Shown piece after piece: positions 1 to 59,582 of a DNA stretch of 59,582 nucleotides. The stretch is from Flavobacteriales bacterium (lineage in GTDB: Bacteria; Bacteroidota; Bacteroidia; Flavobacteriales_G; JALEGO01). The position numbers were made by a program, and so were the translations under genes. Under the pieces are notes generated by a model. It saw nothing but the letters and a program-made list of their open reading frames with translations, did no database searches and was not told where the DNA came from. The stretch lies in NCBI GenBank assembly GCA_020629755.1, contig JAHDCS010000009.1:1-59582 (forward strand), read 5' to 3'. Each line of letters begins with the position of its first letter. The first letter of the stretch is position 1.

Positions 1-2629
1 CCTTTACCCCAATCTCAGCGGTAGAATCATTCGCGCAGTCTAAATGAGAATAGATATCTAATACTGAATGAACGGTAGGGGGTTCGTAAATATCTAGGCT
101 ATCTAAAATGACACACCCGTTTGCATCAGTAAAAGAAACAAAATATTTACCTCTAGGTAAGTTAGTTAAAGTAGAATTGTTGGACGCAAAAGGTCCCATA
201 ACAACATTAGATAGAACTTGAAAAGACACTTCGTAAGAATAAGGCGGAACACCTCCAGATACTTCAGTATAAAAAGACCCTTTTTCTTCATCTCTACACA
301 AAGAGGTATCGATTTGGGTGAGAATCATTGAAAGGGCAGAAGGTGAGGTAATGGTCGTGGTGAAGCTTTCAATACAACCAAAATCATCTGTGATGGTCAC
401 GGTGTAATCGCCAGCAGCAAGGTTATTAATGTCTTCAGAAGAGGATCCGTTTGACCAAGCGTATGAATATGGGGTTTTACCCCCTGAAACCATAAGATCA
501 ATCGCTCCATTAGTCTGATCAAAACACGTAATATCTTGATTGGTGCTTGAAATAGCTATTGGCGTTGAAATATCAATACTCATAGTACTTGCTGCAGATG
601 TGCAATTACTAGGGTCGGTTTGTATAACTGAATACGTACCACCATCTGTATTTTGAGATATATTGCTAGCAGAAAAAGAAGATCCTGTTTGATTAGAACC
701 ACTTGGAGTTGTCCAGGTAAAGGTTGCGCCACTTACGCCACTTGCCAATAAACTCATGTTATCTCCATCACAATATTCAGTAGCCCCCGAAAGAGTTGGA
801 GCTGAAGGAGAAGAAGGGTCAGATAATGTAAGGTTTTGAATGCCAGACGAACATCCAGCTGCAATATTGACAACCTCTAAACTATAGGTACCTGCTGAAA
901 GACTAGAAAAAGTACCAGATGTTTGAGCATTTCCATCTAATATAAAATTATGACCTGAGCTTGGTGATGATACCACAATGCTACCCGTTGAAGAGCCGCA
1001 AGAGGTGGGGTTGTTTTGGGTAACTACAGGATCGGGTTGAGGATGTACTGTTAAAGATATTTGGTCAGATTCTGAAAAACTAGAACAAGCACCTGTGCCT
1101 TGATTGGTATAGGTTAAAATAACGTTTCCAGAATTTGATGGCGCGGTATACATAGTTTGAGATGCATCAAAAGCACCCGCTGTTGCTGACCAGGAGCCAA
1201 AGTCTTGACTTACAGACAGCATTAGTTGTTCGTTTGCGCATAGATCAGTTTCTGTGTTATTAATAATAGGTGAAGGAGGTAACGAATCAACTACAACATT
1301 AAATTCAAGGTACATACTTTGGCAGTCACTTGATGTTTGAGTTGCAAAATAACTGCCAGAAGAAAGTGCCTGTGTAGAGCTAATTATATTAGTCAAAGTA
1401 ATATCTGAATACCAAAGAATAGAAGTTCCTGAAATGTCTAAGTCATTAATTTGAGGGTTCTCGTTCTGGCAAAAAGATGGATTTAGGTTTGTAGACACAG
1501 GAGGTGGAGTAACTCCTGAACAGTCACTACCATTATCTGAAATATTCCAATTATATGTGTTTATCAATAATTGCTTTGCCCCAATCCCATTACAATAATT
1601 AATGCCATCAGCACCTAAGTCAACATTATTTTTTGCCCCTTGTATAGACCAGCCAATAAGTGTTGCATCATAATTACAATTAGATAACCCTGAATTGGAG
1701 AATATGTCAGTCATATCTGTTACTTCTTTAATATCAAGACTTGAAAGATTTTGATCAAAACTTAGAGCTCCTTCAAACATTTCTTTCATGTGAGTTACAC
1801 TTGATGAATTCCATGAAGATATATTTTGATTGAATTCTTTGGCATTTCTAAAAACATATTGAAGGTTAGTTATTTTATTCGTAATGTTCCACTGGTTAAT
1901 CCCTTGATTAAAAATCTGTGCATTATCAAACATCCCCCAAATGGACTCTGCATTTGTCATGTTCCAAGAAGAAATATCTTGATTAAAACTAAGTGCACTT
2001 CTAAACATTTGGCTGAAGAACCTTCCTTGAGAGACATCCCAATTTGAAATGTCCCCATTAAAAGAAGTTGCTGAGCTAAACATACCACTAAATTTTTCAA
2101 TATTTGAGACATCCCAATTAGATAAATTGCCATCAAATAAACCACACAACATGAACATGTGTGATAAGTCTGTTACACTTGATAAATCAGGTGCACTTGT
2201 TGTATTGTTTGTCAAATAGGTACAATAAGAAAATGAACTAGCGAAACTTTGCCAATTATTCGTTCCCCACTGATCAATAGAAATTAATTTATGATTATCT
2301 CCATAAGGCGCATTACTCTTGCTTTCATCCATCAAAATAGTTGGAAACACCCCCCTAATGGCTATAGTATAGATCCCTTCTGTCCCAAAGTTATGCGTGA
2401 AATGACCTGTTAAACCAAAAAAATCATACGTGCCATCATTATCAATATCTACATCATAATTGTATGTATAATTACTCTCATCAACTCCGATACATATGCA
2501 TTCATTACAACTAGCTCCATGCATATTCATATCATTAGTATTCCAAGTGGTGATAAACGCATCTGGATCTTGAGTAAATAAAAGGAGAGGAAGAATTGTA
2601 AATAAAAAAAGTGAATAATATTTCTTCAT
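1..2629 (-). CDS. Large secreted BspA-like (DUF285) / SprB-repeat surface protein, 3'-truncated by the window edge
   Basis: The frame opens at an ATG at 2629 and stays in phase to position 2, about 876 codons, with the end outside the window. An N-terminal signal peptide (MKKYYSLFLF..., ending near a T-Q-D) is followed by an aspartate-rich calcium-site-like stretch (D-x-D-x-D-x-D, about residues 53-62). Residues ~150-350 hold repeats of the BspA/DUF285 'surface protein' type, each with a phenylalanine-N-x-D-I-S-x-W-x-V/M core. After that come Ig-like and SprB-type units with Y-x-W-S-N-G and Y-T-V-T-I-T-D cores. Proteins of this build are usually cell-surface cargo of T9SS, and the missing end probably carries a sorting domain. 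The ligand is unknown. It is divergent from urocanase, 63 bp away. Confidence 0.85.
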   Translation of the reverse strand, partial: MKKYYSLFLFTILPLLLFTQDPDAFITTWNTNDMNMHGASCNECICIGVDESNYTYNYDVDIDNDGTYDFFGLTGHFTHNFGTEGIYTIAIRGVFPTILMDESKSNAPYGDNHKLISIDQWGTNNWQSFASSFSYCTYLTNNTTSAPDLSSVTDLSHMFMLCGLFDGNLSNWDVSNIEKFSGMFSSATSFNGDISNWDVSQGRFFSQMFRSALSFNQDISSWNMTNAESIWGMFDNAQIFNQGINQWNITNKITNLQYVFRNAKEFNQNISSWNSSSVTHMKEMFEGALSFDQNLSSLDIKEVTDMTDIFSNSGLSNCNYDATLIGWSIQGAKNNVDLGADGINYCNGIGAKQLLINTYNWNISDNGSDCSGVTPPPVSTNLNPSFCQNENPQINDLDISGTSILWYSDITLTNIISSTQALSSGSYFATQTSSDCQSMYLEFNVVVDSLPPSPIINNTETDLCANEQLMLSVSQDFGSWSATAGAFDASQTMYTAPSNSGNVILTYTNQGTGACSSFSESDQISLTVHPQPDPVVTQNNPTSCGSSTGSIVVSSPSSGHNFILDGNAQTSGTFSSLSAGTYSLEVVNIAAGCSSGIQNLTLSDPSSPSAPTLSGATEYCDGDNMSLLASGVSGATFTWTTPSGSNQTGSSFSASNISQNTDGGTYSVIQTDPSNCTSAASTMSIDISTPIAISSTNQDITCFDQTNGAIDLMVSGGKTPYSYAWSNGSSSEDINNLAAGDYTVTITDDFGCIESFTTTITSPSALSMILTQIDTSLCRDEEKGSFYTEVSGGVPPYSYEVSFQVLSNVVMGPFASNNSTLTNLPRGKYFVSFTDANGCVILDSLDIYEPPTVHSVLDIYSHLDCANDSTAEIGVK

Positions 2630-2680
2630 AATCTCTTGTTTCTACGCAATCTCATCTAAAAGGTTACCCATTTTTTAAAG

Positions 2681-2688
2681 TATGTTTG
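2681..2688 (+). promoter_or_regulatory. Possible -7 promoter box (TATGTTTG) for urocanase
   Basis: Matches the Bacteroidota sigma-A -7 consensus TAnnTTTG in the 63-bp divergent gap. It ends only 4 bp before the ATG at 2693, so transcription would begin at or next to the start codon (leaderless). No clear -33 TTG lies at the usual distance, so the match may be chance. Confidence 0.35.
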
Positions 2689-2692
2689 TAGT

Positions 2693-4663
2693 ATGGATTT
2701 TAAAGCACAGATCAAACAAGGCATTCCAGATCGTTTACCCAGAAAATACATCCCCCCAAAAAACAGCAATAGAGCGCCAAAACGGCCTATGATACTTAGC
2801 CTTAAGGAGCAGAAATTAGCGCTTAAAAATGCCCTTCGCTATTTTGAAAAAAAGTGGCACAATACCCTTGAAAGCGAATTCAAAAAAGAGCTAAAAACCT
2901 ATGGCAGAATTTACATGATGCGCTTTAAGCCTAAATACAAAATGTATGCACGCCCCATAGACGCTTATCCGGCTAAATCAAAACAAGCGGCAGCCATTAT
3001 GCTGATGATTCAAAATAACCTAGACCCCAAAGTGGCGCAACACCCTGAAGAACTGATTACTTACGGAGGCAATGGGGCTGTATTTCAAAACTGGGCGCAG
3101 TACCTAATCACCATGCAGTATTTATCTAAAATGAGTCACAAACAAACCCTTGTGATGAATTCTGGGCACCCTTTAGGGCTGTTTCCGTCTCATAAAAACG
3201 CACCTAGAGTTGTGGTGAGTAATGGCATGATGATTCCGAATTATTCTTCAACTGAAGATTACCATCGATGCAATGCTTTAGGCGTCACCCAATATGGGCA
3301 AATGACCGCCGGATCATACATGTATATTGGCCCTCAAGGGATTGTTCATGGAACAACCATTACACTTTTAAATGCCCTTCGCATGCATACAAAGGCTCAA
3401 AATGCCAAACACTCAAAGCTTTTTATTACCGCAGGTCTAGGAGGGATGAGTGGCGCTCAGCCCAAAGCTGCTAAAATTGCAGGTCTGGTGAGTATTACTG
3501 CTGAAATAAATATAAAAGCCGCACAAAAACGACACTCACAAGGCTGGGTAGACGAGATAGAAACCAATTTGACAGCTCTATTTAAAAAAGTATTTGAGGC
3601 ACAACAGAAAGGGCTCTGCAGATCTTTTGCATATGTGGGCAATATTGTAGACTTGTGGGAATATACTGTAAAACAAAAGATTAAAGTCGATTTAGGCTCT
3701 GATCAAACCTCACTGCATAATCCCTATAACGGGGGGTATTATCCTTTGGGATTATCATTTACACAGGCGAATACAATGATGGTTAATGCACCTCAAAAAT
3801 TTAAACTAGAGGTACAAAAAACCCTTAGAAGACATGTAAAAGCTATTAATGCATTGAGCCAAAAAGGCATGTACTTTTTTGATTACGGGAATGCTTTTTT
3901 ATTAGAAGCCAAGCGTGCTGGAGCTGCTATCAGTGGAAGAGGAAAAGAATTTAAATACCCTTCTTATGTTCAAGATATTTTAGGGCCTAAGTGTTTTGAT
4001 TTAGGTTTTGGTCCTTTCAGATGGGTGTGTAGCTCTTCTTTAGATTCAGACCTTCAAAAAACAGATGAAATCGCCTTAAAAGTGCTTAAAAAAATGCTTG
4101 AGAAAGCAGATTCTGAAATCAAAGAACAATTAGAAGACAATCTTCATTGGATTTCATCTGCAAAACAAAATAAATTGGTGGTGGGCTCTAAAGCCCGAAT
4201 TTTATATGCGGATGCTGTGGGGAGGATGAAAATTGCTTTGGCCTTTAACAAGGCTATTAAAAAAGGAAAAATTTCTGCTCCAATTGTTTTAGGAAGAGAT
4301 CATCATGACGTGTCAGGAACAGACTCACCTTATAGAGAAACCTCAAACATTTATGATGGCTCTCGCTTTACGGCAGATATGGCCATTCAAAATGTAATTG
4401 GCGATAGCTTTCGAGGGGCCACCTGGGTAAGTATTCACAATGGAGGAGGTGTTGGATGGGGAGAAGTGATTAATGGCGGATTTGGCATGGTCATAGACGG
4501 CTCAAATCGTGCAGAAAAAAACATCAAATCAATGCTGTTTTGGGATGTGAATAACGGCATAGCAAGACGTGCATGGGCAGGGAACAAACCCGCCATATAT
4601 GCCATTAAAAAGGCGATGAAAAAATACAAAGACTTGCATATTACTCTAAAAGAAGAGGCTTAA
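2693..4663 (+). CDS. hutU: Urocanate hydratase (urocanase)
   Basis: 656 residues, the longer form usual in Bacteroidota. It hydrates urocanate to 4-imidazolone-5-propanoate, the second step of histidine degradation, using tightly bound NAD+ in the cytoplasm. Visible family motifs are YGGNGAVFQNW (about 124-134), SGHPLGLFPSH (157-167), the glycine-rich NAD-binding GLGGMSGAQ (about 249-257) and FGPFRWVC (about 436-443), the counterpart of the urocanase signature that holds the active-site cysteine. hutH, hutI and hutG are not in the window, so the gene stands alone here. Its stop codon overlaps the left arm of an inverted-repeat element. A G-run motif copy codes for I-P-P-K near residue 20. Confidence 0.95.
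   Translation: MDFKAQIKQGIPDRLPRKYIPPKNSNRAPKRPMILSLKEQKLALKNALRYFEKKWHNTLESEFKKELKTYGRIYMMRFKPKYKMYARPIDAYPAKSKQAAAIMLMIQNNLDPKVAQHPEELITYGGNGAVFQNWAQYLITMQYLSKMSHKQTLVMNSGHPLGLFPSHKNAPRVVVSNGMMIPNYSSTEDYHRCNALGVTQYGQMTAGSYMYIGPQGIVHGTTITLLNALRMHTKAQNAKHSKLFITAGLGGMSGAQPKAAKIAGLVSITAEINIKAAQKRHSQGWVDEIETNLTALFKKVFEAQQKGLCRSFAYVGNIVDLWEYTVKQKIKVDLGSDQTSLHNPYNGGYYPLGLSFTQANTMMVNAPQKFKLEVQKTLRRHVKAINALSQKGMYFFDYGNAFLLEAKRAGAAISGRGKEFKYPSYVQDILGPKCFDLGFGPFRWVCSSSLDSDLQKTDEIALKVLKKMLEKADSEIKEQLEDNLHWISSAKQNKLVVGSKARILYADAVGRMKIALAFNKAIKKGKISAPIVLGRDHHDVSGTDSPYRETSNIYDGSRFTADMAIQNVIGDSFRGATWVSIHNGGGVGWGEVINGGFGMVIDGSNRAEKNIKSMLFWDVNNGIARRAWAGNKPAIYAIKKAMKKYKDLHITLKEEA
2749..2763 (-). repeat. G6-ATG motif copy 1
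   Basis: Reverse strand reads TTTTTTGGGGGGATG, an exact match to the consensus. It lies inside hutU, where the sense strand codes I-P-P-K. Confidence 0.85.
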
Positions 4664-4873
4664 AGAGTTCTTTTCAAAACCTCAAATTTTTGTTCCTATT
4701 AAGGCGTTTTTTTGAAAGGGCAAGCGCAAGCTTGAGCCAGCATGTGGGAAGATGCATACTAGTGTATGTGAGGATTTTTGGATAAAAAATAACGAAAATA
4801 GGGGCAAAAAGGGGAGATAAGTATTCCTAAAAACAAAATAAGATTTTGAATTTTAGTTTTGAAAAGAACTCTT
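4663..4873. repeat. 211-bp element with 18-bp perfect terminal inverted repeats
   Basis: Left arm AAGAGTTCTTTTCAAAAC at 4663-4680 is perfectly complementary to the right arm at 4856-4873. The arms begin on the stop codons of the convergent hutU and pcm genes. Inside, a second imperfect pair (TTTTTGTTCCTATT / AATAGGGGCAAAAA) continues the symmetry. The first 25 bp recur at 18509-18533 with one mismatch. It has the look of a small MITE-like or REP-like element, or a long bidirectional terminator. No coding capacity was seen. Confidence 0.6.
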
Positions 4874-5519
4874 AAAGATTCCGTTTCTCAAGCATTGGCA
4901 CAAATCTAAAATCTCCGTTTTCTGAGGTGTCAAAAACGTCTTCAGATTGTTTGTGTAACACAATCATTTTTTCAGATCCGGCTTTTTGACTTACTGGAAT
5001 CACCATTTTTCCTCCCACTTTTAATTGCTTTTTTAAGTCTTCTGGCACAAAAGGAGCACCACAAGTGACAATAATTTTATCGAAAGGCGCAAAGGATGGC
5101 CATCCTCTAAACCCATCGCCGAATTTTAAATCAGCTCTGTATCCCATTTTATCTAAAAGCATTTTAGTCTTTAAATACAAACTTCTTTGACGCTCAATAC
5201 TATATACTTTAGCGCCTAACTCCACCAATACTGCTGTCTGATAACCAGAACCAGTACCTATTTCTAGAATACTTTCCCCTGGCTGCACTTCAAGTAAACC
5301 GCTCTGAACAGCCACCGTATAGGGCTGAGAAATAGTTTGATCAGCGCCAATCGGAAAAGCTTTGTCTTCATAGGCATGGCTAACAAATGAATTATCCATA
5401 TATAGATGACGCGGCACTTTTTCTATGGCTGCCAACACCCTAGAATTAGAAATTCCTTTATCTTTTAAAAGAGCTACCAATCGCTTTCTTAGCCCCTGAT
5501 GTTTAAACGAATCAAGCAT
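4872..5519 (-). CDS. pcm: Protein-L-isoaspartate O-methyltransferase
   Basis: 215 residues, the standard family length. It uses S-adenosylmethionine to methylate L-isoaspartyl residues in damaged proteins, starting their repair. The pre-motif QTISQPY (61-67) and the SAM-binding motif I, ILEIGTGSGYQTAVL (84-98), are intact, and the post-I acidic residue in VYSIER follows. Convergent with hutU across the inverted-repeat element; the stop codon overlaps its right arm. The TPM gene upstream on the same strand ends 52 bp away, so the two may be co-transcribed. Confidence 0.95.
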   Translation of the reverse strand: MLDSFKHQGLRKRLVALLKDKGISNSRVLAAIEKVPRHLYMDNSFVSHAYEDKAFPIGADQTISQPYTVAVQSGLLEVQPGESILEIGTGSGYQTAVLVELGAKVYSIERQRSLYLKTKMLLDKMGYRADLKFGDGFRGWPSFAPFDKIIVTCGAPFVPEDLKKQLKVGGKMVIPVSQKAGSEKMIVLHKQSEDVFDTSENGDFRFVPMLEKRNL

Positions 5520-5571
5520 TAAAGCAATAATACATCAAGCTAAAATCTTATGCAAGAAGAAAATGAAGCAA

Positions 5572-6405
5572 TTACCAAGACCCCCCAGCTCCGCCACCAA
5601 ATGAAGAACCTCCACCAAAGCCCCCAAAGCCTTCGCCACCAGAAAATCCACCGCCAGAGCTGCCGCTGCCAAACGAAGAACCTCCAGAACCAAAAAAACC
5701 ACCCCCACGACCTGAATGCGGAAAATAATCGTCGTAATCAAATACCCCTCTGCGTGAGATGGTTCGCCCACCGTATCTCTGTTTAGAGCGATACGACAGA
5801 TAAAAGAAGAGCAAGAGAATAAACAAAAAGATAAATAAAGGCGTTAAATCTTCAGAAATTTGAACAGCCTCATTGTATTCTCCTTTAGCAGCTTGTTTAA
5901 GAGAGGCAATACCACTTGATATGCCTGCAGTAAAATCTCCTCTTTTGAAAAAGGGCAAGATCTGTTCTCTGTATATTTTTTTTGCTGTGATATCAGGTAT
6001 AGCGCCATTTAAACCTTTTCCTACAGCGATATAGATCTCTTTCTCTTTTTTATCGGCATTAAAATAAATTAAAAGCACCACTCCATTATCTAGACCTGCC
6101 TGACCAATACCAAGATGTTCTAAAAATTTTGTAGAAAATTCATTGGGTGTATACCCGCATAAATCATCGGTGGTCACCACCGCAATTTGATTGGATGTTT
6201 CACGGGCAAACTTCTGCAGATCAGCTTCAGTTTGCGCAATAAACCCAGCCCCTAAATTTTGATCAAAAGACGGATTAAAGTCAAAAAAAAGCTCAACCTC
6301 AAAGTCTGAAGAATCTTTCTTAAGAAGGCAGCCTTGCGCGTAGGCCATCATCCCCCCCAAAAAAAACAGTATGCAAAGAAACAACCTATTCAAAGTCTTC
6401 ATCAT
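5572..6405 (-). CDS. TPM-domain (YgcG-family) membrane protein with glycine/serine-rich tail
   Basis: 277 residues. A signal peptide (1-23, ending A-Y-A-Q) leads into a TPM domain at about 45-165. One membrane helix at about 188-205 follows, then a basic stretch and a very Gly/Ser/Phe-rich tail from about 232 to the end (GGFFGSGGSS-type repeats), the usual YgcG/YdcA layout. TPM proteins are encoded beside LemA in many bacteria. Members have been linked to photosystem repair in plants and to membrane-stress roles in bacteria, but the bacterial function is not settled. The start overlaps the upstream lipoprotein gene by 20 bp, implying translational coupling. A seven-G motif copy encodes the F-L-G-G-M of the signal peptide. 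Confidence 0.85.
   Translation of the reverse strand: MMKTLNRLFLCILFFLGGMMAYAQGCLLKKDSSDFEVELFFDFNPSFDQNLGAGFIAQTEADLQKFARETSNQIAVVTTDDLCGYTPNEFSTKFLEHLGIGQAGLDNGVVLLIYFNADKKEKEIYIAVGKGLNGAIPDITAKKIYREQILPFFKRGDFTAGISSGIASLKQAAKGEYNEAVQISEDLTPLFIFLFILLLFFYLSYRSKQRYGGRTISRRGVFDYDDYFPHSGRGGGFFGSGGSSFGSGSSGGGFSGGEGFGGFGGGSSFGGGAGGSW
6349..6366 (-). repeat. G6-ATG motif copy 2 (seven G)
   Basis: Reverse strand reads eight T, seven G, then ATG. It codes F-L-G-G-M in the signal peptide of the TPM-domain protein. Confidence 0.8.
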
Positions 6406-6769
6406 CTAAAGAGATATGATAACTGGCGGCTTGCTTATCAATAAAGGTATAGGTCCAATAACTTAGCTGTTTAATATTAAATTCTAAAGGCTGATTGAGT
6501 TGATACACCACAATGCTCGTTAGGGGCACTTCTGTATTTTTCCTCACATAATCTTCAGTATAACCTATACTTTGGTCTGAATAAATAAGGGTAGATTCAC
6601 CAGGCAAAATTGTTTTGATCTCTTCTTGCTCAGCCGACCAATTTTTTAAAGTTATGTTAATTGGCTCTGAAGAATTATTTTCGATCACATAATCAACTGT
6701 AGTGATTGGGTCACAGGACACTAATAAGAAAAGAACACTTATAAAAATACTAAGCGTAAGATATTTCAT
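6386..6769 (-). CDS. Hypothetical lipoprotein within the lemA-TPM operon
   Basis: About 127 residues from the ATG at 6769; an in-frame ATG four codons upstream (6781) is the alternative. The signal peptide MKYLTLSIFISVLFLLVSC ends in a lipobox (L-V-S-C). The mature part (DPITTVDYVIENNSSEPINI...) looks like a small beta-sandwich. No named family was recognised. It overlaps both neighbours (20 bp downstream, about 20-32 bp upstream), so it is locked into the LemA/TPM operon and is probably made together with those proteins. Confidence 0.75.
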   Translation of the reverse strand: MKYLTLSIFISVLFLLVSCDPITTVDYVIENNSSEPINITLKNWSAEQEEIKTILPGESTLIYSDQSIGYTEDYVRKNTEVPLTSIVVYQLNQPLEFNIKQLSYWTYTFIDKQAASYHISLDDEDFE

Positions 6770-7181
6770 CGTTAATTTCATTTACATCGTCTAAAGGGTT
6801 ATACGGAAAGTTGTCTTTTAAGGCCTGCCCCACCATTTCAATGCCCTTAATTAGACCTTGAGTATAATGCAGGGCTTTAAAGTCAGTGGTTATTTTTTCT
6901 ACCACACTATTCCAAAACGACTGATCAAGACGTTTATAGATGCCCTGATCGGCATAAACAGCTAAACGATGATCTTCGGTAGATACCAAAAGCAGCACCG
7001 CATTTTGATCTTTTGTATTTTGCATGCCTAATTTATAAAACACTTGCTTGGCCTCTTGTAGAGGTGTGTCGTGTTTCAGCTTTTTTTGGATGTGCACCTT
7101 AATCTCACCGGAGGTAAGTGTTTCAGCAGACTTAATGGCTTGAATGATTTTTTGCGTCTCTTGATTTGAAAAAAAAGTCAT
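6750..7181 (-). CDS. Short TPM-domain protein
   Basis: 143 residues: a TPM domain only, without signal peptide or membrane helix, so probably cytoplasmic or peripheral. The stretch SGEIKVHIQKKL, then NAVLLLVSTEDHRLAVYADQ, matches the domain core. It is the second TPM paralogue in this operon, lying 18 bp downstream of lemA and overlapping the next lipoprotein gene. A LemA / short TPM / long TPM set is a recurrent arrangement in Bacteroidota; its exact biochemical role is unknown. Confidence 0.85.
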   Translation of the reverse strand: MTFFSNQETQKIIQAIKSAETLTSGEIKVHIQKKLKHDTPLQEAKQVFYKLGMQNTKDQNAVLLLVSTEDHRLAVYADQGIYKRLDQSFWNSVVEKITTDFKALHYTQGLIKGIEMVGQALKDNFPYNPLDDVNEINDEISYA

Positions 7182-7199
7182 AGCAATAGTACAATGACC

Positions 7200-7778
7200 T
7201 TACTCAAAAGAAACTTCTGGGGCCTTTTCAGCACCTACCTCAGCTTCAAAATATCCTTTTTTCTCAAAAGAAAACATAGATGCTATCAAATTTTGAGGAA
7301 ACTTTCTGATATAGGTATTATACCCTTGTGTAGAAAGATTAAAATCATCTCTAGCCTTTGTAATTCTATTTTCTGTGCCTTCTAATTGTGTTTGCAAATC
7401 AAGAAAATTCTGGTTGGCTTTCAAGTCTGGATACCGCTCTTGCAAAAGCATAAGTTTTGAAAGGGCGCCTGTAAGGCCTGTTTGTGCTTTTTGAAAATTC
7501 GCAATGGCTTCTGGCGTAAGATTGTTGGCATCAATATTCACGCTAGTAGCAGCGCTTCTGGCCTTAATTACACCTTCTAAGGTCTCTTTTTCATGAGCGG
7601 CATATCCCTTTACGGTACTTACCAAATTAGGAATTAAATCTGCTCGTCTTTGGTATTGATTCTCTACATTAGACCATGCGCCGGCCACGCCCTCATCAAG
7701 GCCAACCATTTTATTGTATCCGCATGAATTGAGTGTGATAGCTGCGATAGCTGCTAAAAATAAGTGTTTTACTTTCAT
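7200..7778 (-). CDS. lemA: LemA family lipoprotein
   Basis: 192 residues, normal LemA length. The N-terminus MKVKHLFLAAIAAITLNSC is a lipoprotein signal with an L-N-S-C lipobox. The LemA signature follows: a V-x-N-Q-Y-Q-R-R-A-D-L-I-P-N-L-V core (about 39-54), then V-K-G-Y-A-A-H-E, and a largely helical remainder, with the later K-F-P-Q-N-L-I-A conserved motif. LemA proteins form helical bundles anchored at the membrane; their molecular role is not defined. First gene of the lemA-TPM-lipoprotein-TPM operon, with a TATATTTG box upstream. Confidence 0.9.
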   Translation of the reverse strand: MKVKHLFLAAIAAITLNSCGYNKMVGLDEGVAGAWSNVENQYQRRADLIPNLVSTVKGYAAHEKETLEGVIKARSAATSVNIDANNLTPEAIANFQKAQTGLTGALSKLMLLQERYPDLKANQNFLDLQTQLEGTENRITKARDDFNLSTQGYNTYIRKFPQNLIASMFSFEKKGYFEAEVGAEKAPEVSFE

Positions 7779-7789
7779 TATAAAGCGTT

Positions 7790-7797
7790 TAATTTTG
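7790..7797 (+). promoter_or_regulatory. -7 promoter box (TAATTTTG) for the gene at 7809
   Basis: Exact TAnnTTTG match in the divergent gap, 11 bp before the ATG at 7809. It is back-to-back with the lemA box at 7801-7808, so the two promoters overlap. Confidence 0.5.
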
Positions 7798-7800
7798 CAT

Positions 7801-7808
7801 CAAATATA
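7801..7808 (-). promoter_or_regulatory. -7 promoter box (TATATTTG) for the lemA operon
   Basis: Exact TAnnTTTG match on the reverse strand, 22 bp before the lemA start codon at 7778, a normal distance. No clear -33 TTG was found. Confidence 0.55.
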
Positions 7809-8417
7809 ATGATAATGCTGCGTTTACTTTTATTTTTCGGGGGGATGTCTTTTGTTTTTAGTGTAATAAGCCAAGATAGCCTGTCGAGTTTCGAGACTTT
7901 TTCAATCAAAACCCCTATTGTATTTCGCTTAAAAACGGAAAAAAAGAAAATTGAGGCCCTTAAAAAAGGGGATGAAAAAAAAGCAGAAGCTTATCAAAAA
8001 AGGCTAGAAGAGGTCAACAGAGCATTTGTAGAGGCTTTTTCAGGTTCTTTTCATTTAAACAAAGTTTACTTTATCTATGCAGATGATAAAATTGAAAGTG
8101 AAGGTGTATTTTTAAATCAACACCTTGAGCGAGATGCTACTATTTCAATACCTTCATCTCACTATTTAATCGCAGATTATGGTGAGATGGATACTCAACA
8201 GATGAGTATGAATACACTCTATTTAAGAGATCAGCACATGTCATTTCCTGAAAAAAACTTTCCGTTTTATGTAAAACTCAATGAAGTAGGCCCTTTAGAG
8301 ACTTTTTTTAGAAGTATTTTTGATCCAAAAAGTTCAGACCCAATATACTTTACCAAATCCCCGCTAGAGGCTGTTCAACAATTAGAAAGAAAACTAAAGC
8401 AGTACCTAAAAAAATAG
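7809..8417 (+). CDS. Hypothetical secreted protein
   Basis: 202 residues from the ATG at 7809 (a second ATG lies two codons later). An earlier in-frame start at 7764 would overlap lemA and is less likely. The N-terminus is a hydrophobic signal peptide (LLLFFGGMSFVFSVISQ). Residues ~35-75 are Lys/Glu-rich and probably helical; the rest mixes strands and charged residues. No known family was recognised. It is divergent from lemA and followed by a small hairpin. A G-run motif copy codes the F-G-G-M of the signal peptide. Confidence 0.7.
   Translation: MIMLRLLLFFGGMSFVFSVISQDSLSSFETFSIKTPIVFRLKTEKKKIEALKKGDEKKAEAYQKRLEEVNRAFVEAFSGSFHLNKVYFIYADDKIESEGVFLNQHLERDATISIPSSHYLIADYGEMDTQQMSMNTLYLRDQHMSFPEKNFPFYVKLNEVGPLETFFRSIFDPKSSDPIYFTKSPLEAVQQLERKLKQYLKK
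7833..7847 (+). repeat. G6-ATG motif copy 3
   Basis: Reads TTTTTCGGGGGGATG; codes F-G-G-M in a signal peptide. Confidence 0.85.
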
Positions 8418-8446
8418 AAGGGCTTTATGTTCAATTCTTTACTTTA

Positions 8447-8465
8447 AGAAACTGTTTAAGTTTCT
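8447..8465 (+). terminator. Weak hairpin after the gene ending at 8417
   Basis: Perfect 7-bp stem AGAAACT / AGTTTCT with a GTTTA loop, 30 bp after the stop. No T-run follows on this strand, so termination is uncertain. Confidence 0.3.
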
Positions 8466-8473
8466 AAAAAAGC

Positions 8474-8507
8474 AAAAAAGTCTTAACCGACAATTCGATT
8501 AAGACTT
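8474..8507 (-). terminator. Rho-independent terminator of tRNA-Ser
   Basis: On the reverse strand, AAGTCTTAA, a 12-nt loop and TTAAGACTT form a 9-bp stem followed directly by T's. It sits 12 bp past the tRNA 3' end. Confidence 0.75.
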
Positions 8508-8518
8508 CTAACTCTAAG

Positions 8519-8603
8519 CGGAGAGAGAGGGATTCGAACCCCCGGTCCCGTGAAGGACAATAGTTTTCAAGACTACCGCATTCGACCACTCTGCCATCTC
8601 TCC
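8519..8603 (-). tRNA. tRNA-Ser (UGA)
   Basis: About 85 nt, the length of a class II tRNA with a long variable arm. The acceptor arms GGAGAGA and TCTCTCC pair perfectly. The T-arm reads GGTTCGAATCC and the anticodon loop CTTGAAA has anticodon TGA. The variable region (TGTCCTTCACGGGA) fits serine. CCA is not encoded. A TACATTTG -7 box lies just upstream and a rho-independent terminator just downstream, so it is a single-gene transcription unit. Confidence 0.95.
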
Positions 8604-8607
8604 ACGG

Positions 8608-8615
8608 CAAATGTA
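8608..8615 (-). promoter_or_regulatory. -7 promoter box (TACATTTG) for tRNA-Ser
   Basis: Exact TAnnTTTG match ending 5 bp before the mature tRNA 5' end, so the transcript would start with almost no leader. Confidence 0.55.
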
Positions 8616-8649
8616 AGAAAAAGTATGAAAACGTAAAAAGGATATCTGC

Positions 8650-8949
8650 TTATTCAATTCTCTTTACCCCAAGTGCATAAATCCAATACAACTGGCATAA
8701 AAAATAACTGATGAAAAAAATGAACACATTTTCTTTCTCTTGAAAAAGAGCACGAAAAATAATCATAAACCCCAACACAGATACAAATTTCAATGTAGTG
8801 ACTAAAAGAACAGCTGAAGGCAATGCCTTATTTTGATAGCCTTGTATCAAAAAATAAAAGGCAAAAGATAAAGAAAAAATGATCAGAATAAAGGCTAATC
8901 CTTGAAATGGCAAACAGTAAAAATGACTTGCCACAAGATAAACAATCAC
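8650..8949 (-). CDS. Small multi-pass membrane protein, possibly AtpI/DUF6168-like
   Basis: 99 residues from a GTG at 8949, with about four hydrophobic helices and a motif reminiscent of the small membrane proteins that sit between bactofilin/AtpZ and the ATP synthase genes in Flavobacteriia (alternating K-F/F-F helices, last helix F-F-I-S-Y-F-L-C-Q-L-Y-W). The frame stays open upstream to the bactofilin stop at 9019-9021 with hydrophobic codons (SLFILFRHIVVVVAINV) but has no ATG, so the real start could be an ATT near 9015 or a re-initiation. In related genomes atpB would follow; here a tRNA does. The family assignment is an inference from context. Confidence 0.55.
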   Translation of the reverse strand: MIVYLVASHFYCLPFQGLAFILIIFSLSFAFYFLIQGYQNKALPSAVLLVTTLKFVSVLGFMIIFRALFQEKENVFIFFISYFLCQLYWIYALGVKRIE

Positions 8950-9018
8950 ATTTATAGCGACTACAACTACAATGTGTCTGAATAAAATAAATAAAGAATT
9001 AAGCGCAGGTAAAATAGA

Positions 9019-9447
9019 CTAGTTTTCTGCTATTGCTTCTACTAGCGGCTGATTCGATGCCACCTTTTTTAAGTTTGGTTTCTTAGATACGCTCGAAAGC
9101 AATGAGCCATTAATCTGTGCACCATTATCTACTTCTAGCTTAGAATAATAAACATCGCCTTCTATTTGAGCGGTAGATTTAATTGAAATAAGCTCATGCG
9201 CTATAACTTTACCTAAGACTTTGCCTGAAATAGACGCTTGTTTACATTCAACCTCGCCTTCAACAACTGAATTAGGCCCCAATACGATCTTTCCTTTAGA
9301 AATTAAATTTCCTTTGATTGTGCCATCGATTCTTACATTTCCTTCGATGTTAATTTCTCCAGTAATTACTGTACCGGCTCCGATGGTGTTGTGTGAATTT
9401 AAATCTAGAGCGTCTGAGGGTGTATTTTGTGTTTTGCTATTGAACAT
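9019..9447 (-). CDS. Bactofilin (polymer-forming cytoskeletal protein)
   Basis: 142 residues. Bactofilins polymerise into filaments without nucleotide and act as scaffolds for envelope-shaping enzymes. A disordered N-terminus (1-20) precedes the right-handed beta-helical core at about 20-110, visible as regular hydrophobic-Gly ladders (I-T-G-E-I-N-I-E-G-N-V-R-I-D-G-T-I-K-G). A short polar tail follows. It lies 54 bp downstream of porW on the same strand; a porW-bactofilin pairing is common in Flavobacteriales. The small membrane gene follows with no clear start codon of its own. Confidence 0.93.
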   Translation of the reverse strand: MFNSKTQNTPSDALDLNSHNTIGAGTVITGEINIEGNVRIDGTIKGNLISKGKIVLGPNSVVEGEVECKQASISGKVLGKVIAHELISIKSTAQIEGDVYYSKLEVDNGAQINGSLLSSVSKKPNLKKVASNQPLVEAIAEN

Positions 9448-9501
9448 GGTCTATAAGTATATATTTGGTAAATATACAAATTAACAAAACACAGCGAAAG
9501 T

Positions 9502-12066
9502 TTATTTTGAATAAACTTTATTTTGTAGTGTATTATATCGGGTTAGAGATTTTGATACTATCATTTGTTCAAGATTTTCCTGCGTAATAGGAAAACTCAT
9601 TTTAGTCTGCAAACTCTGTGCTAACGCAAAGGGCTGTTGATTGATTTTTTGCCTACAATCATTGATTTGGTTTGCAGATTTAAAGACCTTAAACAACACA
9701 ATGTACTGACCTACTTGATAAGACACAAAATCAACGGTTAAGAAAGACCAATCAGCCTCTTTTTTCAAGAATTGCTCAGAAGATTCTACAAAAGACTTTA
9801 TCAAAGAGTCATTACTATTGGTAAACGCATAGGCTAAGAAAAAATCTGTAGAATCTGAAAAATTAAACATGGTATCTGATGGTAAGAAGCCCACTTTTTT
9901 AGGTTTTTGAACGGCAAAAAATTTGTTTGACTTTTTTAAGAGTTGATTTGCTAAGTCTGCTTGTTCAGACTTCGGGTAATTTGTAGTTATGTTTTTTAAA
10001 GCAGATTCAAACCCAGCCTTGTTAAACGTTTCTTTAAAATTATAGGCTTTAAGCAATAAAAATTTAGGCGCTATGTCCGCTAAATCATATTTATTCTGAG
10101 TTTCTGAAAGCACCCCAAGCGACGCAGCATAATCTTTGTTTATATAATAGTTATAGGCTTTTTCATAGGCTGGGCGCACCATGTTTTGGGCTTGCTGTTT
10201 TTTTGAAAAATACTCTGGGTCTTTAACAATGGCAGCATATTCAGAATGCGGATACTTTTGAAGCAAAAACATTTTATACGTTTCAGCTTTACTAGGCGCA
10301 TTGAGCTCTTTGTATAACCTATAACAAAAATAGGCACTAGGCGCAGCCTTAGAAGAGGTATCATAATCAGATACCACTGGATCAAACCCTTTATCTATGG
10401 CTAATTGTGCTTCTGATAATTTTTCACTGTAAACAATACCAAGATCATAATGGGCATCAATTATTTTTTTGTACGATGCTTGTTTTGATGTTTCATCTAA
10501 AGGAATATCTTTTAAATAAGCTTCAATATTTTCTATATTTTCTTCTGATATTTCTGTGTCTGATCCAATATCTGAAAAAGCATTGGATGACTTGTCTTTC
10601 CTGCGCCAATGATCTTCGAGTTTTCGATCGTCCCATATTTTTTTAAACTCTTTTTCTCCAAAAAGCATTGTAGAGGGGTTTTCAAAATACCAATTGCCTT
10701 TGTTGTTAATAGAAGCTGTAATATTAGAACTAGACGGAACATCATCTGCTTTTTGCAAAGCTGCTATTTTTTCTTTTTCTTCTTTTTCTAAGGCCAATTT
10801 TTTATTTTTTTCAATTTGTGCCTCGATGTGTTCTCTTCTTTGCCCTTCTGACATTTGTGAGAGTCTTAAAAGGCTATCTTCTCTAGAAATAATGAGCTGA
10901 TTGGCCACCAATCGCCCCAGATTATTGCGCCGTTCTGAAATAGATTCAAAGTTGCCTACAGAAGGATCTGAAGTTTGTAATGTTGAATCATAATACACTT
11001 TTGCTTCTGCATACGCCTTGTTATCATAATAATAGTCTCCTAACAACAAATAGGCTTTTGATTTTATTTTATTTTCTGTGGCTTCTGAAACAGCTTTTGA
11101 GGCATAATTTTGAGCTGATTTCATTTCTTTATTCTTTAAAGAAACTTCAGCTAATGCAATTAAAATTTTTGCTTTCTGATTACCAGAAGGCGCTTTTTTT
11201 AATAGCGATTTTAACTCTTCTTTTGAATTCAAGCCATTTTTAGCTGAGCCTAAGGCCAACTTCAACTTGCTGTTTAACATCATTTCATAATGTGGCTTAA
11301 GTTTTAACACCTCTTGATAATACGATTGCCCACTGGAAAAATCTTTATTGGCATCATATAAATTTGCAATGGTGTAATTGATCTTTATTTTTTCTTGTTT
11401 CTTTTTTTGAAATTTTAAACTTGATTGTAAAGACTCAATCGCTTTCTGGTAGTCGCCTTCTTTAAGGTGGTAATGTGCCGTGGTTTTATGTAATTCAAAA
11501 AGCGCATTTTTAGGAAAATCTTTGTCTTCGTGCAATTTCTTTAAACGATCATAAGCCTCTTGGTTATCATGTTCGTTTAACAAACTTTTTGCATGCCATA
11601 GCTGAGCTATTTTACCCTCTGGCTTTTTCTTATACGCACGCGCCACATATTCAAACATTTCATTTGCTTTGGCAAAATTCAAAATATACATTTGCGATTT
11701 ACCAATCAGCATATAGGCCTCATCAATAAACTTATTGCGTTCTTCTTTTTTGATATACATGGAATGCCTGCGAATAGCTTTTTCACCCTTTTCTGTGGCG
11801 CGTACCATTAGCGCCTTAATGGCAGCAGATTCATTGGTATCTTTAGGATATACATACAAAGGCAATATAGAATCAAAATCGTGCACGTATGCATCTTGAA
11901 TTTGCTCAATCCCTTCTTGTAAACTCAAATTACCATTAAACAAAACGTTAAATCTCGTAGTGGTATTATGAAAAGTTCGATTAGGTAACTTATTTACTTT
12001 AGTTGAGCATCCCCCCAAAAGAAATACTACAAAGAGAAAAATATATGTCTGATAAGCTTTTTTCAA
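9502..12066 (-). CDS. porW: T9SS outer-membrane lipoprotein PorW/SprE (TPR protein)
   Basis: 854 residues. The lipobox L-L-G-G-C gives a lipidated Cys20. The conserved block after it (N-R-x-F-H-N-T-T-x-R-F-N-V-x-F-N-G) is characteristic of PorW/SprE. Several TPR units fill about residues 100-370, a charged low-complexity linker follows (E/K-rich, about 400-450), then more helical repeats. In Flavobacterium and Porphyromonas this lipoprotein is needed for type IX secretion, and in gliding species for motility. The window also encodes T9SS cargo, consistent with an active system. A consensus G-run motif copy codes the lipobox itself. Confidence 0.93.
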   Translation of the reverse strand: MKKAYQTYIFLFVVFLLGGCSTKVNKLPNRTFHNTTTRFNVLFNGNLSLQEGIEQIQDAYVHDFDSILPLYVYPKDTNESAAIKALMVRATEKGEKAIRRHSMYIKKEERNKFIDEAYMLIGKSQMYILNFAKANEMFEYVARAYKKKPEGKIAQLWHAKSLLNEHDNQEAYDRLKKLHEDKDFPKNALFELHKTTAHYHLKEGDYQKAIESLQSSLKFQKKKQEKIKINYTIANLYDANKDFSSGQSYYQEVLKLKPHYEMMLNSKLKLALGSAKNGLNSKEELKSLLKKAPSGNQKAKILIALAEVSLKNKEMKSAQNYASKAVSEATENKIKSKAYLLLGDYYYDNKAYAEAKVYYDSTLQTSDPSVGNFESISERRNNLGRLVANQLIISREDSLLRLSQMSEGQRREHIEAQIEKNKKLALEKEEKEKIAALQKADDVPSSSNITASINNKGNWYFENPSTMLFGEKEFKKIWDDRKLEDHWRRKDKSSNAFSDIGSDTEISEENIENIEAYLKDIPLDETSKQASYKKIIDAHYDLGIVYSEKLSEAQLAIDKGFDPVVSDYDTSSKAAPSAYFCYRLYKELNAPSKAETYKMFLLQKYPHSEYAAIVKDPEYFSKKQQAQNMVRPAYEKAYNYYINKDYAASLGVLSETQNKYDLADIAPKFLLLKAYNFKETFNKAGFESALKNITTNYPKSEQADLANQLLKKSNKFFAVQKPKKVGFLPSDTMFNFSDSTDFFLAYAFTNSNDSLIKSFVESSEQFLKKEADWSFLTVDFVSYQVGQYIVLFKVFKSANQINDCRQKINQQPFALAQSLQTKMSFPITQENLEQMIVSKSLTRYNTLQNKVYSK
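12008..12020 (-). repeat. G6-ATG motif copy 4
   Basis: Reverse strand reads TTTTGGGGGGATG; codes the L-G-G-C lipobox of PorW. Confidence 0.85.
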
Positions 12067-12104
12067 TCTTAGAAAGTCGTAATGATAACGCTTAAAATAA
12101 ATTT

Positions 12105-12905
12105 CTATTGCTCAATGCTAATGACTCTTTCTCCTGAGTCATTAAAAGGCCCGTCAATAAAATTATTGTCTTTATCAATCAACTTAATGGAGATGGTATG
12201 TTCGCCTGCACTAAGCCCCTCAATTAGATAAGGCATCCATTTAGTAATAAAAAACTCCTGTCCGTCAATAATCACTTGTACCTTATTGCCATTTTCAGAC
12301 AACTGTGTGTTTAATAAATAAAAGTCTAATAAAATATGTTTTGCATCTTCAGTTTTATAAACGCCTTTTGGCCTGCTATAGAAAAGATGTTGAGCGTCGC
12401 TGTCAAAATCAAAAGATTTTACATCGTCATTCTCAATTACTGACAGGTCAAATGCCTTTGTGTTTTTTACACTTAGATGATACGAACGTGATAAAAACGC
12501 CAATACAACATTAGTACCGCTTTCTAAAGTTTCATCAAATTCTGATTCGTACTTTGCTTTGTAAGGGCTGTTATTCACAATAAAATGAATGTGCTGCCCT
12601 TTGGAAGAATTTGCACAATGCTGATGCTGGGTTTGTTGGGTTTGAGATTTTAACTCATAATTTTTCACAGCATAAGCAAAGGCATAATTTGAATCTTTCT
12701 TTTCTGAAGATGTCAAAGAAAGTTCTGCGGCCTCAATTTTTTCAGTCACTTCAAACGGAACAAGTTTTAACTCTAAGTTTTCTTTCTCAATCTGATCAAC
12801 TACTTTTTCGGTTGTTTGATCTGTTTTTGAATTTGTTGTACAAGACATCCAAAGACACATAAATACAAGGATGCCAAAGTTTTTTGAGTAAAAAGAACTA
12901 TTCAT
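12105..12905 (-). CDS. Hypothetical lipoprotein
   Basis: 266 residues from the ATG at 12905. A longer in-frame start at 13007 is rejected because it would run through the divergent RRM gene. The signal MNSSFYSKNFGILVFMCLWMSC ends in a lipobox (W-M-S-C). A polar linker follows, then a beta-rich domain ending in GEHTISIKLIDKDNNFIDG, typical of small Ig-like or carbohydrate-binding folds that describe ligand 'tip' loops. Histidines cluster at H-Q-H-C and Q-H-I-H-F. No named family was recognised. It lies 38 bp upstream of porW on the same strand, and may be co-transcribed with it. Confidence 0.75.
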   Translation of the reverse strand: MNSSFYSKNFGILVFMCLWMSCTTNSKTDQTTEKVVDQIEKENLELKLVPFEVTEKIEAAELSLTSSEKKDSNYAFAYAVKNYELKSQTQQTQHQHCANSSKGQHIHFIVNNSPYKAKYESEFDETLESGTNVVLAFLSRSYHLSVKNTKAFDLSVIENDDVKSFDFDSDAQHLFYSRPKGVYKTEDAKHILLDFYLLNTQLSENGNKVQVIIDGQEFFITKWMPYLIEGLSAGEHTISIKLIDKDNNFIDGPFNDSGERVISIEQ

Positions 12906-12910
12906 GCTAA

Positions 12911-12918
12911 CAAAAGTA
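12911..12918 (-). promoter_or_regulatory. -7 promoter box (TACTTTTG), reverse strand
   Basis: Exact TAnnTTTG match ending 5 bp before the ATG at 12905, predicting a leaderless or nearly leaderless transcript for the lipoprotein gene. Confidence 0.45.
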
Positions 12919-12940
12919 AAGATTTCATATAAATTAAGAC

Positions 12941-12948
12941 TATCTTTG
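12941..12948 (+). promoter_or_regulatory. -7 promoter box (TATCTTTG) for the RRM gene
   Basis: Exact TAnnTTTG match 19 bp before the ATG at 12968, in the 62-bp divergent gap. Confidence 0.6.
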
Positions 12949-12967
12949 CGTTTTATTCTTTTAGCAT

Positions 12968-13216
12968 ATGAAAATTTTTGTAGCCCGTTTAAATTATTCT
13001 TCTTCATCAGAAGATTTACAGAGGCTTTTTGAACAACACGGTGATGTAGTAAGTGCCAAGGTTATCTTTGATAGAGAAACTGGCAGAAGTAAAGGTTTTG
13101 GCTTTGTTGAAATGGCCAACTCTGAAGATGTACAAAATGCCATCAAAGCACTTGACGGCACTGAGTTTATGGAAAGACAAATTGTAGTAAAACAAGCACA
13201 TGAACAAGGCTCTTAG
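12968..13216 (+). CDS. RNA-recognition-motif (RRM) RNA-binding protein
   Basis: 82 residues, essentially a single RRM domain. RNP2 (IFVARLNY, residues 3-10) and RNP1 (KGFGFVEM, residues 42-49) are both intact with their aromatic RNA-stacking positions. Such stand-alone RRM proteins of 80-110 residues are common in Bacteroidota and cyanobacteria and bind single-stranded RNA post-transcriptionally; this one lacks the usual Arg/Gly-rich tail. Its last 17 bp overlap the following lipoprotein gene. Confidence 0.92.
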   Translation: MKIFVARLNYSSSSEDLQRLFEQHGDVVSAKVIFDRETGRSKGFGFVEMANSEDVQNAIKALDGTEFMERQIVVKQAHEQGS

Positions 13217-13508
13217 TGTAGAGCTTTTTTGTATTTGTTTTTCTTTTTTAGCTCTTTTTTCCTGTAAAGACCCGTCGTCTTTTTGTGATCGGGAAGGTGA
13301 AATTTTAGACCTTCTAGGTTCGGAAGGATGCCGTATTGTTATTCGGGATGTAGAGTCTTCGTCTTTTTTTGAAGCAACCAATATTAATGCATTTGGCATT
13401 CTGTTTTACGATGGACAGCGCATTAATTACTCTTACCGCATAAGTCCTTCGCATACCTCTTGTTTACAAGCTATTGCTATTGAATTGCTCTGTGTAAGTG
13501 AAAAATAA
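13200..13508 (+). CDS. Small hypothetical lipoprotein
   Basis: 102 residues. The signal peptide MNKALSVELFCICFSFLALFSC has a lipobox (L-F-S-C) at Cys22. The mature part contains G-C-R-I-V-I-R-D and ends with a second and third cysteine, possibly a disulfide. The start overlaps the end of the RRM gene by 17 bp, so translation is probably coupled although the two products act in different compartments. No family was recognised. Confidence 0.65.
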   Translation: MNKALSVELFCICFSFLALFSCKDPSSFCDREGEILDLLGSEGCRIVIRDVESSSFFEATNINAFGILFYDGQRINYSYRISPSHTSCLQAIAIELLCVSEK

Positions 13509-13525
13509 CCTTTAGCGTGCATTTT

Positions 13526-14539
13526 TTATGCTTTCTTTAATGTAAAGGTAAACGTAGTGCCTAATCCTACTTCACTTTGCACAGAAATCTGCTCACCATG
13601 TTGCTCTATGATGCTTTTCACAATGGCTAGACCTAATCCAGAGCCTCCTAAATGTCGAGAGCGACTTTCCTCGACCCGATAAAACCGTTCAAAAATACGT
13701 TCTAAATGTTTGGATGCCATTCCTAAACCATTATCTGAAACGCGAACAGCAACTTTATGGTTGACCATTGTAGTGTCAATACGTATTTTTCCGTTTGGCT
13801 TACCATACTTTATCGCATTATTAATAAGATTAATAAACACTTGTTTTATCCTTTTTTTATCTGCTAAAACCACTATGTTTTCAGGTATCTCTAATTCAAA
13901 TAACGTATTGTTGTTTTTGAATTTCATGTGGAGTTCTTCTTGAATCTCTTCAAGAAGATCTAAAAGCAAACAAGGCTTTAGGCTTAGCTCTATTCTGTCC
14001 GAATCAAATTTAGAAATCGCGTCTAAGTCTTCTAGAATTTGAATCATCCGATTTAAACTTTTTTCAGCTCCTTGTAAATACTTAAGGTTTATAGACGGAT
14101 CATTAATCCCCCCCTCTAATAAAGTAAGTAAATAGCCTTGGATATTAAATGTTGGGGTTTTTAACTCATGGGCAAGATTGCCAATAAATTCTTTTTGAAA
14201 GCCTTCTCTTTGTAAAAGCATTTGAATCTGTGCTTTTTTTTGGGCACTATATTCTTCTAGCTGCCCTTCAATGTCTATAAATTTTTTTTCCGGTATAATT
14301 TGTTGGAGAGATAATTGAGCCTGTTTATCAATAAATAGATTATACAGTTTATTGATGCGTTTTTGAAAAAAAAAGGCAAACACAAAAAAAATACTTACAA
14401 AACTACCCCCAAAGAACAGTAAAAATAAAAGCACTAAAGGTGTATTTACAAAAGAGAAGTAGCTTAAAAACAAACACGCCAAACAAGAAATTAAACTACT
14501 TGCTGCAATAACGGAAGCTAAAAAACTCAGGTTTTTCAA
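13526..14539 (-). CDS. Two-component sensor histidine kinase (PhoR-like)
   Basis: 337 residues. Two membrane helices at about 8-30 and 36-58 frame a very short periplasmic loop, so the sensor may detect a membrane or intramembrane signal rather than a soluble ligand. The phospho-acceptor H124 lies in HELKTP. The ATPase motifs follow: N-box (FINLINNAIKYG), G1 (DNGLGM), F-box and G2 (GGSGLGLAIVKS). It overlaps the response regulator upstream by 4 bp (ATGA), so the two are co-translated. The pairing resembles PhoR/PhoB, but no phosphate genes are nearby. Confidence 0.92.
   Translation of the reverse strand: MKNLSFLASVIAASSLISCLACLFLSYFSFVNTPLVLLFLLFFGGSFVSIFFVFAFFFQKRINKLYNLFIDKQAQLSLQQIIPEKKFIDIEGQLEEYSAQKKAQIQMLLQREGFQKEFIGNLAHELKTPTFNIQGYLLTLLEGGINDPSINLKYLQGAEKSLNRMIQILEDLDAISKFDSDRIELSLKPCLLLDLLEEIQEELHMKFKNNNTLFELEIPENIVVLADKKRIKQVFINLINNAIKYGKPNGKIRIDTTMVNHKVAVRVSDNGLGMASKHLERIFERFYRVEESRSRHLGGSGLGLAIVKSIIEQHGEQISVQSEVGLGTTFTFTLKKA
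14106..14114 (-). repeat. G6-ATG motif copy 5 (degenerate)
   Basis: Reverse strand reads seven G then ATT; the upstream T-tract is replaced by TTAGA. Codes E-G-G-I in the histidine kinase. A weaker match than the others. Confidence 0.45.
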
Positions 14540-15207
14540 AGCTCTAATTTATACCCAACCCCTTTGATGGTTTTGATAATAGAGCTGCCAAATTTTTCTC
14601 TTAACTTTCTGATGTGAACATCAATGGTTCGATCACCTACCACTACATCATTGCCCCAGACTTTTGAGAGAATTTCGTCACGTGTAAACACTTTACCTTT
14701 TTTTGAAGACAATAAATCGATAAGCTCAAATTCTTTTTTAGGCAGATGAACCTCTTTGCTCTTGTGTATCACAAGATACCCTTCTTTATCGATCTGAAGA
14801 AGTGAAGATTCTGCCACTGGCGTCTGTTTTTCATACGCAAGTCGCCTGCATATAGAGTTTACTTTAGAGAGAAAAACACTAGGTTTAATAGGCTTTGCAA
14901 TGTAATCATCTGCTCCGGCATCTAATCCTGCAATTTGAGAATAGTCTTCTGCCCGCGCTGTTAAAAATACAATAATAGTTTGCGAAAACTCTTTCATTTC
15001 TCTCAGACGCTTACAGGTTTCTATTCCGTCCATCTTAGGCATCATCACATCTAAGATGATAAGATCTGGCTTAAAAACGATTGCTGTTTCTATTGCGCTG
15101 TCTCCAGAAAGTGCCGTTTTAACCTTAAAGTTATTTTTCTGAAGATTATAACTTAAAAATTCTAATATATCTGGCTCATCATCAACGAGTAACACCTTAT
15201 AAGACAT
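14536..15207 (-). CDS. OmpR/PhoB-family response regulator
   Basis: 223 residues. The receiver domain (1-120) has the acidic pocket D9/D10, phospho-acceptor D53 (LIILDVMMPK), T83 and K105. The C-terminal winged helix (about 130-223) has the usual ending GVGYKLEL and the recognition region D-R-T-I-D-V-H-I-R-K-L-R. It is first in a two-gene operon with its kinase, with a TAATTTTG promoter box at 15225-15232. Confidence 0.95.
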   Translation of the reverse strand: MSYKVLLVDDEPDILEFLSYNLQKNNFKVKTALSGDSAIETAIVFKPDLIILDVMMPKMDGIETCKRLREMKEFSQTIIVFLTARAEDYSQIAGLDAGADDYIAKPIKPSVFLSKVNSICRRLAYEKQTPVAESSLLQIDKEGYLVIHKSKEVHLPKKEFELIDLLSSKKGKVFTRDEILSKVWGNDVVVGDRTIDVHIRKLREKFGSSIIKTIKGVGYKLEL

Positions 15208-15224
15208 ACGTTCTCTCTTTAAGA

Positions 15225-15232
15225 CAAAATTA
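15225..15232 (-). promoter_or_regulatory. -7 promoter box (TAATTTTG) for the two-component operon
   Basis: Exact TAnnTTTG match on the reverse strand, 17 bp before the response-regulator start at 15207. Confidence 0.5.
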
Positions 15233-15288
15233 CTGAAAAGAAGCTATACTGAAGGTGGTTTGGCCTAGTTTTTGTATACTTGATAATT

Positions 15289-16914
15289 GTGAATCGCACC
15301 CTACTTCTTTTCATCATGTTTTTTTGTTTTTTTTCTGGGGGGATGTGTGCTCAGATCAAGGTAAGAGAAGTGAAAAAAGACATTGGTATTGTATACAGTC
15401 CTGATAATGGCGGGGCCTATTATGATTTTGTATTTGAAAATTCTAGCGATAAGCCCCATTACATACTGCGCTCACAAAACACGCCAAAGGCAAGCGTATT
15501 ATTTTCTTCTAAACGCATAGAGCCAAAAGGATCTATTTACGTAAGAATTAAATATATCTCTTTACAAGAAGGACGATTTTTAGTGAATGTTCCAGTATTT
15601 GTAAGCGCACAATCAGACCCAATTGTTTTGAGCCTTTCTGGAGAAACAAAATACAAAGACACCAAAACATCTCAGGCTTGCCCCAGCTTTTCATCAAAAT
15701 CATATAAAGAAAAAAAAGAGGCTCAAATTACCCTTAGAGTCATTGATGCCGTCTCAAAAAAACCTATAGCAGATGCCATGATTACCATTTCTAATTCTCC
15801 GTGGTCTAAACGCAATGTAAAGTCAGATGCCTCTGGCACGCACAAAGCAAAATCAAAAACCATGGGCATCCACTTTTTTGATATTCAAAAAAGTGGATAC
15901 TTACCTCTTTCGACCAAAAGAACCATAAGTTTTGGCTCTAATGTTTTTGTGTTTGAATTAGAACCTCAGCAAGTCATCCCTCCACTAAAAGAAGAACTCA
16001 TTATTCAAGTAAAAGATAAAAAAACCTTTGCCGCTATTGCTTCTGCCCAAGTGCGGATTAAAGATAAAAAAGCCCCCATCTTTGTGCAAAAAACGTCTGA
16101 AAGAGGGCAGGTTCTGTTTATGGACTACACGTCTGATAAGTATTATTCTATTGACGTGAGTGCTGAAAATTATCAGCCGCGCACAGATTATCAGCTGAGT
16201 GTCTTTGATAAAAAAGATAATCTCGTCACCATTTACCTTAATGCCATTGAAAAAGAAGAGCCTGTGGTCTCTTATCCCCCCCAAAAACCTAAAGATAAAC
16301 AACCACCCACACAAGAAACACCAAAAACAGAGTCTATAACTCCTTTAAGCAGTGATAAATATGCGCCCAACAACATTGTATTTTTAATTGACAAATCATC
16401 GTCTATGAAACATCAAGAACGCTTTGATATTTTAAAAACAACTATTATTGAACTGCTTAAACCCTTGCGTAAATCAGACAAAATTGCGTTAATCACTTAT
16501 GACACTGAGGTTGATGTGCTTTTGCCTTCTACACAAGCAGACCATAAAGCCTTAATAGCGGATGTTGTTTTTGAATTAGAGGCCGAAGGACTTACTGCCG
16601 GAGTAAGTGGTGTAGAAAAAGCCTTTGATATTTTAAACGGTTCTAAAATTAAAAACGGAAACAATGAATTGTTTGTGATTACCGATGGTGCTTTTAATGT
16701 TGGAGGCAAACAATCAATGGTAGAACCGCGCATTAAAAAAGAAGCAAATAATGGCTTTAAAATGTCTGTTATTGGCATAAAAACACCAATGGTGATTGAA
16801 GATGGCTTAAAAAAAATGGCTCAAATTGGCAATGGTGAGTTCATTACCATTGATTCGTCACAAGAAGCCAAAACTAAACTTTTAGATGTAGTGAAAGCGC
16901 ATTCAAGAAAGTAG
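15289..16914 (+). CDS. Secreted von Willebrand factor A protein with carboxypeptidase-regulatory-like repeats
   Basis: 541 residues from a GTG at 15289, which gives a clean signal peptide (MNRTLLLFIMFFCFFSGGMCAQ); an in-frame TTG at 15280 is possible. The first ~100 mature residues look like a DUF1573-type beta-sandwich (G-G-A-Y-Y-D-F-V-F-E-N). Two carboxypeptidase-regulatory-like units follow (I-T-L-R-V-I-D-A-V-S-K-K-P-I and E-L-I-I-Q-V-K-D-K-K-T-F). After a Pro/Lys linker comes a VWA domain with MIDAS D-K-S-S-S near residue 367, the distal Thr in L-T-A-G and the Asp in I-T-D-G-A-F, so metal binding looks intact. Ligand unknown. Confidence 0.85.
   Translation: MNRTLLLFIMFFCFFSGGMCAQIKVREVKKDIGIVYSPDNGGAYYDFVFENSSDKPHYILRSQNTPKASVLFSSKRIEPKGSIYVRIKYISLQEGRFLVNVPVFVSAQSDPIVLSLSGETKYKDTKTSQACPSFSSKSYKEKKEAQITLRVIDAVSKKPIADAMITISNSPWSKRNVKSDASGTHKAKSKTMGIHFFDIQKSGYLPLSTKRTISFGSNVFVFELEPQQVIPPLKEELIIQVKDKKTFAAIASAQVRIKDKKAPIFVQKTSERGQVLFMDYTSDKYYSIDVSAENYQPRTDYQLSVFDKKDNLVTIYLNAIEKEEPVVSYPPQKPKDKQPPTQETPKTESITPLSSDKYAPNNIVFLIDKSSSMKHQERFDILKTTIIELLKPLRKSDKIALITYDTEVDVLLPSTQADHKALIADVVFELEAEGLTAGVSGVEKAFDILNGSKIKNGNNELFVITDGAFNVGGKQSMVEPRIKKEANNGFKMSVIGIKTPMVIEDGLKKMAQIGNGEFITIDSSQEAKTKLLDVVKAHSRK
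15327..15345 (+). repeat. G6-ATG motif copy 6
   Basis: T-tract, CT, six G, ATG. Codes S-G-G-M in the signal peptide of the VWA protein. Confidence 0.85.
16274..16287 (-). repeat. G6-ATG motif copy 7 (seven G)
   Basis: Reverse strand reads TTTTTGGGGGGGAT. Sense strand codes Y-P-P-Q in the linker of the VWA protein. Confidence 0.75.
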
Positions 16915-16920
16915 CTTAGA

Positions 16921-18387
16921 TTAATAATAAATTAGTCTTCGAACTTTACAGATATATTTAGCCAATCGAATCACCTGCTTGGTATAACCATATTCATTAT
17001 CATACCACGTGTACAGCACAATATCTTTTCCGGATGGGTGCACGATGGTTGCTGGGCTATCAAACACTGCCGGGCAACTATTCCCGATAATATCATTCGA
17101 TACCAGTTCATGTTCAAATGAAAATTTAATTTGATTGACTAAAGCCCCGTTTAAAGCTGCATCTTTCATAAGATCATTAACCTGTTCTTTGCTGGTTTGT
17201 TTGCTTACCGTTAATTTCATAATCGCCAAAGAGCCATTTGGCGTAGGCACTCTTACGGCATTAGCCGTCAATTTATTTTTAAGTTCTGGTATAGCCTTAG
17301 TCACCGCCTTACCTGCCCCAGTTTCTGTAATAACCATATTAATGGCTGCAGATCTTCCACGACGGTGCTTTTTATGCATGTTATCTAAAAGATTCTGATC
17401 ATTCGTATACGCATGAACTGTTTCAATGTGTCCTTTTTCGATCCCTAAGGTGTCATTAACAACTTTTAGAATAGGCGTAATGGCATTGGTGGTACATGAA
17501 GCGGCAGATACAATGGTCGGATTATCCTCTAAAACATCTTGATTAACCCCATACACAATATTAGGAATTGGGTCTTTACCCGGCGCGGTAAGTAACACTT
17601 TATCAATTCCTTTTGATTTTAAATGCAAGCCTAAGCCTTCTTGATCTCTGTAAATACCCGTATTGTCAATCACTAAAGCATTCTGGATATTATAAGTGGT
17701 GTAATCAATGTCTTGGGGGGATGAACTTTCAATAAAATGCACGACTTGCCCGTTAATAATGAGCCTATTGTTATCTATGTCTTCAATGATAGATCCAGAA
17801 AAAGGGCCATGTACAGAATCCATACGAAGAAGCGCCGCTCTTTTTCTGAGAATAGATTGATCTACTTTTCGCGTGACAATGGCTCTTAACCTAAGCTGCT
17901 GCCCTTTACCTGCTTGTTTAATCAGTTCTCTGGCTACCAAACGGCCAATCCGCCCAAATCCATACAACACAACATCTCTTGGCTGGGTAGAGGCGTTTTC
18001 TCCTTGCATGTAAGGGGCAAGTGTTTTAGATAAAAAATCTTGAACTGAATTAAAATTCTTTTTTTGATCGATCCACTCGGCTGCTAATTTGCCTATATCT
18101 ATTTTAGAAGGCGATAGTTCTTTAATTTCTAGAAGCTCTTTGGCAATCATAGACGTAATAGAAACATCTATATTTTTTTTCACTACTTTACGTGCATACT
18201 CATGTAAATTAAGTATTTGAGACGTGTTTCTGTCGGTTAGATGATCACGAAAAAGCACCAGCTCAACACCCTTTTCGTACAAAAGATGCCCAATATAACT
18301 GTTGAGTTTTACAGCTTGTTTTTCAAAGGTGTTACGCTCAGAAAATTTGTTTTGATAATCGTTTAGTGTAGAAGTGGATGTTGCCAT
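16921..18387 (-). CDS. gap: Glyceraldehyde-3-phosphate dehydrogenase, long form with N-terminal helical extension
   Basis: 488 residues from the ATG at 18387; a TTG 33 bp upstream is also in frame. About 130 extra residues, rich in Leu/Lys/Glu and probably helical, precede the Rossmann motif GFGRIGR (~residue 143). The catalytic cysteine lies in SAASCTTNA (~295), and the end WYDNEYGYTKQVIRLA is the family C-terminus. The core oxidises glyceraldehyde 3-phosphate to 1,3-bisphosphoglycerate. Long forms like this are found in Bacteroidota and some proteobacteria and are often thought to serve gluconeogenesis or a regulated role; that is inference here. Convergent with the VWA gene, 6 bp apart. 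Confidence 0.93.
   Translation of the reverse strand: MATSTSTLNDYQNKFSERNTFEKQAVKLNSYIGHLLYEKGVELVLFRDHLTDRNTSQILNLHEYARKVVKKNIDVSITSMIAKELLEIKELSPSKIDIGKLAAEWIDQKKNFNSVQDFLSKTLAPYMQGENASTQPRDVVLYGFGRIGRLVARELIKQAGKGQQLRLRAIVTRKVDQSILRKRAALLRMDSVHGPFSGSIIEDIDNNRLIINGQVVHFIESSSPQDIDYTTYNIQNALVIDNTGIYRDQEGLGLHLKSKGIDKVLLTAPGKDPIPNIVYGVNQDVLEDNPTIVSAASCTTNAITPILKVVNDTLGIEKGHIETVHAYTNDQNLLDNMHKKHRRGRSAAINMVITETGAGKAVTKAIPELKNKLTANAVRVPTPNGSLAIMKLTVSKQTSKEQVNDLMKDAALNGALVNQIKFSFEHELVSNDIIGNSCPAVFDSPATIVHPSGKDIVLYTWYDNEYGYTKQVIRLAKYICKVRRLIYY
17711..17723 (+). repeat. G6-ATG motif copy 8
   Basis: Reads TCTTGGGGGGATG. Antisense to gap, which it makes read S-P-Q-D. Confidence 0.8.
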
Positions 18388-18484
18388 TTTGAATAGAATA
18401 AAATTCGATCCAAATTTCAACGATTTTTTTTAAGTTACAAAGTGATCTGTTTTTAAAGATTTAGAAATATTTTCTTATCTCCAT

Positions 18485-18515
18485 AAAAAAAACTCTCAGT
18501 TCATCTAAAAGAGTT
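18485..18515 (-). terminator. Rho-independent terminator of the 56-residue membrane protein gene
   Basis: On the reverse strand AACTCT and AGAGTT pair around a 13-nt loop and are followed by a run of T's. It lies 77 bp past the stop at 18592. Confidence 0.5.
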
Positions 18516-18533
18516 CTTTTCAAGACCTCAAAT
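18509..18533 (+). repeat. Partial copy of the 4663-4873 element end
   Basis: 24 of 25 bases match the left end of the element at 4663-4687 (AAGAGTTCTTTTCAAGACCT, then CAAAT). No matching right arm was found nearby, so this is either a solo end or a shared terminator-like word. Confidence 0.55.
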
Positions 18534-18591
18534 ATTGTCTGAACTAATCTCTTAGAGCTAAATTGTGATAAAACACCCTTTTAGAGAAGGT

Positions 18592-18762
18592 CTAATTATT
18601 TGGCTCTTTGCTGTACTTCACTAGCTGAAGTGTCCAGATAGTGGCCGCTATAAAACCAATAATTAAAAACAAGATGTTAGGAATGTTTCCTAGCCATTCT
18701 AAAATTGAAAAACTAAATTGAAATACAGATTCTAAAGCATATAGAATATCATCAAATTTCAT
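18592..18762 (-). CDS. 56-residue single-pass membrane protein (DUF6341-like)
   Basis: Short gene with ATG at 18762 and TAG at 18592-18594. The product begins MKFDDILYALESVFQFSFSI, continues with L-E-W-L-G-N-I-P-N and then one strong membrane helix (I-L-F-L-I-I-G-F-I-A-A-T-I-W), and ends with a basic-polar tail (Q-L-V-K-Y-S-K-E-P-N-N). Layout and size resemble the small DUF6341-type membrane proteins common in Flavobacteriia, whose function is unknown. A terminator-like hairpin follows it, supporting a real transcription unit between gap and the glycosyltransferase. Confidence 0.65.
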   Translation of the reverse strand: MKFDDILYALESVFQFSFSILEWLGNIPNILFLIIGFIAATIWTLQLVKYSKEPNN

Positions 18763-18822
18763 AACATACAAGTTTATAAAACAAAGATAAATAATCAGTC
18801 AAAATGACAATAAAAAACAAGG

Positions 18823-18830
18823 TATATTTG
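18823..18830 (+). promoter_or_regulatory. -7 promoter box (TATATTTG) for the glycosyltransferase operon
   Basis: Exact TAnnTTTG match 16 bp before the ATG at 18847; drives GT9, the M16 protease and the O-methyltransferase, which overlap. Confidence 0.6.
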
Positions 18831-18846
18831 CTGTTTCTTTTCACAT

Positions 18847-19827
18847 ATGAAATGTTTGTTGATTCGCTTTAGTTCTATTGGAGATATTGTCTTGACCTCT
18901 CCTGTCATTAGAGCGGTCAAAAAACAAAAAAATGCAGAGCTCCATTTTTTAACTAAATTTCAATATAAAAATCTACTAGAGCACAATCCTTATATAGATC
19001 AGCTTCATCTCTTAAAAGACAACCTTAGCGCTTTAGTAAAAAAGTTAAAACAAGAAAAGTTTGATTATGTCATTGACCTTCATAAATCATTACGTTCTCG
19101 TCGGATTGGCTTTCAATTGTCTTGCCCCACCATCACCTTTAATAAGCTTAATGTTAAAAAATTTAAGGCCGTATATTTAAAAAGCCCTCTAAATGAAAAG
19201 CATTTGGTAGAGCGTTATTTTGAAGCACTAAAACCAATAGGTATTCAAAACGACCATCAGGGCTTAGACTATTTTTTACCTTCACAACAAGCGTCATCGC
19301 TTATTACAGAACATGGCCTTAAAAAAGAAGGGTACGCAATTACTTGTTTATCTGGCACTTATTTCACCAAGAAGTTTCCGCCGCATAAATGGGTTGAACT
19401 TATCGAAAAGTGGCCTTTAAAAGTAGTGCTTATTGGCGGATTACAGGAACGCGTCGAAAGTGATTTAATTGAGAACACATTACTTAAAAAAGAAATAAAG
19501 GTGCTCAATTTAGTGGCTGAATGTTCCGTACACGATTCTGCCTTTTTAATCAAACATGCTTCAATTGTTTTTACAGGCGACACCGGGATGATGCACATTG
19601 CAGCTGCTTTTAAGAAAAAAATCATCAGCCTTTGGGGAAATACCATCCCCGCATTTGGCATGTATCCATATGGCGCTGATCCAAAAAGCAAATGCTTTGA
19701 AGTAAAGAATTTAAGCTGCCGACCATGCTCAAAGCTCGGGCATTCAAAGTGCCCAAAAACACACTTTAAATGCATGCAAGACATAGACACTCCACAAATT
19801 ATTAAGTATGCCCAAAGCATTGTATGA
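18847..19827 (+). CDS. Glycosyltransferase family 9 (heptosyltransferase-like)
   Basis: 326 residues, the usual GT9 length. Family members transfer heptose or related sugars during lipopolysaccharide core synthesis at the inner face of the cytoplasmic membrane. The start MKCLLIRFSSIGDIVLTSPV is the diagnostic N-terminal motif (R-F-S-S-I-G-D). The C-terminal nucleotide-sugar domain shows F-T-G-D-T-G-M-M-H-I-A-A (about 237-248) and S-L-W-G-N-T-I-P. The tail has several cysteines (C-x-x-C pairs). First gene of a three-gene overlapping operon. Confidence 0.9.
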   Translation: MKCLLIRFSSIGDIVLTSPVIRAVKKQKNAELHFLTKFQYKNLLEHNPYIDQLHLLKDNLSALVKKLKQEKFDYVIDLHKSLRSRRIGFQLSCPTITFNKLNVKKFKAVYLKSPLNEKHLVERYFEALKPIGIQNDHQGLDYFLPSQQASSLITEHGLKKEGYAITCLSGTYFTKKFPPHKWVELIEKWPLKVVLIGGLQERVESDLIENTLLKKEIKVLNLVAECSVHDSAFLIKHASIVFTGDTGMMHIAAAFKKKIISLWGNTIPAFGMYPYGADPKSKCFEVKNLSCRPCSKLGHSKCPKTHFKCMQDIDTPQIIKYAQSIV

Positions 19828-21055
19828 TACATACTCGGTATTAAAGCTTAAAAATGGTGCGAAATTGCTTTACCATAAAAGCCCATCCCCTATTACACAC
19901 TTTGCCATTGTACTTAATGTGGGCAGCCGAGATGAAACTAAAGCTCAATGGGGTTTATCACATTTAATTGAACATTGTGCCTTTAAAGGATCTAAGCATT
20001 ATTCTCTTCAAAATATTATTGATAAAACAGAAGGATTAGGGCACGAACTTAATGCCTACACTACAAAAGAAGACACTACCTTTTATGCTAGTTTTTTATC
20101 GGATCAATTTAAATCTCAAGCCAATATCTTATTGGATATTGTTTTTAATCCGAGTTTTCCTGAAAATGAATTGCGTCGCGAGAAAAAAGTAGTGCGCGAA
20201 GAAATCAGAGATTACCTAGACAACACAACAGAACAACTCTTTGATGATTTTGATGCTCGAATGTTCAAATCTCAATCCCTGGGCCGATCCATTCTTGGCA
20301 AAGAAAAGCAACTACTAGACTTTTCTTCAAGTGATCTAAAGGCATTTGTAAACACACATTTTTATACCTTTTCTAATGTTGTCTTTGCCATTTCATCTGA
20401 CCATCCCCCCAAAAAAATCAAACAACTTCTAGAGAAAAAACTTAAAACCTTAGATTTTACAAAAAAGAAGAGACAGCGAAAAAAAAGCAAGCACGCCAAG
20501 ACTTTTTCAGTGCTAAAAAACAAAAAAGATTACCAATCTCATTTACTAATGGGCACCAAGGCACCATCCTACAAAAGCAAAGGATATGTAGCAGTAAGCC
20601 TTTTAAATTATTTCTTTGGTGCAAATAACATGGCGTCGAGATTAAATTTTTTATTGCGCGAAAAACATGGGCTCTGTTACACGGCCGAATCAAATTATGT
20701 GAGCTATTCAGACACCGGACAATTTATAATTTATGTCGGGTGTTCGCGTAAAAATCTAAAAAAAGCAGAAGACATCATCGCTTCAGAATTAACTCTTTTA
20801 TCTAGAGGAATTTCAGATAAAACACTCAAAAAATTAAAACACGCGTTCATCACACAATGGCAACTCTCGTTAGAACATCGCCAAACGAATTTGCTGGCTA
20901 ATGCTAAAACATTGCTCGTCTCAAATAAACTCCATAGCCCCGTCGAAATTATTTCTAAAATTGAAAAATTAACGCCTAAAGACGTGAACAGATGGTGTAG
21001 TAAATTGTTTGATCTATCAAGATATTCTAAACTTATTTATAAATCTAACGCATGA
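19808..21055 (+). CDS. M16-family zinc metallopeptidase
   Basis: 415 residues, the size of single-unit processing-peptidase-like M16 proteins. The inverted zinc motif H-L-I-E-H occupies 52-56, and the third ligand is the glutamate in VVREEIRDY (about 131-132), so the site is complete. The C-terminal half (from ~210) is the inactive M16 repeat. No signal peptide is seen, so it is probably cytoplasmic. The start overlaps the glycosyltransferase end by 20 bp, and the ATGA end overlaps the next gene by 4 bp. Confidence 0.9.
   Translation: MPKALYDTYSVLKLKNGAKLLYHKSPSPITHFAIVLNVGSRDETKAQWGLSHLIEHCAFKGSKHYSLQNIIDKTEGLGHELNAYTTKEDTTFYASFLSDQFKSQANILLDIVFNPSFPENELRREKKVVREEIRDYLDNTTEQLFDDFDARMFKSQSLGRSILGKEKQLLDFSSSDLKAFVNTHFYTFSNVVFAISSDHPPKKIKQLLEKKLKTLDFTKKKRQRKKSKHAKTFSVLKNKKDYQSHLLMGTKAPSYKSKGYVAVSLLNYFFGANNMASRLNFLLREKHGLCYTAESNYVSYSDTGQFIIYVGCSRKNLKKAEDIIASELTLLSRGISDKTLKKLKHAFITQWQLSLEHRQTNLLANAKTLLVSNKLHSPVEIISKIEKLTPKDVNRWCSKLFDLSRYSKLIYKSNA
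20402..20417 (-). repeat. G6-ATG motif copy 9
   Basis: Reverse strand reads seven T, six G, ATGG. Sense strand codes H-P-P-K-K in the M16 peptidase. Confidence 0.85.
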
Positions 21056-21702
21056 ACTTTTTACCAGAAGCTATCGATCAATACTGCCAAAGACATACCA
21101 GTAAGCCTTCAGAACTTTTAGAAGAATTAGATAGAGAAACGCATTTAAAAGTGCTGATGCCGCGCATGTTGGCTGGCAGTTACCAAGGGCGTTTGCTTAG
21201 TATGTTCTCTAAGATGATTCGCCCAAAGTATGTCTTAGAAATTGGGACTTACACGGGGTATTCTGCGCTTTGTTTTTCGGAAGGATTGCAATCAGAAGGG
21301 CAGATTTTCACTATTGATAAAAACGAAGAGCTACACACAAGAACTAGATCTTATATTGAAAAGGCAGGTAAACAAGATCAGATTCAACTTATTGTAGGGG
21401 AAGCTTTACAAGAAATTCCTAAACTAGATTACAAATGGGATTTAGTGTTTATAGACGCTGATAAAGAAAATTATTCGAATTATTATGATCTTGTCTTTGA
21501 GCGTTTAAATGTGGGGGGATATATCATAGCAGACAATGTACTTTGGAGCGGAAAGGTACTTGATAAAGACGCTTTAGAAAAAGACATTGACACCAAAGCT
21601 TTAGATATATTCAATAAAAAAGTACATGCAGACTCTCGCGTTGAAAATGTGCTTCTAGGGGTGCGGGATGGGCTTATGGTGATTCGGAAGATTAAGGCGT
21701 AA
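21052..21702 (+). CDS. Class I SAM-dependent O-methyltransferase
   Basis: 216 residues, typical of the small-molecule (caffeoyl-CoA/catechol type, 'methyltransferase family 3') enzymes. SAM motif I is VLEIGTYTGYSALCF (61-75). The metal-coordinating acidic motif FIDADKENY (about 137-145) and the DNVLWSG motif are present, so it is probably Mg2+-dependent. The true acceptor is unknown. Translation is coupled to the M16 peptidase gene (4-bp overlap). The 3' end overlaps the convergent antiporter gene by 11 bp. Confidence 0.92.
   Translation: MNFLPEAIDQYCQRHTSKPSELLEELDRETHLKVLMPRMLAGSYQGRLLSMFSKMIRPKYVLEIGTYTGYSALCFSEGLQSEGQIFTIDKNEELHTRTRSYIEKAGKQDQIQLIVGEALQEIPKLDYKWDLVFIDADKENYSNYYDLVFERLNVGGYIIADNVLWSGKVLDKDALEKDIDTKALDIFNKKVHADSRVENVLLGVRDGLMVIRKIKA
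21511..21520 (+). repeat. G6-ATG motif copy 10 (degenerate)
   Basis: Reads GTGGGGGGAT; no T-tract. Codes V-G-G-Y in the methyltransferase. Confidence 0.4.
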
Positions 21703-23035
21703 GCTCTCCGCCTTCAATCACATCTTTTGTGTCTGAAGAAGGCTTTTCATCGTGCAGATCATCTAAATCAATCTCTTTATACTCGTTAGAAGCACTGGCT
21801 TCTAATGAAAAATCAAGTTCATCATCATTCTCTGTGTAGGTCATAAGGGCCAAAGCCATAATCACACTAGAGGCAATAATCACAGAAAGAATAATCCCAT
21901 CGTCAAATCCTACGATTTTAAGCGAATCCGGGATGGCAAAAAATAAAAGCACCGTGATTAATCCACGAGGAGCAATATACACCTGCGGAAAAATATCCCT
22001 CCCAGAAAAAATACGCAGAAGTATCCATCTAATTAAATAAATAGAGATGATAATACAAATAGAGGTTATCGCTACATTTAAATTCACCACCGACATAATA
22101 TCAATTGTCAGGCCAAAGACGACAAAGAAAAAGGTACGCACAACAAAAGCCGACTCGACAGTCACAATATGAAATCCATCCTTCACGCGCTCTAGCTGAG
22201 AGGTGTCAATGAGTTTAGTGAGAAAGCCTTTAAAGAAAAGCCTCTCGTTACTCATCATAAGACCAAAAATTAAAATAATAATCAGCGAGGATAAATGAAA
22301 GAGTTTACCCAAAGAGTACAGCAAAATTAAAATTGAGATTAATAAAAATAGTTTGGCGTGTGTTGTGATTTTTTGAAAGATAAAAATAAGACTATAGCCT
22401 GCTACTAAAGAGATAACGATCGTGGCAATTAATGAAATTAAAAAGCCAGAGGCAGCACTTCCTTGAGTCGCTTCAGGGTGTAAAAGCCCTTCTAAAAAAT
22501 AAAAAAGCATAATGCCTATAATATCAGAAAAGGTACTTTCATAGATGTGAAACTCTTTTTTAGACTCACCTAAAAACGACACACTAGGTATCACAATCGC
22601 ACTTGATAAAATGGCGAGTGGCGTTGCGTGATAAAGAGCTGAAGTCAAAGAAAGCTCAGGGTGAAAAAACATAAAGATGTACGCACAAGCAAAGGCTGAA
22701 CCGAAAAGACCTAAAGTAGCTACTGCTAGTGATCTTAATATTAAACCAGACTTATTTCGCTCTAATTTTAAATCAAGGGCGGCTTCTAAAACAATCATAA
22801 TTAACCCTACTACCCCAAGAATCTCTAAAACTTGAGAAAAACTAAACTTACCACTTAAACCAAGAATCTCTAAGGCATATTGAAGCCCTACCCCACCGCC
22901 AATCAATAATAGCACAGCCGGAATCTTTGTGGCTTTAGAAATAATGTTAAATAGGTGAGAGCAAATAATAATTGTACCTAGTACAATTAAAAATGTGTAG
23001 GTGTTTAAAGTAAAATTAATTGAAAGTAAGTCCAT
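21692..23035 (-). CDS. Cation:proton antiporter (CPA family)
   Basis: 447 residues with about 12 membrane helices up to residue ~395, then a long acidic cytoplasmic tail (D/E-rich, about 400-447). The central helix region P-L-A-I-L-S-S-A-I-V-I-P-S and the conserved S-D-I-I-G-I segment (ion-binding Asp) fit Na+(K+)/H+ antiporters. It starts one base after the odhB stop, so it belongs to the odhA-odhB-antiporter operon, an unusual partner for 2-oxoglutarate dehydrogenase. Confidence 0.88.
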   Translation of the reverse strand: MDLLSINFTLNTYTFLIVLGTIIICSHLFNIISKATKIPAVLLLIGGGVGLQYALEILGLSGKFSFSQVLEILGVVGLIMIVLEAALDLKLERNKSGLILRSLAVATLGLFGSAFACAYIFMFFHPELSLTSALYHATPLAILSSAIVIPSVSFLGESKKEFHIYESTFSDIIGIMLFYFLEGLLHPEATQGSAASGFLISLIATIVISLVAGYSLIFIFQKITTHAKLFLLISILILLYSLGKLFHLSSLIIILIFGLMMSNERLFFKGFLTKLIDTSQLERVKDGFHIVTVESAFVVRTFFFVVFGLTIDIMSVVNLNVAITSICIIISIYLIRWILLRIFSGRDIFPQVYIAPRGLITVLLFFAIPDSLKIVGFDDGIILSVIIASSVIMALALMTYTENDDELDFSLEASASNEYKEIDLDDLHDEKPSSDTKDVIEGGELTP

Positions 23036-23036
23036 T

Positions 23037-24293
23037 TTATAGATTCAGTAAAACCTCTTCGGGCGTAGTATTACCAAAAATCATACGCACCGGATTTTCT
23101 AACATCTCTTTAATAGAATACAAAAAACCTACTGATTCTTTGCCATCAATAATACGATGATCATAAGAGAGGGCTACATACATTACGGGCTTCACAACTA
23201 CCTTACCATTTACTGCTACTGGACGCTCAACAATGTTATGCATGCCTAAAATAGCACTCTGAGGCGGATTAATAATGGGCGTAGAAAGCATTGAACCAAA
23301 CACCCCACCATTGGTAATGGTAAAAGTACCTCCTACCATTTCATCAATGGTAATTTTACCGTCTCTTGCTTTAATGGCCAAACGCTTAATTTCTGCTTCA
23401 ATTTCATGTAAGCTTAAGGTTTCTGCATTGCGCACGACCGGAACCATAAGGCCTTTAGGTGAACTGACTGCTATGCCTATATCAGCGTAATTGAACGACA
23501 CCATTTCTTGTCCGTCAATAATGGAATTAACGGCCGGATATAAACGCAAAGCCTCTGTAACCGCTTTAGTAAAAAATGACATAAACCCAAGGCCTACGCC
23601 ATGGGTTTCCTTGAATTTTTCTTTGTATTTTTTTCGGATAGTCATAATCGGCTCCATGTTTACCTCGTTAAAGGTGGTGAGCATAGCCGTATCATTCTTT
23701 ACTGCCACTAATCTTTGCGCAATTTTTCGTCTGAGTGAACTCATTTTTTTGCGCGATTCTTCTCTGGTTCCGCCCCAGCCTTGTAGCACATTTTGCCCCG
23801 ATACACCAGAAGTGATATACCTATTGACATCTGAAGCTACAATTTTACCATGAGCACCTGATCCAGATACTTTTCCGGGATTCACATTGTTTTTTGCCAT
23901 GATCTCTTTTGCAAGAGGGGATGCCTTAACATTTGAAGCAGTGGGTGCTTGTTTGACAATAGACGGGGCACTACTCGCAGCTACAGGTGTTGCTTTTTCT
24001 TCTTTTTTAGGAGTTTCTTGGGGGGATGCTTCTTTTTTCTTAGGCGTACCCTTCACTGAGGTATCAATTTTACAAACCACATCGCCAACTTGAACCGTAT
24101 CACCTTCTGAAGCTAAAATTTGTATCGCGCCAGACTCTTCAGCCATCAGCTCAAGAGTGGCTTTATCTGAGTCTATTTCTGCAATTGGCTGGTCTTTTTC
24201 AACGTATTCGCCTTCTGCAACTAGCCAACTGGCAATTTCAACTTCTGTGATCGATTCACCCGGCGAGGGTATTTTCATTTCAAGTACACTCAT
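23037..24293 (-). CDS. odhB: 2-oxoglutarate dehydrogenase E2 (dihydrolipoyl succinyltransferase)
   Basis: 418 residues in the standard order. The lipoyl domain (1-78) has the lipoylated lysine K44 in [10 protein letters not shown]. An Ala/Pro/Lys linker follows, then the peripheral subunit-binding domain (about 125-160, [14 protein letters not shown]) and the catalytic domain with H379 in DHRIIDG. It transfers the succinyl group from lipoate to CoA in the TCA cycle. It lies 35 bp downstream of the E1 gene in the same operon. A G-run motif copy in the first linker codes A-S-P-Q-E on the sense strand. Confidence 0.96.
24014..24028 (+). repeat. G6-ATG motif copy 11
   Basis: Reads TTTCTTGGGGGGATG. 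Antisense to odhB, which it makes read S-P-Q-E in the flexible linker. Confidence 0.8.
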
Positions 24294-24328
24294 AATACGC
24301 GATTAAAGGTATAAACAATTTCTTTTTT

Positions 24329-27049
24329 TTAGGCCATTACCTTCTTTTTTTCAAACAAGCCATTGATAATTTTAGCATGCACCACTCGGTGTCTAGCCGG
24401 AGAGCCTGTGGCTGTTGTTGCACTAGCTTTACGCCCAAGGTATGTAAAATTTATTTGAGGTAAATTTCTAAGCATAAAGGGATAGGCACCCATATTTTGA
24501 GGCTCTTCTTGCACCCAATAATAGGTTTTCACTTTGCTGTATTTTTTAAGTACTTCTTTTATTTTTTTATGGGGGATTGGATAAAGCTGCTCTAAACGAA
24601 TAATCGCCACATGATCTGCACCCAACTCTTGGCGTTTTTCATCAAGCTCATAAAAGACTTTTCCCGAACAAAAAGCCAAGGTTTCTACTTTACTTACTTT
24701 GGCTTTTACATCATCCATTAAGGGCTGAAAACTGTCTTTCTCTAAGTCTTTTAATGAGGATATACACGAAGGATAACGCAATAATTTTTTAGGGGTAAAA
24801 ACAATCAGAGGCTTACGAATTTCTCTTTTAAGCTGTCGTCTTAGCGCATGAAAAAAGTTTGCTGGTGTAGTGCAATTTATGGCTTGAATATTATTCTCAG
24901 CACACAACTCAAGATAACGTTCAATGCGCGCACTTGAATGCTCTGCTCCCTGCCCTTCATACCCATGAGGCAATAACACAACTAGGCCAGACATCCGCTT
25001 CCATTTATCTTCGCCACAGGTAATAAACTGATCGTAAACAATTTGTCCGCCATTTGAGAAGTCACCAAATTGCGCCTCCCAGATAGTAAGCCCATTTGGA
25101 GAAGCTAAAGAATACCCATATTCAAACCCTAATACACCATACTCAGAAAGCAATGAATTGTAGATCTGAAAATCAGCCTTTGGATTTACTTCTTTTAAAG
25201 GCGTATATTCTTCAGCTGAATCTTCAATTTTTAATACGGCGTGGCGGTGTGAAAAAGTGCCCCGCTCAACATCCTGACCAGAAAAACGAATCGAATGCCC
25301 TTCAGAAAGTAAAGACCCATATGCAAGCATCTCACACATCCCCCAGTCTAAGGCATCTTTTTTAATCATTTCATTTCGCCCATCAAGAATCTTTTTAAGT
25401 TTTCGAAAAAAGTTTTTATCAGAAGGTACCGCATTGATAATCTTTGCTATCTCTTTTAGCTTCTTAGAGGCCACTCCAGTTTTTGGTTCAGTTTCAAAAT
25501 CTTTATCGGTAGACTCTCTAAGTTTTTTCCAATCGCCTTGTAAATGTGAAGAAATTTTAGCTGTTTTTTGTTTTTTTGAGCGCGCCAAATGTTTTTCTAA
25601 TTCGGCTTTAAAGTCAGTTTGTTTTTTAGCAACAGACGTTTGATCAAGAATCCCTGCGTCTATGAGTTCTTGGGCATAAATATCTCTTAAGTTTGGATGT
25701 TTGGCAATACTCTTATACAGCACAGGCTGGGTAAAGCGAGGCTCGTCGCCTTCATTGTGACCATACTTTCTATAACAGAGCAAATCAATATACACGTCTT
25801 TTTGAAATTTCAGACGGTATTCCATCGCTATTTTTGAGGCGTGTATCACCGCTTCAACATCATCGCCATTCACATGAAACACAGGACACTTAGTGACCTT
25901 AGCAATATCCGTACAATAGGTGCTGGAACGCCCATCAATATAATTAGTCGTAAAGCCAACTTGATTATTAATGACAATATGAACTGTTCCTCCTGTTTTA
26001 TAGCCTTTAAGTTGAGCCATTTGGGCTATTTCATACACAACCCCTTGGCCAGAAAGAGCGGCATCACCATGAATCAAAATAGGTAAAAGCTTCTGCGGAT
26101 CATTTTTGTAACGCTTGTCTATTTTGGCTCGCGATAAACCTTGTACCACCGGATCCACTGCCTCTAAATGCGATGGATTAGGGGCAATGCTCAAATGAAT
26201 TTCTTTACCTGAATCTGTTTTTCGCGTTTGCGAAAACCCATAATGGTACTTTACATCTCCCATATAAAAGGGATCATCATAATCTTTACCTTCAAACTCT
26301 GTAAAAATGTCTTCGTAAGATTTTCCGAAAATATTAGACAACACATTTAGCCTTCCTCTATGTGCCATGCCTAACACGAATTCTTTTACCTCCATGTCTG
26401 CAGCCGTTTCGATCACAGTATCTAAAGTAGGAATAAGTGCTTCAGCACCCTCTAACGAAAAGCGTTTTTGTCCGACAAATTTGGTATGCATAAAATGCTC
26501 AAAGCCAATGGCTTTATTGAGCTTATCATATATGGTAATTTTTTCTTGATCACTGTATTTAGGTTGATTGTCATTGATGTGGATTTTAGATTTGATCCAC
26601 TCTATCTCTTCTGGCTCTGCCAAATACATATACTCAACCCCAATGCTTTTACAGTATACTTTTTCTAGATGCTTTAAAATGTCTTTTAAACTTGCTGGCC
26701 CCAAACCGACTTCTTCGCCTGCTTGAAAATAAGTAAGCATATCTTGTTGATCTAAGCCAAAATTTTCAATGGCTAAGGTTGGGCTATAGGTACGGCGTTC
26801 ACGTACTGGGTTGGTTTTGGTAAACAAATGCCCTCGTGTACGATAGGCATTAATTAGATTGATCACTTTAAACTCTTTTTGAAAGTTTTCAGGTACGCCT
26901 CCGTTTTCAAAATTAGCACTGGCTAATTCATAGCCTTCAAAAAAACGATGCCAACTTTCTTCTAGAGTATCTGGCGCATTTTTATATTGATCGTAGAGTT
27001 GTTCAAAAAAAGCCGGATTGGCATTTGAGAGATATGAAAATTTATCCAT
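24329..27049 (-). CDS. odhA: 2-oxoglutarate dehydrogenase E1 component
   Basis: 906 residues, full length. This thiamine-diphosphate enzyme decarboxylates 2-oxoglutarate and passes the succinyl group to E2. Visible motifs are the N-terminal E2-binding helix (N-A-N-P-A-F-F-E-Q-L-Y), GMAHRGRLNVLSN (about 228-240), HGDAALSGQGVVYE, and the C-terminal GYEGQGAEHSSARIERYLEL block that binds cofactor and acetyl-CoA. First gene of the odhA-odhB-antiporter operon; lpd (E3) is elsewhere. A near-match promoter box TATATTCG lies upstream. Confidence 0.97.
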   Translation of the reverse strand: MDKFSYLSNANPAFFEQLYDQYKNAPDTLEESWHRFFEGYELASANFENGGVPENFQKEFKVINLINAYRTRGHLFTKTNPVRERRTYSPTLAIENFGLDQQDMLTYFQAGEEVGLGPASLKDILKHLEKVYCKSIGVEYMYLAEPEEIEWIKSKIHINDNQPKYSDQEKITIYDKLNKAIGFEHFMHTKFVGQKRFSLEGAEALIPTLDTVIETAADMEVKEFVLGMAHRGRLNVLSNIFGKSYEDIFTEFEGKDYDDPFYMGDVKYHYGFSQTRKTDSGKEIHLSIAPNPSHLEAVDPVVQGLSRAKIDKRYKNDPQKLLPILIHGDAALSGQGVVYEIAQMAQLKGYKTGGTVHIVINNQVGFTTNYIDGRSSTYCTDIAKVTKCPVFHVNGDDVEAVIHASKIAMEYRLKFQKDVYIDLLCYRKYGHNEGDEPRFTQPVLYKSIAKHPNLRDIYAQELIDAGILDQTSVAKKQTDFKAELEKHLARSKKQKTAKISSHLQGDWKKLRESTDKDFETEPKTGVASKKLKEIAKIINAVPSDKNFFRKLKKILDGRNEMIKKDALDWGMCEMLAYGSLLSEGHSIRFSGQDVERGTFSHRHAVLKIEDSAEEYTPLKEVNPKADFQIYNSLLSEYGVLGFEYGYSLASPNGLTIWEAQFGDFSNGGQIVYDQFITCGEDKWKRMSGLVVLLPHGYEGQGAEHSSARIERYLELCAENNIQAINCTTPANFFHALRRQLKREIRKPLIVFTPKKLLRYPSCISSLKDLEKDSFQPLMDDVKAKVSKVETLAFCSGKVFYELDEKRQELGADHVAIIRLEQLYPIPHKKIKEVLKKYSKVKTYYWVQEEPQNMGAYPFMLRNLPQINFTYLGRKASATTATGSPARHRVVHAKIINGLFEKKKVMA

Positions 27050-27106
27050 CTTAAGAGTGCACTTTCAGCGAATATAAATTTTTTTTAGGCTTTGCAGAGC
27101 ATTCTT

Positions 27107-27970
27107 TTAGTGAATTCTATTTTTTGTAGATTGAGGTGATTTTTGCATCCACAGAAAAAAGATTGCAACAAGCGCGACCGAAAGCATCGGAACCCAAATG
27201 GAATCCGCACCCATAGTGATATCTTTAAGCTGATCTATAGGGTATTTTTGTAAGTAATAATACGTCATCACTACCTGTATCCCATTGTTTAAAAAATGCC
27301 CTAGAATAGGAAAAACTAAATTTTTAGTGTAATAAAACACATACCCCAACAAGGCACCAAGAAGCATTCTTGGTATAAATCCAAAAAACTGCCCGTGCAA
27401 CAAGCTAAAAGCAATAGCTGTAAACCATATTGCAGGATGCGGGTTTTTCGAAAGAGACATAAAGTGTTTTTGCACCATCCCCCTAAAAAAAAGCTCTTCG
27501 CTCAAAGCCGCCATAAACCCGATGATGAACACATTTGAAATTAAATCAAAGCTGTTTTTCATGTCAAGTAAATGCAAGGTAATGGCTTCCATTTTTGATT
27601 CTTGAATTCTGAGTTGCTCTTCTATGTCTGCCAAAAATGAAGGCAGATGAAGTTCTGCATTCCATTCAGCCAAAAAGCTAATCGCTGGCAAAGCAGAAAT
27701 AAAAATGCATGCCGTTAATAGCAAATGAAAAAACGACAGGTTGCTTCTTAGGTCAAACCACTTAAGTTGTTTGTGCTTAAAGAGCCACACATAAGCCACT
27801 GCCGGCAAAATAAAGGCAAATAACACATTGAATATCTGGCTGATTTTAAGCACCGTTGGATCAATGTTTTGAATGTCTTGAATAGACACCGATCCGACAG
27901 AAGTAAACATCGCTAATGAAATAAGCATGAACACCACATAAAGTGTAGAAATAATCTGTTTTTGATTCAC
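27107..27970 (-). CDS. CPBP-family intramembrane protease (CAAX-like)
   Basis: 287 residues from a GTG at 27970, with about seven membrane helices. Catalytic motifs are E158-E159 with F-F-R-G (SEELFFRGM) and H192 in SLLHGQ, so it should be an active glutamate-type intramembrane protease. Substrates in Bacteroidota are unknown. It lies just upstream of odhA on the same strand (57 bp) and is divergent from the AsmA-like gene, 40 bp away. Confidence 0.9.
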   Translation of the reverse strand: MNQKQIISTLYVVFMLISLAMFTSVGSVSIQDIQNIDPTVLKISQIFNVLFAFILPAVAYVWLFKHKQLKWFDLRSNLSFFHLLLTACIFISALPAISFLAEWNAELHLPSFLADIEEQLRIQESKMEAITLHLLDMKNSFDLISNVFIIGFMAALSEELFFRGMVQKHFMSLSKNPHPAIWFTAIAFSLLHGQFFGFIPRMLLGALLGYVFYYTKNLVFPILGHFLNNGIQVVMTYYYLQKYPIDQLKDITMGADSIWVPMLSVALVAIFFLWMQKSPQSTKNRIH

Positions 27971-28010
27971 GAATGCTAAGTTAGGTGAAAATCATTTTTT
28001 ATTTTTAGAT

Positions 28011-30446
28011 ATGGCCGCACAAATTTTTAAATGGCTCAAACGCGTATTCTTAGGATTTATACTTGTATTGATGCTCTTTGTTTTGGGTGGATTTTTACTC
28101 ATCTATTTCAAAGCAGATCGCGTAAAATTTTACATCACTCAAAGCCTTGAGGAACAAAGTCAAGGCAAAGTCTTGATTGACAAGATTGGCGACTTAAGTT
28201 TATTTCATAGGCCTGGGGCTTTAAGTTTTTCATTGCATGGCATTCAGGTTAAGGGCTTGCATCAGAAAAACAAGCACCAACTTTTACAAGCGTCTCATAT
28301 CTTTATGGACATAAACATTTGGGACCTTATACAAGATAAACTAAAAATCAATGCTTTAGTTTTCAAACAAGCAGAGTTAAACATACACAAAAATAAGAAT
28401 GGGGTGTATAATTTCACCTCAGACCAGCACACTGGAAAAGCGTTATTATTTGACACCGATCGGATTGTTTTTGAAGATTGTATATTCAGCTACTCAGAAG
28501 AGAATAAGCCTATAGTGCGTATCACTGATTTAAACGGTGAGCTTAAAGGTGATTTTTTTGCTGAAGAAAAAGAGTTAAACACTACGCTTACTTTTTTGTA
28601 TCATAAAGATCTTGATTTTTTAAGTACTTCAAGTATCCCTATTGCATTTAAGGGTGTTGTACAAAGCAATCAGGGATTTAAACATATTGTTTTAAATCAG
28701 GCCCAAGGACAGGTATTTGATCTCGGCTTTATTTTATCTGGGGGGATAGACTTTGAAAAGGCTACAAATTTTGATCTTCAGCTTACCTGTAAAGATCTCT
28801 TATTAGAAGAGATTACATCTGTATTGTCTGAAGAGCATCAACAAAATATTAATAGATATGCCTTAGAGTTTAAGACATCTGCAAAAGCAGAAATAAAAGG
28901 GGCTTTAACAGACAAGTACTCGCCTAGCCTTATGCTCAAGGCTCAAATTGGAGAAGGCCAATTCACCTATGATACTCATCAAGCTAATGCCTTAAGCGGG
29001 CAACTAGAAATTAAAAGCGATAATATTTTGGATATAACATCCTATCAGGCACATATTGAAAATATAAACGGAGAATACCAGGCTATGCCTTTTAAAATTT
29101 CTGAGGCCACCTACCACTTTTTAGACCAAAATGCAGACATACATCTCCAAGCCAAAGATTCGCTTCCCTTAGCATTTTTTCAATCTTTCATAACGCAAGA
29201 TACGCTTAAAATACAAAATGGTATGTTAATTCCTGATGTACGTATTCGCATCCCCCCAAAAAATCAAAACCAAAATAGACCAATCCATTTCTTAGGCCAT
29301 GTAGAACTCAAAAATGTAGAAGCAACATACCTTAAACAAAACACCATCACAGGATTACATCTAAAATTAGATATAGAAAAAAAAGATGCTCCTATAAGCT
29401 CTATGGAAACACTACAATTTAGCGGCAGTGCTTCGGTAAACCACCTGATTTTTAAAGCACAATCTTTTAAAGATCTTCGGGCAGATATAACACTAAAAAA
29501 TCGTCAATTAAACATCAGCCAGGTAAAAACAAAAGCCTATGATGGTCAAATCAATTTAGACGCCTCTTACTACTTTTCAGATAGAAAACTTCATTTAACC
29601 TATAAAGCAGCGCATATTGATTTGACAAACTTATTTGATCAGATGAATGACTTTGACCAAAACACCATCACGCACAAGAATATTGAAGGCTATGCCTCTA
29701 TTTCTGGAGTGAGCAGTTTTCTATTCGATAAAAATTTAGACCCAGATTTAAATAGCTTGTACACTAAAGCGCATATTGAAATAGAAAAAGGAAAGCTTAA
29801 AAAAATAGAAGCCTTTGAACAAATGTGTGATTACATTGATCAGAAACGCCTTTATAGAAGACTGCTTGATTTAGATGCGCTTAGAAAAAGTACAAAACAT
29901 ATCAATTTTTTAACCCTTGAAAATCAGATTGAAATTAAACATCAGCGTGTACACATTCCGGCCATGCGTATTGCTTCATCAGTACTTGATTTTTCGTTTT
30001 CTGGCACACATACTTTTACGCATAAAATAGATTACGACATGGTGTTTTATCTTTCAGATTTAATGCGAAAAAAAGAGGCCAAGTATGAAGAATTTGAAAT
30101 TCAAACCAATGAAAAAAAGTGGTTCTTACTTGCCTTAAAAGCCACAGGAGATGCTAGTGATCCTGACTTTACGCTCAACAAAAAAAACCAAGCTAAGATT
30201 ATTAAAGAGAAACTCAACAACGAAAAGCAAATCATTAAAACACTCATTAAAGAAGAAAAACAAGGCGCACACAAAGCCATTGACTTTGAAGATGAACCCA
30301 GCCAGTTAGAATTTGACCATCCAATGCTGCAGAAAAACGAAAAACCTAAGACCTCAGAACATGAGAAAGAAAAAAAGAAAAAATGGGGCATAGACTTTGG
30401 CGATGATTCAGAAGAAGAAGTAGAGGTTGATATAGATAATTTGTAA
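28011..30446 (+). CDS. AsmA-like envelope protein
   Basis: 811 residues. One N-terminal membrane helix (about 12-33) anchors a long periplasmic beta-rich body typical of AsmA/TamB/YhdP bridge-like lipid-transfer proteins. An AsmA_2-type C-terminal domain (about 540-720) follows, and the protein ends in a highly charged Lys/Glu/Asp tail (from ~735). Such proteins move phospholipid toward the outer membrane; applying this here is inference. Two G-run motif copies fall within it, one on each strand. Confidence 0.82.
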   Translation: MAAQIFKWLKRVFLGFILVLMLFVLGGFLLIYFKADRVKFYITQSLEEQSQGKVLIDKIGDLSLFHRPGALSFSLHGIQVKGLHQKNKHQLLQASHIFMDINIWDLIQDKLKINALVFKQAELNIHKNKNGVYNFTSDQHTGKALLFDTDRIVFEDCIFSYSEENKPIVRITDLNGELKGDFFAEEKELNTTLTFLYHKDLDFLSTSSIPIAFKGVVQSNQGFKHIVLNQAQGQVFDLGFILSGGIDFEKATNFDLQLTCKDLLLEEITSVLSEEHQQNINRYALEFKTSAKAEIKGALTDKYSPSLMLKAQIGEGQFTYDTHQANALSGQLEIKSDNILDITSYQAHIENINGEYQAMPFKISEATYHFLDQNADIHLQAKDSLPLAFFQSFITQDTLKIQNGMLIPDVRIRIPPKNQNQNRPIHFLGHVELKNVEATYLKQNTITGLHLKLDIEKKDAPISSMETLQFSGSASVNHLIFKAQSFKDLRADITLKNRQLNISQVKTKAYDGQINLDASYYFSDRKLHLTYKAAHIDLTNLFDQMNDFDQNTITHKNIEGYASISGVSSFLFDKNLDPDLNSLYTKAHIEIEKGKLKKIEAFEQMCDYIDQKRLYRRLLDLDALRKSTKHINFLTLENQIEIKHQRVHIPAMRIASSVLDFSFSGTHTFTHKIDYDMVFYLSDLMRKKEAKYEEFEIQTNEKKWFLLALKATGDASDPDFTLNKKNQAKIIKEKLNNEKQIIKTLIKEEKQGAHKAIDFEDEPSQLEFDHPMLQKNEKPKTSEHEKEKKKKWGIDFGDDSEEEVEVDIDNL
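28734..28747 (+). repeat. G6-ATG motif copy 12
   Basis: Reads TTATCTGGGGGGAT followed by A. Codes S-G-G-I in the AsmA-like protein. Confidence 0.65.
29249..29263 (-). repeat. G6-ATG motif copy 13
   Basis: Reverse strand reads TTTTTTGGGGGGATG, an exact consensus match. Sense strand codes I-P-P-K in the AsmA-like protein. Confidence 0.85.
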
Positions 30447-30912
30447 GTGTTCTATAAACAAATCTTTTTTATCAATGTAACCTATCAAAAGGCATTGCTC
30501 TGCAATTTAGCTCTAAGACCCGATTGCAATGGGCACATAAATTGAAGTTACCTCATTTTTCATTAGCGAATCTTTCATAAACCTCATTATCATTGAATTT
30601 TAGAGATTTCATAAGTGAAAAAGCAAATTTTCATCGTGCGCTCAAAAGTGCGCTGGCCTGCCAAGAATGGCGGGCGTGGGTTGAAGGTGAATAGAAAATG
30701 TGGCTTTGCAGGGCTGGCCTTGTGGGCTACATTTTCTAGAGGTGGGTAGATAGCTTCATTCTTGGCTTGAATTTTCGTTCTTTTCTTCAAGGAAAAGGAC
30801 AAAAATAAGGATAGAAGAAAAAAACTTAAAAAAAACGGGGTAACTCCAGAGCACATAAAAAATTGACTCGCATCTCCTATTTGCCGAAATTTGTGAGGTA
30901 AATCTCTTTTTT
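30447..30912. other. 466-bp intergenic region with nested inverted repeats
   Basis: No convincing gene. At its centre an outer perfect 10-bp repeat (GCCAAGAATG at 30660-30669 with its complement at 30757-30766) encloses an inner 13-bp stem (30692-30704 with 30726-30738, one G-T pair) around a 21-nt loop. This core is more G+C-rich than the surroundings. It could be a structured RNA, a REP/MITE-like repeat or a gene remnant. An 88-codon reverse-strand frame across it has no recognisable family. Confidence 0.5.
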
Positions 30913-31377
30913 ATGAAAAATCAATACATACATTCAGCACTAGGTATAATGTTATTATTTGGTGTTTTCTCTTTTGGAGGATGTTTTAAACCGGCTGTCT
31001 ATGAGTCTATGCAAGAGACGAATCAATGCGTCACTTCTAGTGAGCTTTTAGACAAAGACATCCTTAATAAAGACTATTTTGATTTATGGATGTATCCTAA
31101 GATCGAAAACTTGCTATACCAAGAAGGGTTTAGAACCAGTAAAGTATATGAAGTAGCACTAACGCAACAAGGCATAGGCTTTGAATTTTTATTGGTTGAT
31201 AAAACCGACTACTTAAAAAGACAAATGCGCGTATATTCATGTGAAGGCAATTTATTGGGGGAAACAGCCTTGTATAACCTATCAGATGATGTGTATCCAA
31301 GAACACCCGTAAACTACAACCTTAGTGTTGCAAAAACAGTCATTTTCAACAAGGGAAATCTTACAGACTTGTACTAG
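30913..31377 (+). CDS. Hypothetical lipoprotein
   Basis: 154 residues. The signal peptide ends in F-G-G-C (Cys24), a lipobox. The mature domain is small and mixed alpha/beta with two further cysteines (C-V-T and Y-S-C-E-G). No family was recognised. It stands alone between the structured intergenic region and the MarR operator, with a short palindrome (CTCTAA-GA-TTAGAG) after its stop. Confidence 0.7.
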   Translation: MKNQYIHSALGIMLLFGVFSFGGCFKPAVYESMQETNQCVTSSELLDKDILNKDYFDLWMYPKIENLLYQEGFRTSKVYEVALTQQGIGFEFLLVDKTDYLKRQMRVYSCEGNLLGETALYNLSDDVYPRTPVNYNLSVAKTVIFNKGNLTDLY

Positions 31378-31432
31378 TTAACGACTCTAAGATTAGAGCA
31401 TTACATCTGATTTATTAACATTCCTTTTAATG

Positions 31433-31480
31433 CTATGCGTGCATAACAAATATTTTCATACATTTGTTATGCACGCATAG
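31433..31480. promoter_or_regulatory. Perfect 19-bp inverted-repeat operator of the MarR-fad operon
   Basis: Arms CTATGCGTGCATAACAAAT (31433-31451) and its exact complement (31462-31480) flank a 10-bp spacer. Each arm holds a TATGC-GT-GCATA palindrome, a size that suits one MarR dimer, so two dimers could bind about 29 bp (close to three helical turns) apart. The right arm overlaps the -7 box and ends 3 bp before the regulator's ATG. This layout fits autorepression and control of the downstream beta-oxidation genes. Confidence 0.8.
31459..31466 (+). promoter_or_regulatory. -7 promoter box (TACATTTG) of the fad operon
   Basis: Exact TAnnTTTG match straddling the operator spacer and right arm, 17 bp before the ATG at 31484. 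A bound regulator would block it. Confidence 0.65.
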
Positions 31481-31483
31481 TTT

Positions 31484-31939
31484 ATGCAAAAAGAAGAAAT
31501 GCTCGATTTTCATATTCGCAACGTCTGGCAAAAAATTGCCAGGATGTACAATGCCAATGGTCAAAAAGAAGGCTTAAGCATGTCATGGGGTTATGTACTT
31601 TTGAATATTGACAATAAAAAAGGAACGCCTTCTACCAAACTTGGCCCTAAAATGGGCATGGAATCGACCTCTTTATCTCGCATTTTAAAAAACATGGAAA
31701 CAAAAGGGTACATCCTTAGAGAATCTGATCCATCAGATGGGCGTTTGTCTCTTCTTTTTCTTACCTCTAAAGGGCTCAAAGCCAGAAATTTTGCTAAAAA
31801 GAATGTCTTTGCCTTTAATCGACATATTTATGGGGCCATCCCCCCGAAAAAAATAGCCCAATGCATAGAGGTTATGACTGAATTAAATACTATCTTGGAT
31901 ACGCATATTATTTTTGAAAATCAAAAAATTACAGGGTAA
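31484..31939 (+). CDS. MarR-family transcriptional regulator of the fad operon
   Basis: 151 residues. A winged helix-turn-helix spans about 35-110; the wing region reads ESDPSDGRLSLLFLTSKG, the family's usual D-x-R-D/S motif. N- and C-terminal helices supply dimerisation. Its ATG follows the perfect inverted-repeat operator, and its TAATG stop overlaps the fadN start by one base. It is likely a repressor of beta-oxidation relieved by an acyl-CoA or fatty acid; the ligand is inferred from context only. Confidence 0.93.
   Translation: MQKEEMLDFHIRNVWQKIARMYNANGQKEGLSMSWGYVLLNIDNKKGTPSTKLGPKMGMESTSLSRILKNMETKGYILRESDPSDGRLSLLFLTSKGLKARNFAKKNVFAFNRHIYGAIPPKKIAQCIEVMTELNTILDTHIIFENQKITG
31837..31853 (-). 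repeat. G6-ATG motif copy 14
   Basis: Reverse strand reads TTTTTTTCGGGGGGATG. Sense strand codes I-P-P-K in the MarR regulator. Confidence 0.8.
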
Positions 31940-34359
31940 TGGAAGCTGTTTTATCAAAAACTAAAGAACAAAAAACTGTGAAAAGAAGAATTAAAAAAGC
32001 AGCCGTAATAGGCTCAGGTGTAATGGGCTCAAGAATAGCCTGTCATTTTGCAAACATAGGCTTAGATGTGTTACTCTTAGACATTGTACCTAAAGAAGCC
32101 AAAGACTCTAAGGTGAAAAAAGAGCGCAATAAAATTGTGGATGACGCCTTAAAATTTGCTTTAAAATCAAAACCATCACCGATTTATAACAAAAGCTTTA
32201 CCTCTAAAATCCAGACCGGAAATCTAGACGATGATTTAGCTGAAATCAAAGACGCCGACTGGGTTATTGAAGTGGTTGTTGAGCGTTTAGACATCAAAAA
32301 ACAGGTGTTTGAAAACATAGAAAAACATAGAAAACCAGGATCTTTAATTACGTCCAATACTTCAGGAATTCCAATCAAATTAATGACTGAAGGCAGAAGC
32401 GATGATTTTAAAAAGCATTTTTGTGGCACACACTTTTTTAATCCGCCACGTTACTTAAAACTCCTTGAAATAATCCCGACTAAAGATACCGATCCAGAGG
32501 TGGTTACGTTTTTAATGGATTATGGCAAGCGTTTCTTGGGTAAAACTACCGTTCTTGCTAAAGATACTCCAGCATTTATCGCCAATCGAATAGGTGTATT
32601 TGCCATTCAAGATTTATTCCACACCATTAAGTCCATGGGGCTTACCGTAGATGAAATAGATAAACTCACCGGTCCTATTATTGGCCGCGCAAAATCAGCT
32701 ACCTTTAGAACTTGCGATGTAGTCGGATTAGACACTTTAGCTTTAGTGGCCAAAGGCGTCAAAGACAACTGCCCTAAAGACGAACGTAAAGAATTGTTTG
32801 AGCTGCCCGATTATCTTCAAAAAATGATCGACAAGAAATGGCTAGGGTCAAAAACAAAGCAAGGATTTTATAAAAAAGATAAAACTGCTGAGGGTAAAAA
32901 AGTCATTAAAGTCTTAGATCTCAACACCCTAGAATATGTCGATAAGAAAAAAGTAAAATTTGCCACCCTTGATATGCTCAAGCCTATTGACGATTTAAAA
33001 AAGCGTTTAGCTATGGCTTTTATGGGGATGGATAAAGCGGGTGATTTTTACAAAAAAACCTTCTCGTCGCTCTTTCAATATGTGAGTAATAGAATTCCTG
33101 AAATTTCAGATGAACTTTACAAAATTGACGATGCAATGTGCGCTGGCTTTGGGTATCAGATGGGACCTTTCGAAACCTGGGACGCGATAGGTGTAGAAAA
33201 AGCACTTAAAGTAATGAAAGATTTAGGCTTTGCCCCTAATGTGTGGGTGGAAGAGATGTTAAGTTCTGGAGCCAAGAGTTTTTATAAGGTTGAAGATGGC
33301 GTAAGAAAATACTATGACATCCCATCTAAATCATATAAAATGATTCCGGGCTCTGATCAGGTATTGGCTTTAGCAAATCTTAGAGAGAACAATACCCTTT
33401 GGAAAAATGCGGGCACTACTCTAGTGGATTTAGGCGATGGCATCTTAAATCTAGAGTTTCATACTAAAATGAATACGATTGGTGCTGAAGTGATTCAGGG
33501 CATAAACAAAGCCTTAGATATTGCTGAAGAGAGTTATGACGGCCTTGTAATTTCTAACGATGGTGAAAACTTCTCTGCAGGTGCCAATGTAGGCATGATT
33601 TTAATGATGGCCATTGAACAAGATTGGGACGAACTCAATTTTGCCATTAAGTCTTTTCAAGACACCATGATGCGTGTGCGTTACTCTTCTATACCGGTGG
33701 TGGTTGCACCTCATAATCTTACTCTCGGAGGCGGATGTGAGCTTACCATGCATGCCGATGCTGTTGTAGCACATGCTGAAACTTATATTGGGTTAGTTGA
33801 ATTTGGTGTAGGCGTTATTCCTGGTGGTGGTGGCACTAAAGAATTTGCACTTCGTTTCTCAGATGAACTCCACGAAGGCGATATGCGCATCAATCAATTT
33901 AGAAACCGCTTTTTAACGATTGGTCAAGCCAAGGTTGCTACCTCTGCTTATGAAGCCTTTGATTTAGGTTATTTAAGAAAAGGAATTGATACCGTTGTGG
34001 TCAGTAAAGCTTATCAATTATCGGCAGCTAAACACAAAGCCCTTGATTTAGCCTTTAACGGATACACACAAAAACCAATGCGTAAAGACATTAAAGTACT
34101 AGGTAAAGAAGCGATGGGTATAGTTTATGTGGGCGCAGACTCTATGCTTCATGGGGCATACATCTCTGAACATGACAAATTAATCTCAGAAAAGTTAGGA
34201 TCTGTATTGGCCGGAGGTAATCTGTCTGCAATTACAGAAGTATCTGAGCGTTATTTATTGGATTTAGAGCGCAAAGCCTTTTTAGAACTTTGCCAAACTG
34301 AAAAAACTCTAAAACGAATGGAAAGCCTAGTAAAAACAGGTAAAATTTTAAGAAACTAA
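31939..34359 (+). CDS. fadN: 3-hydroxyacyl-CoA dehydrogenase / enoyl-CoA hydratase fusion (FadN-type)
   Basis: 806 residues. The dehydrogenase comes first: NAD-binding AAVIGSGVMGSRIACHFA near residue 25 and the catalytic H in GTHFFNPPRYL (~155). The crotonase domain comes last, about 495-750, with TLGGGCELTMHADA and GVIPGGGGTKE carrying the paired glutamates. This order is that of Bacillus FadN and Bacteroidota homologues, the reverse of E. coli FadB/FadJ. It carries out hydration and NAD-dependent oxidation in fatty-acid beta-oxidation. Second gene of the marR-fadN-fadA-fadE operon, 4 bp from fadA. Confidence 0.95.
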   Translation: MEAVLSKTKEQKTVKRRIKKAAVIGSGVMGSRIACHFANIGLDVLLLDIVPKEAKDSKVKKERNKIVDDALKFALKSKPSPIYNKSFTSKIQTGNLDDDLAEIKDADWVIEVVVERLDIKKQVFENIEKHRKPGSLITSNTSGIPIKLMTEGRSDDFKKHFCGTHFFNPPRYLKLLEIIPTKDTDPEVVTFLMDYGKRFLGKTTVLAKDTPAFIANRIGVFAIQDLFHTIKSMGLTVDEIDKLTGPIIGRAKSATFRTCDVVGLDTLALVAKGVKDNCPKDERKELFELPDYLQKMIDKKWLGSKTKQGFYKKDKTAEGKKVIKVLDLNTLEYVDKKKVKFATLDMLKPIDDLKKRLAMAFMGMDKAGDFYKKTFSSLFQYVSNRIPEISDELYKIDDAMCAGFGYQMGPFETWDAIGVEKALKVMKDLGFAPNVWVEEMLSSGAKSFYKVEDGVRKYYDIPSKSYKMIPGSDQVLALANLRENNTLWKNAGTTLVDLGDGILNLEFHTKMNTIGAEVIQGINKALDIAEESYDGLVISNDGENFSAGANVGMILMMAIEQDWDELNFAIKSFQDTMMRVRYSSIPVVVAPHNLTLGGGCELTMHADAVVAHAETYIGLVEFGVGVIPGGGGTKEFALRFSDELHEGDMRINQFRNRFLTIGQAKVATSAYEAFDLGYLRKGIDTVVVSKAYQLSAAKHKALDLAFNGYTQKPMRKDIKVLGKEAMGIVYVGADSMLHGAYISEHDKLISEKLGSVLAGGNLSAITEVSERYLLDLERKAFLELCQTEKTLKRMESLVKTGKILRN

Positions 34360-34363
34360 TAGT

Positions 34364-35548
34364 ATGAGTCAAGACGTATATATTGTATCGGCATACAGAA
34401 CAGCCGTAGGAAAAGCTCCTAGAGGAGCGTTTAAAAACATGCGTGCCGATGATTTGGCTGCCCATGTGGTGAAACATATTTTAAAAGAAAATCCATCTTT
34501 AGATAAAGAACGCATCGATGATGTGATTATCGGCAATGCTACCCCTGAAGCTGAACAAGGCTTAAATATGGGACGTATGATTTCACTGATGGGCTTAGAT
34601 ACTGATAAAGTGCCTGGCATGACCGTTAATCGGTATTGTTCTTCAGGTGTTGAAACCATTGCGATAGCACATGCCAAGATTCAGGCAGGCATGGCTGATA
34701 TAATCTTAGCTGGAGGGGCAGAAACCATGTCGCCTATTCCTTTTGGGGGATGGCGTATCGTGCCAAATGCAGATGTTGCTAAAAACAACCCAAACTGGTA
34801 CTGGGGTATGGGACTTACCGCAGAAGCCGTTGCAAAGGATTACAAAGTAACAAGAGAAATGCAAGATCAGTTTGCCTACAACTCTCAAATGAAAGCGGCA
34901 GCTGCTATTAAAGACGGAAAGTTCAAAGACGATATTGTACCCATCAAAGTATCTGAAACCCTTTTAGATGCCAACGAAAAACCGCAAACCAAAGAGTTTG
35001 TAATGGATACAGATCAGGGTGTAAGAGCTACTACCACAGTTGAAGCTTTAGGAAAACTTAAGCCTGTATTTCAACAAGGCGGAACCGTTACAGCAGGTAA
35101 TGCCTCTCAAACTTCAGACGGAGCAGCCATGACTCTACTGGTCTCTGAAAAGGTAATGAAAGACCTCAATTTAACCCCTATCGCAAGATTGGTATCTTAC
35201 CATGTATCTGGTGTTGAACCGCGTATTATGGGCATTGGCCCAGTAGCCGCTATTCCAGAAGCCGTAAAAAAAGCCGGACTAAAACTCAATGACATAGAGC
35301 TTTTTGAGCTTAACGAGGCCTTTGCTTCTCAGTCTGTTGCTGTAATGAACGAACTTGGATTAAACCCTGATATTGTAAATGTAAACGGAGGCGCTATAGC
35401 GCTTGGTCATCCTCTGGGCTGTACCGGAACAAAATTATCTGTTCAATTGTTTAACGAAATGCGCAGACGAAACAACAAGTACGGTGCGGTGACCATGTGT
35501 GTCGGAACCGGGCAAGGTGCTTGTGCTATATATGAATTATTAAATTAA
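34364..35548 (+). CDS. fadA: Acetyl-CoA C-acyltransferase (thiolase)
   Basis: 394 residues, standard thiolase length. The nucleophile Cys lies in NRYCSSGVETI (~90), the His in GGAIALGHPLGCTG (~351) and the second Cys in CVGTGQGACA near the end, so all catalytic residues are present. It cleaves 3-ketoacyl-CoA with CoA to release acetyl-CoA in beta-oxidation. It sits 4 bp after fadN and 7 bp before fadE. A 5-G variant of the G-run motif (TTTTGGGGGATGG) occurs at about 34741-34753. Confidence 0.96.
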   Translation: MSQDVYIVSAYRTAVGKAPRGAFKNMRADDLAAHVVKHILKENPSLDKERIDDVIIGNATPEAEQGLNMGRMISLMGLDTDKVPGMTVNRYCSSGVETIAIAHAKIQAGMADIILAGGAETMSPIPFGGWRIVPNADVAKNNPNWYWGMGLTAEAVAKDYKVTREMQDQFAYNSQMKAAAAIKDGKFKDDIVPIKVSETLLDANEKPQTKEFVMDTDQGVRATTTVEALGKLKPVFQQGGTVTAGNASQTSDGAAMTLLVSEKVMKDLNLTPIARLVSYHVSGVEPRIMGIGPVAAIPEAVKKAGLKLNDIELFELNEAFASQSVAVMNELGLNPDIVNVNGGAIALGHPLGCTGTKLSVQLFNEMRRRNNKYGAVTMCVGTGQGACAIYELLN

Positions 35549-35555
35549 GTGTATT

Positions 35556-37340
35556 ATGAGTGATGCTAAAGCTTTAAAAGGAGGCGAATTTATCGTCAAG
35601 GATGTTGACGCCAGAGATGTCTTTATTCCAGAAGAATTTAACGAAGAGCAACAAATGATTGCGCAAACCTGCAAAGATTATGTGGCTACTGAAGTACATC
35701 CAAGAATCGAAGAAATTGAAAAATTACCTGAAGGCTTAAACACCCAACTTATGGAAAAAGCTGGAGAACTTGGTATTTTAGGTGTACATATCCCTGAAGA
35801 ATATGGGGGATTTGGCAAAGGCACTATTACCGATATGCTCGTTGCTGAATCTATCGGCCATGCTTACTCAGCCACCGTGTCTATTATGGCGCACACGGGT
35901 ATTGGTACACTACCTATCTTATATTACGGCAACGATGAACAAAAGAAAAAATACATACCAAAACTTGCTTCCGGAGAATGGAAAGCAGCTTACTGCCTCA
36001 CGGAGCCTTCTTCAGGCTCAGATGCCAACTCTGGAAAGACTACTGCAAAACTCTCTGACGATGGAAAGCATTGGATCTTAAACGGTCAAAAAATGTGGAT
36101 TACCAACGCTGGCTTTGCAGATGTGTTCACTGTTTTTGCCAAAATTGATGACGATAAAAACCTAAGTGCTTTTATTGTTGAAAAAGGAGCTGAAGGTCTT
36201 TCTTTAAATGCAGAAGAAAAGAAAATGGGCATCAAGGGCTCTTCTACACGCCAAGTGTTTTTTAACAACTGTAAAATACCAAAAGAAAACCAATTAGGCG
36301 AAAGAGAAATTGGATTTAAAATTGCTCTGAATGTGTTAAACGTAGGCCGACTTAAATTAGGGGCAGGTGTTATGGGTGCTTGCAAAGAAGCCATCTTAAA
36401 GTCTGTAAACTATTCAAATGAAAGAGAGCAATTCGGAAGAGTTATTTCTAAGTATGGCGCTATTCGTCATAAATTGGCTGAGCAGTGTATCCGCACCTAC
36501 GTCTTAGAATCAGCTGTTTATAGAGCGTCTAATGACATTGAAAATAAAATTCAAGAACTCAAGGCTGGTGGTTTAGACGCCATCAAAGCTAAAATGAAAG
36601 GCATTGAAGAGTTTGCGGCAGAATGTGCTATTTTAAAAGTATTGGGTTCTGAAGTACTCGACTTTGTAGTAGATGAAGGTGTTCAAATTTATGGAGGGAT
36701 GGGATACTCAGCAGAAGCACCGATGGATAGAGCCTACCGAGATGCTCGAATCAACCGTATTTTTGAAGGCACCAACGAAATCAACAGAATGCTTACTGTT
36801 GATATGATTCTTAAAAAAGGACTAAAAGGCGAATTAGATCTAATGGGCCCTGCACAAAAAGTAGCCGGTGAGCTGATGAGTGTACCTTCTTCTGAAGATG
36901 AAGATCTTGGATTATTTGCTGAGCAAAAGAAAATGATCAAAAACTTTAAGAAAGCAGGTCTTATGGTGGCCGGTGCAGCAGTTCAAAAACTCATGCAAAC
37001 CATGGCTAAAGAACAAGAGGTGCTGATGAATATCTCAGATATTATCATCAATGCCTATGCCGCTGAATCTGTTTTACTCAGAACAGAAAAGCTGGTAGGC
37101 ATGAAGTCTGAAGCTGAAGTAGAAGAGCAGATAGCGATGATGAAAGTCTATATCTACGATGCAGCAGACAAGATTAACAAAGCAGCCAAAGATGCCATCA
37201 ATTCTTTTGCTGATGGCGATGAGCAACGCATGATGCTTATGGGCTTAAAAAGATTTACAAAATCAGAGCCTTTAAATATCAAAGAATTGCGTCAAAAAAT
37301 TGCTGTAAAAGTCATTGAGAAAAATGCGTATTGTTATTAA
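35556..37340 (+). CDS. fadE: Acyl-CoA dehydrogenase, FadE type with C-terminal extension
   Basis: 594 residues, the same length as Bacillus FadE. The FAD-binding C-x-T-E-P-S-S-G-S-D-A motif is at about 149-159. The catalytic glutamate lies in YRDARINRIFEGTNE (~395-409), after G-G-M-G-Y. About 170 additional helical residues follow the normal ~380-residue core, a feature of this subclass. It performs the first oxidation of acyl-CoA. Last gene of the operon; a strong terminator follows at 37360. Confidence 0.95.
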   Translation: MSDAKALKGGEFIVKDVDARDVFIPEEFNEEQQMIAQTCKDYVATEVHPRIEEIEKLPEGLNTQLMEKAGELGILGVHIPEEYGGFGKGTITDMLVAESIGHAYSATVSIMAHTGIGTLPILYYGNDEQKKKYIPKLASGEWKAAYCLTEPSSGSDANSGKTTAKLSDDGKHWILNGQKMWITNAGFADVFTVFAKIDDDKNLSAFIVEKGAEGLSLNAEEKKMGIKGSSTRQVFFNNCKIPKENQLGEREIGFKIALNVLNVGRLKLGAGVMGACKEAILKSVNYSNEREQFGRVISKYGAIRHKLAEQCIRTYVLESAVYRASNDIENKIQELKAGGLDAIKAKMKGIEEFAAECAILKVLGSEVLDFVVDEGVQIYGGMGYSAEAPMDRAYRDARINRIFEGTNEINRMLTVDMILKKGLKGELDLMGPAQKVAGELMSVPSSEDEDLGLFAEQKKMIKNFKKAGLMVAGAAVQKLMQTMAKEQEVLMNISDIIINAYAAESVLLRTEKLVGMKSEAEVEEQIAMMKVYIYDAADKINKAAKDAINSFADGDEQRMMLMGLKRFTKSEPLNIKELRQKIAVKVIEKNAYCY

Positions 37341-37359
37341 CAATAATCAAACTTTAATT

Positions 37360-37394
37360 AAAAGCCTGTTTGTTAAGACAAATGGGCTTTTTTA
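37360..37394 (+). terminator. Rho-independent terminator of the fad operon
   Basis: AAAAGCCTGTTTGT and ACAAATGGGCTTTT form a 14-bp stem (with two G-T pairs) around a TAAG loop, followed by T's; 19 bp after the fadE stop. Confidence 0.85.
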
Positions 37395-37432
37395 TTGACT
37401 CATATTTGATATTTGTAGACCTTTGTCTCGTT

Positions 37433-38059
37433 ATGAGATTTATTTATACAATATGCCTTTGTTTTGTTTTACCAATACTCCTTATAAATGGATCTGGCTG
37501 CGGTAAAGCCTCAAGTAAAAAAATCAACAGCGATGAAAATCTTGAAGCTTTTGCCATCGATGCACTTAACGATTTAAAGCAAAAAGATTGGCATTCTTTT
37601 GCAGAAAAATTTAGAGACAATGGTTCTATCCGATTCTCTCCTTACTCAACAGTGAATGTAGACAAGGATATTACTTTTGAATTTGGGCCTTTCATTATGG
37701 TGAATGTTGCTGAAACTGAATATAATTATACATGGGGATATAGTGATGGAATTGGCGACCCTTTATATGGCAATTTCAAAGAGTATTATTTAAATACGTT
37801 TATATTTCCAACAGACCTTACTACAGGTGAACCTATAGATTTTTTAGCCTATCCTATCTATGTAAATAACCAACGTTCAACCCAAAACTCTGTTAACAAT
37901 CTCTTAGAAGTATATCCAGGTGCAGACGTGGTAGAATTCTACATGCCTGGCACAGATGAATATATTAGTATGGATTGGAAAAGTTTAAAATTTGTGATTA
38001 ATGTTGTCGACAACAAACTTCAACTACTCGGTGTGGTGAGTGGAAGATGGACGATTTAA
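37433..38059 (+). CDS. Hypothetical lipoprotein
   Basis: 208 residues from the ATG at 37433; an earlier in-frame start at 37370 lies inside the fad terminator and is rejected. The signal MRFIYTICLCFVLPILLINGSGC ends in G-S-G-C, a lipobox. The mature domain begins with an Asp/Glu/Lys-rich stretch, then reads like a small NTF2/SnoaL-like fold (D-A-L-N-D-L-K-Q-K-D-W-H-S-F-A-E-K-F). Function unknown. It is flanked by terminators on both sides, so it is monocistronic. Confidence 0.75.
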   Translation: MRFIYTICLCFVLPILLINGSGCGKASSKKINSDENLEAFAIDALNDLKQKDWHSFAEKFRDNGSIRFSPYSTVNVDKDITFEFGPFIMVNVAETEYNYTWGYSDGIGDPLYGNFKEYYLNTFIFPTDLTTGEPIDFLAYPIYVNNQRSTQNSVNNLLEVYPGADVVEFYMPGTDEYISMDWKSLKFVINVVDNKLQLLGVVSGRWTI

Positions 38060-38102
38060 TCTTTTATACTAAAGCACACATCCCTTATAAAATTGTATCT
38101 TA

Positions 38103-38133
38103 AATCCTGAAGCTTCGCTTCAGGATTTTTTTT
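38103..38133 (+). terminator. Rho-independent terminator touching the next start codon
   Basis: AATCCTGAAGC and GCTTCAGGATT form a perfect 11-bp stem with a TTC loop and run into eight T's. The GTG start of the J-domain gene is the very next base. Confidence 0.85.
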
Positions 38134-38886
38134 GTGCAAAAATTTTACAAAATACTCGGGTTACCTTCAACAGCGTCTAAAGCTGAGGTTAAAAAGGCGT
38201 ATAGACGCCTTGCAAAAAAATATCACCCTGATCTAAATCCATCAAAAGAAGCAGAACAAAAATTCATTTTAATCAACAAAGCATATGAGGCTATTGTAGA
38301 AGGTAAAATTCCATACCCCCAAACCAAAAAGAAAAATACGCCACAGAATCAAAGTGCCCAATACAAAGCCTATTACGATAAAATAATTCGAGAAAAAATA
38401 GAGCGCAAACGCGCGGCAGAGGCTAAAATGTTGCACGAGATGAATATGCGTGCGTTAAAAGAAGGTTTTCCGGTGGCCATATTTATTTTTATCAATATCA
38501 TTGGATTTGGTCTTTGTTTTATGTCATACTTAATCACGCTAAGTGTCTATGGCGCACTGATTTTTGGGGCAGGCGGCATTACTTTGTTTTATATGCTTTA
38601 TAAAAACAAAAAAGAATTTGGGCTAGAATGGTTTTATGCTCTGGTCTATGGGGCGGGAATCTTACATATCATTTTGATCATAAACTATTTAGTTGCTTCG
38701 CCTGTAGAAGAGCTATATGCGGTAGAGCTCCATGATGAAGTTATCTATGTTTACAAGTATGATATGTCACTTTTTTATGGCGATCAATTAATCCGCTCAT
38801 TTTACCCAGGACACTTTCTAGATCTAGGAGACAACTTAGAAGTAGAACAAGGGTTTTTGCCTTTTGGAATTTTGAAGAAGAACTAA
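38134..38886 (+). CDS. J-domain (DnaJ-like) membrane protein
   Basis: 250 residues from a GTG directly after a terminator T-run; the start gives the classic J-domain opening (M-x-K-F-Y-K-I-L-G-L). The J domain (1-65) has the essential HPD at about 31-33, so it should stimulate a DnaK-type chaperone. A Lys/Arg-rich linker follows, then two to three membrane helices (about 105-190) and a C-terminal soluble part. The partner may act at the membrane; no other DnaJ domains (zinc finger, C-terminal) are present. Confidence 0.85.
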
Positions 38887-38887
38887 A

Positions 38888-39376
38888 TTAATTCATGAAC
38901 TGCCAGAATATTTGATAAGGATATTTCACATGAATTACATTATCATCATTAATTGTATAGCCTTGTATGCCATATTTTTTTGCTTGTTCTTTTAAAAGAG
39001 TGGCTTGATCATTCTGGCCTATTTTTTTTAAGCAATTCGATTTATAATGTAAGGCTTCACTAAATTTTGGATAAAGCTCTAAAGCATTGTTCATTTTTTC
39101 TATAGCTTCATTGTATTTTTTCTGCTCCATTAAGGTTATCCCCCAATAAAATAACTCTAAAGGATGCAACCATTCTTTGCCTTTTTTATTAAGCATTGAG
39201 TTAATGTCATGTTCAAAAATTTGTTCTGCTTTTTCAAATGCATTAAGCTGTAAATAAGAAAGCGCGATGTAAAAATCATACGAATGTTCCATCACATAAC
39301 TTTGACCATATTTATGTTTAGCATCATTTAAATCTCTAATAGCATCTTTGTATCTTCTTGCAAAGATACAATTCAT
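38888..39376 (-). CDS. TPR protein, probable 3' half of a frameshifted gene
   Basis: 162 residues with TPR units at about 35-125 (L-F-Y-W-G-I-T-L-M-E-Q-K-K-Y-N-E-A-I-E). It has no signal peptide, and its first residues (M-N-C-I-F-A-R-R-Y-K-D-A-I) look like the middle of a TPR. It overlaps the upstream gene by 4 bp; one inserted base at 39376-39385 would join them as ...R-W-L-x-R-G-F-M-N-C-I-F..., a natural TPR continuation. Read as split, this half would lack an export signal. Confidence 0.6.
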   Translation of the reverse strand: MNCIFARRYKDAIRDLNDAKHKYGQSYVMEHSYDFYIALSYLQLNAFEKAEQIFEHDINSMLNKKGKEWLHPLELFYWGITLMEQKKYNEAIEKMNNALELYPKFSEALHYKSNCLKKIGQNDQATLLKEQAKKYGIQGYTINDDNVIHVKYPYQIFWQFMN

Positions 39377-39705
39377 AAATCCTCTAGCCAGCGTTTGGGA
39401 TGATATAAAACTGCTTTATCTAGGTAGCTCATGCCTATCTCTATTTTACCTCTTTTTAAAAGAGGCTCTGCTTTTTTTTGCCACAAAAAAGCAACAGTAG
39501 AATCAATAGACAAGCCCTTATCAATACTATCTCTCAGCTCTGCAGAGTAGTATCCAAATACTTTAACGGGCTCTATAAAATATTTATTAGACAAATAAAT
39601 ATGTCTTTTTTTCTTTGAATCTTTTAAAGAATCATCAAGTACTTGACAGTAAGAGTATTGATGTAATATAAAAAAAATTAAGGCAAGTATTTTAGAGCTA
39701 TACAT
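39373..39705 (-). CDS. Secreted TPR protein N-terminal half, probably frameshifted
   Basis: 110 residues: signal peptide (MYSSKILALIFFILHQYSYCQ), then one TPR-like unit (S-T-V-A-F-L-W-Q-K-K-A-E-P-L-L-K-R-G-K) ending abruptly as R-W-L-E-D-L at a TGA. The protein appears to continue in the next frame in the gene ending at 38888, giving a ~270-residue secreted TPR protein. Either a recent frameshift, a sequencing error, or two translationally coupled genes (ATGA). Confidence 0.6.
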   Translation of the reverse strand: MYSSKILALIFFILHQYSYCQVLDDSLKDSKKKRHIYLSNKYFIEPVKVFGYYSAELRDSIDKGLSIDSTVAFLWQKKAEPLLKRGKIEIGMSYLDKAVLYHPKRWLEDL

Positions 39706-39786
39706 GTTCCAAATATCACAATTTCTCTTAAATCATGACCGTCTTTGAGTAGACTTATCTTAAATTCGTTAAAAGCCCAAACATCT

Positions 39787-40566
39787 ATGACATATCAAAA
39801 TATCTTAACAACACAAAACAATAAAATTTTAACCCTCACGATCAACCGTCCTGATAAACTCAACGCCCTAAACACGCTGACTTTATCTGAAATTGATACG
39901 GCCATTACTAAGGCTATTGACGATGCATCAGTCTGGGGCATTATTATCACCGGAGCGGGTGAAAAAGCGTTTGTAGCAGGGGCAGATATTAAAGAGTTTA
40001 AAGATTTTGACATTGATCAGGGGCGGCAACTCGCAGCCAATGGGCATGCCATTTTTAACCGCATTGAACAATCGCCTAAACCTATTATTGCAGCGGTCAA
40101 TGGCTTTGCTTTGGGCGGCGGATGTGAATTGGCGATGGCTTGCCATCTTAGAATAGCCTCAACAAATGCCAAATTTGGCCAACCAGAAGTCAATCTGGGG
40201 ATTATTCCTGGGTATGGAGGTACTCAACGACTTGTACAACTCATTGGCAAAACCAAGGCGCTTGAACTTCTGATGACAGCCGATATGGTTAAAGCAGAAA
40301 AAGCCTTAGATTTAGGTCTTGTTAATGCCGTAGTAGAACAATCTGATCTGATAGCATCAGCCGAAAAAATGCTTGAAAAAATCTTCACTAAATCACCTTT
40401 AGCTATTAAAAAAGTGATTCAATCTGTTAACGCGTATTTTCATGGGCCTACAGATGGTTTTGAATTTGAAATAAATGCCTTTGCCTCTTGCTGTAAAACC
40501 GATGACTTTATTGAAGGCACTTCTGCGTTTATAGAAAAGCGAAGAGCCTCCTTTAAAGCCCTTTAA
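39787..40566 (+). CDS. Enoyl-CoA hydratase / crotonase family
   Basis: 259 residues from the ATG at 39787, which gives the normal N-terminus (MTYQNIL...); an in-frame ATG at 39745 adds 14 atypical residues. Oxyanion-hole and catalytic motifs are present: AGADIKEF (about 68-75), ALGGGCELAMA and EVNLGIIPGYGGTQ, with both glutamates of true hydratases. It could act in short-chain beta-oxidation (crotonyl-CoA hydration) alongside the fad operon. The flippase gene starts 14 bp after its stop. Confidence 0.92.
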   Translation: MTYQNILTTQNNKILTLTINRPDKLNALNTLTLSEIDTAITKAIDDASVWGIIITGAGEKAFVAGADIKEFKDFDIDQGRQLAANGHAIFNRIEQSPKPIIAAVNGFALGGGCELAMACHLRIASTNAKFGQPEVNLGIIPGYGGTQRLVQLIGKTKALELLMTADMVKAEKALDLGLVNAVVEQSDLIASAEKMLEKIFTKSPLAIKKVIQSVNAYFHGPTDGFEFEINAFASCCKTDDFIEGTSAFIEKRRASFKAL

Positions 40567-40580
40567 CAAAAGAGAGACAT

Positions 40581-42068
40581 TTGCAAAGCCCATTAAAAAA
40601 ACTCTTTTCACAAACTGCCATTTACGGGTTAAGCAGTATAGTGGCGCGTTTTTTAAATTACTTATTAGTGCCATTACACACCAGTAAGGCAGTCTTTTCA
40701 CCCGACCAATACGGGGTGATTTCTGAGATGTATTCTTATGTTGGGTTTTTAATGATTTTACTCACCTACGGCATGGAAACAGCCTTTTTTAGACTATCAA
40801 ACTCTCACTCCAATGATAAACGCGTCTTTTCTACGCTTTCAACAGCTGTCATTATCTCAAGTAGTGCGTTTATGGTACTTGCATTTTTCTGTGCCCAACC
40901 AATAGCCGGACTAATCAAATACCCTGAGCATCCTGAATTTGTAAAATGGTTTGCGCTTATAGTAGGTTTTGATGCCATTTGCTCATTGAGTTTAGCTAAG
41001 CTTAGAAAAGACGACAAGGCCTGGAATTTTGTGGGGGTAAATCTGTTAAACGTGGCCATTAATATTGGCCTGAATCTCTACTTTCTAGCCTATTGCTTAC
41101 CGCTTTACAAAAGCGGATCGCTCTCTGGGTTTTCGGCCAATATCTTTAGTTTCACAAACATTGTAAGCTACGTGTTTATTGCTAATCTGGTGGCCAGTTC
41201 AGTAAAACTCATCAGTCTATTGTCTATTATTTTAAAAGCAGGGTTTGGCTTTGATACGCAGGTTTTCAAAAAAGCCGTCATCTATGCCTTTCCTTTATTG
41301 ATAGCGGGTTTGGCTGCAATGGTAAATGAGAATTTAGATAAAATTCTTTTAAGACATCTTTTATACGATACCCTTGGCGAGTCTCAAAGCTCCGCCCAGG
41401 TGGGTATTTACGGGGCGTGTTATAAAATATCCATTATCATCACCCTTTTTATTCAAGCCTTTCGCTATGCCGCCGAGCCTTTTTTCTTTGCCCAAAGTAA
41501 GCAGAAAAACGCCAAAGAGACCTATGCCAAGGTGATGCACTACTTTGTAATTGTATGTAGTTTTCTGTTTCTTTTCATTAATCTGTTTTTGCATTACATC
41601 AAATATTTCATCCCCAATCAGGCCTACTGGGAAGGCCTTAAAATAGTGCCTATTTTACTGATGGCCAATATCTTTTTAGGCATGTATTACAATTTAGCCA
41701 TTTGGTTTAAGCTTACCGATAAAACCAAATACAGTGCCTATATGGCCATTTTTGGAGCGTGTATTACCGTGTTTATAAACGTATTATTTATTCCAAAATA
41801 TGGGTATATGGCCTCTAGTTGGGCTACAGTTTTTTGTTATGGCTCCATGGCACTGCTTTCATATTTTTTAGGCCAAAAACACTATAAAGTGCCTTACAAT
41901 GTAAAAGCTATATTTTCATATTTACTTATAAGTTTTATTCTATTTTATGGGGGGATGTCTTTACAACAAAGCTCTAACTACCCAACACTTATTGCTCTAT
42001 TTTTCTGTGTATTTTTCGGGGGGATTATAATTGCGAGAGAAAAAGTCACAGGATTTAAGAAGACTTAA
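40581..42068 (+). CDS. Oligosaccharide flippase (Wzx/MOP-type polysaccharide exporter)
   Basis: 495 residues from a TTG at 40581, with about 14 membrane helices. The N-terminus (FSQTAIYGLSSIVARFLNYL) is the typical MOP-superfamily opening. Such proteins flip lipid-linked oligosaccharides across the inner membrane for surface polysaccharide or glycan assembly. No glycan cluster surrounds it, so the substrate is unknown. Two G-run motif copies lie 69 bp apart in its last helices. A terminator follows at 42087. Confidence 0.88.
   Translation: MQSPLKKLFSQTAIYGLSSIVARFLNYLLVPLHTSKAVFSPDQYGVISEMYSYVGFLMILLTYGMETAFFRLSNSHSNDKRVFSTLSTAVIISSSAFMVLAFFCAQPIAGLIKYPEHPEFVKWFALIVGFDAICSLSLAKLRKDDKAWNFVGVNLLNVAINIGLNLYFLAYCLPLYKSGSLSGFSANIFSFTNIVSYVFIANLVASSVKLISLLSIILKAGFGFDTQVFKKAVIYAFPLLIAGLAAMVNENLDKILLRHLLYDTLGESQSSAQVGIYGACYKISIIITLFIQAFRYAAEPFFFAQSKQKNAKETYAKVMHYFVIVCSFLFLFINLFLHYIKYFIPNQAYWEGLKIVPILLMANIFLGMYYNLAIWFKLTDKTKYSAYMAIFGACITVFINVLFIPKYGYMASSWATVFCYGSMALLSYFLGQKHYKVPYNVKAIFSYLLISFILFYGGMSLQQSSNYPTLIALFFCVFFGGIIIAREKVTGFKKT
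41943..41957 (+). repeat. G6-ATG motif copy 15
   Basis: Reads TTTTATGGGGGGATG. Codes Y-G-G-M in the flippase. Confidence 0.8.
42012..42025 (+). repeat. G6-ATG motif copy 16
   Basis: Reads TTTTTCGGGGGGAT, then T. Codes F-G-G-I in the flippase, 69 bp after copy 15. Confidence 0.75.
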
Positions 42069-42086
42069 CATTTCTTTAAAATGCTT

Positions 42087-42118
42087 AACGCACCGTTTAA
42101 AAAAATGGTGTGTTTTTA
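42087..42118 (+). terminator. Rho-independent terminator after the flippase gene
   Basis: ACGCACC and GGTGTGT pair (one G-T) around a 12-nt A-rich loop and are followed by a T-run. Confidence 0.65.
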
Positions 42119-42146
42119 TCCTTTACTTTGAGCCAAAGTTTAGTTT

Positions 42147-42755
42147 ATGGCTCTTCGTGTTTTATTGCTGATTTTCAAAGGGTGGATATTCTCTAACATT
42201 TCACTTTATGCTCAACAAGACACCACTCACTTAACACCAATTGAAGTAATTGACTCTAAACTTAAAAAGAAAACATACGGCAATAGATTTTCATCTTCTG
42301 CGATGTGTTCAAATTTAGGGAATGGGAAAAAAGGCTCTGAAGTAGCTATTATCATCCCTCTAAAAAACAAAAAAATTTATCCTCAAAATTTTAAAGTTCA
42401 TGTGACGGATTATCCAAGAAGAAGAACAACAAAATATGATCTGAAATTTTATACTGTCATTGATAAACGTATTGATTCACTTCTATTTAAACAAAAAATC
42501 GAAGGCCATTTAAAAATAAAAAACGGTTTTTTTGAAATAGATCTTTCAAAATACAATCTAACGATTTCAAATGACTTTGCCGTCTCGTTAGCGTTACGTG
42601 ATACGCTCGATAAAAACAACATTTTCTTTTCTATCGGTTTTTTAGGTCATAAAGCTTATGTGAAAGAGCAAAACTCAGACTGGAAAAAAATTGAAGCGCC
42701 TTTCAGTGTAGGCTATCAATTAGAAGCCTATGTTGAAAAATTAAAACCACAATAA
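42147..42755 (+). CDS. Hypothetical secreted protein
   Basis: 202 residues with a probable signal peptide (through about residue 22, ending L-Y-A-Q). The mature part is beta-rich with Lys/Arg-rich edge strands (D-Y-P-R-R-R-T-T-K-Y-D-L-K-F-Y-T). Only one cysteine remains after export. No family was recognised. A terminator lies upstream, and it may be co-transcribed with the lipoprotein gene 40 bp downstream. Confidence 0.7.
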   Translation: MALRVLLLIFKGWIFSNISLYAQQDTTHLTPIEVIDSKLKKKTYGNRFSSSAMCSNLGNGKKGSEVAIIIPLKNKKIYPQNFKVHVTDYPRRRTTKYDLKFYTVIDKRIDSLLFKQKIEGHLKIKNGFFEIDLSKYNLTISNDFAVSLALRDTLDKNNIFFSIGFLGHKAYVKEQNSDWKKIEAPFSVGYQLEAYVEKLKPQ

Positions 42756-42795
42756 ACAAACCATACACACGTTATAACTCTACAAAAATTTAATT

Positions 42796-43449
42796 ATGAA
42801 GACAGCATTCAAAAACAACGTCATTTTTATCTCACTCACTGTACTATCTTTTTGTGCATGTAAAAAAGATAACAACCCCAATATTCAGGTGACTTCACTA
42901 AATGAATCGCTTGAAATTCCGTATCATAAATTGCAATCAGATTCTATTGCTGATCAAATGGTAAATGGCCAAATTATGGTGTTTGAAAACTTATACTTAG
43001 ATGTTAACAAAGATGGCACAAATGATCTTCTGTTTGAGGTAGTTGATCTTACCCTTTGGAATGGTACTATGCCTGAATTTTTAGACAATATGGCTGCTAG
43101 AGTACAAACACTGCATGGCGGCATAGAAATCTATGATGCTTCTACCTACGGCTATGCAGATGCGTTAATTAGTCAACCCATTGATGAAAATGCTATATGG
43201 TCAAACGATAATAATTTTGTTTTAGGCACTATCGCAGATGCCGGGCAGTTTGAAGGCAAAAAAAACCGTCATCTTGGATTTAGGGTTATTTCTAACTACT
43301 CGTTGGCACATTCTGATTCACCTTCACTAACCTACAACTACGGATGGGTAAAAATGGATTGTAGCGCCATGAGTGATACATTGACTATCGTCTCTCATGG
43401 CATTAACTTAAAAGAAAATCAGTCTATTAATGCTGGGCAGATAGAGTAA
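42796..43449 (+). CDS. Hypothetical lipoprotein with a calcium-site-like loop
   Basis: 217 residues. The signal MKTAFKNNVIFISLTVLSFCAC offers a lipobox (F-C-A-C) near Cys22. The loop D-V-N-K-D-G-T-N-D (about 74-82) is a D-x-N-x-D-G-x-x-D calcium-site pattern usual in secreted Bacteroidota proteins. The rest is a beta-rich globular domain of unknown family. It converges with the T9SS-domain remnant on the other strand. Confidence 0.72.
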   Translation: MKTAFKNNVIFISLTVLSFCACKKDNNPNIQVTSLNESLEIPYHKLQSDSIADQMVNGQIMVFENLYLDVNKDGTNDLLFEVVDLTLWNGTMPEFLDNMAARVQTLHGGIEIYDASTYGYADALISQPIDENAIWSNDNNFVLGTIADAGQFEGKKNRHLGFRVISNYSLAHSDSPSLTYNYGWVKMDCSAMSDTLTIVSHGINLKENQSINAGQIE

Positions 43450-43555
43450 GCTTTTTCACAAACATCTCTCTGGTCTTAGGGTCTTGTATTTGTATCAAAT
43501 ACATAGAAGAATCAATGTGTAAAAAAGAAGTTTTTTCATAGTACAAAGGTAAGGT
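43427..43555 (-). pseudogene. Remnant of a T9SS C-terminal sorting domain
   Basis: On the reverse strand a stop-to-stop frame of about 42 codons reads like the end of a type A sorting domain: F-L-H-I-D-S-S-M-Y-L-I-Q-I-Q-D, then R-E-M-F-V-K-K-L-T-L and a stop nine bases later. It matches the G-x-Y-x-x-x-I...V-K-K-L/I ending of T9SS cargo. No ATG or upstream coding region remains, so it is the tail of a lost cargo gene. Short length keeps this tentative. Confidence 0.45.
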
Positions 43556-43583
43556 TTAGAGATAATATTTTTATCTTTTTTGG

Positions 43584-44570
43584 GTGGATGACAATTCAAA
43601 AGAATCTAAAAATGTACTTTGCTGTTTAAATTGTAACACTCAGTTAGATGAATCAGCAAACTATTGCCAAAGTTGTGGGCAAAAAAACACCTCTCTTAAA
43701 GAACCTGTTTTATCTATTTTAAATCAATGGTTAGCCACTACTTTTAATATAGACGGAAAAATCTTTAAAAGCTTTGCCTGGATTCTTTTCTTCCCATGGC
43801 GAATCATTAATGCCTATTTGTCTGGTCAAAGAAAATCATTCACACATCCGGTTAGGCTTTATATATTTTCATCTGTTCTTTTTTTTATTTGGATATCTTT
43901 TGATTCTTCTTCAAATTTTGAAGTACATATTACAGACCAAGAGCAAAACAAAAATGTAACTGATACACTAAATCAAATATCTGGCCTAAGAGCCCATTTC
44001 GATTCATTAAGCATTACACAACTCAATAGAATTAAGCAATATAATTATGTGCAAACCCTAAACTATATTGATAGCTTATCAAAATTAGAAAAAGAAAAAT
44101 CACTTTTTAAAAGTGAAAACAATTACCGTTTTGCTAAATATTTAGCATTTAAATTTTTAACCAATAGCAAGTTAAAGGGTGAAGAAGGTTTAATGACATC
44201 TTTGATTCAGACATTCTCAAAATTCAATATCGTCTTTGCTTTCTTTTTTTCTTTGATTCTATTGTGCTTCTTTAAAAGTTCACATCCATTTTGGTCAGAG
44301 CATATTTTAGTCGCTCTTTTTTATTTTTCACATTCTTTTTTATGGTTGTTATTACTAAGTATTTTAGGCTCTTGTTCTGATTTATTATCAAATATTGGCG
44401 ACTACTTTGTACTTCTACTTCCGATATCGCTCTATGTGATTATTCTTAAAGTTTATAAAAGAAGTAAACTAAAATCAATGTTTCAATTTATAATGATTTC
44501 TATAGCATCTTGCATTACCTACTTTTTTCTTTTTATACTATTTTTAATTCTAGGGGTAACAGTGTTTTAA
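43584..44570 (+). CDS. DUF3667-type zinc-ribbon membrane protein
   Basis: 328 residues from a GTG at 43584. An N-terminal double C-x-x-C zinc ribbon (C-L-N-C ... C-Q-S-C-G, about 14-34) precedes helices and the conserved block FNIDGKIFKSFAWILFFPW (about 54-72), typical of DUF3667. Hydrophobic helices lie at about 92-108 and, after a long charged loop, four more from ~210 to the end. Function unknown. Convergent with tyrS, 3 bp apart. Confidence 0.8.
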   Translation: MDDNSKESKNVLCCLNCNTQLDESANYCQSCGQKNTSLKEPVLSILNQWLATTFNIDGKIFKSFAWILFFPWRIINAYLSGQRKSFTHPVRLYIFSSVLFFIWISFDSSSNFEVHITDQEQNKNVTDTLNQISGLRAHFDSLSITQLNRIKQYNYVQTLNYIDSLSKLEKEKSLFKSENNYRFAKYLAFKFLTNSKLKGEEGLMTSLIQTFSKFNIVFAFFFSLILLCFFKSSHPFWSEHILVALFYFSHSFLWLLLLSILGSCSDLLSNIGDYFVLLLPISLYVIILKVYKRSKLKSMFQFIMISIASCITYFFLFILFLILGVTVF

Positions 44571-44573
44571 AAA

Positions 44574-45854
44574 CTATCCCACCTCCACTACAAAATACTT
44601 CTTCTTACCTCTTTGCAATAAAAGGTATTTACCATTGATAAGGTTAGATTCAGAAAACGTATTCTCAGCATTTATTTTGGTTTTATTTACCGAGAGTGAA
44701 TTTTCTTTAAGGGCTCTGTTTGCCTCAGAGTTTGAAGATAAAAAACCACTGTGCTTAACAAATAAATCAATCACGCTAACAGAACTATTTAAAGTAGTTT
44801 TCTCAATTTTTTTAGAAGGTACACCCTTAAACACCTCTAAGAAACTTTGCTGATCTAAACTTTTTAAATCATCAGCAGTACTTTTACCAAACAAAATCTG
44901 AGAGGCTTTTTGAGCCATTTTTAGCGCTTCAACTGAATGTACACGAGACGTTAAATCTTCTGCTAAGGTTTTTTGAAGTAATCGTAAATGCGGAGATTCA
45001 GTATGTTTGGCAATCAACTCTTCGATCTGAGGCTGTTCTAAAAACGTAAAAATTTTAATATAATGCTCAGCATCAACATCAGAGGCATTGAGCCAAAATT
45101 GATAAAACGCATAAGGCGATGTTCTTTTTGGGTCTAACCAAACATTACCTTCTTCAGATTTACCAAACTTTCCGCCATCTGCTTTAGTTACTAATGGCGC
45201 AATTAAGGCATAGGCTTCAGCGCCTCCTTTTCGTCTAATCAACTCAGTACCTGTGACGATATTGCCCCACTGATCAGAGCCTCCCATTTGAAGTTTGCAA
45301 TTATGGTTTTTATTTAAATAATAAAAATCATAGCCTTGAATAAGTTGGTAACTAAACTCAGTAAACGACATACCTGTTTCAAGGCGCGATTTTACAGAAT
45401 CTTTCGCCATCATATAATTCACCGAGATATGTTTGCCAACATCTCGAATAAAATCTAAAAAATTAAAAGATTCAAACCAATCGTAATTATTTAGAAGTTT
45501 AGCAGGATTTGCTTTAGCCTCAAAATCCAGAAATTTCTCTAATTGCGCTCTTACGCCTTTGATGTTTTTATCAAGGGTTTCTTTATCTAAAAGTTGACGT
45601 TCTGCTTTTTTACCAGACGGATCACCTACCATACCTGTAGCACCACCAATAAGTGCAATAGGTGTATGCCCCGCACGTTGTAAATGCATTAATAAAAAAA
45701 TGGGCACTAAACTGCCCACATGTAGTGAATCTGCCGTAGGATCAAAGCCTATATAGCCCGAAATAGATTCTTTGTTAAGAGCCTCTTGCGTACCTGGCAT
45801 GCTGTCCTGCAAAAGACCTCTCCAGGTCAGTTCTTTTACTAAATCTACTTTCAA
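44574..45854 (-). CDS. tyrS: Tyrosyl-tRNA synthetase
   Basis: 426 residues, the bacterial TyrRS length. The HIGH-type motif is HVGS (45-48), the KMSKS loop reads KFGKSEEG (~229-236), and an S4 RNA-binding domain occupies about 355-426. It charges tRNA-Tyr in the cytoplasm. The gene overlaps the upstream HMA lipoprotein gene by 4 bp (ATGA), so an essential synthetase is co-translated with a metal-binding lipoprotein. Confidence 0.97.
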   Translation of the reverse strand: MKVDLVKELTWRGLLQDSMPGTQEALNKESISGYIGFDPTADSLHVGSLVPIFLLMHLQRAGHTPIALIGGATGMVGDPSGKKAERQLLDKETLDKNIKGVRAQLEKFLDFEAKANPAKLLNNYDWFESFNFLDFIRDVGKHISVNYMMAKDSVKSRLETGMSFTEFSYQLIQGYDFYYLNKNHNCKLQMGGSDQWGNIVTGTELIRRKGGAEAYALIAPLVTKADGGKFGKSEEGNVWLDPKRTSPYAFYQFWLNASDVDAEHYIKIFTFLEQPQIEELIAKHTESPHLRLLQKTLAEDLTSRVHSVEALKMAQKASQILFGKSTADDLKSLDQQSFLEVFKGVPSKKIEKTTLNSSVSVIDLFVKHSGFLSSNSEANRALKENSLSVNKTKINAENTFSESNLINGKYLLLQRGKKKYFVVEVG

Positions 45855-46324
45855 GACTCTTCTGCTTTGATGATCTCTTTTCTGAGCTCTACCTCGGTAA
45901 CCTTGTACTTGCCATCATGTATACCGTGTATGACACTTATAAGGTTTTTTTCATTGGTTTTAGAGGCGTCGAAAGATACTTCTGCTTTTTTATCGTCAAA
46001 ATTAACCACGCAACTTAATACACCTGGGTGATTTGTTAACTCTTTTTGAATAGATCCTGCACACATTTTTTGACAGCTCATACCCTCTATGCTCAATGAG
46101 GCCAAAGCCGTCATATTCTCTGAATCCATTTCATTTGTATTCATATGTGCTTTTATCTCTTCGGGCATCTCCCCTTCACCATTCCATTCTACAGTTTTCT
46201 CATTGCCATTCTGATCAATGGTTTTGATTTTGATTTGTCGTTGTTTACTTTGCGCTGTTGTATTTTCATTGGTGCAGCTGAGCAAAAGACATCCCCCCAA
46301 AAGAAAAAATGAAAAATAGTTCAT
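45851..46324 (-). CDS. Lipoprotein with a heavy-metal-associated (HMA) domain
   Basis: 157 residues. The signal contains L-G-G-C (Cys12) and L-L-S-C (Cys17); the second is the likelier lipidation site because the h-region before Cys12 is short. An Asp/Glu/Lys-rich linker leads to an HMA fold at about 74-145 whose metal loop reads G-M-S-C-Q-K-M-C (Cys84, Cys88), a C-x3-C rather than the usual C-x2-C. It may bind or sense copper or zinc outside the inner membrane. Translation of tyrS is coupled to it. Upstream lies a TATTTTTG box. Confidence 0.8.
   Translation of the reverse strand: MNYFSFFLLGGCLLLSCTNENTTAQSKQRQIKIKTIDQNGNEKTVEWNGEGEMPEEIKAHMNTNEMDSENMTALASLSIEGMSCQKMCAGSIQKELTNHPGVLSCVVNFDDKKAEVSFDASKTNEKNLISVIHGIHDGKYKVTEVELRKEIIKAEES
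46290..46302 (-). repeat. G6-ATG motif copy 17
   Basis: Reverse strand reads TTTTGGGGGGATG. Codes L-G-G-C in the HMA lipoprotein signal. Confidence 0.85.
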
Positions 46325-46342
46325 TAATTAAATAATTTTGAA

Positions 46343-46350
46343 CAAAAATA
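46343..46350 (-). promoter_or_regulatory. -7 promoter box (TATTTTTG) for the HMA lipoprotein-tyrS operon
   Basis: Exact TAnnTTTG match on the reverse strand, 18 bp before the start at 46324. Confidence 0.5.
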
Positions 46351-46411
46351 CGAGAAGTCAAGACTATAATAAAAAATCAAAAGATTATTTTTCAACCTAA
46401 AAGTAAAATGA

Positions 46412-47116
46412 TTACAGCCCTACTTCTTTTTTGCTAATTTCAGTAACATCATATACGTGATAGCGCTTAGGTTGTTTAGCCTTTTGCACTAAATCTGCTA
46501 ACAACGTAAACGGAGCGAGGGAAGGAGCAACATCAACAACCTGATCTGGGTATTCATAAATTGAAGTAGAAAAATTATAGTCCCTTTCTCCTTTCTCTAA
46601 CAACCTTAAAATAAATGAAGTGCAATTATTATGTATTAAGTTATACTCTTCGTAACCATTGATATGGTCACCCCAAGTAGTGTTATAGGAGGCATTCTGA
46701 AGTACCTCATCCATATAACTTTTAATAGCCCTACCATCAGTTTGAGTAAGTAAATAGGCTTTTAAATTTCTGACTTGAAATTTCCCAATGTTATACCTGA
46801 TTTGGCTACTATCGCTATAACTAAATAGTTTACCAGAAATATTTTGCAAAATGGTATCTGAATAAAGATTTGGTCCAAAGTGATATGAAGTAAAAACGGG
46901 GGAATTGTTTTTACCTACTACAATATAAGAGTGTCCGTGTGAAAAATTATTAGTTTGGGAATCTGTGTATACAAAAACACGCACGCTATTCTCGTCTAAA
47001 TCATCTAATGTTAGTGCTACTCCAGGCTCCTGATTTTCTATATTTCCACATGAAGAAGATGATATTGATACAAGTAAAATAACAACGCTTAAAAACGATA
47101 AAAAATGTTTCTTCAT
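46412..47116 (-). CDS. Lipoprotein with papain-like (permuted NlpC/P60-type) domain
   Basis: 234 residues. The signal peptide ends in a lipobox at Cys23 (S-S-S-C). The mature domain has an early His motif F-S-H-G-H-S-Y (H60/H62) and a late Cys motif N-N-C-T-S-F (C165) in a helix-capping position. His before Cys is the order of permuted papain-like folds such as YiiX and DUF4105, which cleave or transfer amide or lipid bonds. This is inferred from motifs alone and the substrate is unknown. It is followed by the HMA-tyrS operon on the same strand. Confidence 0.6.
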   Translation of the reverse strand: MKKHFLSFLSVVILLVSISSSSCGNIENQEPGVALTLDDLDENSVRVFVYTDSQTNNFSHGHSYIVVGKNNSPVFTSYHFGPNLYSDTILQNISGKLFSYSDSSQIRYNIGKFQVRNLKAYLLTQTDGRAIKSYMDEVLQNASYNTTWGDHINGYEEYNLIHNNCTSFILRLLEKGERDYNFSTSIYEYPDQVVDVAPSLAPFTLLADLVQKAKQPKRYHVYDVTEISKKEVGL

Positions 47117-47139
47117 AATTTAAGTACTCTTTGATATGG

Positions 47140-47147
47140 CAAAATTA
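47140..47147 (-). promoter_or_regulatory. -7 promoter box (TAATTTTG) for the papain-like lipoprotein gene
   Basis: Exact TAnnTTTG match on the reverse strand, 23 bp before the start at 47116. Confidence 0.55.
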
Positions 47148-47171
47148 GTTTCCTATATCACTCGAGTCAAC

Positions 47172-48224
47172 TTAATTAACAAAAAAACCTTCAATCTCCT
47201 CTAATACTGGCTTGCCTTGAGGCGTAAATTTTGTATCGCCTTCGCCGCCGTGATTACCTGAGACATGCCACTTCCAAAAAAAGGCGCCAGCAAACCACTC
47301 TTGGTTATTGAAGGTTTCAAAAACAGCTCTATACCCATTGGCTTGACTTTGCGCATTATAACTTTCAGCAAGTTGTGAATCCCAAGGTGTTTTGGCTGCA
47401 TAATCAATACTTCTATACCCGTATTCAGTAAACAAAACAGGTGTATTATGTTGAATACTCAGAGTTTTAATATCCTTAGCAATTGGTTGCCATGCTGTTT
47501 TTAATGCTTCAACCGAAGGGGTTTTCTGATCAGAAAGCAGAAAATAAGCGTCAATCCCAATATAATCAACATCCCCCCAAAAAGGAACATCTTGATAGGC
47601 ATCCCAATTCTCAGCATAGGTGATTTTACCTGAATAATGTGCGCGCACAGAATCAATAAGGCTGCTCCAAAATGCAGGCCGCTCAGATACAAATCTCGCA
47701 AACTCTGTCCCTATACAAAAGAGGTCAAACTGTTCTTCTTCAGCCAATTTTGCAAAGTGTAAAATGTAGACTAGATACGAATTCTCAAATGTTTGCCAGG
47801 CCGGCTCACTACCAGCATCATAAGTACCTGTAAATGCGCCTGAACCGGCAAACCAAATCTGAGGTTTGAGCATGATTTTTTGATTATAAGACCGTGCTGC
47901 ATGTGCCATCTGTATTATACCAGGCGTGGTTTCTCCCCACCAGCCCAAATCCATATCGTACTTAATGGAATCTGATCCTTGCCAAACAATGCCAAACGGA
48001 ATAAGCGCTACTGTATTGGCTCCTAATTCTGAAATAGGCTCAAACACCTGATCACTCACCTGATTTGCTGGCGCTTCAATATTTACACCATTAAATATCC
48101 AGGTACTTTTAAAGTCTTGATCAGAATCAGAAAATAGAGGTGGGTCTTTCTGGCAACTCTGAGAAGCTAAAAAGCATCCCCCCAAAACAACAAATACTAA
48201 AGGTGCTAAAATTTTGAACTTCAT
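47172..48224 (-). CDS. Lipoprotein glycoside hydrolase, GH113-like TIM barrel
   Basis: 350 residues from the ATG at 48224; an in-frame ATG at 48236 is the alternative. The lipobox L-G-G-C (Cys17) anchors a GTA-type TIM barrel. Catalytic candidates are the glutamates in F-C-I-G-T-E-F (~residue 173, acid/base) and L-F-T-E-Y-G-Y-R (~265, nucleophile), placed as in GH113 beta-mannanases, with an aromatic-rich active-site face (G-W-W-G-E-T). It probably acts on a mannan or related glycan at the cell surface. Two G-run motif copies lie within it, one coding the lipobox. Confidence 0.8.
   Translation of the reverse strand: MKFKILAPLVFVVLGGCFLASQSCQKDPPLFSDSDQDFKSTWIFNGVNIEAPANQVSDQVFEPISELGANTVALIPFGIVWQGSDSIKYDMDLGWWGETTPGIIQMAHAARSYNQKIMLKPQIWFAGSGAFTGTYDAGSEPAWQTFENSYLVYILHFAKLAEEEQFDLFCIGTEFARFVSERPAFWSSLIDSVRAHYSGKITYAENWDAYQDVPFWGDVDYIGIDAYFLLSDQKTPSVEALKTAWQPIAKDIKTLSIQHNTPVLFTEYGYRSIDYAAKTPWDSQLAESYNAQSQANGYRAVFETFNNQEWFAGAFFWKWHVSGNHGGEGDTKFTPQGKPVLEEIEGFFVN
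47570..47583 (-). repeat. G6-ATG motif copy 18
   Basis: Reverse strand reads TTTTTGGGGGGATG. Codes W-G-D-V in the GH113-like protein, the only copy in this frame. Confidence 0.85.
48175..48187 (-). repeat. G6-ATG motif copy 19
   Basis: Reverse strand reads TTTTGGGGGGATG. Codes the L-G-G-C lipobox of the GH113-like lipoprotein. Confidence 0.85.
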
Positions 48225-48299
48225 TTGAGATAACATTCAGTTAACTTAAGCTTAAAGATATCATAAAATGATTTGTATAGCTTTTTTTTCACAGTCTAA

Positions 48300-48307
48300 T
48301 AGCTTTG
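48300..48307 (+). promoter_or_regulatory. -7 promoter box (TAGCTTTG) for the beta-helix lipoprotein gene
   Basis: Exact TAnnTTTG match 24 bp before the ATG at 48332, with a TTTG about 24 bp upstream as a possible -33 element. Confidence 0.6.
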
Positions 48308-48331
48308 AGATATAACTTAAAATTATTTACT

Positions 48332-49828
48332 ATGCATGATCTCTCAAAGAATTTATTGTTATTCGCATTAGGCAGCTCAATACTTATGGGGTGTGAAAAA
48401 GAAAAAGGATGCACCGATCCTTTGGCGAGTAACTTTGATGGGGCTGCAGAAAAAGCCTGCGATGATTGTTGCACCTATTCTACACAAACAGATACTTCGG
48501 GGCAAATGGTGGTGATCACCGACATGGGAGAAGGCACAGGCACCACGACCTGGAGGTCGGATAAGACTTATATTTTAGATGGATTTGTATTTGTAAATGC
48601 CGGACAAACATTAACCATAGAACCAGGCACAGTGATTAAAGGAAAGGCAGGGCAAGGCTCAAATGCCTCAGCACTGATTGTGGCTAAAAATGGCACCATC
48701 ATGGCAGAAGGTACTGCATCTGCGCCGATTGTTTTTACCTTTGAAAACGACCCATTAGACGGGAGTATCCCTGTTCAGACCAAAGGCCAATGGGGCGGTG
48801 TGATTGTACTTGGAAATGCACGATTAAACTCTTCACCGGGCTCTTCTCAAATAGAAGGGATACCCACCTCTGAAACCAGAGGCCTATACGGAGGCAATAA
48901 CGATGCTGATAATTCAGGAGTACTTAAATACATCTCGATTCGTCATGGAGGCACCGATATAGGGGCAGGCAACGAGATTAATGGTCTTACGCTGGGCGGG
49001 GTTGGATCTGGCACAACCATAGAGTATATAGAAGTGATTTCAAATGCTGATGATGGCATTGAATTTTTTGGTGGTACGGCGCGTGTAAAATATGCATTGG
49101 TGGCTTTTTGTGGAGACGACAGCTACGATTACGACCAAGGGTATAGAGGCTTTGGCCAATTTTGGGTGGCCATCCAAGAACCTGCCGAAGGAAATAGAGG
49201 CGGCGAACATGACGGAGGCACTTCACCCGAAGACGGCACTCCTTATGCCCACCCTATGATTTACAATGCCACTTATATCGGCCGAGGAATCTCTGAAGCA
49301 GAGCCCGTACTTACCTTTAGAGATAATGCCGCGGGCGAATACCACAACTCTATTTTTTACAACTGGGGCAAAGGGGTTGATATTGAAAATTTGGCTTCTG
49401 GACAAGATTCTTACGAGCGCTTTACGAACAACGAACTTGTTCTGGCTGGCAATGTTTTTTGGGAGGTAAACACAAGTGGTGTTAACGCAAGCGTCTCAGA
49501 TATTTTTACAATTTCTATGGGGGATGGTTGGCCCTCAGCTACTGATTCATTAAACAGTATTTCAGCTGCAAACAGCGCATTTCAGTCTAGTTTTCAAGCA
49601 CGTGGCAACCAGATTACCGATCCTGGCTTATCGGCTAATTTTTCTCAGGGAGGATATGCGTTGACTGGCCATACTATCTCAGCATATTCAACAGCAAATG
49701 ATCCTTGGTTTGAGACTGCCTCTTTCACTGGAGCCTTGGATCCTTCTGGCACAAATTGGTTAAAAAGCTGGACCTTACTCGATGGTTACCAACCCTCACA
49801 AATGTCTTCTAGTTCGTACTTAGACTAA
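48332..49828 (+). CDS. Beta-helix repeat lipoprotein
   Basis: 498 residues from the ATG at 48332. The signal ends in a lipobox (L-M-G-C, Cys21). A cysteine-rich patch follows (C-D-D-C-C, ~45-49), then a long right-handed beta-helix from ~70 to ~420 with repeated G-T-x-I/V-x-G turns (TIEPGTVIKGKAGQG) and Asn/Gly ladders. Proteins of this build are common surface lipoproteins in Bacteroidota; some bind or cleave polysaccharide, but no lyase catalytic set was identified here. A terminator follows at 49863. Confidence 0.8.
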   Translation: MHDLSKNLLLFALGSSILMGCEKEKGCTDPLASNFDGAAEKACDDCCTYSTQTDTSGQMVVITDMGEGTGTTTWRSDKTYILDGFVFVNAGQTLTIEPGTVIKGKAGQGSNASALIVAKNGTIMAEGTASAPIVFTFENDPLDGSIPVQTKGQWGGVIVLGNARLNSSPGSSQIEGIPTSETRGLYGGNNDADNSGVLKYISIRHGGTDIGAGNEINGLTLGGVGSGTTIEYIEVISNADDGIEFFGGTARVKYALVAFCGDDSYDYDQGYRGFGQFWVAIQEPAEGNRGGEHDGGTSPEDGTPYAHPMIYNATYIGRGISEAEPVLTFRDNAAGEYHNSIFYNWGKGVDIENLASGQDSYERFTNNELVLAGNVFWEVNTSGVNASVSDIFTISMGDGWPSATDSLNSISAANSAFQSSFQARGNQITDPGLSANFSQGGYALTGHTISAYSTANDPWFETASFTGALDPSGTNWLKSWTLLDGYQPSQMSSSSYLD

Positions 49829-49862
49829 AAAAGGCTAAATTTTATGCAAAAATAAAGTCAAT

Positions 49863-49898
49863 AATAAGGCCCGTGTCATTGACATGGGTTTTATTATT
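49863..49898 (+). terminator. Terminator after the beta-helix lipoprotein gene
   Basis: AATAAGGCCCGTGT and ACATGGGTTTTATT form a 14-bp stem (with G-T pairs) around a 5-nt loop, ending in a T-rich stretch. Confidence 0.65.
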
Positions 49899-49915
49899 GC
49901 TCACCTTTGTGGTGC

Positions 49916-50425
49916 ATGCGCACAAATTACTTTTTGTTTTTATTTTTTTTGGGGGGATGTGTGCCTTCCGCAATTCAAGATCAACAGAATAATCCATTAC
50001 AGGGCGCCTGGAAATTTCATTCGTTTTATAAAAAAGATTCTTCAGGTAAATTCACAGAAACCTTTTGGATGAAAAATGCCGATGGCATTCTACTTTACGA
50101 CGCTCATGAAAATATGTGTATACAAATCACAAGCCCCAGCTTTACAAGCTCTAAAAAAGACACTTTAATCTTAGAAAAATTTAGTGACGATCCTCTTATT
50201 TTTACAAAAGGGAACTACGGCTACTGTGGTAAATATATGGTGAATAATGACTCTATTACACACACTAAAGAAACCTCATCGAACCCTAGTTTAAAAGGCA
50301 CTAAAAGTCACAAAAAGTATACACTCTTTTCAGATACGCTGTATCTTTATTCTCAGGTCTTAAAGGAAGACTATCTTATTAAGTGGGTAAAAATCAAGAA
50401 CAGTTTAACAAAACAGCACAAATAA
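49916..50425 (+). CDS. Lipocalin-like lipoprotein
   Basis: 169 residues from the ATG at 49916; a TTG at 49907 is also in frame. The lipobox L-G-G-C places Cys15. The mature part starts with P-L-Q-G-A-W-K-F-H-S-F, the G-x-W motif of lipocalin-like domains, followed by alternating strands. Such lipoproteins may bind small hydrophobic ligands; this is inference. It lies between the terminator of the previous gene and the T9SS cargo gene. A consensus G-run motif codes the lipobox. Confidence 0.65.
   Translation: MRTNYFLFLFFLGGCVPSAIQDQQNNPLQGAWKFHSFYKKDSSGKFTETFWMKNADGILLYDAHENMCIQITSPSFTSSKKDTLILEKFSDDPLIFTKGNYGYCGKYMVNNDSITHTKETSSNPSLKGTKSHKKYTLFSDTLYLYSQVLKEDYLIKWVKIKNSLTKQHK
49943..49959 (+). 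repeat. G6-ATG motif copy 20
   Basis: Eight T, six G, ATG; codes L-G-G-C in the lipocalin-like lipoprotein. Confidence 0.85.
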
Positions 50426-50478
50426 ACGCCTTGCCTTAAACATTGAAACAAAATCAACATACAAGTAGTTTTATAAAT

Positions 50479-52476
50479 ATGTTTAAAGCATTTCAGATTG
50501 CTTTTTTGTATTTGATCTTTCACCAACCTTTGATAAGTCAATGCACACCAAATCCTGGATTATATTATCCGGATGGATGGGGTGTTATCCCTGAAGTTGA
50601 AAGCACCATTGATACCGGAAAAGTAGGAGAACCTTATAGTTTTACCTTTTATTTCAGAGCGCCTGAAAAAGTACAAGATGTCGTTGATGGCGGCTATGTA
50701 GATGATTGCCCTTGGTATGCGTGTGGTTTGGATGTTGACGAAGTATCGGTAGTCAATATTCAAGGTGTCCCAAGTGGGCTAGGATACACCTGTGTGCCTT
50801 CAAGTTGCAGTTGGGAAACTCTCGAAGACGGGTGTGTCACTGTTAGTGGCATTCCAACTACACCTACACCAAACGGACAAGCACAACTCGTTGCCATTAC
50901 TCTAGAAGGCCGAGTCACCGTTGGTTTTATCACAGAAACACAACTCTACGACATGCTCTTTTATATTGTCGTAAAGCCAGAAGATCCTCCTTGCACACTA
51001 GATGCTGAGATTTCAGCTACACAAGAATCTACTCCTAATGCGTTTGATGCCCAAGCCATTGTTTCGCCTTTTGGAGGCCAAGCCCCTTACACCTATCAGT
51101 GGAATACTGGATCTAATAGTGCACAAATTTTTGGATTAACGGCAAATACTTATACGGTGACGGTTACAGATGCGACTAATTGTGAAGTGATACAATCTGT
51201 AGGTATTAATACAAATACATCACCTGTAGATTCTTGTGCTGATTTTAGTGTCAATTTTACTATTGAAAATCAAAGTATCTCTTCTTCTGAAGACGGTTTC
51301 ATCTTTAGTAATGTAACAGGTGGTGTGCCTCCGTACACATTTCAGTGGTCAAATACTCAAACTACTGAAAACATAGATGCCCTTTCTTCTGGCAGCTATA
51401 CTGTTACTATTACAGATGCCATTAATTGTGAAATAAATACATCTGTATTTGTCGGACTAGACTCAATCGCCGATACTAATTTATGTACTGATTTTAACGT
51501 TACCATCAATAACATTGTAAGTGAATCTTACCCTGGTGCGTTTGACGGGGCTGTTGCGCTTTCTTTAAGTGGCGGATCTTCGCCATACCAAACAACTTGG
51601 TCAAATGGACTTAATGATCCATCAATTGAAAACCTTGCATCTGGCGAGTATGTGTTTTTTATAACCGATGCCAATCAGTGTATTTTATCAGACACAATTT
51701 TTATTGATGTATTAGATAGTATAAATCCTAATGCGTGTACACTATCATTAAATTTTTCTAAAACAGATGAATCTGCGCTAAACGCCAATGATGGCACAGT
51801 CAATGTTTTTGCTTCTGGAGGGATTGGCCCTTATAATTACACATGGAGCAACATTCAAGACTCATCAGATATTTTTAATCTTAGTCCTGGTATATATAGC
51901 GTTACAGCTACTGACCAAAACAATTGTGTAGCGATTGACTCTGTCAAAATTTTTGCTTTTGGTGACACGACCTGCCAACTGAATATTACCAGTAGTCAAA
52001 TTGACCAAACAAGTTCTAATCCGCCTAATGGTGTAGCGTCTATTTTAGTGAATGGAGGTGTGCCTCCTTATCAATATCAATGGAGCAATGGCAATACCAA
52101 TTCTACAGTATACGATCTAGAAAATGGCTCTTATTTTTATACTGTAACAGATGCTAATTTGTGCATGGTTTCTGATTTTATTCAAATTCAGCCCCCTGTA
52201 TCAAATACAAAAAATATAAGGTCAGCAGACGTTTTGCCGCCCTTATTTTATCCTAATCCGACAACCGGGACTTTACATTTAAACATGGCCGAAATACAAA
52301 ACCAAGGGTTTCACTCCTTAGACATTTATTCTTTGTCCGGACAACACACTTATCACTCTGGCACGCTTAACATGAATACCGGTAGCCCATTATCCCTCCA
52401 AACAAAAAAAGGGGTCTACTATATAATTTTTACGTCTAGAGATACATCAGTGACGCAAAAGCTGCTCATTTTTTAA
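50479..52476 (+). CDS. T9SS-secreted protein with five SprB-type repeats and a C-terminal sorting domain
   Basis: 665 residues from the ATG at 50479. A signal peptide leads to a ~170-residue N-terminal domain with several cysteines. Then come five tandem SprB-type repeats of 80-84 residues (about 190-590), each with a P-Y-x-x-x-W-S-N core and a Y-x-x-x-x-T-D-x-N-x-C ending. The end (F-Y-P-N-P-T-T-G ... K-K-G-V-Y-Y-I-I-F-T) is a type A T9SS sorting domain. SprB is the motility adhesin of gliding flavobacteria; this smaller protein probably acts at the surface, but its ligand is unknown. Overlaps the convergent bacilliredoxin gene by 4 bp. Confidence 0.88.
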   Translation: MFKAFQIAFLYLIFHQPLISQCTPNPGLYYPDGWGVIPEVESTIDTGKVGEPYSFTFYFRAPEKVQDVVDGGYVDDCPWYACGLDVDEVSVVNIQGVPSGLGYTCVPSSCSWETLEDGCVTVSGIPTTPTPNGQAQLVAITLEGRVTVGFITETQLYDMLFYIVVKPEDPPCTLDAEISATQESTPNAFDAQAIVSPFGGQAPYTYQWNTGSNSAQIFGLTANTYTVTVTDATNCEVIQSVGINTNTSPVDSCADFSVNFTIENQSISSSEDGFIFSNVTGGVPPYTFQWSNTQTTENIDALSSGSYTVTITDAINCEINTSVFVGLDSIADTNLCTDFNVTINNIVSESYPGAFDGAVALSLSGGSSPYQTTWSNGLNDPSIENLASGEYVFFITDANQCILSDTIFIDVLDSINPNACTLSLNFSKTDESALNANDGTVNVFASGGIGPYNYTWSNIQDSSDIFNLSPGIYSVTATDQNNCVAIDSVKIFAFGDTTCQLNITSSQIDQTSSNPPNGVASILVNGGVPPYQYQWSNGNTNSTVYDLENGSYFYTVTDANLCMVSDFIQIQPPVSNTKNIRSADVLPPLFYPNPTTGTLHLNMAEIQNQGFHSLDIYSLSGQHTYHSGTLNMNTGSPLSLQTKKGVYYIIFTSRDTSVTQKLLIF

Positions 52477-52886
52477 TGACAATACGCATCAAAGGCAGCC
52501 GTTAAGCTCTCCGCAATTAATTCAGCTGAAACGCCTTCAATCTGGTGCCTTTCAATGCAATGCACCAACTTACCATCTTTGAACAACGCCATTGAAGGAG
52601 AAGAGGGGGGGTAAGGCAACATGTATTTTCGGGTTTGCGCTACTGCTTCTGTATCAAATCCTGCAAAAACAGTGGTGAAATAATCTGGTTTTTTAGAATG
52701 ACTTGCTGCTATTTTTGCGGCAGGTCTTGCATTCCCCGCAGCACAACCACAAACAGAATTAATCACCACAAGAGTTGTTCCTGGCTTTGATAATTGCTCA
52801 TCAACTTGTGAGGCTGAGGTAAGTTCTGTATACCCGTTCTGGGTTAAGTCTTCTTTCATTGGCATGACCATCTCTTGCGGATACAT
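52473..52886 (-). CDS. Bacilliredoxin (BrxA/BrxB family)
   Basis: 137 residues. The active-site CGC (Cys46-Gly-Cys48, in VINSVCGCAAG) is diagnostic of bacilliredoxins. The thioredoxin-like fold follows, with the late strand S-M-A-L-F-K-D-G-K-L. These proteins remove bacillithiol from oxidised protein cysteines, so bacillithiol or a similar thiol may be used here; many Bacteroidota make it. It has its own TATATTTG promoter box at 52911, inside the end of tadA. Confidence 0.92.
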   Translation of the reverse strand: MYPQEMVMPMKEDLTQNGYTELTSASQVDEQLSKPGTTLVVINSVCGCAAGNARPAAKIAASHSKKPDYFTTVFAGFDTEAVAQTRKYMLPYPPSSPSMALFKDGKLVHCIERHQIEGVSAELIAESLTAAFDAYCH

Positions 52887-52910
52887 AATAATTTAATTTA
52901 AAGATTTTAT

Positions 52911-52918
52911 CAAATATA
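52911..52918 (-). promoter_or_regulatory. -7 promoter box (TATATTTG) for the bacilliredoxin gene
   Basis: Exact TAnnTTTG match on the reverse strand, 24 bp before the start at 52886 and just after the tadA stop. This makes bacilliredoxin transcription partly independent of the upstream operon. Confidence 0.6.
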
Positions 52919-52922
52919 CAAA

Positions 52923-53366
52923 CTAGCTTCTTTTTGATAAAAAAAATTGCGCTAATAAATGTTGTGACTCTTCAGCCATAATACCAGAAACAAGTTCTGT
53001 TTTCGGGTGGATATGAGCGTTTAAAAATGCATCAGTTGTTTTTTTTGAGCTGTCTTTTGCCGCATAAACAAGACGTTTAAATTGAGCCCAACGCAACATT
53101 CCAGTACACATAACACAAGGCATTAACGTCACATACAAGCTGCATTGGTTCATATATTTACTTGACAGAAATGCACTGGCCGACGTATAAGCAATCATTT
53201 CTGCATGAGCAGTCACATCAGAGAGCTTTTCAGTTTGGTTATAGCCTTTTGCAATTACTTGATTTTCACATACAATTACAGCACCAATGGGCACCTCACC
53301 TTGATCGAATGCTTGTTGTGCCTGAGCAAGTGCTCTTTGCATAAAGTACGCATCATCAAACACCAT
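52923..53366 (-). CDS. tadA: tRNA adenosine(34) deaminase
   Basis: 147 residues. Zinc ligands are H54 with the proton-shuttle E56 (TAHAEM), and C84 and C87 (LMPCVMC). It converts A34 of tRNA-Arg(ACG) to inosine. It overlaps kdsB by 11 bp and is the last gene of the prs-rplY-pth-kdsB-tadA operon. The first residues differ from E. coli TadA, but the core is complete. Confidence 0.93.
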   Translation of the reverse strand: MVFDDAYFMQRALAQAQQAFDQGEVPIGAVIVCENQVIAKGYNQTEKLSDVTAHAEMIAYTSASAFLSSKYMNQCSLYVTLMPCVMCTGMLRWAQFKRLVYAAKDSSKKTTDAFLNAHIHPKTELVSGIMAEESQHLLAQFFLSKRS

Positions 53367-54075
53367 GATCAGAAATCTTTTTTAAATCTTCAGGCGTATC
53401 TACAGATATAGAGTCTACATGTGTTACGCCAGTATAAATATCATAGCCATTCTCTAACCAACGTAACTGTTCTAAATTTTCATTTTGCTCTAATATAGAC
53501 GATGGTAAACGCGCGATATCTAAAAGAACTTCTCTTTTGTAAGCATATAAACCAATATGTTTATAATAGATGGTTGGGTCTATACTGTTTCTTTGATAAG
53601 GGATAAGACTTCTTGAAAAATAAAGGGCTTTGAAGTGCTTATTTACTACCACTTTAACCCTATTAGGATTCTGCAACTCTTCCTTATTTTTTATGGGTTT
53701 TATCAAAGTAGCAATAGAAGAATTTTTCTTGAGCATGATAGTGTGCAATGCTGTTATTTGGGAGGATGCAGTAAAAGGCTCATCGCCTTGAATGTTAATA
53801 ATGCTATCAAACTGACTTTTAGAGGCTGCAACCTCAGCACAACGTTCAGTTCCGGATTGATGAGTAGGCAATGTCATCACATATGGAATTTGATATGCTT
53901 TACACATCTCTTCTATTCTATGATCATCAATAGCCACCACTAAATCATCTAGTTGTGCTTTTTTTGCACTCATATATGTCCAGTACAACATTGGTTTACC
54001 ATTGATTTCAGCCAATGGTTTACCCGGAAATCGGGTAGACGCATAACGGGCTGGTATTACCCCAAGGGTTCTCAT
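53356..54075 (-). CDS. kdsB: 3-deoxy-manno-octulosonate cytidylyltransferase
   Basis: 239 residues. The N-terminal PARYASTRFPGKPLAEI is the CMP-Kdo synthetase signature; QGDEPF and later V-D-T-P-E-D-L complete the active site. It activates Kdo as CMP-Kdo for lipid A-core assembly, so the organism makes Kdo-containing lipopolysaccharide. It overlaps pth by 4 bp and tadA by 11 bp. Confidence 0.95.
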   Translation of the reverse strand: MRTLGVIPARYASTRFPGKPLAEINGKPMLYWTYMSAKKAQLDDLVVAIDDHRIEEMCKAYQIPYVMTLPTHQSGTERCAEVAASKSQFDSIINIQGDEPFTASSQITALHTIMLKKNSSIATLIKPIKNKEELQNPNRVKVVVNKHFKALYFSRSLIPYQRNSIDPTIYYKHIGLYAYKREVLLDIARLPSSILEQNENLEQLRWLENGYDIYTGVTHVDSISVDTPEDLKKISDHGV

Positions 54076-54635
54076 TTATTATTGTATTGATTCATCACAT
54101 ATGAAATAGAGTGAAAACTAAAATCCTCACAGGCTTTCTTGCACATGAGTAAACGTTCTGAAAGTACACGCTTCTCTTCTTCTAACCATTCGCCTAATAC
54201 ATAATCTACTTGTTGGCCTTTTGCAAAATTTTTGCCAATGCCAAATCTCAATCGCGCATACTTTGAGGTTTGTAAGGTCGCCTCTATATCTTTTAAGCCA
54301 TTATGACCGCCATGTGAACCTTTTTTTCGAATGCGTATAGTCCCAAAATCTAATGATAAATCATCAGTGATCACCAAAAGATTATCGTCTTTAATTTTTA
54401 ACTCTTGCTTCCAATAACGAACGGCCTTACCAGATAAATTCATAAATGTGTTAGGTTTAAGCAAGTATAAGGTTCTTGCCTTATACTTCACACTTGTTAA
54501 AGCCCCTAATTTGTCTTCAGAAAAAAAAACACCTGACTCTTTTGCAAAAAAGTCAAGTGTTTTAAAGCCTATGTTATGTCTGGTATCTTGGTATTTTTCG
54601 CCTGGATTACCTAACCCGACATATAAAAATTTCAT
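54072..54635 (-). CDS. pth: Peptidyl-tRNA hydrolase
   Basis: 187 residues, the bacterial Pth1 size. The active site has the catalytic H20 (DTRHNIGF) and N10 (GLGNPG), and the later motifs KPNTFMNLSG and KKGSHGGHNGLKD are intact. It recycles peptidyl-tRNA that drops off ribosomes. The gene starts 5 bp after rplY and overlaps kdsB by 4 bp. Confidence 0.96.
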   Translation of the reverse strand: MKFLYVGLGNPGEKYQDTRHNIGFKTLDFFAKESGVFFSEDKLGALTSVKYKARTLYLLKPNTFMNLSGKAVRYWKQELKIKDDNLLVITDDLSLDFGTIRIRKKGSHGGHNGLKDIEATLQTSKYARLRFGIGKNFAKGQQVDYVLGEWLEEEKRVLSERLLMCKKACEDFSFHSISYVMNQYNNK

Positions 54636-54640
54636 CTATG

Positions 54641-55273
54641 TTATCCTTCCTTTTTTTCAGCTTCAGCTGCTGGCTTATCCTCGCCGCCTTCTGCTGCTTC
54701 GCCTTCTACAGGAGCATCTTCAGCTAATGCTGCCAACCTTGTTGTTGCAACAGCTACTACAACGTTTGAAGAAGGATCAGTAAGTTCAACCCCTTCTAAA
54801 TTAATATCTTCGATACGCACTTTATCACCAATCTTTAAATCTGTAATATCTACAGTGATTTCATTCGGAATTTTGTCAAGTAAGCCTTTCACCGCAATCT
54901 TTCGCATATTGGTATTTAATTTCCCCCCTGCAATAACACCTTGAGAAACCCCAGTAGTTCTGACAGGCAAACTTACTTTAACCTCTTTTTTATCGGAAAC
55001 CATTTCAAAATCTGCATGTAAGAGCTGATCGGTAACAGGGTGGTACTGCGTTTCTCTTAAAACTGCTTTTTGCATTTTACCATCAAGATCAATATCTACT
55101 AGGTACGTCTGATCGGTATGCGTTAATTTTTTCAGCTCATTAGAACTAGAATAAAAATGAATATTGCTCTCTCCGTACAACTCACAAGGAACATTGCCTT
55201 GGTTTCTAATAGACTTAGAGGCTTTCTTTCCGACTTCTTTTCTAATATTTCCTTTTATTTGTATAGACTGCAT
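54641..55273 (-). CDS. rplY: 50S ribosomal protein L25/general stress protein Ctc
   Basis: 210 residues, the long Ctc form: an N-terminal L25 domain that binds 5S rRNA (1-95) plus a C-terminal extension and an acidic Glu/Ala-rich tail (P-V-E-G-E-A-A-E-G-G). Located between prs and pth, 10 bp after prs, the same order as in many bacteria (prs-ctc-pth). Confidence 0.95.
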   Translation of the reverse strand: MQSIQIKGNIRKEVGKKASKSIRNQGNVPCELYGESNIHFYSSSNELKKLTHTDQTYLVDIDLDGKMQKAVLRETQYHPVTDQLLHADFEMVSDKKEVKVSLPVRTTGVSQGVIAGGKLNTNMRKIAVKGLLDKIPNEITVDITDLKIGDKVRIEDINLEGVELTDPSSNVVVAVATTRLAALAEDAPVEGEAAEGGEDKPAAEAEKKEG

Positions 55274-55283
55274 GATTTAAAAT

Positions 55284-56216
55284 TTAAATGGCGATAAAAT
55301 GTGAACTAATTGATTTGTTTTCTATAAGTTTTTGCATGACATCTGAAAAAACATCTGCCACAGATAATACAGTGATTTTAGAGGACTCTTTACTTGGTAT
55401 GGTATCCGTAGTAATTAATTCTGTGAGCACTGATGACTCTATACGCTGGTAAGCTGGTCCAGAAAGCACCGGATGAGTAATCATAGCGCGTACTGAACGA
55501 GCACCGCTATCCATCATTAATTGAGCCGCCTTAGTTAAGGTACCTGCCGTATCTACAATATCGTCGACCAAAACGATATCTTTTCCTTTTACATCCCCTA
55601 TAAGAGTCATGTTTGATACCTCATTGGCTTTTTTTCTTTGCTTGTAGCAAATCACCATTTCAGCATCTAAATATTTTGCATAGGCATTTGCTCTTTTACT
55701 ACCTCCCGTATCTGGAGCAGCAATGGTAAGATCAGGTAAATCTAAACTTTTGATATACTCTAAAAAAACAGCTGATCCAAATAAGTGATCTACTGGTATT
55801 TCAAAAAAGCCTTGAATTTGATCTGCATGTAAATCCATGGTCATAATTCGAGTAACCCCTGCTGCAGATAGTAAATTTGAGACCAATTTTGCCCCTATCG
55901 CTACGCGAGGTTTATCCTTTCTATCTTGACGCGCAAATCCAAAATACGGCATTACCGCAATGATGTTATTTGCAGAAGCTCGCTTGGCCGCATCAATCAT
56001 CAATAAAAGCTCAAAAAGGTTGTCGGTAGGCGCAAAAGTAGACTGTACAATAAATACATCAGCGCCACGCACTGTTTCTTCGAAAGAAGTTTGAAATTCT
56101 CCATCACTAAAACGCGTGACTTTAACGTCACCCAAGGATTGCCCAAAAGCAATAGCAATTTTTTCAGCCAAATACCTAGAAGATGATCCAGAAAATATTT
56201 TAACCTTTCGCGTCAT
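55284..56216 (-). CDS. prs: Ribose-phosphate pyrophosphokinase
   Basis: 310 residues, standard class I PRPP synthase. The flexible ATP loop (S-F-E-E-T-V-R-G), MDLHADQIQGFF (about 128-139) and the PRPP-binding loop DDIVDTAGTL (about 217-226) are intact. It makes PRPP for nucleotide, histidine and tryptophan synthesis. First gene of the prs-rplY-pth-kdsB-tadA operon, with a TAACTTTG promoter box upstream. Confidence 0.97.
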   Translation of the reverse strand: MTRKVKIFSGSSSRYLAEKIAIAFGQSLGDVKVTRFSDGEFQTSFEETVRGADVFIVQSTFAPTDNLFELLLMIDAAKRASANNIIAVMPYFGFARQDRKDKPRVAIGAKLVSNLLSAAGVTRIMTMDLHADQIQGFFEIPVDHLFGSAVFLEYIKSLDLPDLTIAAPDTGGSKRANAYAKYLDAEMVICYKQRKKANEVSNMTLIGDVKGKDIVLVDDIVDTAGTLTKAAQLMMDSGARSVRAMITHPVLSGPAYQRIESSVLTELITTDTIPSKESSKITVLSVADVFSDVMQKLIENKSISSHFIAI

Positions 56217-56232
56217 TACAAAAACAAGAATG

Positions 56233-56240
56233 CAAAGTTA
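56233..56240 (-). promoter_or_regulatory. -7 promoter box (TAACTTTG) for the prs operon
   Basis: Exact TAnnTTTG match on the reverse strand, 16 bp before the prs start at 56216. Confidence 0.55.
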
Positions 56241-56316
56241 GCTAAAATTAATGGAGAAATAAACCCTAAACACCCAATATTTAAGCTTTTAAAGTGTCTT
56301 ATTCAAAACATAAACA

Positions 56317-56333
56317 CATCCCCCCAAAAAAAA
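56317..56333 (-). repeat. G6-ATG motif copy 21 (intergenic)
   Basis: Reverse strand reads eight T, six G, ATG. It lies in the 163-bp gap between prs and the IPExxxVDY gene; the only copy outside a gene, showing the word also exists without coding constraint. Confidence 0.85.
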
Positions 56334-56379
56334 CAACTTTAATTTTTATAAAGAACTCTAAAATAGTATCTTAAAAGAG

Positions 56380-56799
56380 GTGAAAAAGATTGTTTTAGAC
56401 ATTGACATAGAACTTGATTTTTACATGTGTGCCATTAGCTGCCATCAAATGGATTATCGCTTGTGTTGGAATTTGAATAAATTTCTTGGTCTGACCATGA
56501 AAAAACAGACTGACTACGAGCTTTTGCTTCAACAAAAAAAGAAAGATTATTATTCAATGTATACGTACTGTGATGCCATTAAAAAAATCGATTTTACTCT
56601 GGTTTCAAATAAAGGTGTTCAATCGTATTTAATTAAAGAGCATCCGTATTTTGATTATTTTTTAATTGTTGAGGGATATACATCCAAAGAAAAACAAGAA
56701 CAAATACTCACCCAATTGCAAAACATCCCTGATGTGTTAATGAGCGCCAACATCAATCCAAATCACTTACCTAGCAAAGTGAATTTAGTGTTTGATTAA
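56380..56799 (+). CDS. IPExxxVDY family protein
   Basis: 139 residues from a GTG at 56380. The opening (D-F-Y-M-C-A-I-S-C-H-Q-M-D-Y-R-L-C-W-N-L-N) matches the conserved N-terminal block of this Bacteroidota-specific family; the terminal I-P-D-V-L-M-S region stands where the I-P-E-x-x-x-V-D-Y motif ends, so the name-giving residues are only partly kept. Function unknown. Its 3' end overlaps the convergent SpoIID-domain gene by 15 bp. Confidence 0.75.
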   Translation: MKKIVLDIDIELDFYMCAISCHQMDYRLCWNLNKFLGLTMKKQTDYELLLQQKKKDYYSMYTYCDAIKKIDFTLVSNKGVQSYLIKEHPYFDYFLIVEGYTSKEKQEQILTQLQNIPDVLMSANINPNHLPSKVNLVFD

Positions 56800-59463
56800 A
56801 ACTTGTTTAACCCCAACCAACCGGCCATCTTGTAGGGCACTCAACACATATACGCCAGATGCAAAAGCTTGTGTTTGAAGATGAACACTACTTGTGTTTA
56901 CTGAAGTGCTCCAAATAAGCTCACCTAAAATATTGTGCAACTTAAACTGATAAGCACCCTTATACCCTTGCGTTTGGATGGTAAGAACACCATCTGCTGG
57001 TTGTGGAAACACAAGAAAATCATACTGTTCTTCACGCTCTAGTGAAGAAACCCCAGATGGAGATTCAGGATCTTCTAAATAATGAAAAATTTGCGCGTAT
57101 GACGTATCTGAACACTGCTCACTGTCTGTTAATATGAGTTTATAATTACCTGGCAAAAGCCCTTCTACCCTTTGGGTGTTCGCCCAAAAATCACCTTGGT
57201 AATACCACTTAAACGCATAGGGCGCAACACCGCCCACGACCTGAGCTTCTAGCGCTCCAAATGTATTGCCAATAAAATGAGTAACCTCTACAGAGCTTTG
57301 CATTACGCACGCATCAAGTGTATCTGTTTGTCCTGTAATCGTTGAGTCTTGAGCCTGGTTTGCAACAAAAGCTGAATCTACAAGTACACACCCATTAGAA
57401 AACTCAACAGTTACGGCATACGTACCACTCTGAAGATTATTTATCTGTGGGGTAAACGATTGTGTAGACCACTCATAATGATAGGTGCTTGTATCATTCC
57501 CTAAAACATGTGCCTGAATAGACCCTTGAGCAGAATCAGCCATTGTATGTATAACTGTAAAAGACAGACTCAAACCACTGCACTGCATCTGACTAGTTGT
57601 ATCTAACAGAGAATCTTCTAGCGCGTTTACGCCAATAGTGAACACCGAAAAATCATTACAGCCATTGGCATCAGTAAGTTCTATAAAGTAATCATCTGGC
57701 GGCAAATTTTGAAGCGCTATGGGCGAGCTCTCAGACCACACAGAAATCGTATCTCCATTGGCATCCTCTAACATTAAAGCATAAGGGGGAGTGCCTCCAG
57801 AAAAATAGACAAGCGCAGCACCATCTTCAACTAAACTATCAGACGCATCTGTCAGGTCTACCCCATCAATATAAAGCGGATCCGAGGTTCTTAAAAAACT
57901 ACACTGATTTGAATCTGTATTTTGAGGAATGATTTCAATTGTAAAATCATCAGCGCCTGGCTGTTTTTTATCTACTAAAAAATAAAACCAATCAGAAGCT
58001 AATGCTCCAGTAATCTCAAACATGCCTGTTTCTGAATACGCTAAACAAGAAATATCATCGCAATAGTCTAAATAAAACAAGGTGTAAGAAGCTGAATCAC
58101 TTTGAATATGTACTGTATAATCGCCATCATAAAGGGCCTGAAATATAAAATAATGCTCATTGCCTAAAAAATTATCAGATCCGTAACAGGGATGAAAGTT
58201 AATCTGAGAATTTTCAACGGTATTTGTGATGTGTACTGGCCTTTGTTCAATCAATTCAATACTTCTTGCCTCACAATCTATGTCAATCAGACTCGCGTCA
58301 AAGTTAGCAATACATACATCAGTATAATAATGATTTAAAATCTGATCATAAGTATAATAGTAATTTGAATCTTCGCCAAAACGCATCATGCCACGCTGAC
58401 ACATTCCTACCCCATGACCATGAATACCTGCCTGGTATCCTAATCGTGCATTTTGAACATCGCAACAAGGCGATTCACCAATAGCATGGCAATCGTAATG
58501 ATTGTTACAGCTTACACTTTTCAAATACGGAATCGGAGTGCCTGAAATTGAACAATTTACATTCGGCGCCCACGCGCCTTCTTCTGCAGCCTGGGTAAAC
58601 CTATTGTTACAACGGGCCGAAAATTTCGCATCAATCACCTGCCCTTGATGCAGCAGCACTTGTTTTGAGGTTTCCATGGCTGCTTGCCATGAAAGACTGT
58701 TTGGCGAAAAATTATAGGCCTGTTTTAAATTTGGCGTTAAACCTGCCAAATGCCGACGCAGGGCAAAAGTCCGCGACGCAATGGCTTGTGCTTTTTTTGA
58801 TTCTAAAGAGCTCGCGTAAGATACTTCGCCTTGCACAACGCCCGCCACATATTCATCGAAATGTATATACCCTTCAAAACCGCTGCCATTTGCACTAGCA
58901 TTATAATCGTTTTTTAGGTTTTTTACATATATGTAATCTGGAATCTGTTCAAAGCTGCAATCCAGACTTTTTTCAGGCAAATTGTGCTGATTTTTTTGTG
59001 CAAATAAGGTGTCTTTATCTGCATGTTTTTTGAGCAACATTTGATTGTTTTGACGCTCTAAAATTTGACTGTGTTGTTTTTTTTCTTGGGGGGATAAGTT
59101 TTGCTTTAGCATTGAAACATGCATCTTTGAGTTTAGATCAGGCGACAATAATGTAATCCATTTTGTTGTGTAGCCTGCACTAGAAAGCTTTAAAGCATAA
59201 TATTCATTGGGATTGAGTGAAACAAACGCGCCCTCACTAGATTCATAAACCTGAGCAAACACCCTCTGCGATGCGGATAAAGGATGCACGCGTACAGCGC
59301 CCTTGTAGTGGTCTGTTTTTCGTTTAAAGAGCTCTACATGAAGCGGCTTACTTATTGCATCGCCCGATAAAACATCATGTACATAAATACGTATAGTTTT
59401 TTGAGACTGCGCTAAAAAAACACTGCACAAACAACCTAAGAGCAGAATAAACGTTCTAACCAT
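56785..59463 (-). CDS. T9SS-exported SpoIID/LytB-domain protein with SprB-type repeats
   Basis: 892 residues. Signal peptide, then a ~170-residue N-terminal region, then a SpoIID/LytB domain (about 195-395). Its landmarks are GVVQGEVSYASSLESKKAQAI, ASRTFALRR, and the catalytic-loop motif GHGVGMCQRGMM (~351). A cysteine cluster (C-N-N-H-Y-D-C-H...C-C-D-V) precedes it. Three SprB-like repeats follow (~560-810), and the end (F-P-Q-P-A-D-G ... S-G-V-Y-V-L-S-A) is a T9SS type A sorting domain. SpoIID proteins are lytic transglycosylases for glycan strands stripped of stem peptides; here the enzyme should sit outside the cell. Confidence 0.85.
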   Translation of the reverse strand: MVRTFILLLGCLCSVFLAQSQKTIRIYVHDVLSGDAISKPLHVELFKRKTDHYKGAVRVHPLSASQRVFAQVYESSEGAFVSLNPNEYYALKLSSAGYTTKWITLLSPDLNSKMHVSMLKQNLSPQEKKQHSQILERQNNQMLLKKHADKDTLFAQKNQHNLPEKSLDCSFEQIPDYIYVKNLKNDYNASANGSGFEGYIHFDEYVAGVVQGEVSYASSLESKKAQAIASRTFALRRHLAGLTPNLKQAYNFSPNSLSWQAAMETSKQVLLHQGQVIDAKFSARCNNRFTQAAEEGAWAPNVNCSISGTPIPYLKSVSCNNHYDCHAIGESPCCDVQNARLGYQAGIHGHGVGMCQRGMMRFGEDSNYYYTYDQILNHYYTDVCIANFDASLIDIDCEARSIELIEQRPVHITNTVENSQINFHPCYGSDNFLGNEHYFIFQALYDGDYTVHIQSDSASYTLFYLDYCDDISCLAYSETGMFEITGALASDWFYFLVDKKQPGADDFTIEIIPQNTDSNQCSFLRTSDPLYIDGVDLTDASDSLVEDGAALVYFSGGTPPYALMLEDANGDTISVWSESSPIALQNLPPDDYFIELTDANGCNDFSVFTIGVNALEDSLLDTTSQMQCSGLSLSFTVIHTMADSAQGSIQAHVLGNDTSTYHYEWSTQSFTPQINNLQSGTYAVTVEFSNGCVLVDSAFVANQAQDSTITGQTDTLDACVMQSSVEVTHFIGNTFGALEAQVVGGVAPYAFKWYYQGDFWANTQRVEGLLPGNYKLILTDSEQCSDTSYAQIFHYLEDPESPSGVSSLEREEQYDFLVFPQPADGVLTIQTQGYKGAYQFKLHNILGELIWSTSVNTSSVHLQTQAFASGVYVLSALQDGRLVGVKQVLIKH
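59081..59095 (+). repeat. G6-ATG motif copy 22
   Basis: Reads TTTTCTTGGGGGGAT then AA. Antisense to the SpoIID-domain gene, which it makes read S-P-Q-E. Confidence 0.7.
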
Positions 59464-59467
59464 ACTC

Positions 59468-59484
59468 TGCCCCTTTACGGGGCA
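59468..59484 (-). promoter_or_regulatory. Hairpin in the leader of the SpoIID-domain gene
   Basis: TGCCCC and GGGGCA pair perfectly around a 5-nt loop; on the reverse strand the stem ends 4 bp before the ATG at 59463 and could hide the initiation region. Confidence 0.35.
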
Positions 59485-59539
59485 AAAAAGACTAGGTTAC
59501 AACTTTTTTATGTCCTTTTTTTTGAATGGGTCTTGACTA

Positions 59540-59561
59540 GTTAAGAGGTAAATTTCTTAAC
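59540..59561. repeat. Short inverted repeat upstream of the SpoIID-domain gene
   Basis: GTTAAGA and TCTTAAC flank an 8-bp spacer, 77 bp upstream of the start at 59463. A possible regulator site; no partner identified. Confidence 0.3.
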
Positions 59562-59582
59562 ATTTGCAATACTAATTTATAC

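Follow-up and report, generated by a model that had tools for sequence, protein, structure and literature searches.

A perfect inverted repeat at the promoter of a Flavobacteriales marR–fadN–fadA–fadE operon as a probable pair of ordinary MarR operators

The perfect inverted repeat at positions 31433–31480 of the window (the whole 59,582-nucleotide stretch of DNA analysed) very probably represents two ordinary MarR operators that flank the core promoter of a beta-oxidation operon and would repress it until a fatty-acid signal binds the regulator. Comparison between genomes ties the predicted operator core to this marR family and to fatty-acid genes, and shows two copies of it here. MarR-type autoregulated operators are known; the present one appears to be a doubled version within a conserved fatty-acid regulon. 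The case illustrates that a long, striking palindrome can be merely two copies of a short site, and the regulator concerned, a MarR regulator of fatty-acid breakdown, is present in roughly every second genome sampled from its class. The features are as follows.

31433–31451, forward strand: arm 1, the upstream operator copy, CTATGCGTGCATAACAAAT; core TATGCGTGCATA at 31434–31445, about −37 to −26 from the putative start of transcription
31459–31466, forward strand: −7 promoter box of Bacteroidota type, TACATTTG, read from the sequence
31462–31480, reverse strand: arm 2, the downstream operator copy, ATTTGTTATGCACGCATAG; core TATGCACGCATA at 31468–31479, about −3 to +9
31471, forward strand: putative start of transcription, giving a 13-nt leader, with the −7 box placed at −12 to −5
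31484–31939, forward strand: MarR-family regulator, 151 aa (Pfam MarR, 9e-11, above cut-off)
31939–34359, forward strand: fadN-like 3-hydroxyacyl-CoA dehydrogenase/enoyl-CoA hydratase, 806 aa (3HCDH_N, 3HCDH, ECH_1)
34364–35548, forward strand: fadA-like acyl-CoA thiolase, 394 aa (Thiolase_N/C)
35556–37340, forward strand: fadE acyl-CoA dehydrogenase, 594 aa (NCBIfam NF058590, above cut-off)
37363–37395, forward strand: likely intrinsic terminator of the operon, AAGCCTGTTTGT..ACAAATGGGCTTTTTT, read from the sequence

The initial annotation had described a perfect 19-bp inverted repeat with arms 10 bp apart, and this was reproduced: 19/19 bases pair (100% complementary) across a 10-nt spacer. 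Each arm also contains the described TATGC-GT-GCATA symmetry, a 5 + 2 + 5 palindrome, and the 12-bp core TATGCNNGCATA is complete in both. The repeat is not due to chance; no perfect inverted repeat in the window with a spacer of 3–20 nt is longer, the next independent one having 14-bp arms, while in 12 first-order Markov copies of the window the longest repeats reached 9–12 bp and about 1.4e-5 repeats of at least 19 bp were expected. Folding of the single strand gives −20.5 kcal/mol (z = −7.5). Elsewhere in the window, another perfect inverted repeat, with 14-bp arms (ATCCACTTTTTTGA / TCAAAAAAGTGGAT) 3 nt apart at 15868–15898, sits within a 544-aa open reading frame with a von Willebrand A domain.

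The −7 box does lie within the repeat, as described from the outset: the first three bases of TACATTTG lie in the spacer and the last five within arm 2, where its ATTTG doubles as the flank of that arm. The box agrees with the Bacteroidota consensus TAnnTTTG, located at −12 to −5 (PMC6847099, PMC9723704), and this placement would put the start of transcription near 31471. The regulator's ATG does follow the repeat by 3 bp, at 31484.

Domain matches bore out the proposal of a MarR-type gene at the head of a fadN–fadA–fadE beta-oxidation operon, the four genes forming an almost gapless run. The regulator has the MarR winged-helix domain (Pfam PF01047 and PF12802, both above gathering scores). 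Its nearest matches in the PDB are remote (best E 7e-7), the protein scan of genome contigs returned three relatives only, and the nearest named relatives in that scan belong to the Flavobacteriaceae and other Bacteroidota. Across 15 marR orthologues 18 residues are invariant, including S63, L64 and R66 beside GMES. In-frame TGA codons were present in the marR orthologue matches of four genomes of one genus (G318, G190, G128 and G219; f10, g25) and may lie where the match ends. Downstream of the operon, an ordinary intrinsic terminator with a perfectly paired 12-bp stem and a trailing T run (AATCCTGAAGCTTCGCTTCAGGATTTTTTTT, 38102–38128) stands after an open reading frame at 37430–38059.

A lack of conservation in related genomes had been named beforehand as grounds for abandoning the operator, and the core was instead kept in relatives. 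For 115 marR orthologues drawn from the order and the class, the 250 bp preceding the gene were searched, and 103 contained the exact core TATGCNNGCATA, 93 of them a single time and 10 in two copies; these include orthologues reaching down to about 31–40% protein identity. This fits a palindromic operator of about 12–20 bp near the regulator's own promoter, as expected of the MarR family. The centre of the core at marR is almost always AT, GT/AC or TT/AA, and its flanks are softly conserved, with T then R before it and Y then A after it. The exact core was absent from 12/115, at least two of which are contig ends or near matches (e.g. L034, L008). Among 66 promoters with one core and a TAnnTTYG box within 40 nt, the gap between the two was 8–13 nt in 58, usually 10–12 nt; arm 1 of the window lies at 13 nt and is therefore the counterpart of the relatives' usual single site, arm 2, just past the −7 box, being the additional copy. 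Overall, the link between the MarR regulator and the predicted operator core is well supported by these comparisons. No description of the regulator or of its motif was found in the open papers searched, nor any described operator with the core TATGCNNGCATA in the literature searched.

Paired cores are a minority arrangement. A class-wide scan for two cores 12–40 nt apart found pairs in 19/395 genomes against one for the reversed motif used as control; 11 were before marR–fadN, seven before fadE and one elsewhere. The order-wide scan added two, before marR–fadN in G037 and before a phasin-like gene in G003. A fadN match directly followed marR in all 12 paired-site marR loci examined, and marR adjoining fadN and preceded by the operator is the arrangement by which we recognize a MarR-controlled beta-oxidation operon of Bacteroidota. 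The congener G001 retains both arms, with a different arm sequence (TATGCTTGCATA / TATGCAAGCATA), although the DNA preceding them has diverged; in the same-family genome G002 only the downstream core is present, with one core mismatch; and the more distant G182 has the layout of the window. In most other paired promoters the extra copy is further upstream.

We propose that one regulator dimer would occupy each operator, the two standing head-to-head around the −7 box. Without inducer, one dimer would cover the −33 side of the promoter (core −37 to −26) and the other the edge of the −7 box and the start of transcription (core −3 to +9), so that RNA polymerase would be doubly blocked and the regulator's own synthesis limited. 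A fatty-acid signal, most likely acyl-CoA, the product of acyl-CoA synthetase, would then bind the regulator, make it release both sites and switch beta-oxidation on. Binding of the regulator to the core is predicted; acyl-CoA-triggered release is suggested by the genes controlled. MarR sites can activate as well as repress. Repression by the regulator at the marR promoter is nevertheless very likely, as the predicted sites overlap the core promoter. The two dimers foreseen in the initial annotation agree with one complete core per arm, and autoregulation is likely, the repeat being the regulator's own predicted promoter/operator. Its remark that a 38-bp site is long for this family falls away, for the repeat resolves into two 12-bp cores of normal size (some 18 bp each when flanks are counted), of which most relatives carry one.

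One alternative is a single extended operator, in which the entire 38-bp dyad would be required by a MarR tetramer or by two dimers binding with strong cooperativity. The perfect 19-bp arms and the retention of both copies in the congener would fit this; most orthologues, however, have one core, and the distance between core centres, 34 bp in the window, is 37 bp in G001 and 24–51 bp elsewhere, with no common helical phase. Because the spacing keeps no fixed phase, a fixed cooperative complex is unsupported, and the cooperation between dimers originally predicted is not upheld. We regard the extended operator as unlikely. It is less probable still that the core is bound by another regulator with marR a bystander. 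Although the association of core and marR is one of co-occurrence only, the core precedes marR in the great majority of orthologues, stands also before unlinked fatty-acid genes in marR-bearing genomes, and is much rarer where marR is missing (4 AT-, GT- or AC-centred cores in 20 genomes without a marR orthologue, at least 31 in 20 genomes with one). Scarcely credible, finally, is a role as an RNA hairpin, either an attenuator or the terminator of an upstream gene: the stem is strong, but the predicted transcript begins inside arm 2, so the stem straddles the start and would not be in the transcript of this promoter. It is also without a terminator-like T run, none of its Rfam matches, chiefly to eukaryotic microRNA models, comes near the curated cut-offs, and it is the core, not the stem, that relatives keep.

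With two operators as the preferred reading, most of the perfect 19-bp match between the arms is already accounted for by a conserved palindrome that is present in two good copies, possibly helped by template switching from one arm to the other. Between the window and the congener both arm centres changed together, from GT/AC to TT/AA, and are still perfectly complementary; such in-step change in two congeners may be read as a weak sign of template switching, the chance of matching centres being estimated at 23% per promoter from the centre frequencies at marR orthologues. Template switching has been documented elsewhere for quasi-palindromes (PMC7202029, PMC8794818). Concerted evolution, in which repeated template switching rewrites one operator arm from the other, is a tentative idea that we consider rather doubtful; if true, it would make this a self-correcting twin operator in a Bacteroidota fatty-acid breakdown regulon, of which no description was found.

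MexR, CouR and FabT are autoregulated MarR-family repressors, winged-helix dimers with a palindromic site over their own promoter; CouR responds to acyl-CoA and FabT to acyl-ACP. The present regulator resembles them in that its gene heads the operon controlled and a predicted palindromic site covers its own promoter, but it would control beta-oxidation, and in Bacteroidota. The FadR proteins of Bacillus (TetR-type) and Escherichia coli (GntR-type) repress beta-oxidation genes and are relieved by acyl-CoA, presumably the same job as proposed here, although the MarR-type regulator belongs to an unrelated protein family, has different operators and is encoded in the operon itself.

TATGCRYGCATA is a sharp candidate operator for a MarR regulator of fatty-acid breakdown, and its only exact matches genome-wide are the two arms. 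The expectation that a search with TATGCGTGCATA would reveal a regulon in this genome failed, as no further copy exists outside the repeat. The sole other exact TATGCNNGCATA (contig C16:8472) was rejected as an operator, being in a coding frame and having a TG centre not seen at marR; a one-mismatch site at 23237 of the window was rejected as lying within a 2-oxoacid dehydrogenase E2 gene. With up to two mismatches, the motif and its reversed control each gave 144 matches in this genome, with no excess, and its etfB and fadD-like promoters had no good core match. About 70 bp before etfB (L218, contig C88 of G000) stands TTTTGCATGCAATT, which resembles the operator in degenerate form (four mismatches, not significant); relatives carry the full operator at this place. 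Cores before other fatty-acid genes are thus a finding from relatives, and a wider regulon is not a defining feature of the MarR-controlled beta-oxidation operon itself. Single cores precede etfB in L186, L210 and L213, acyl-CoA synthetase (fadD) in L189, 2,4-dienoyl-CoA reductase in L203 (with a similar gene in L192), acyl-CoA dehydrogenase in L207 and fadE in L217. These single-core targets were taken from genomes with many matches, several other sites having no clear link, and therefore show the kind of genes controlled and not the complete regulon. Cores before phasin-like genes, single in L205 and paired in L041, suggest a possible link of fatty-acid breakdown to storage granules. Both phasin-like genes are small, with Pfam PF05597 just below cut-off, and are followed by an AarF/UbiB-like gene.
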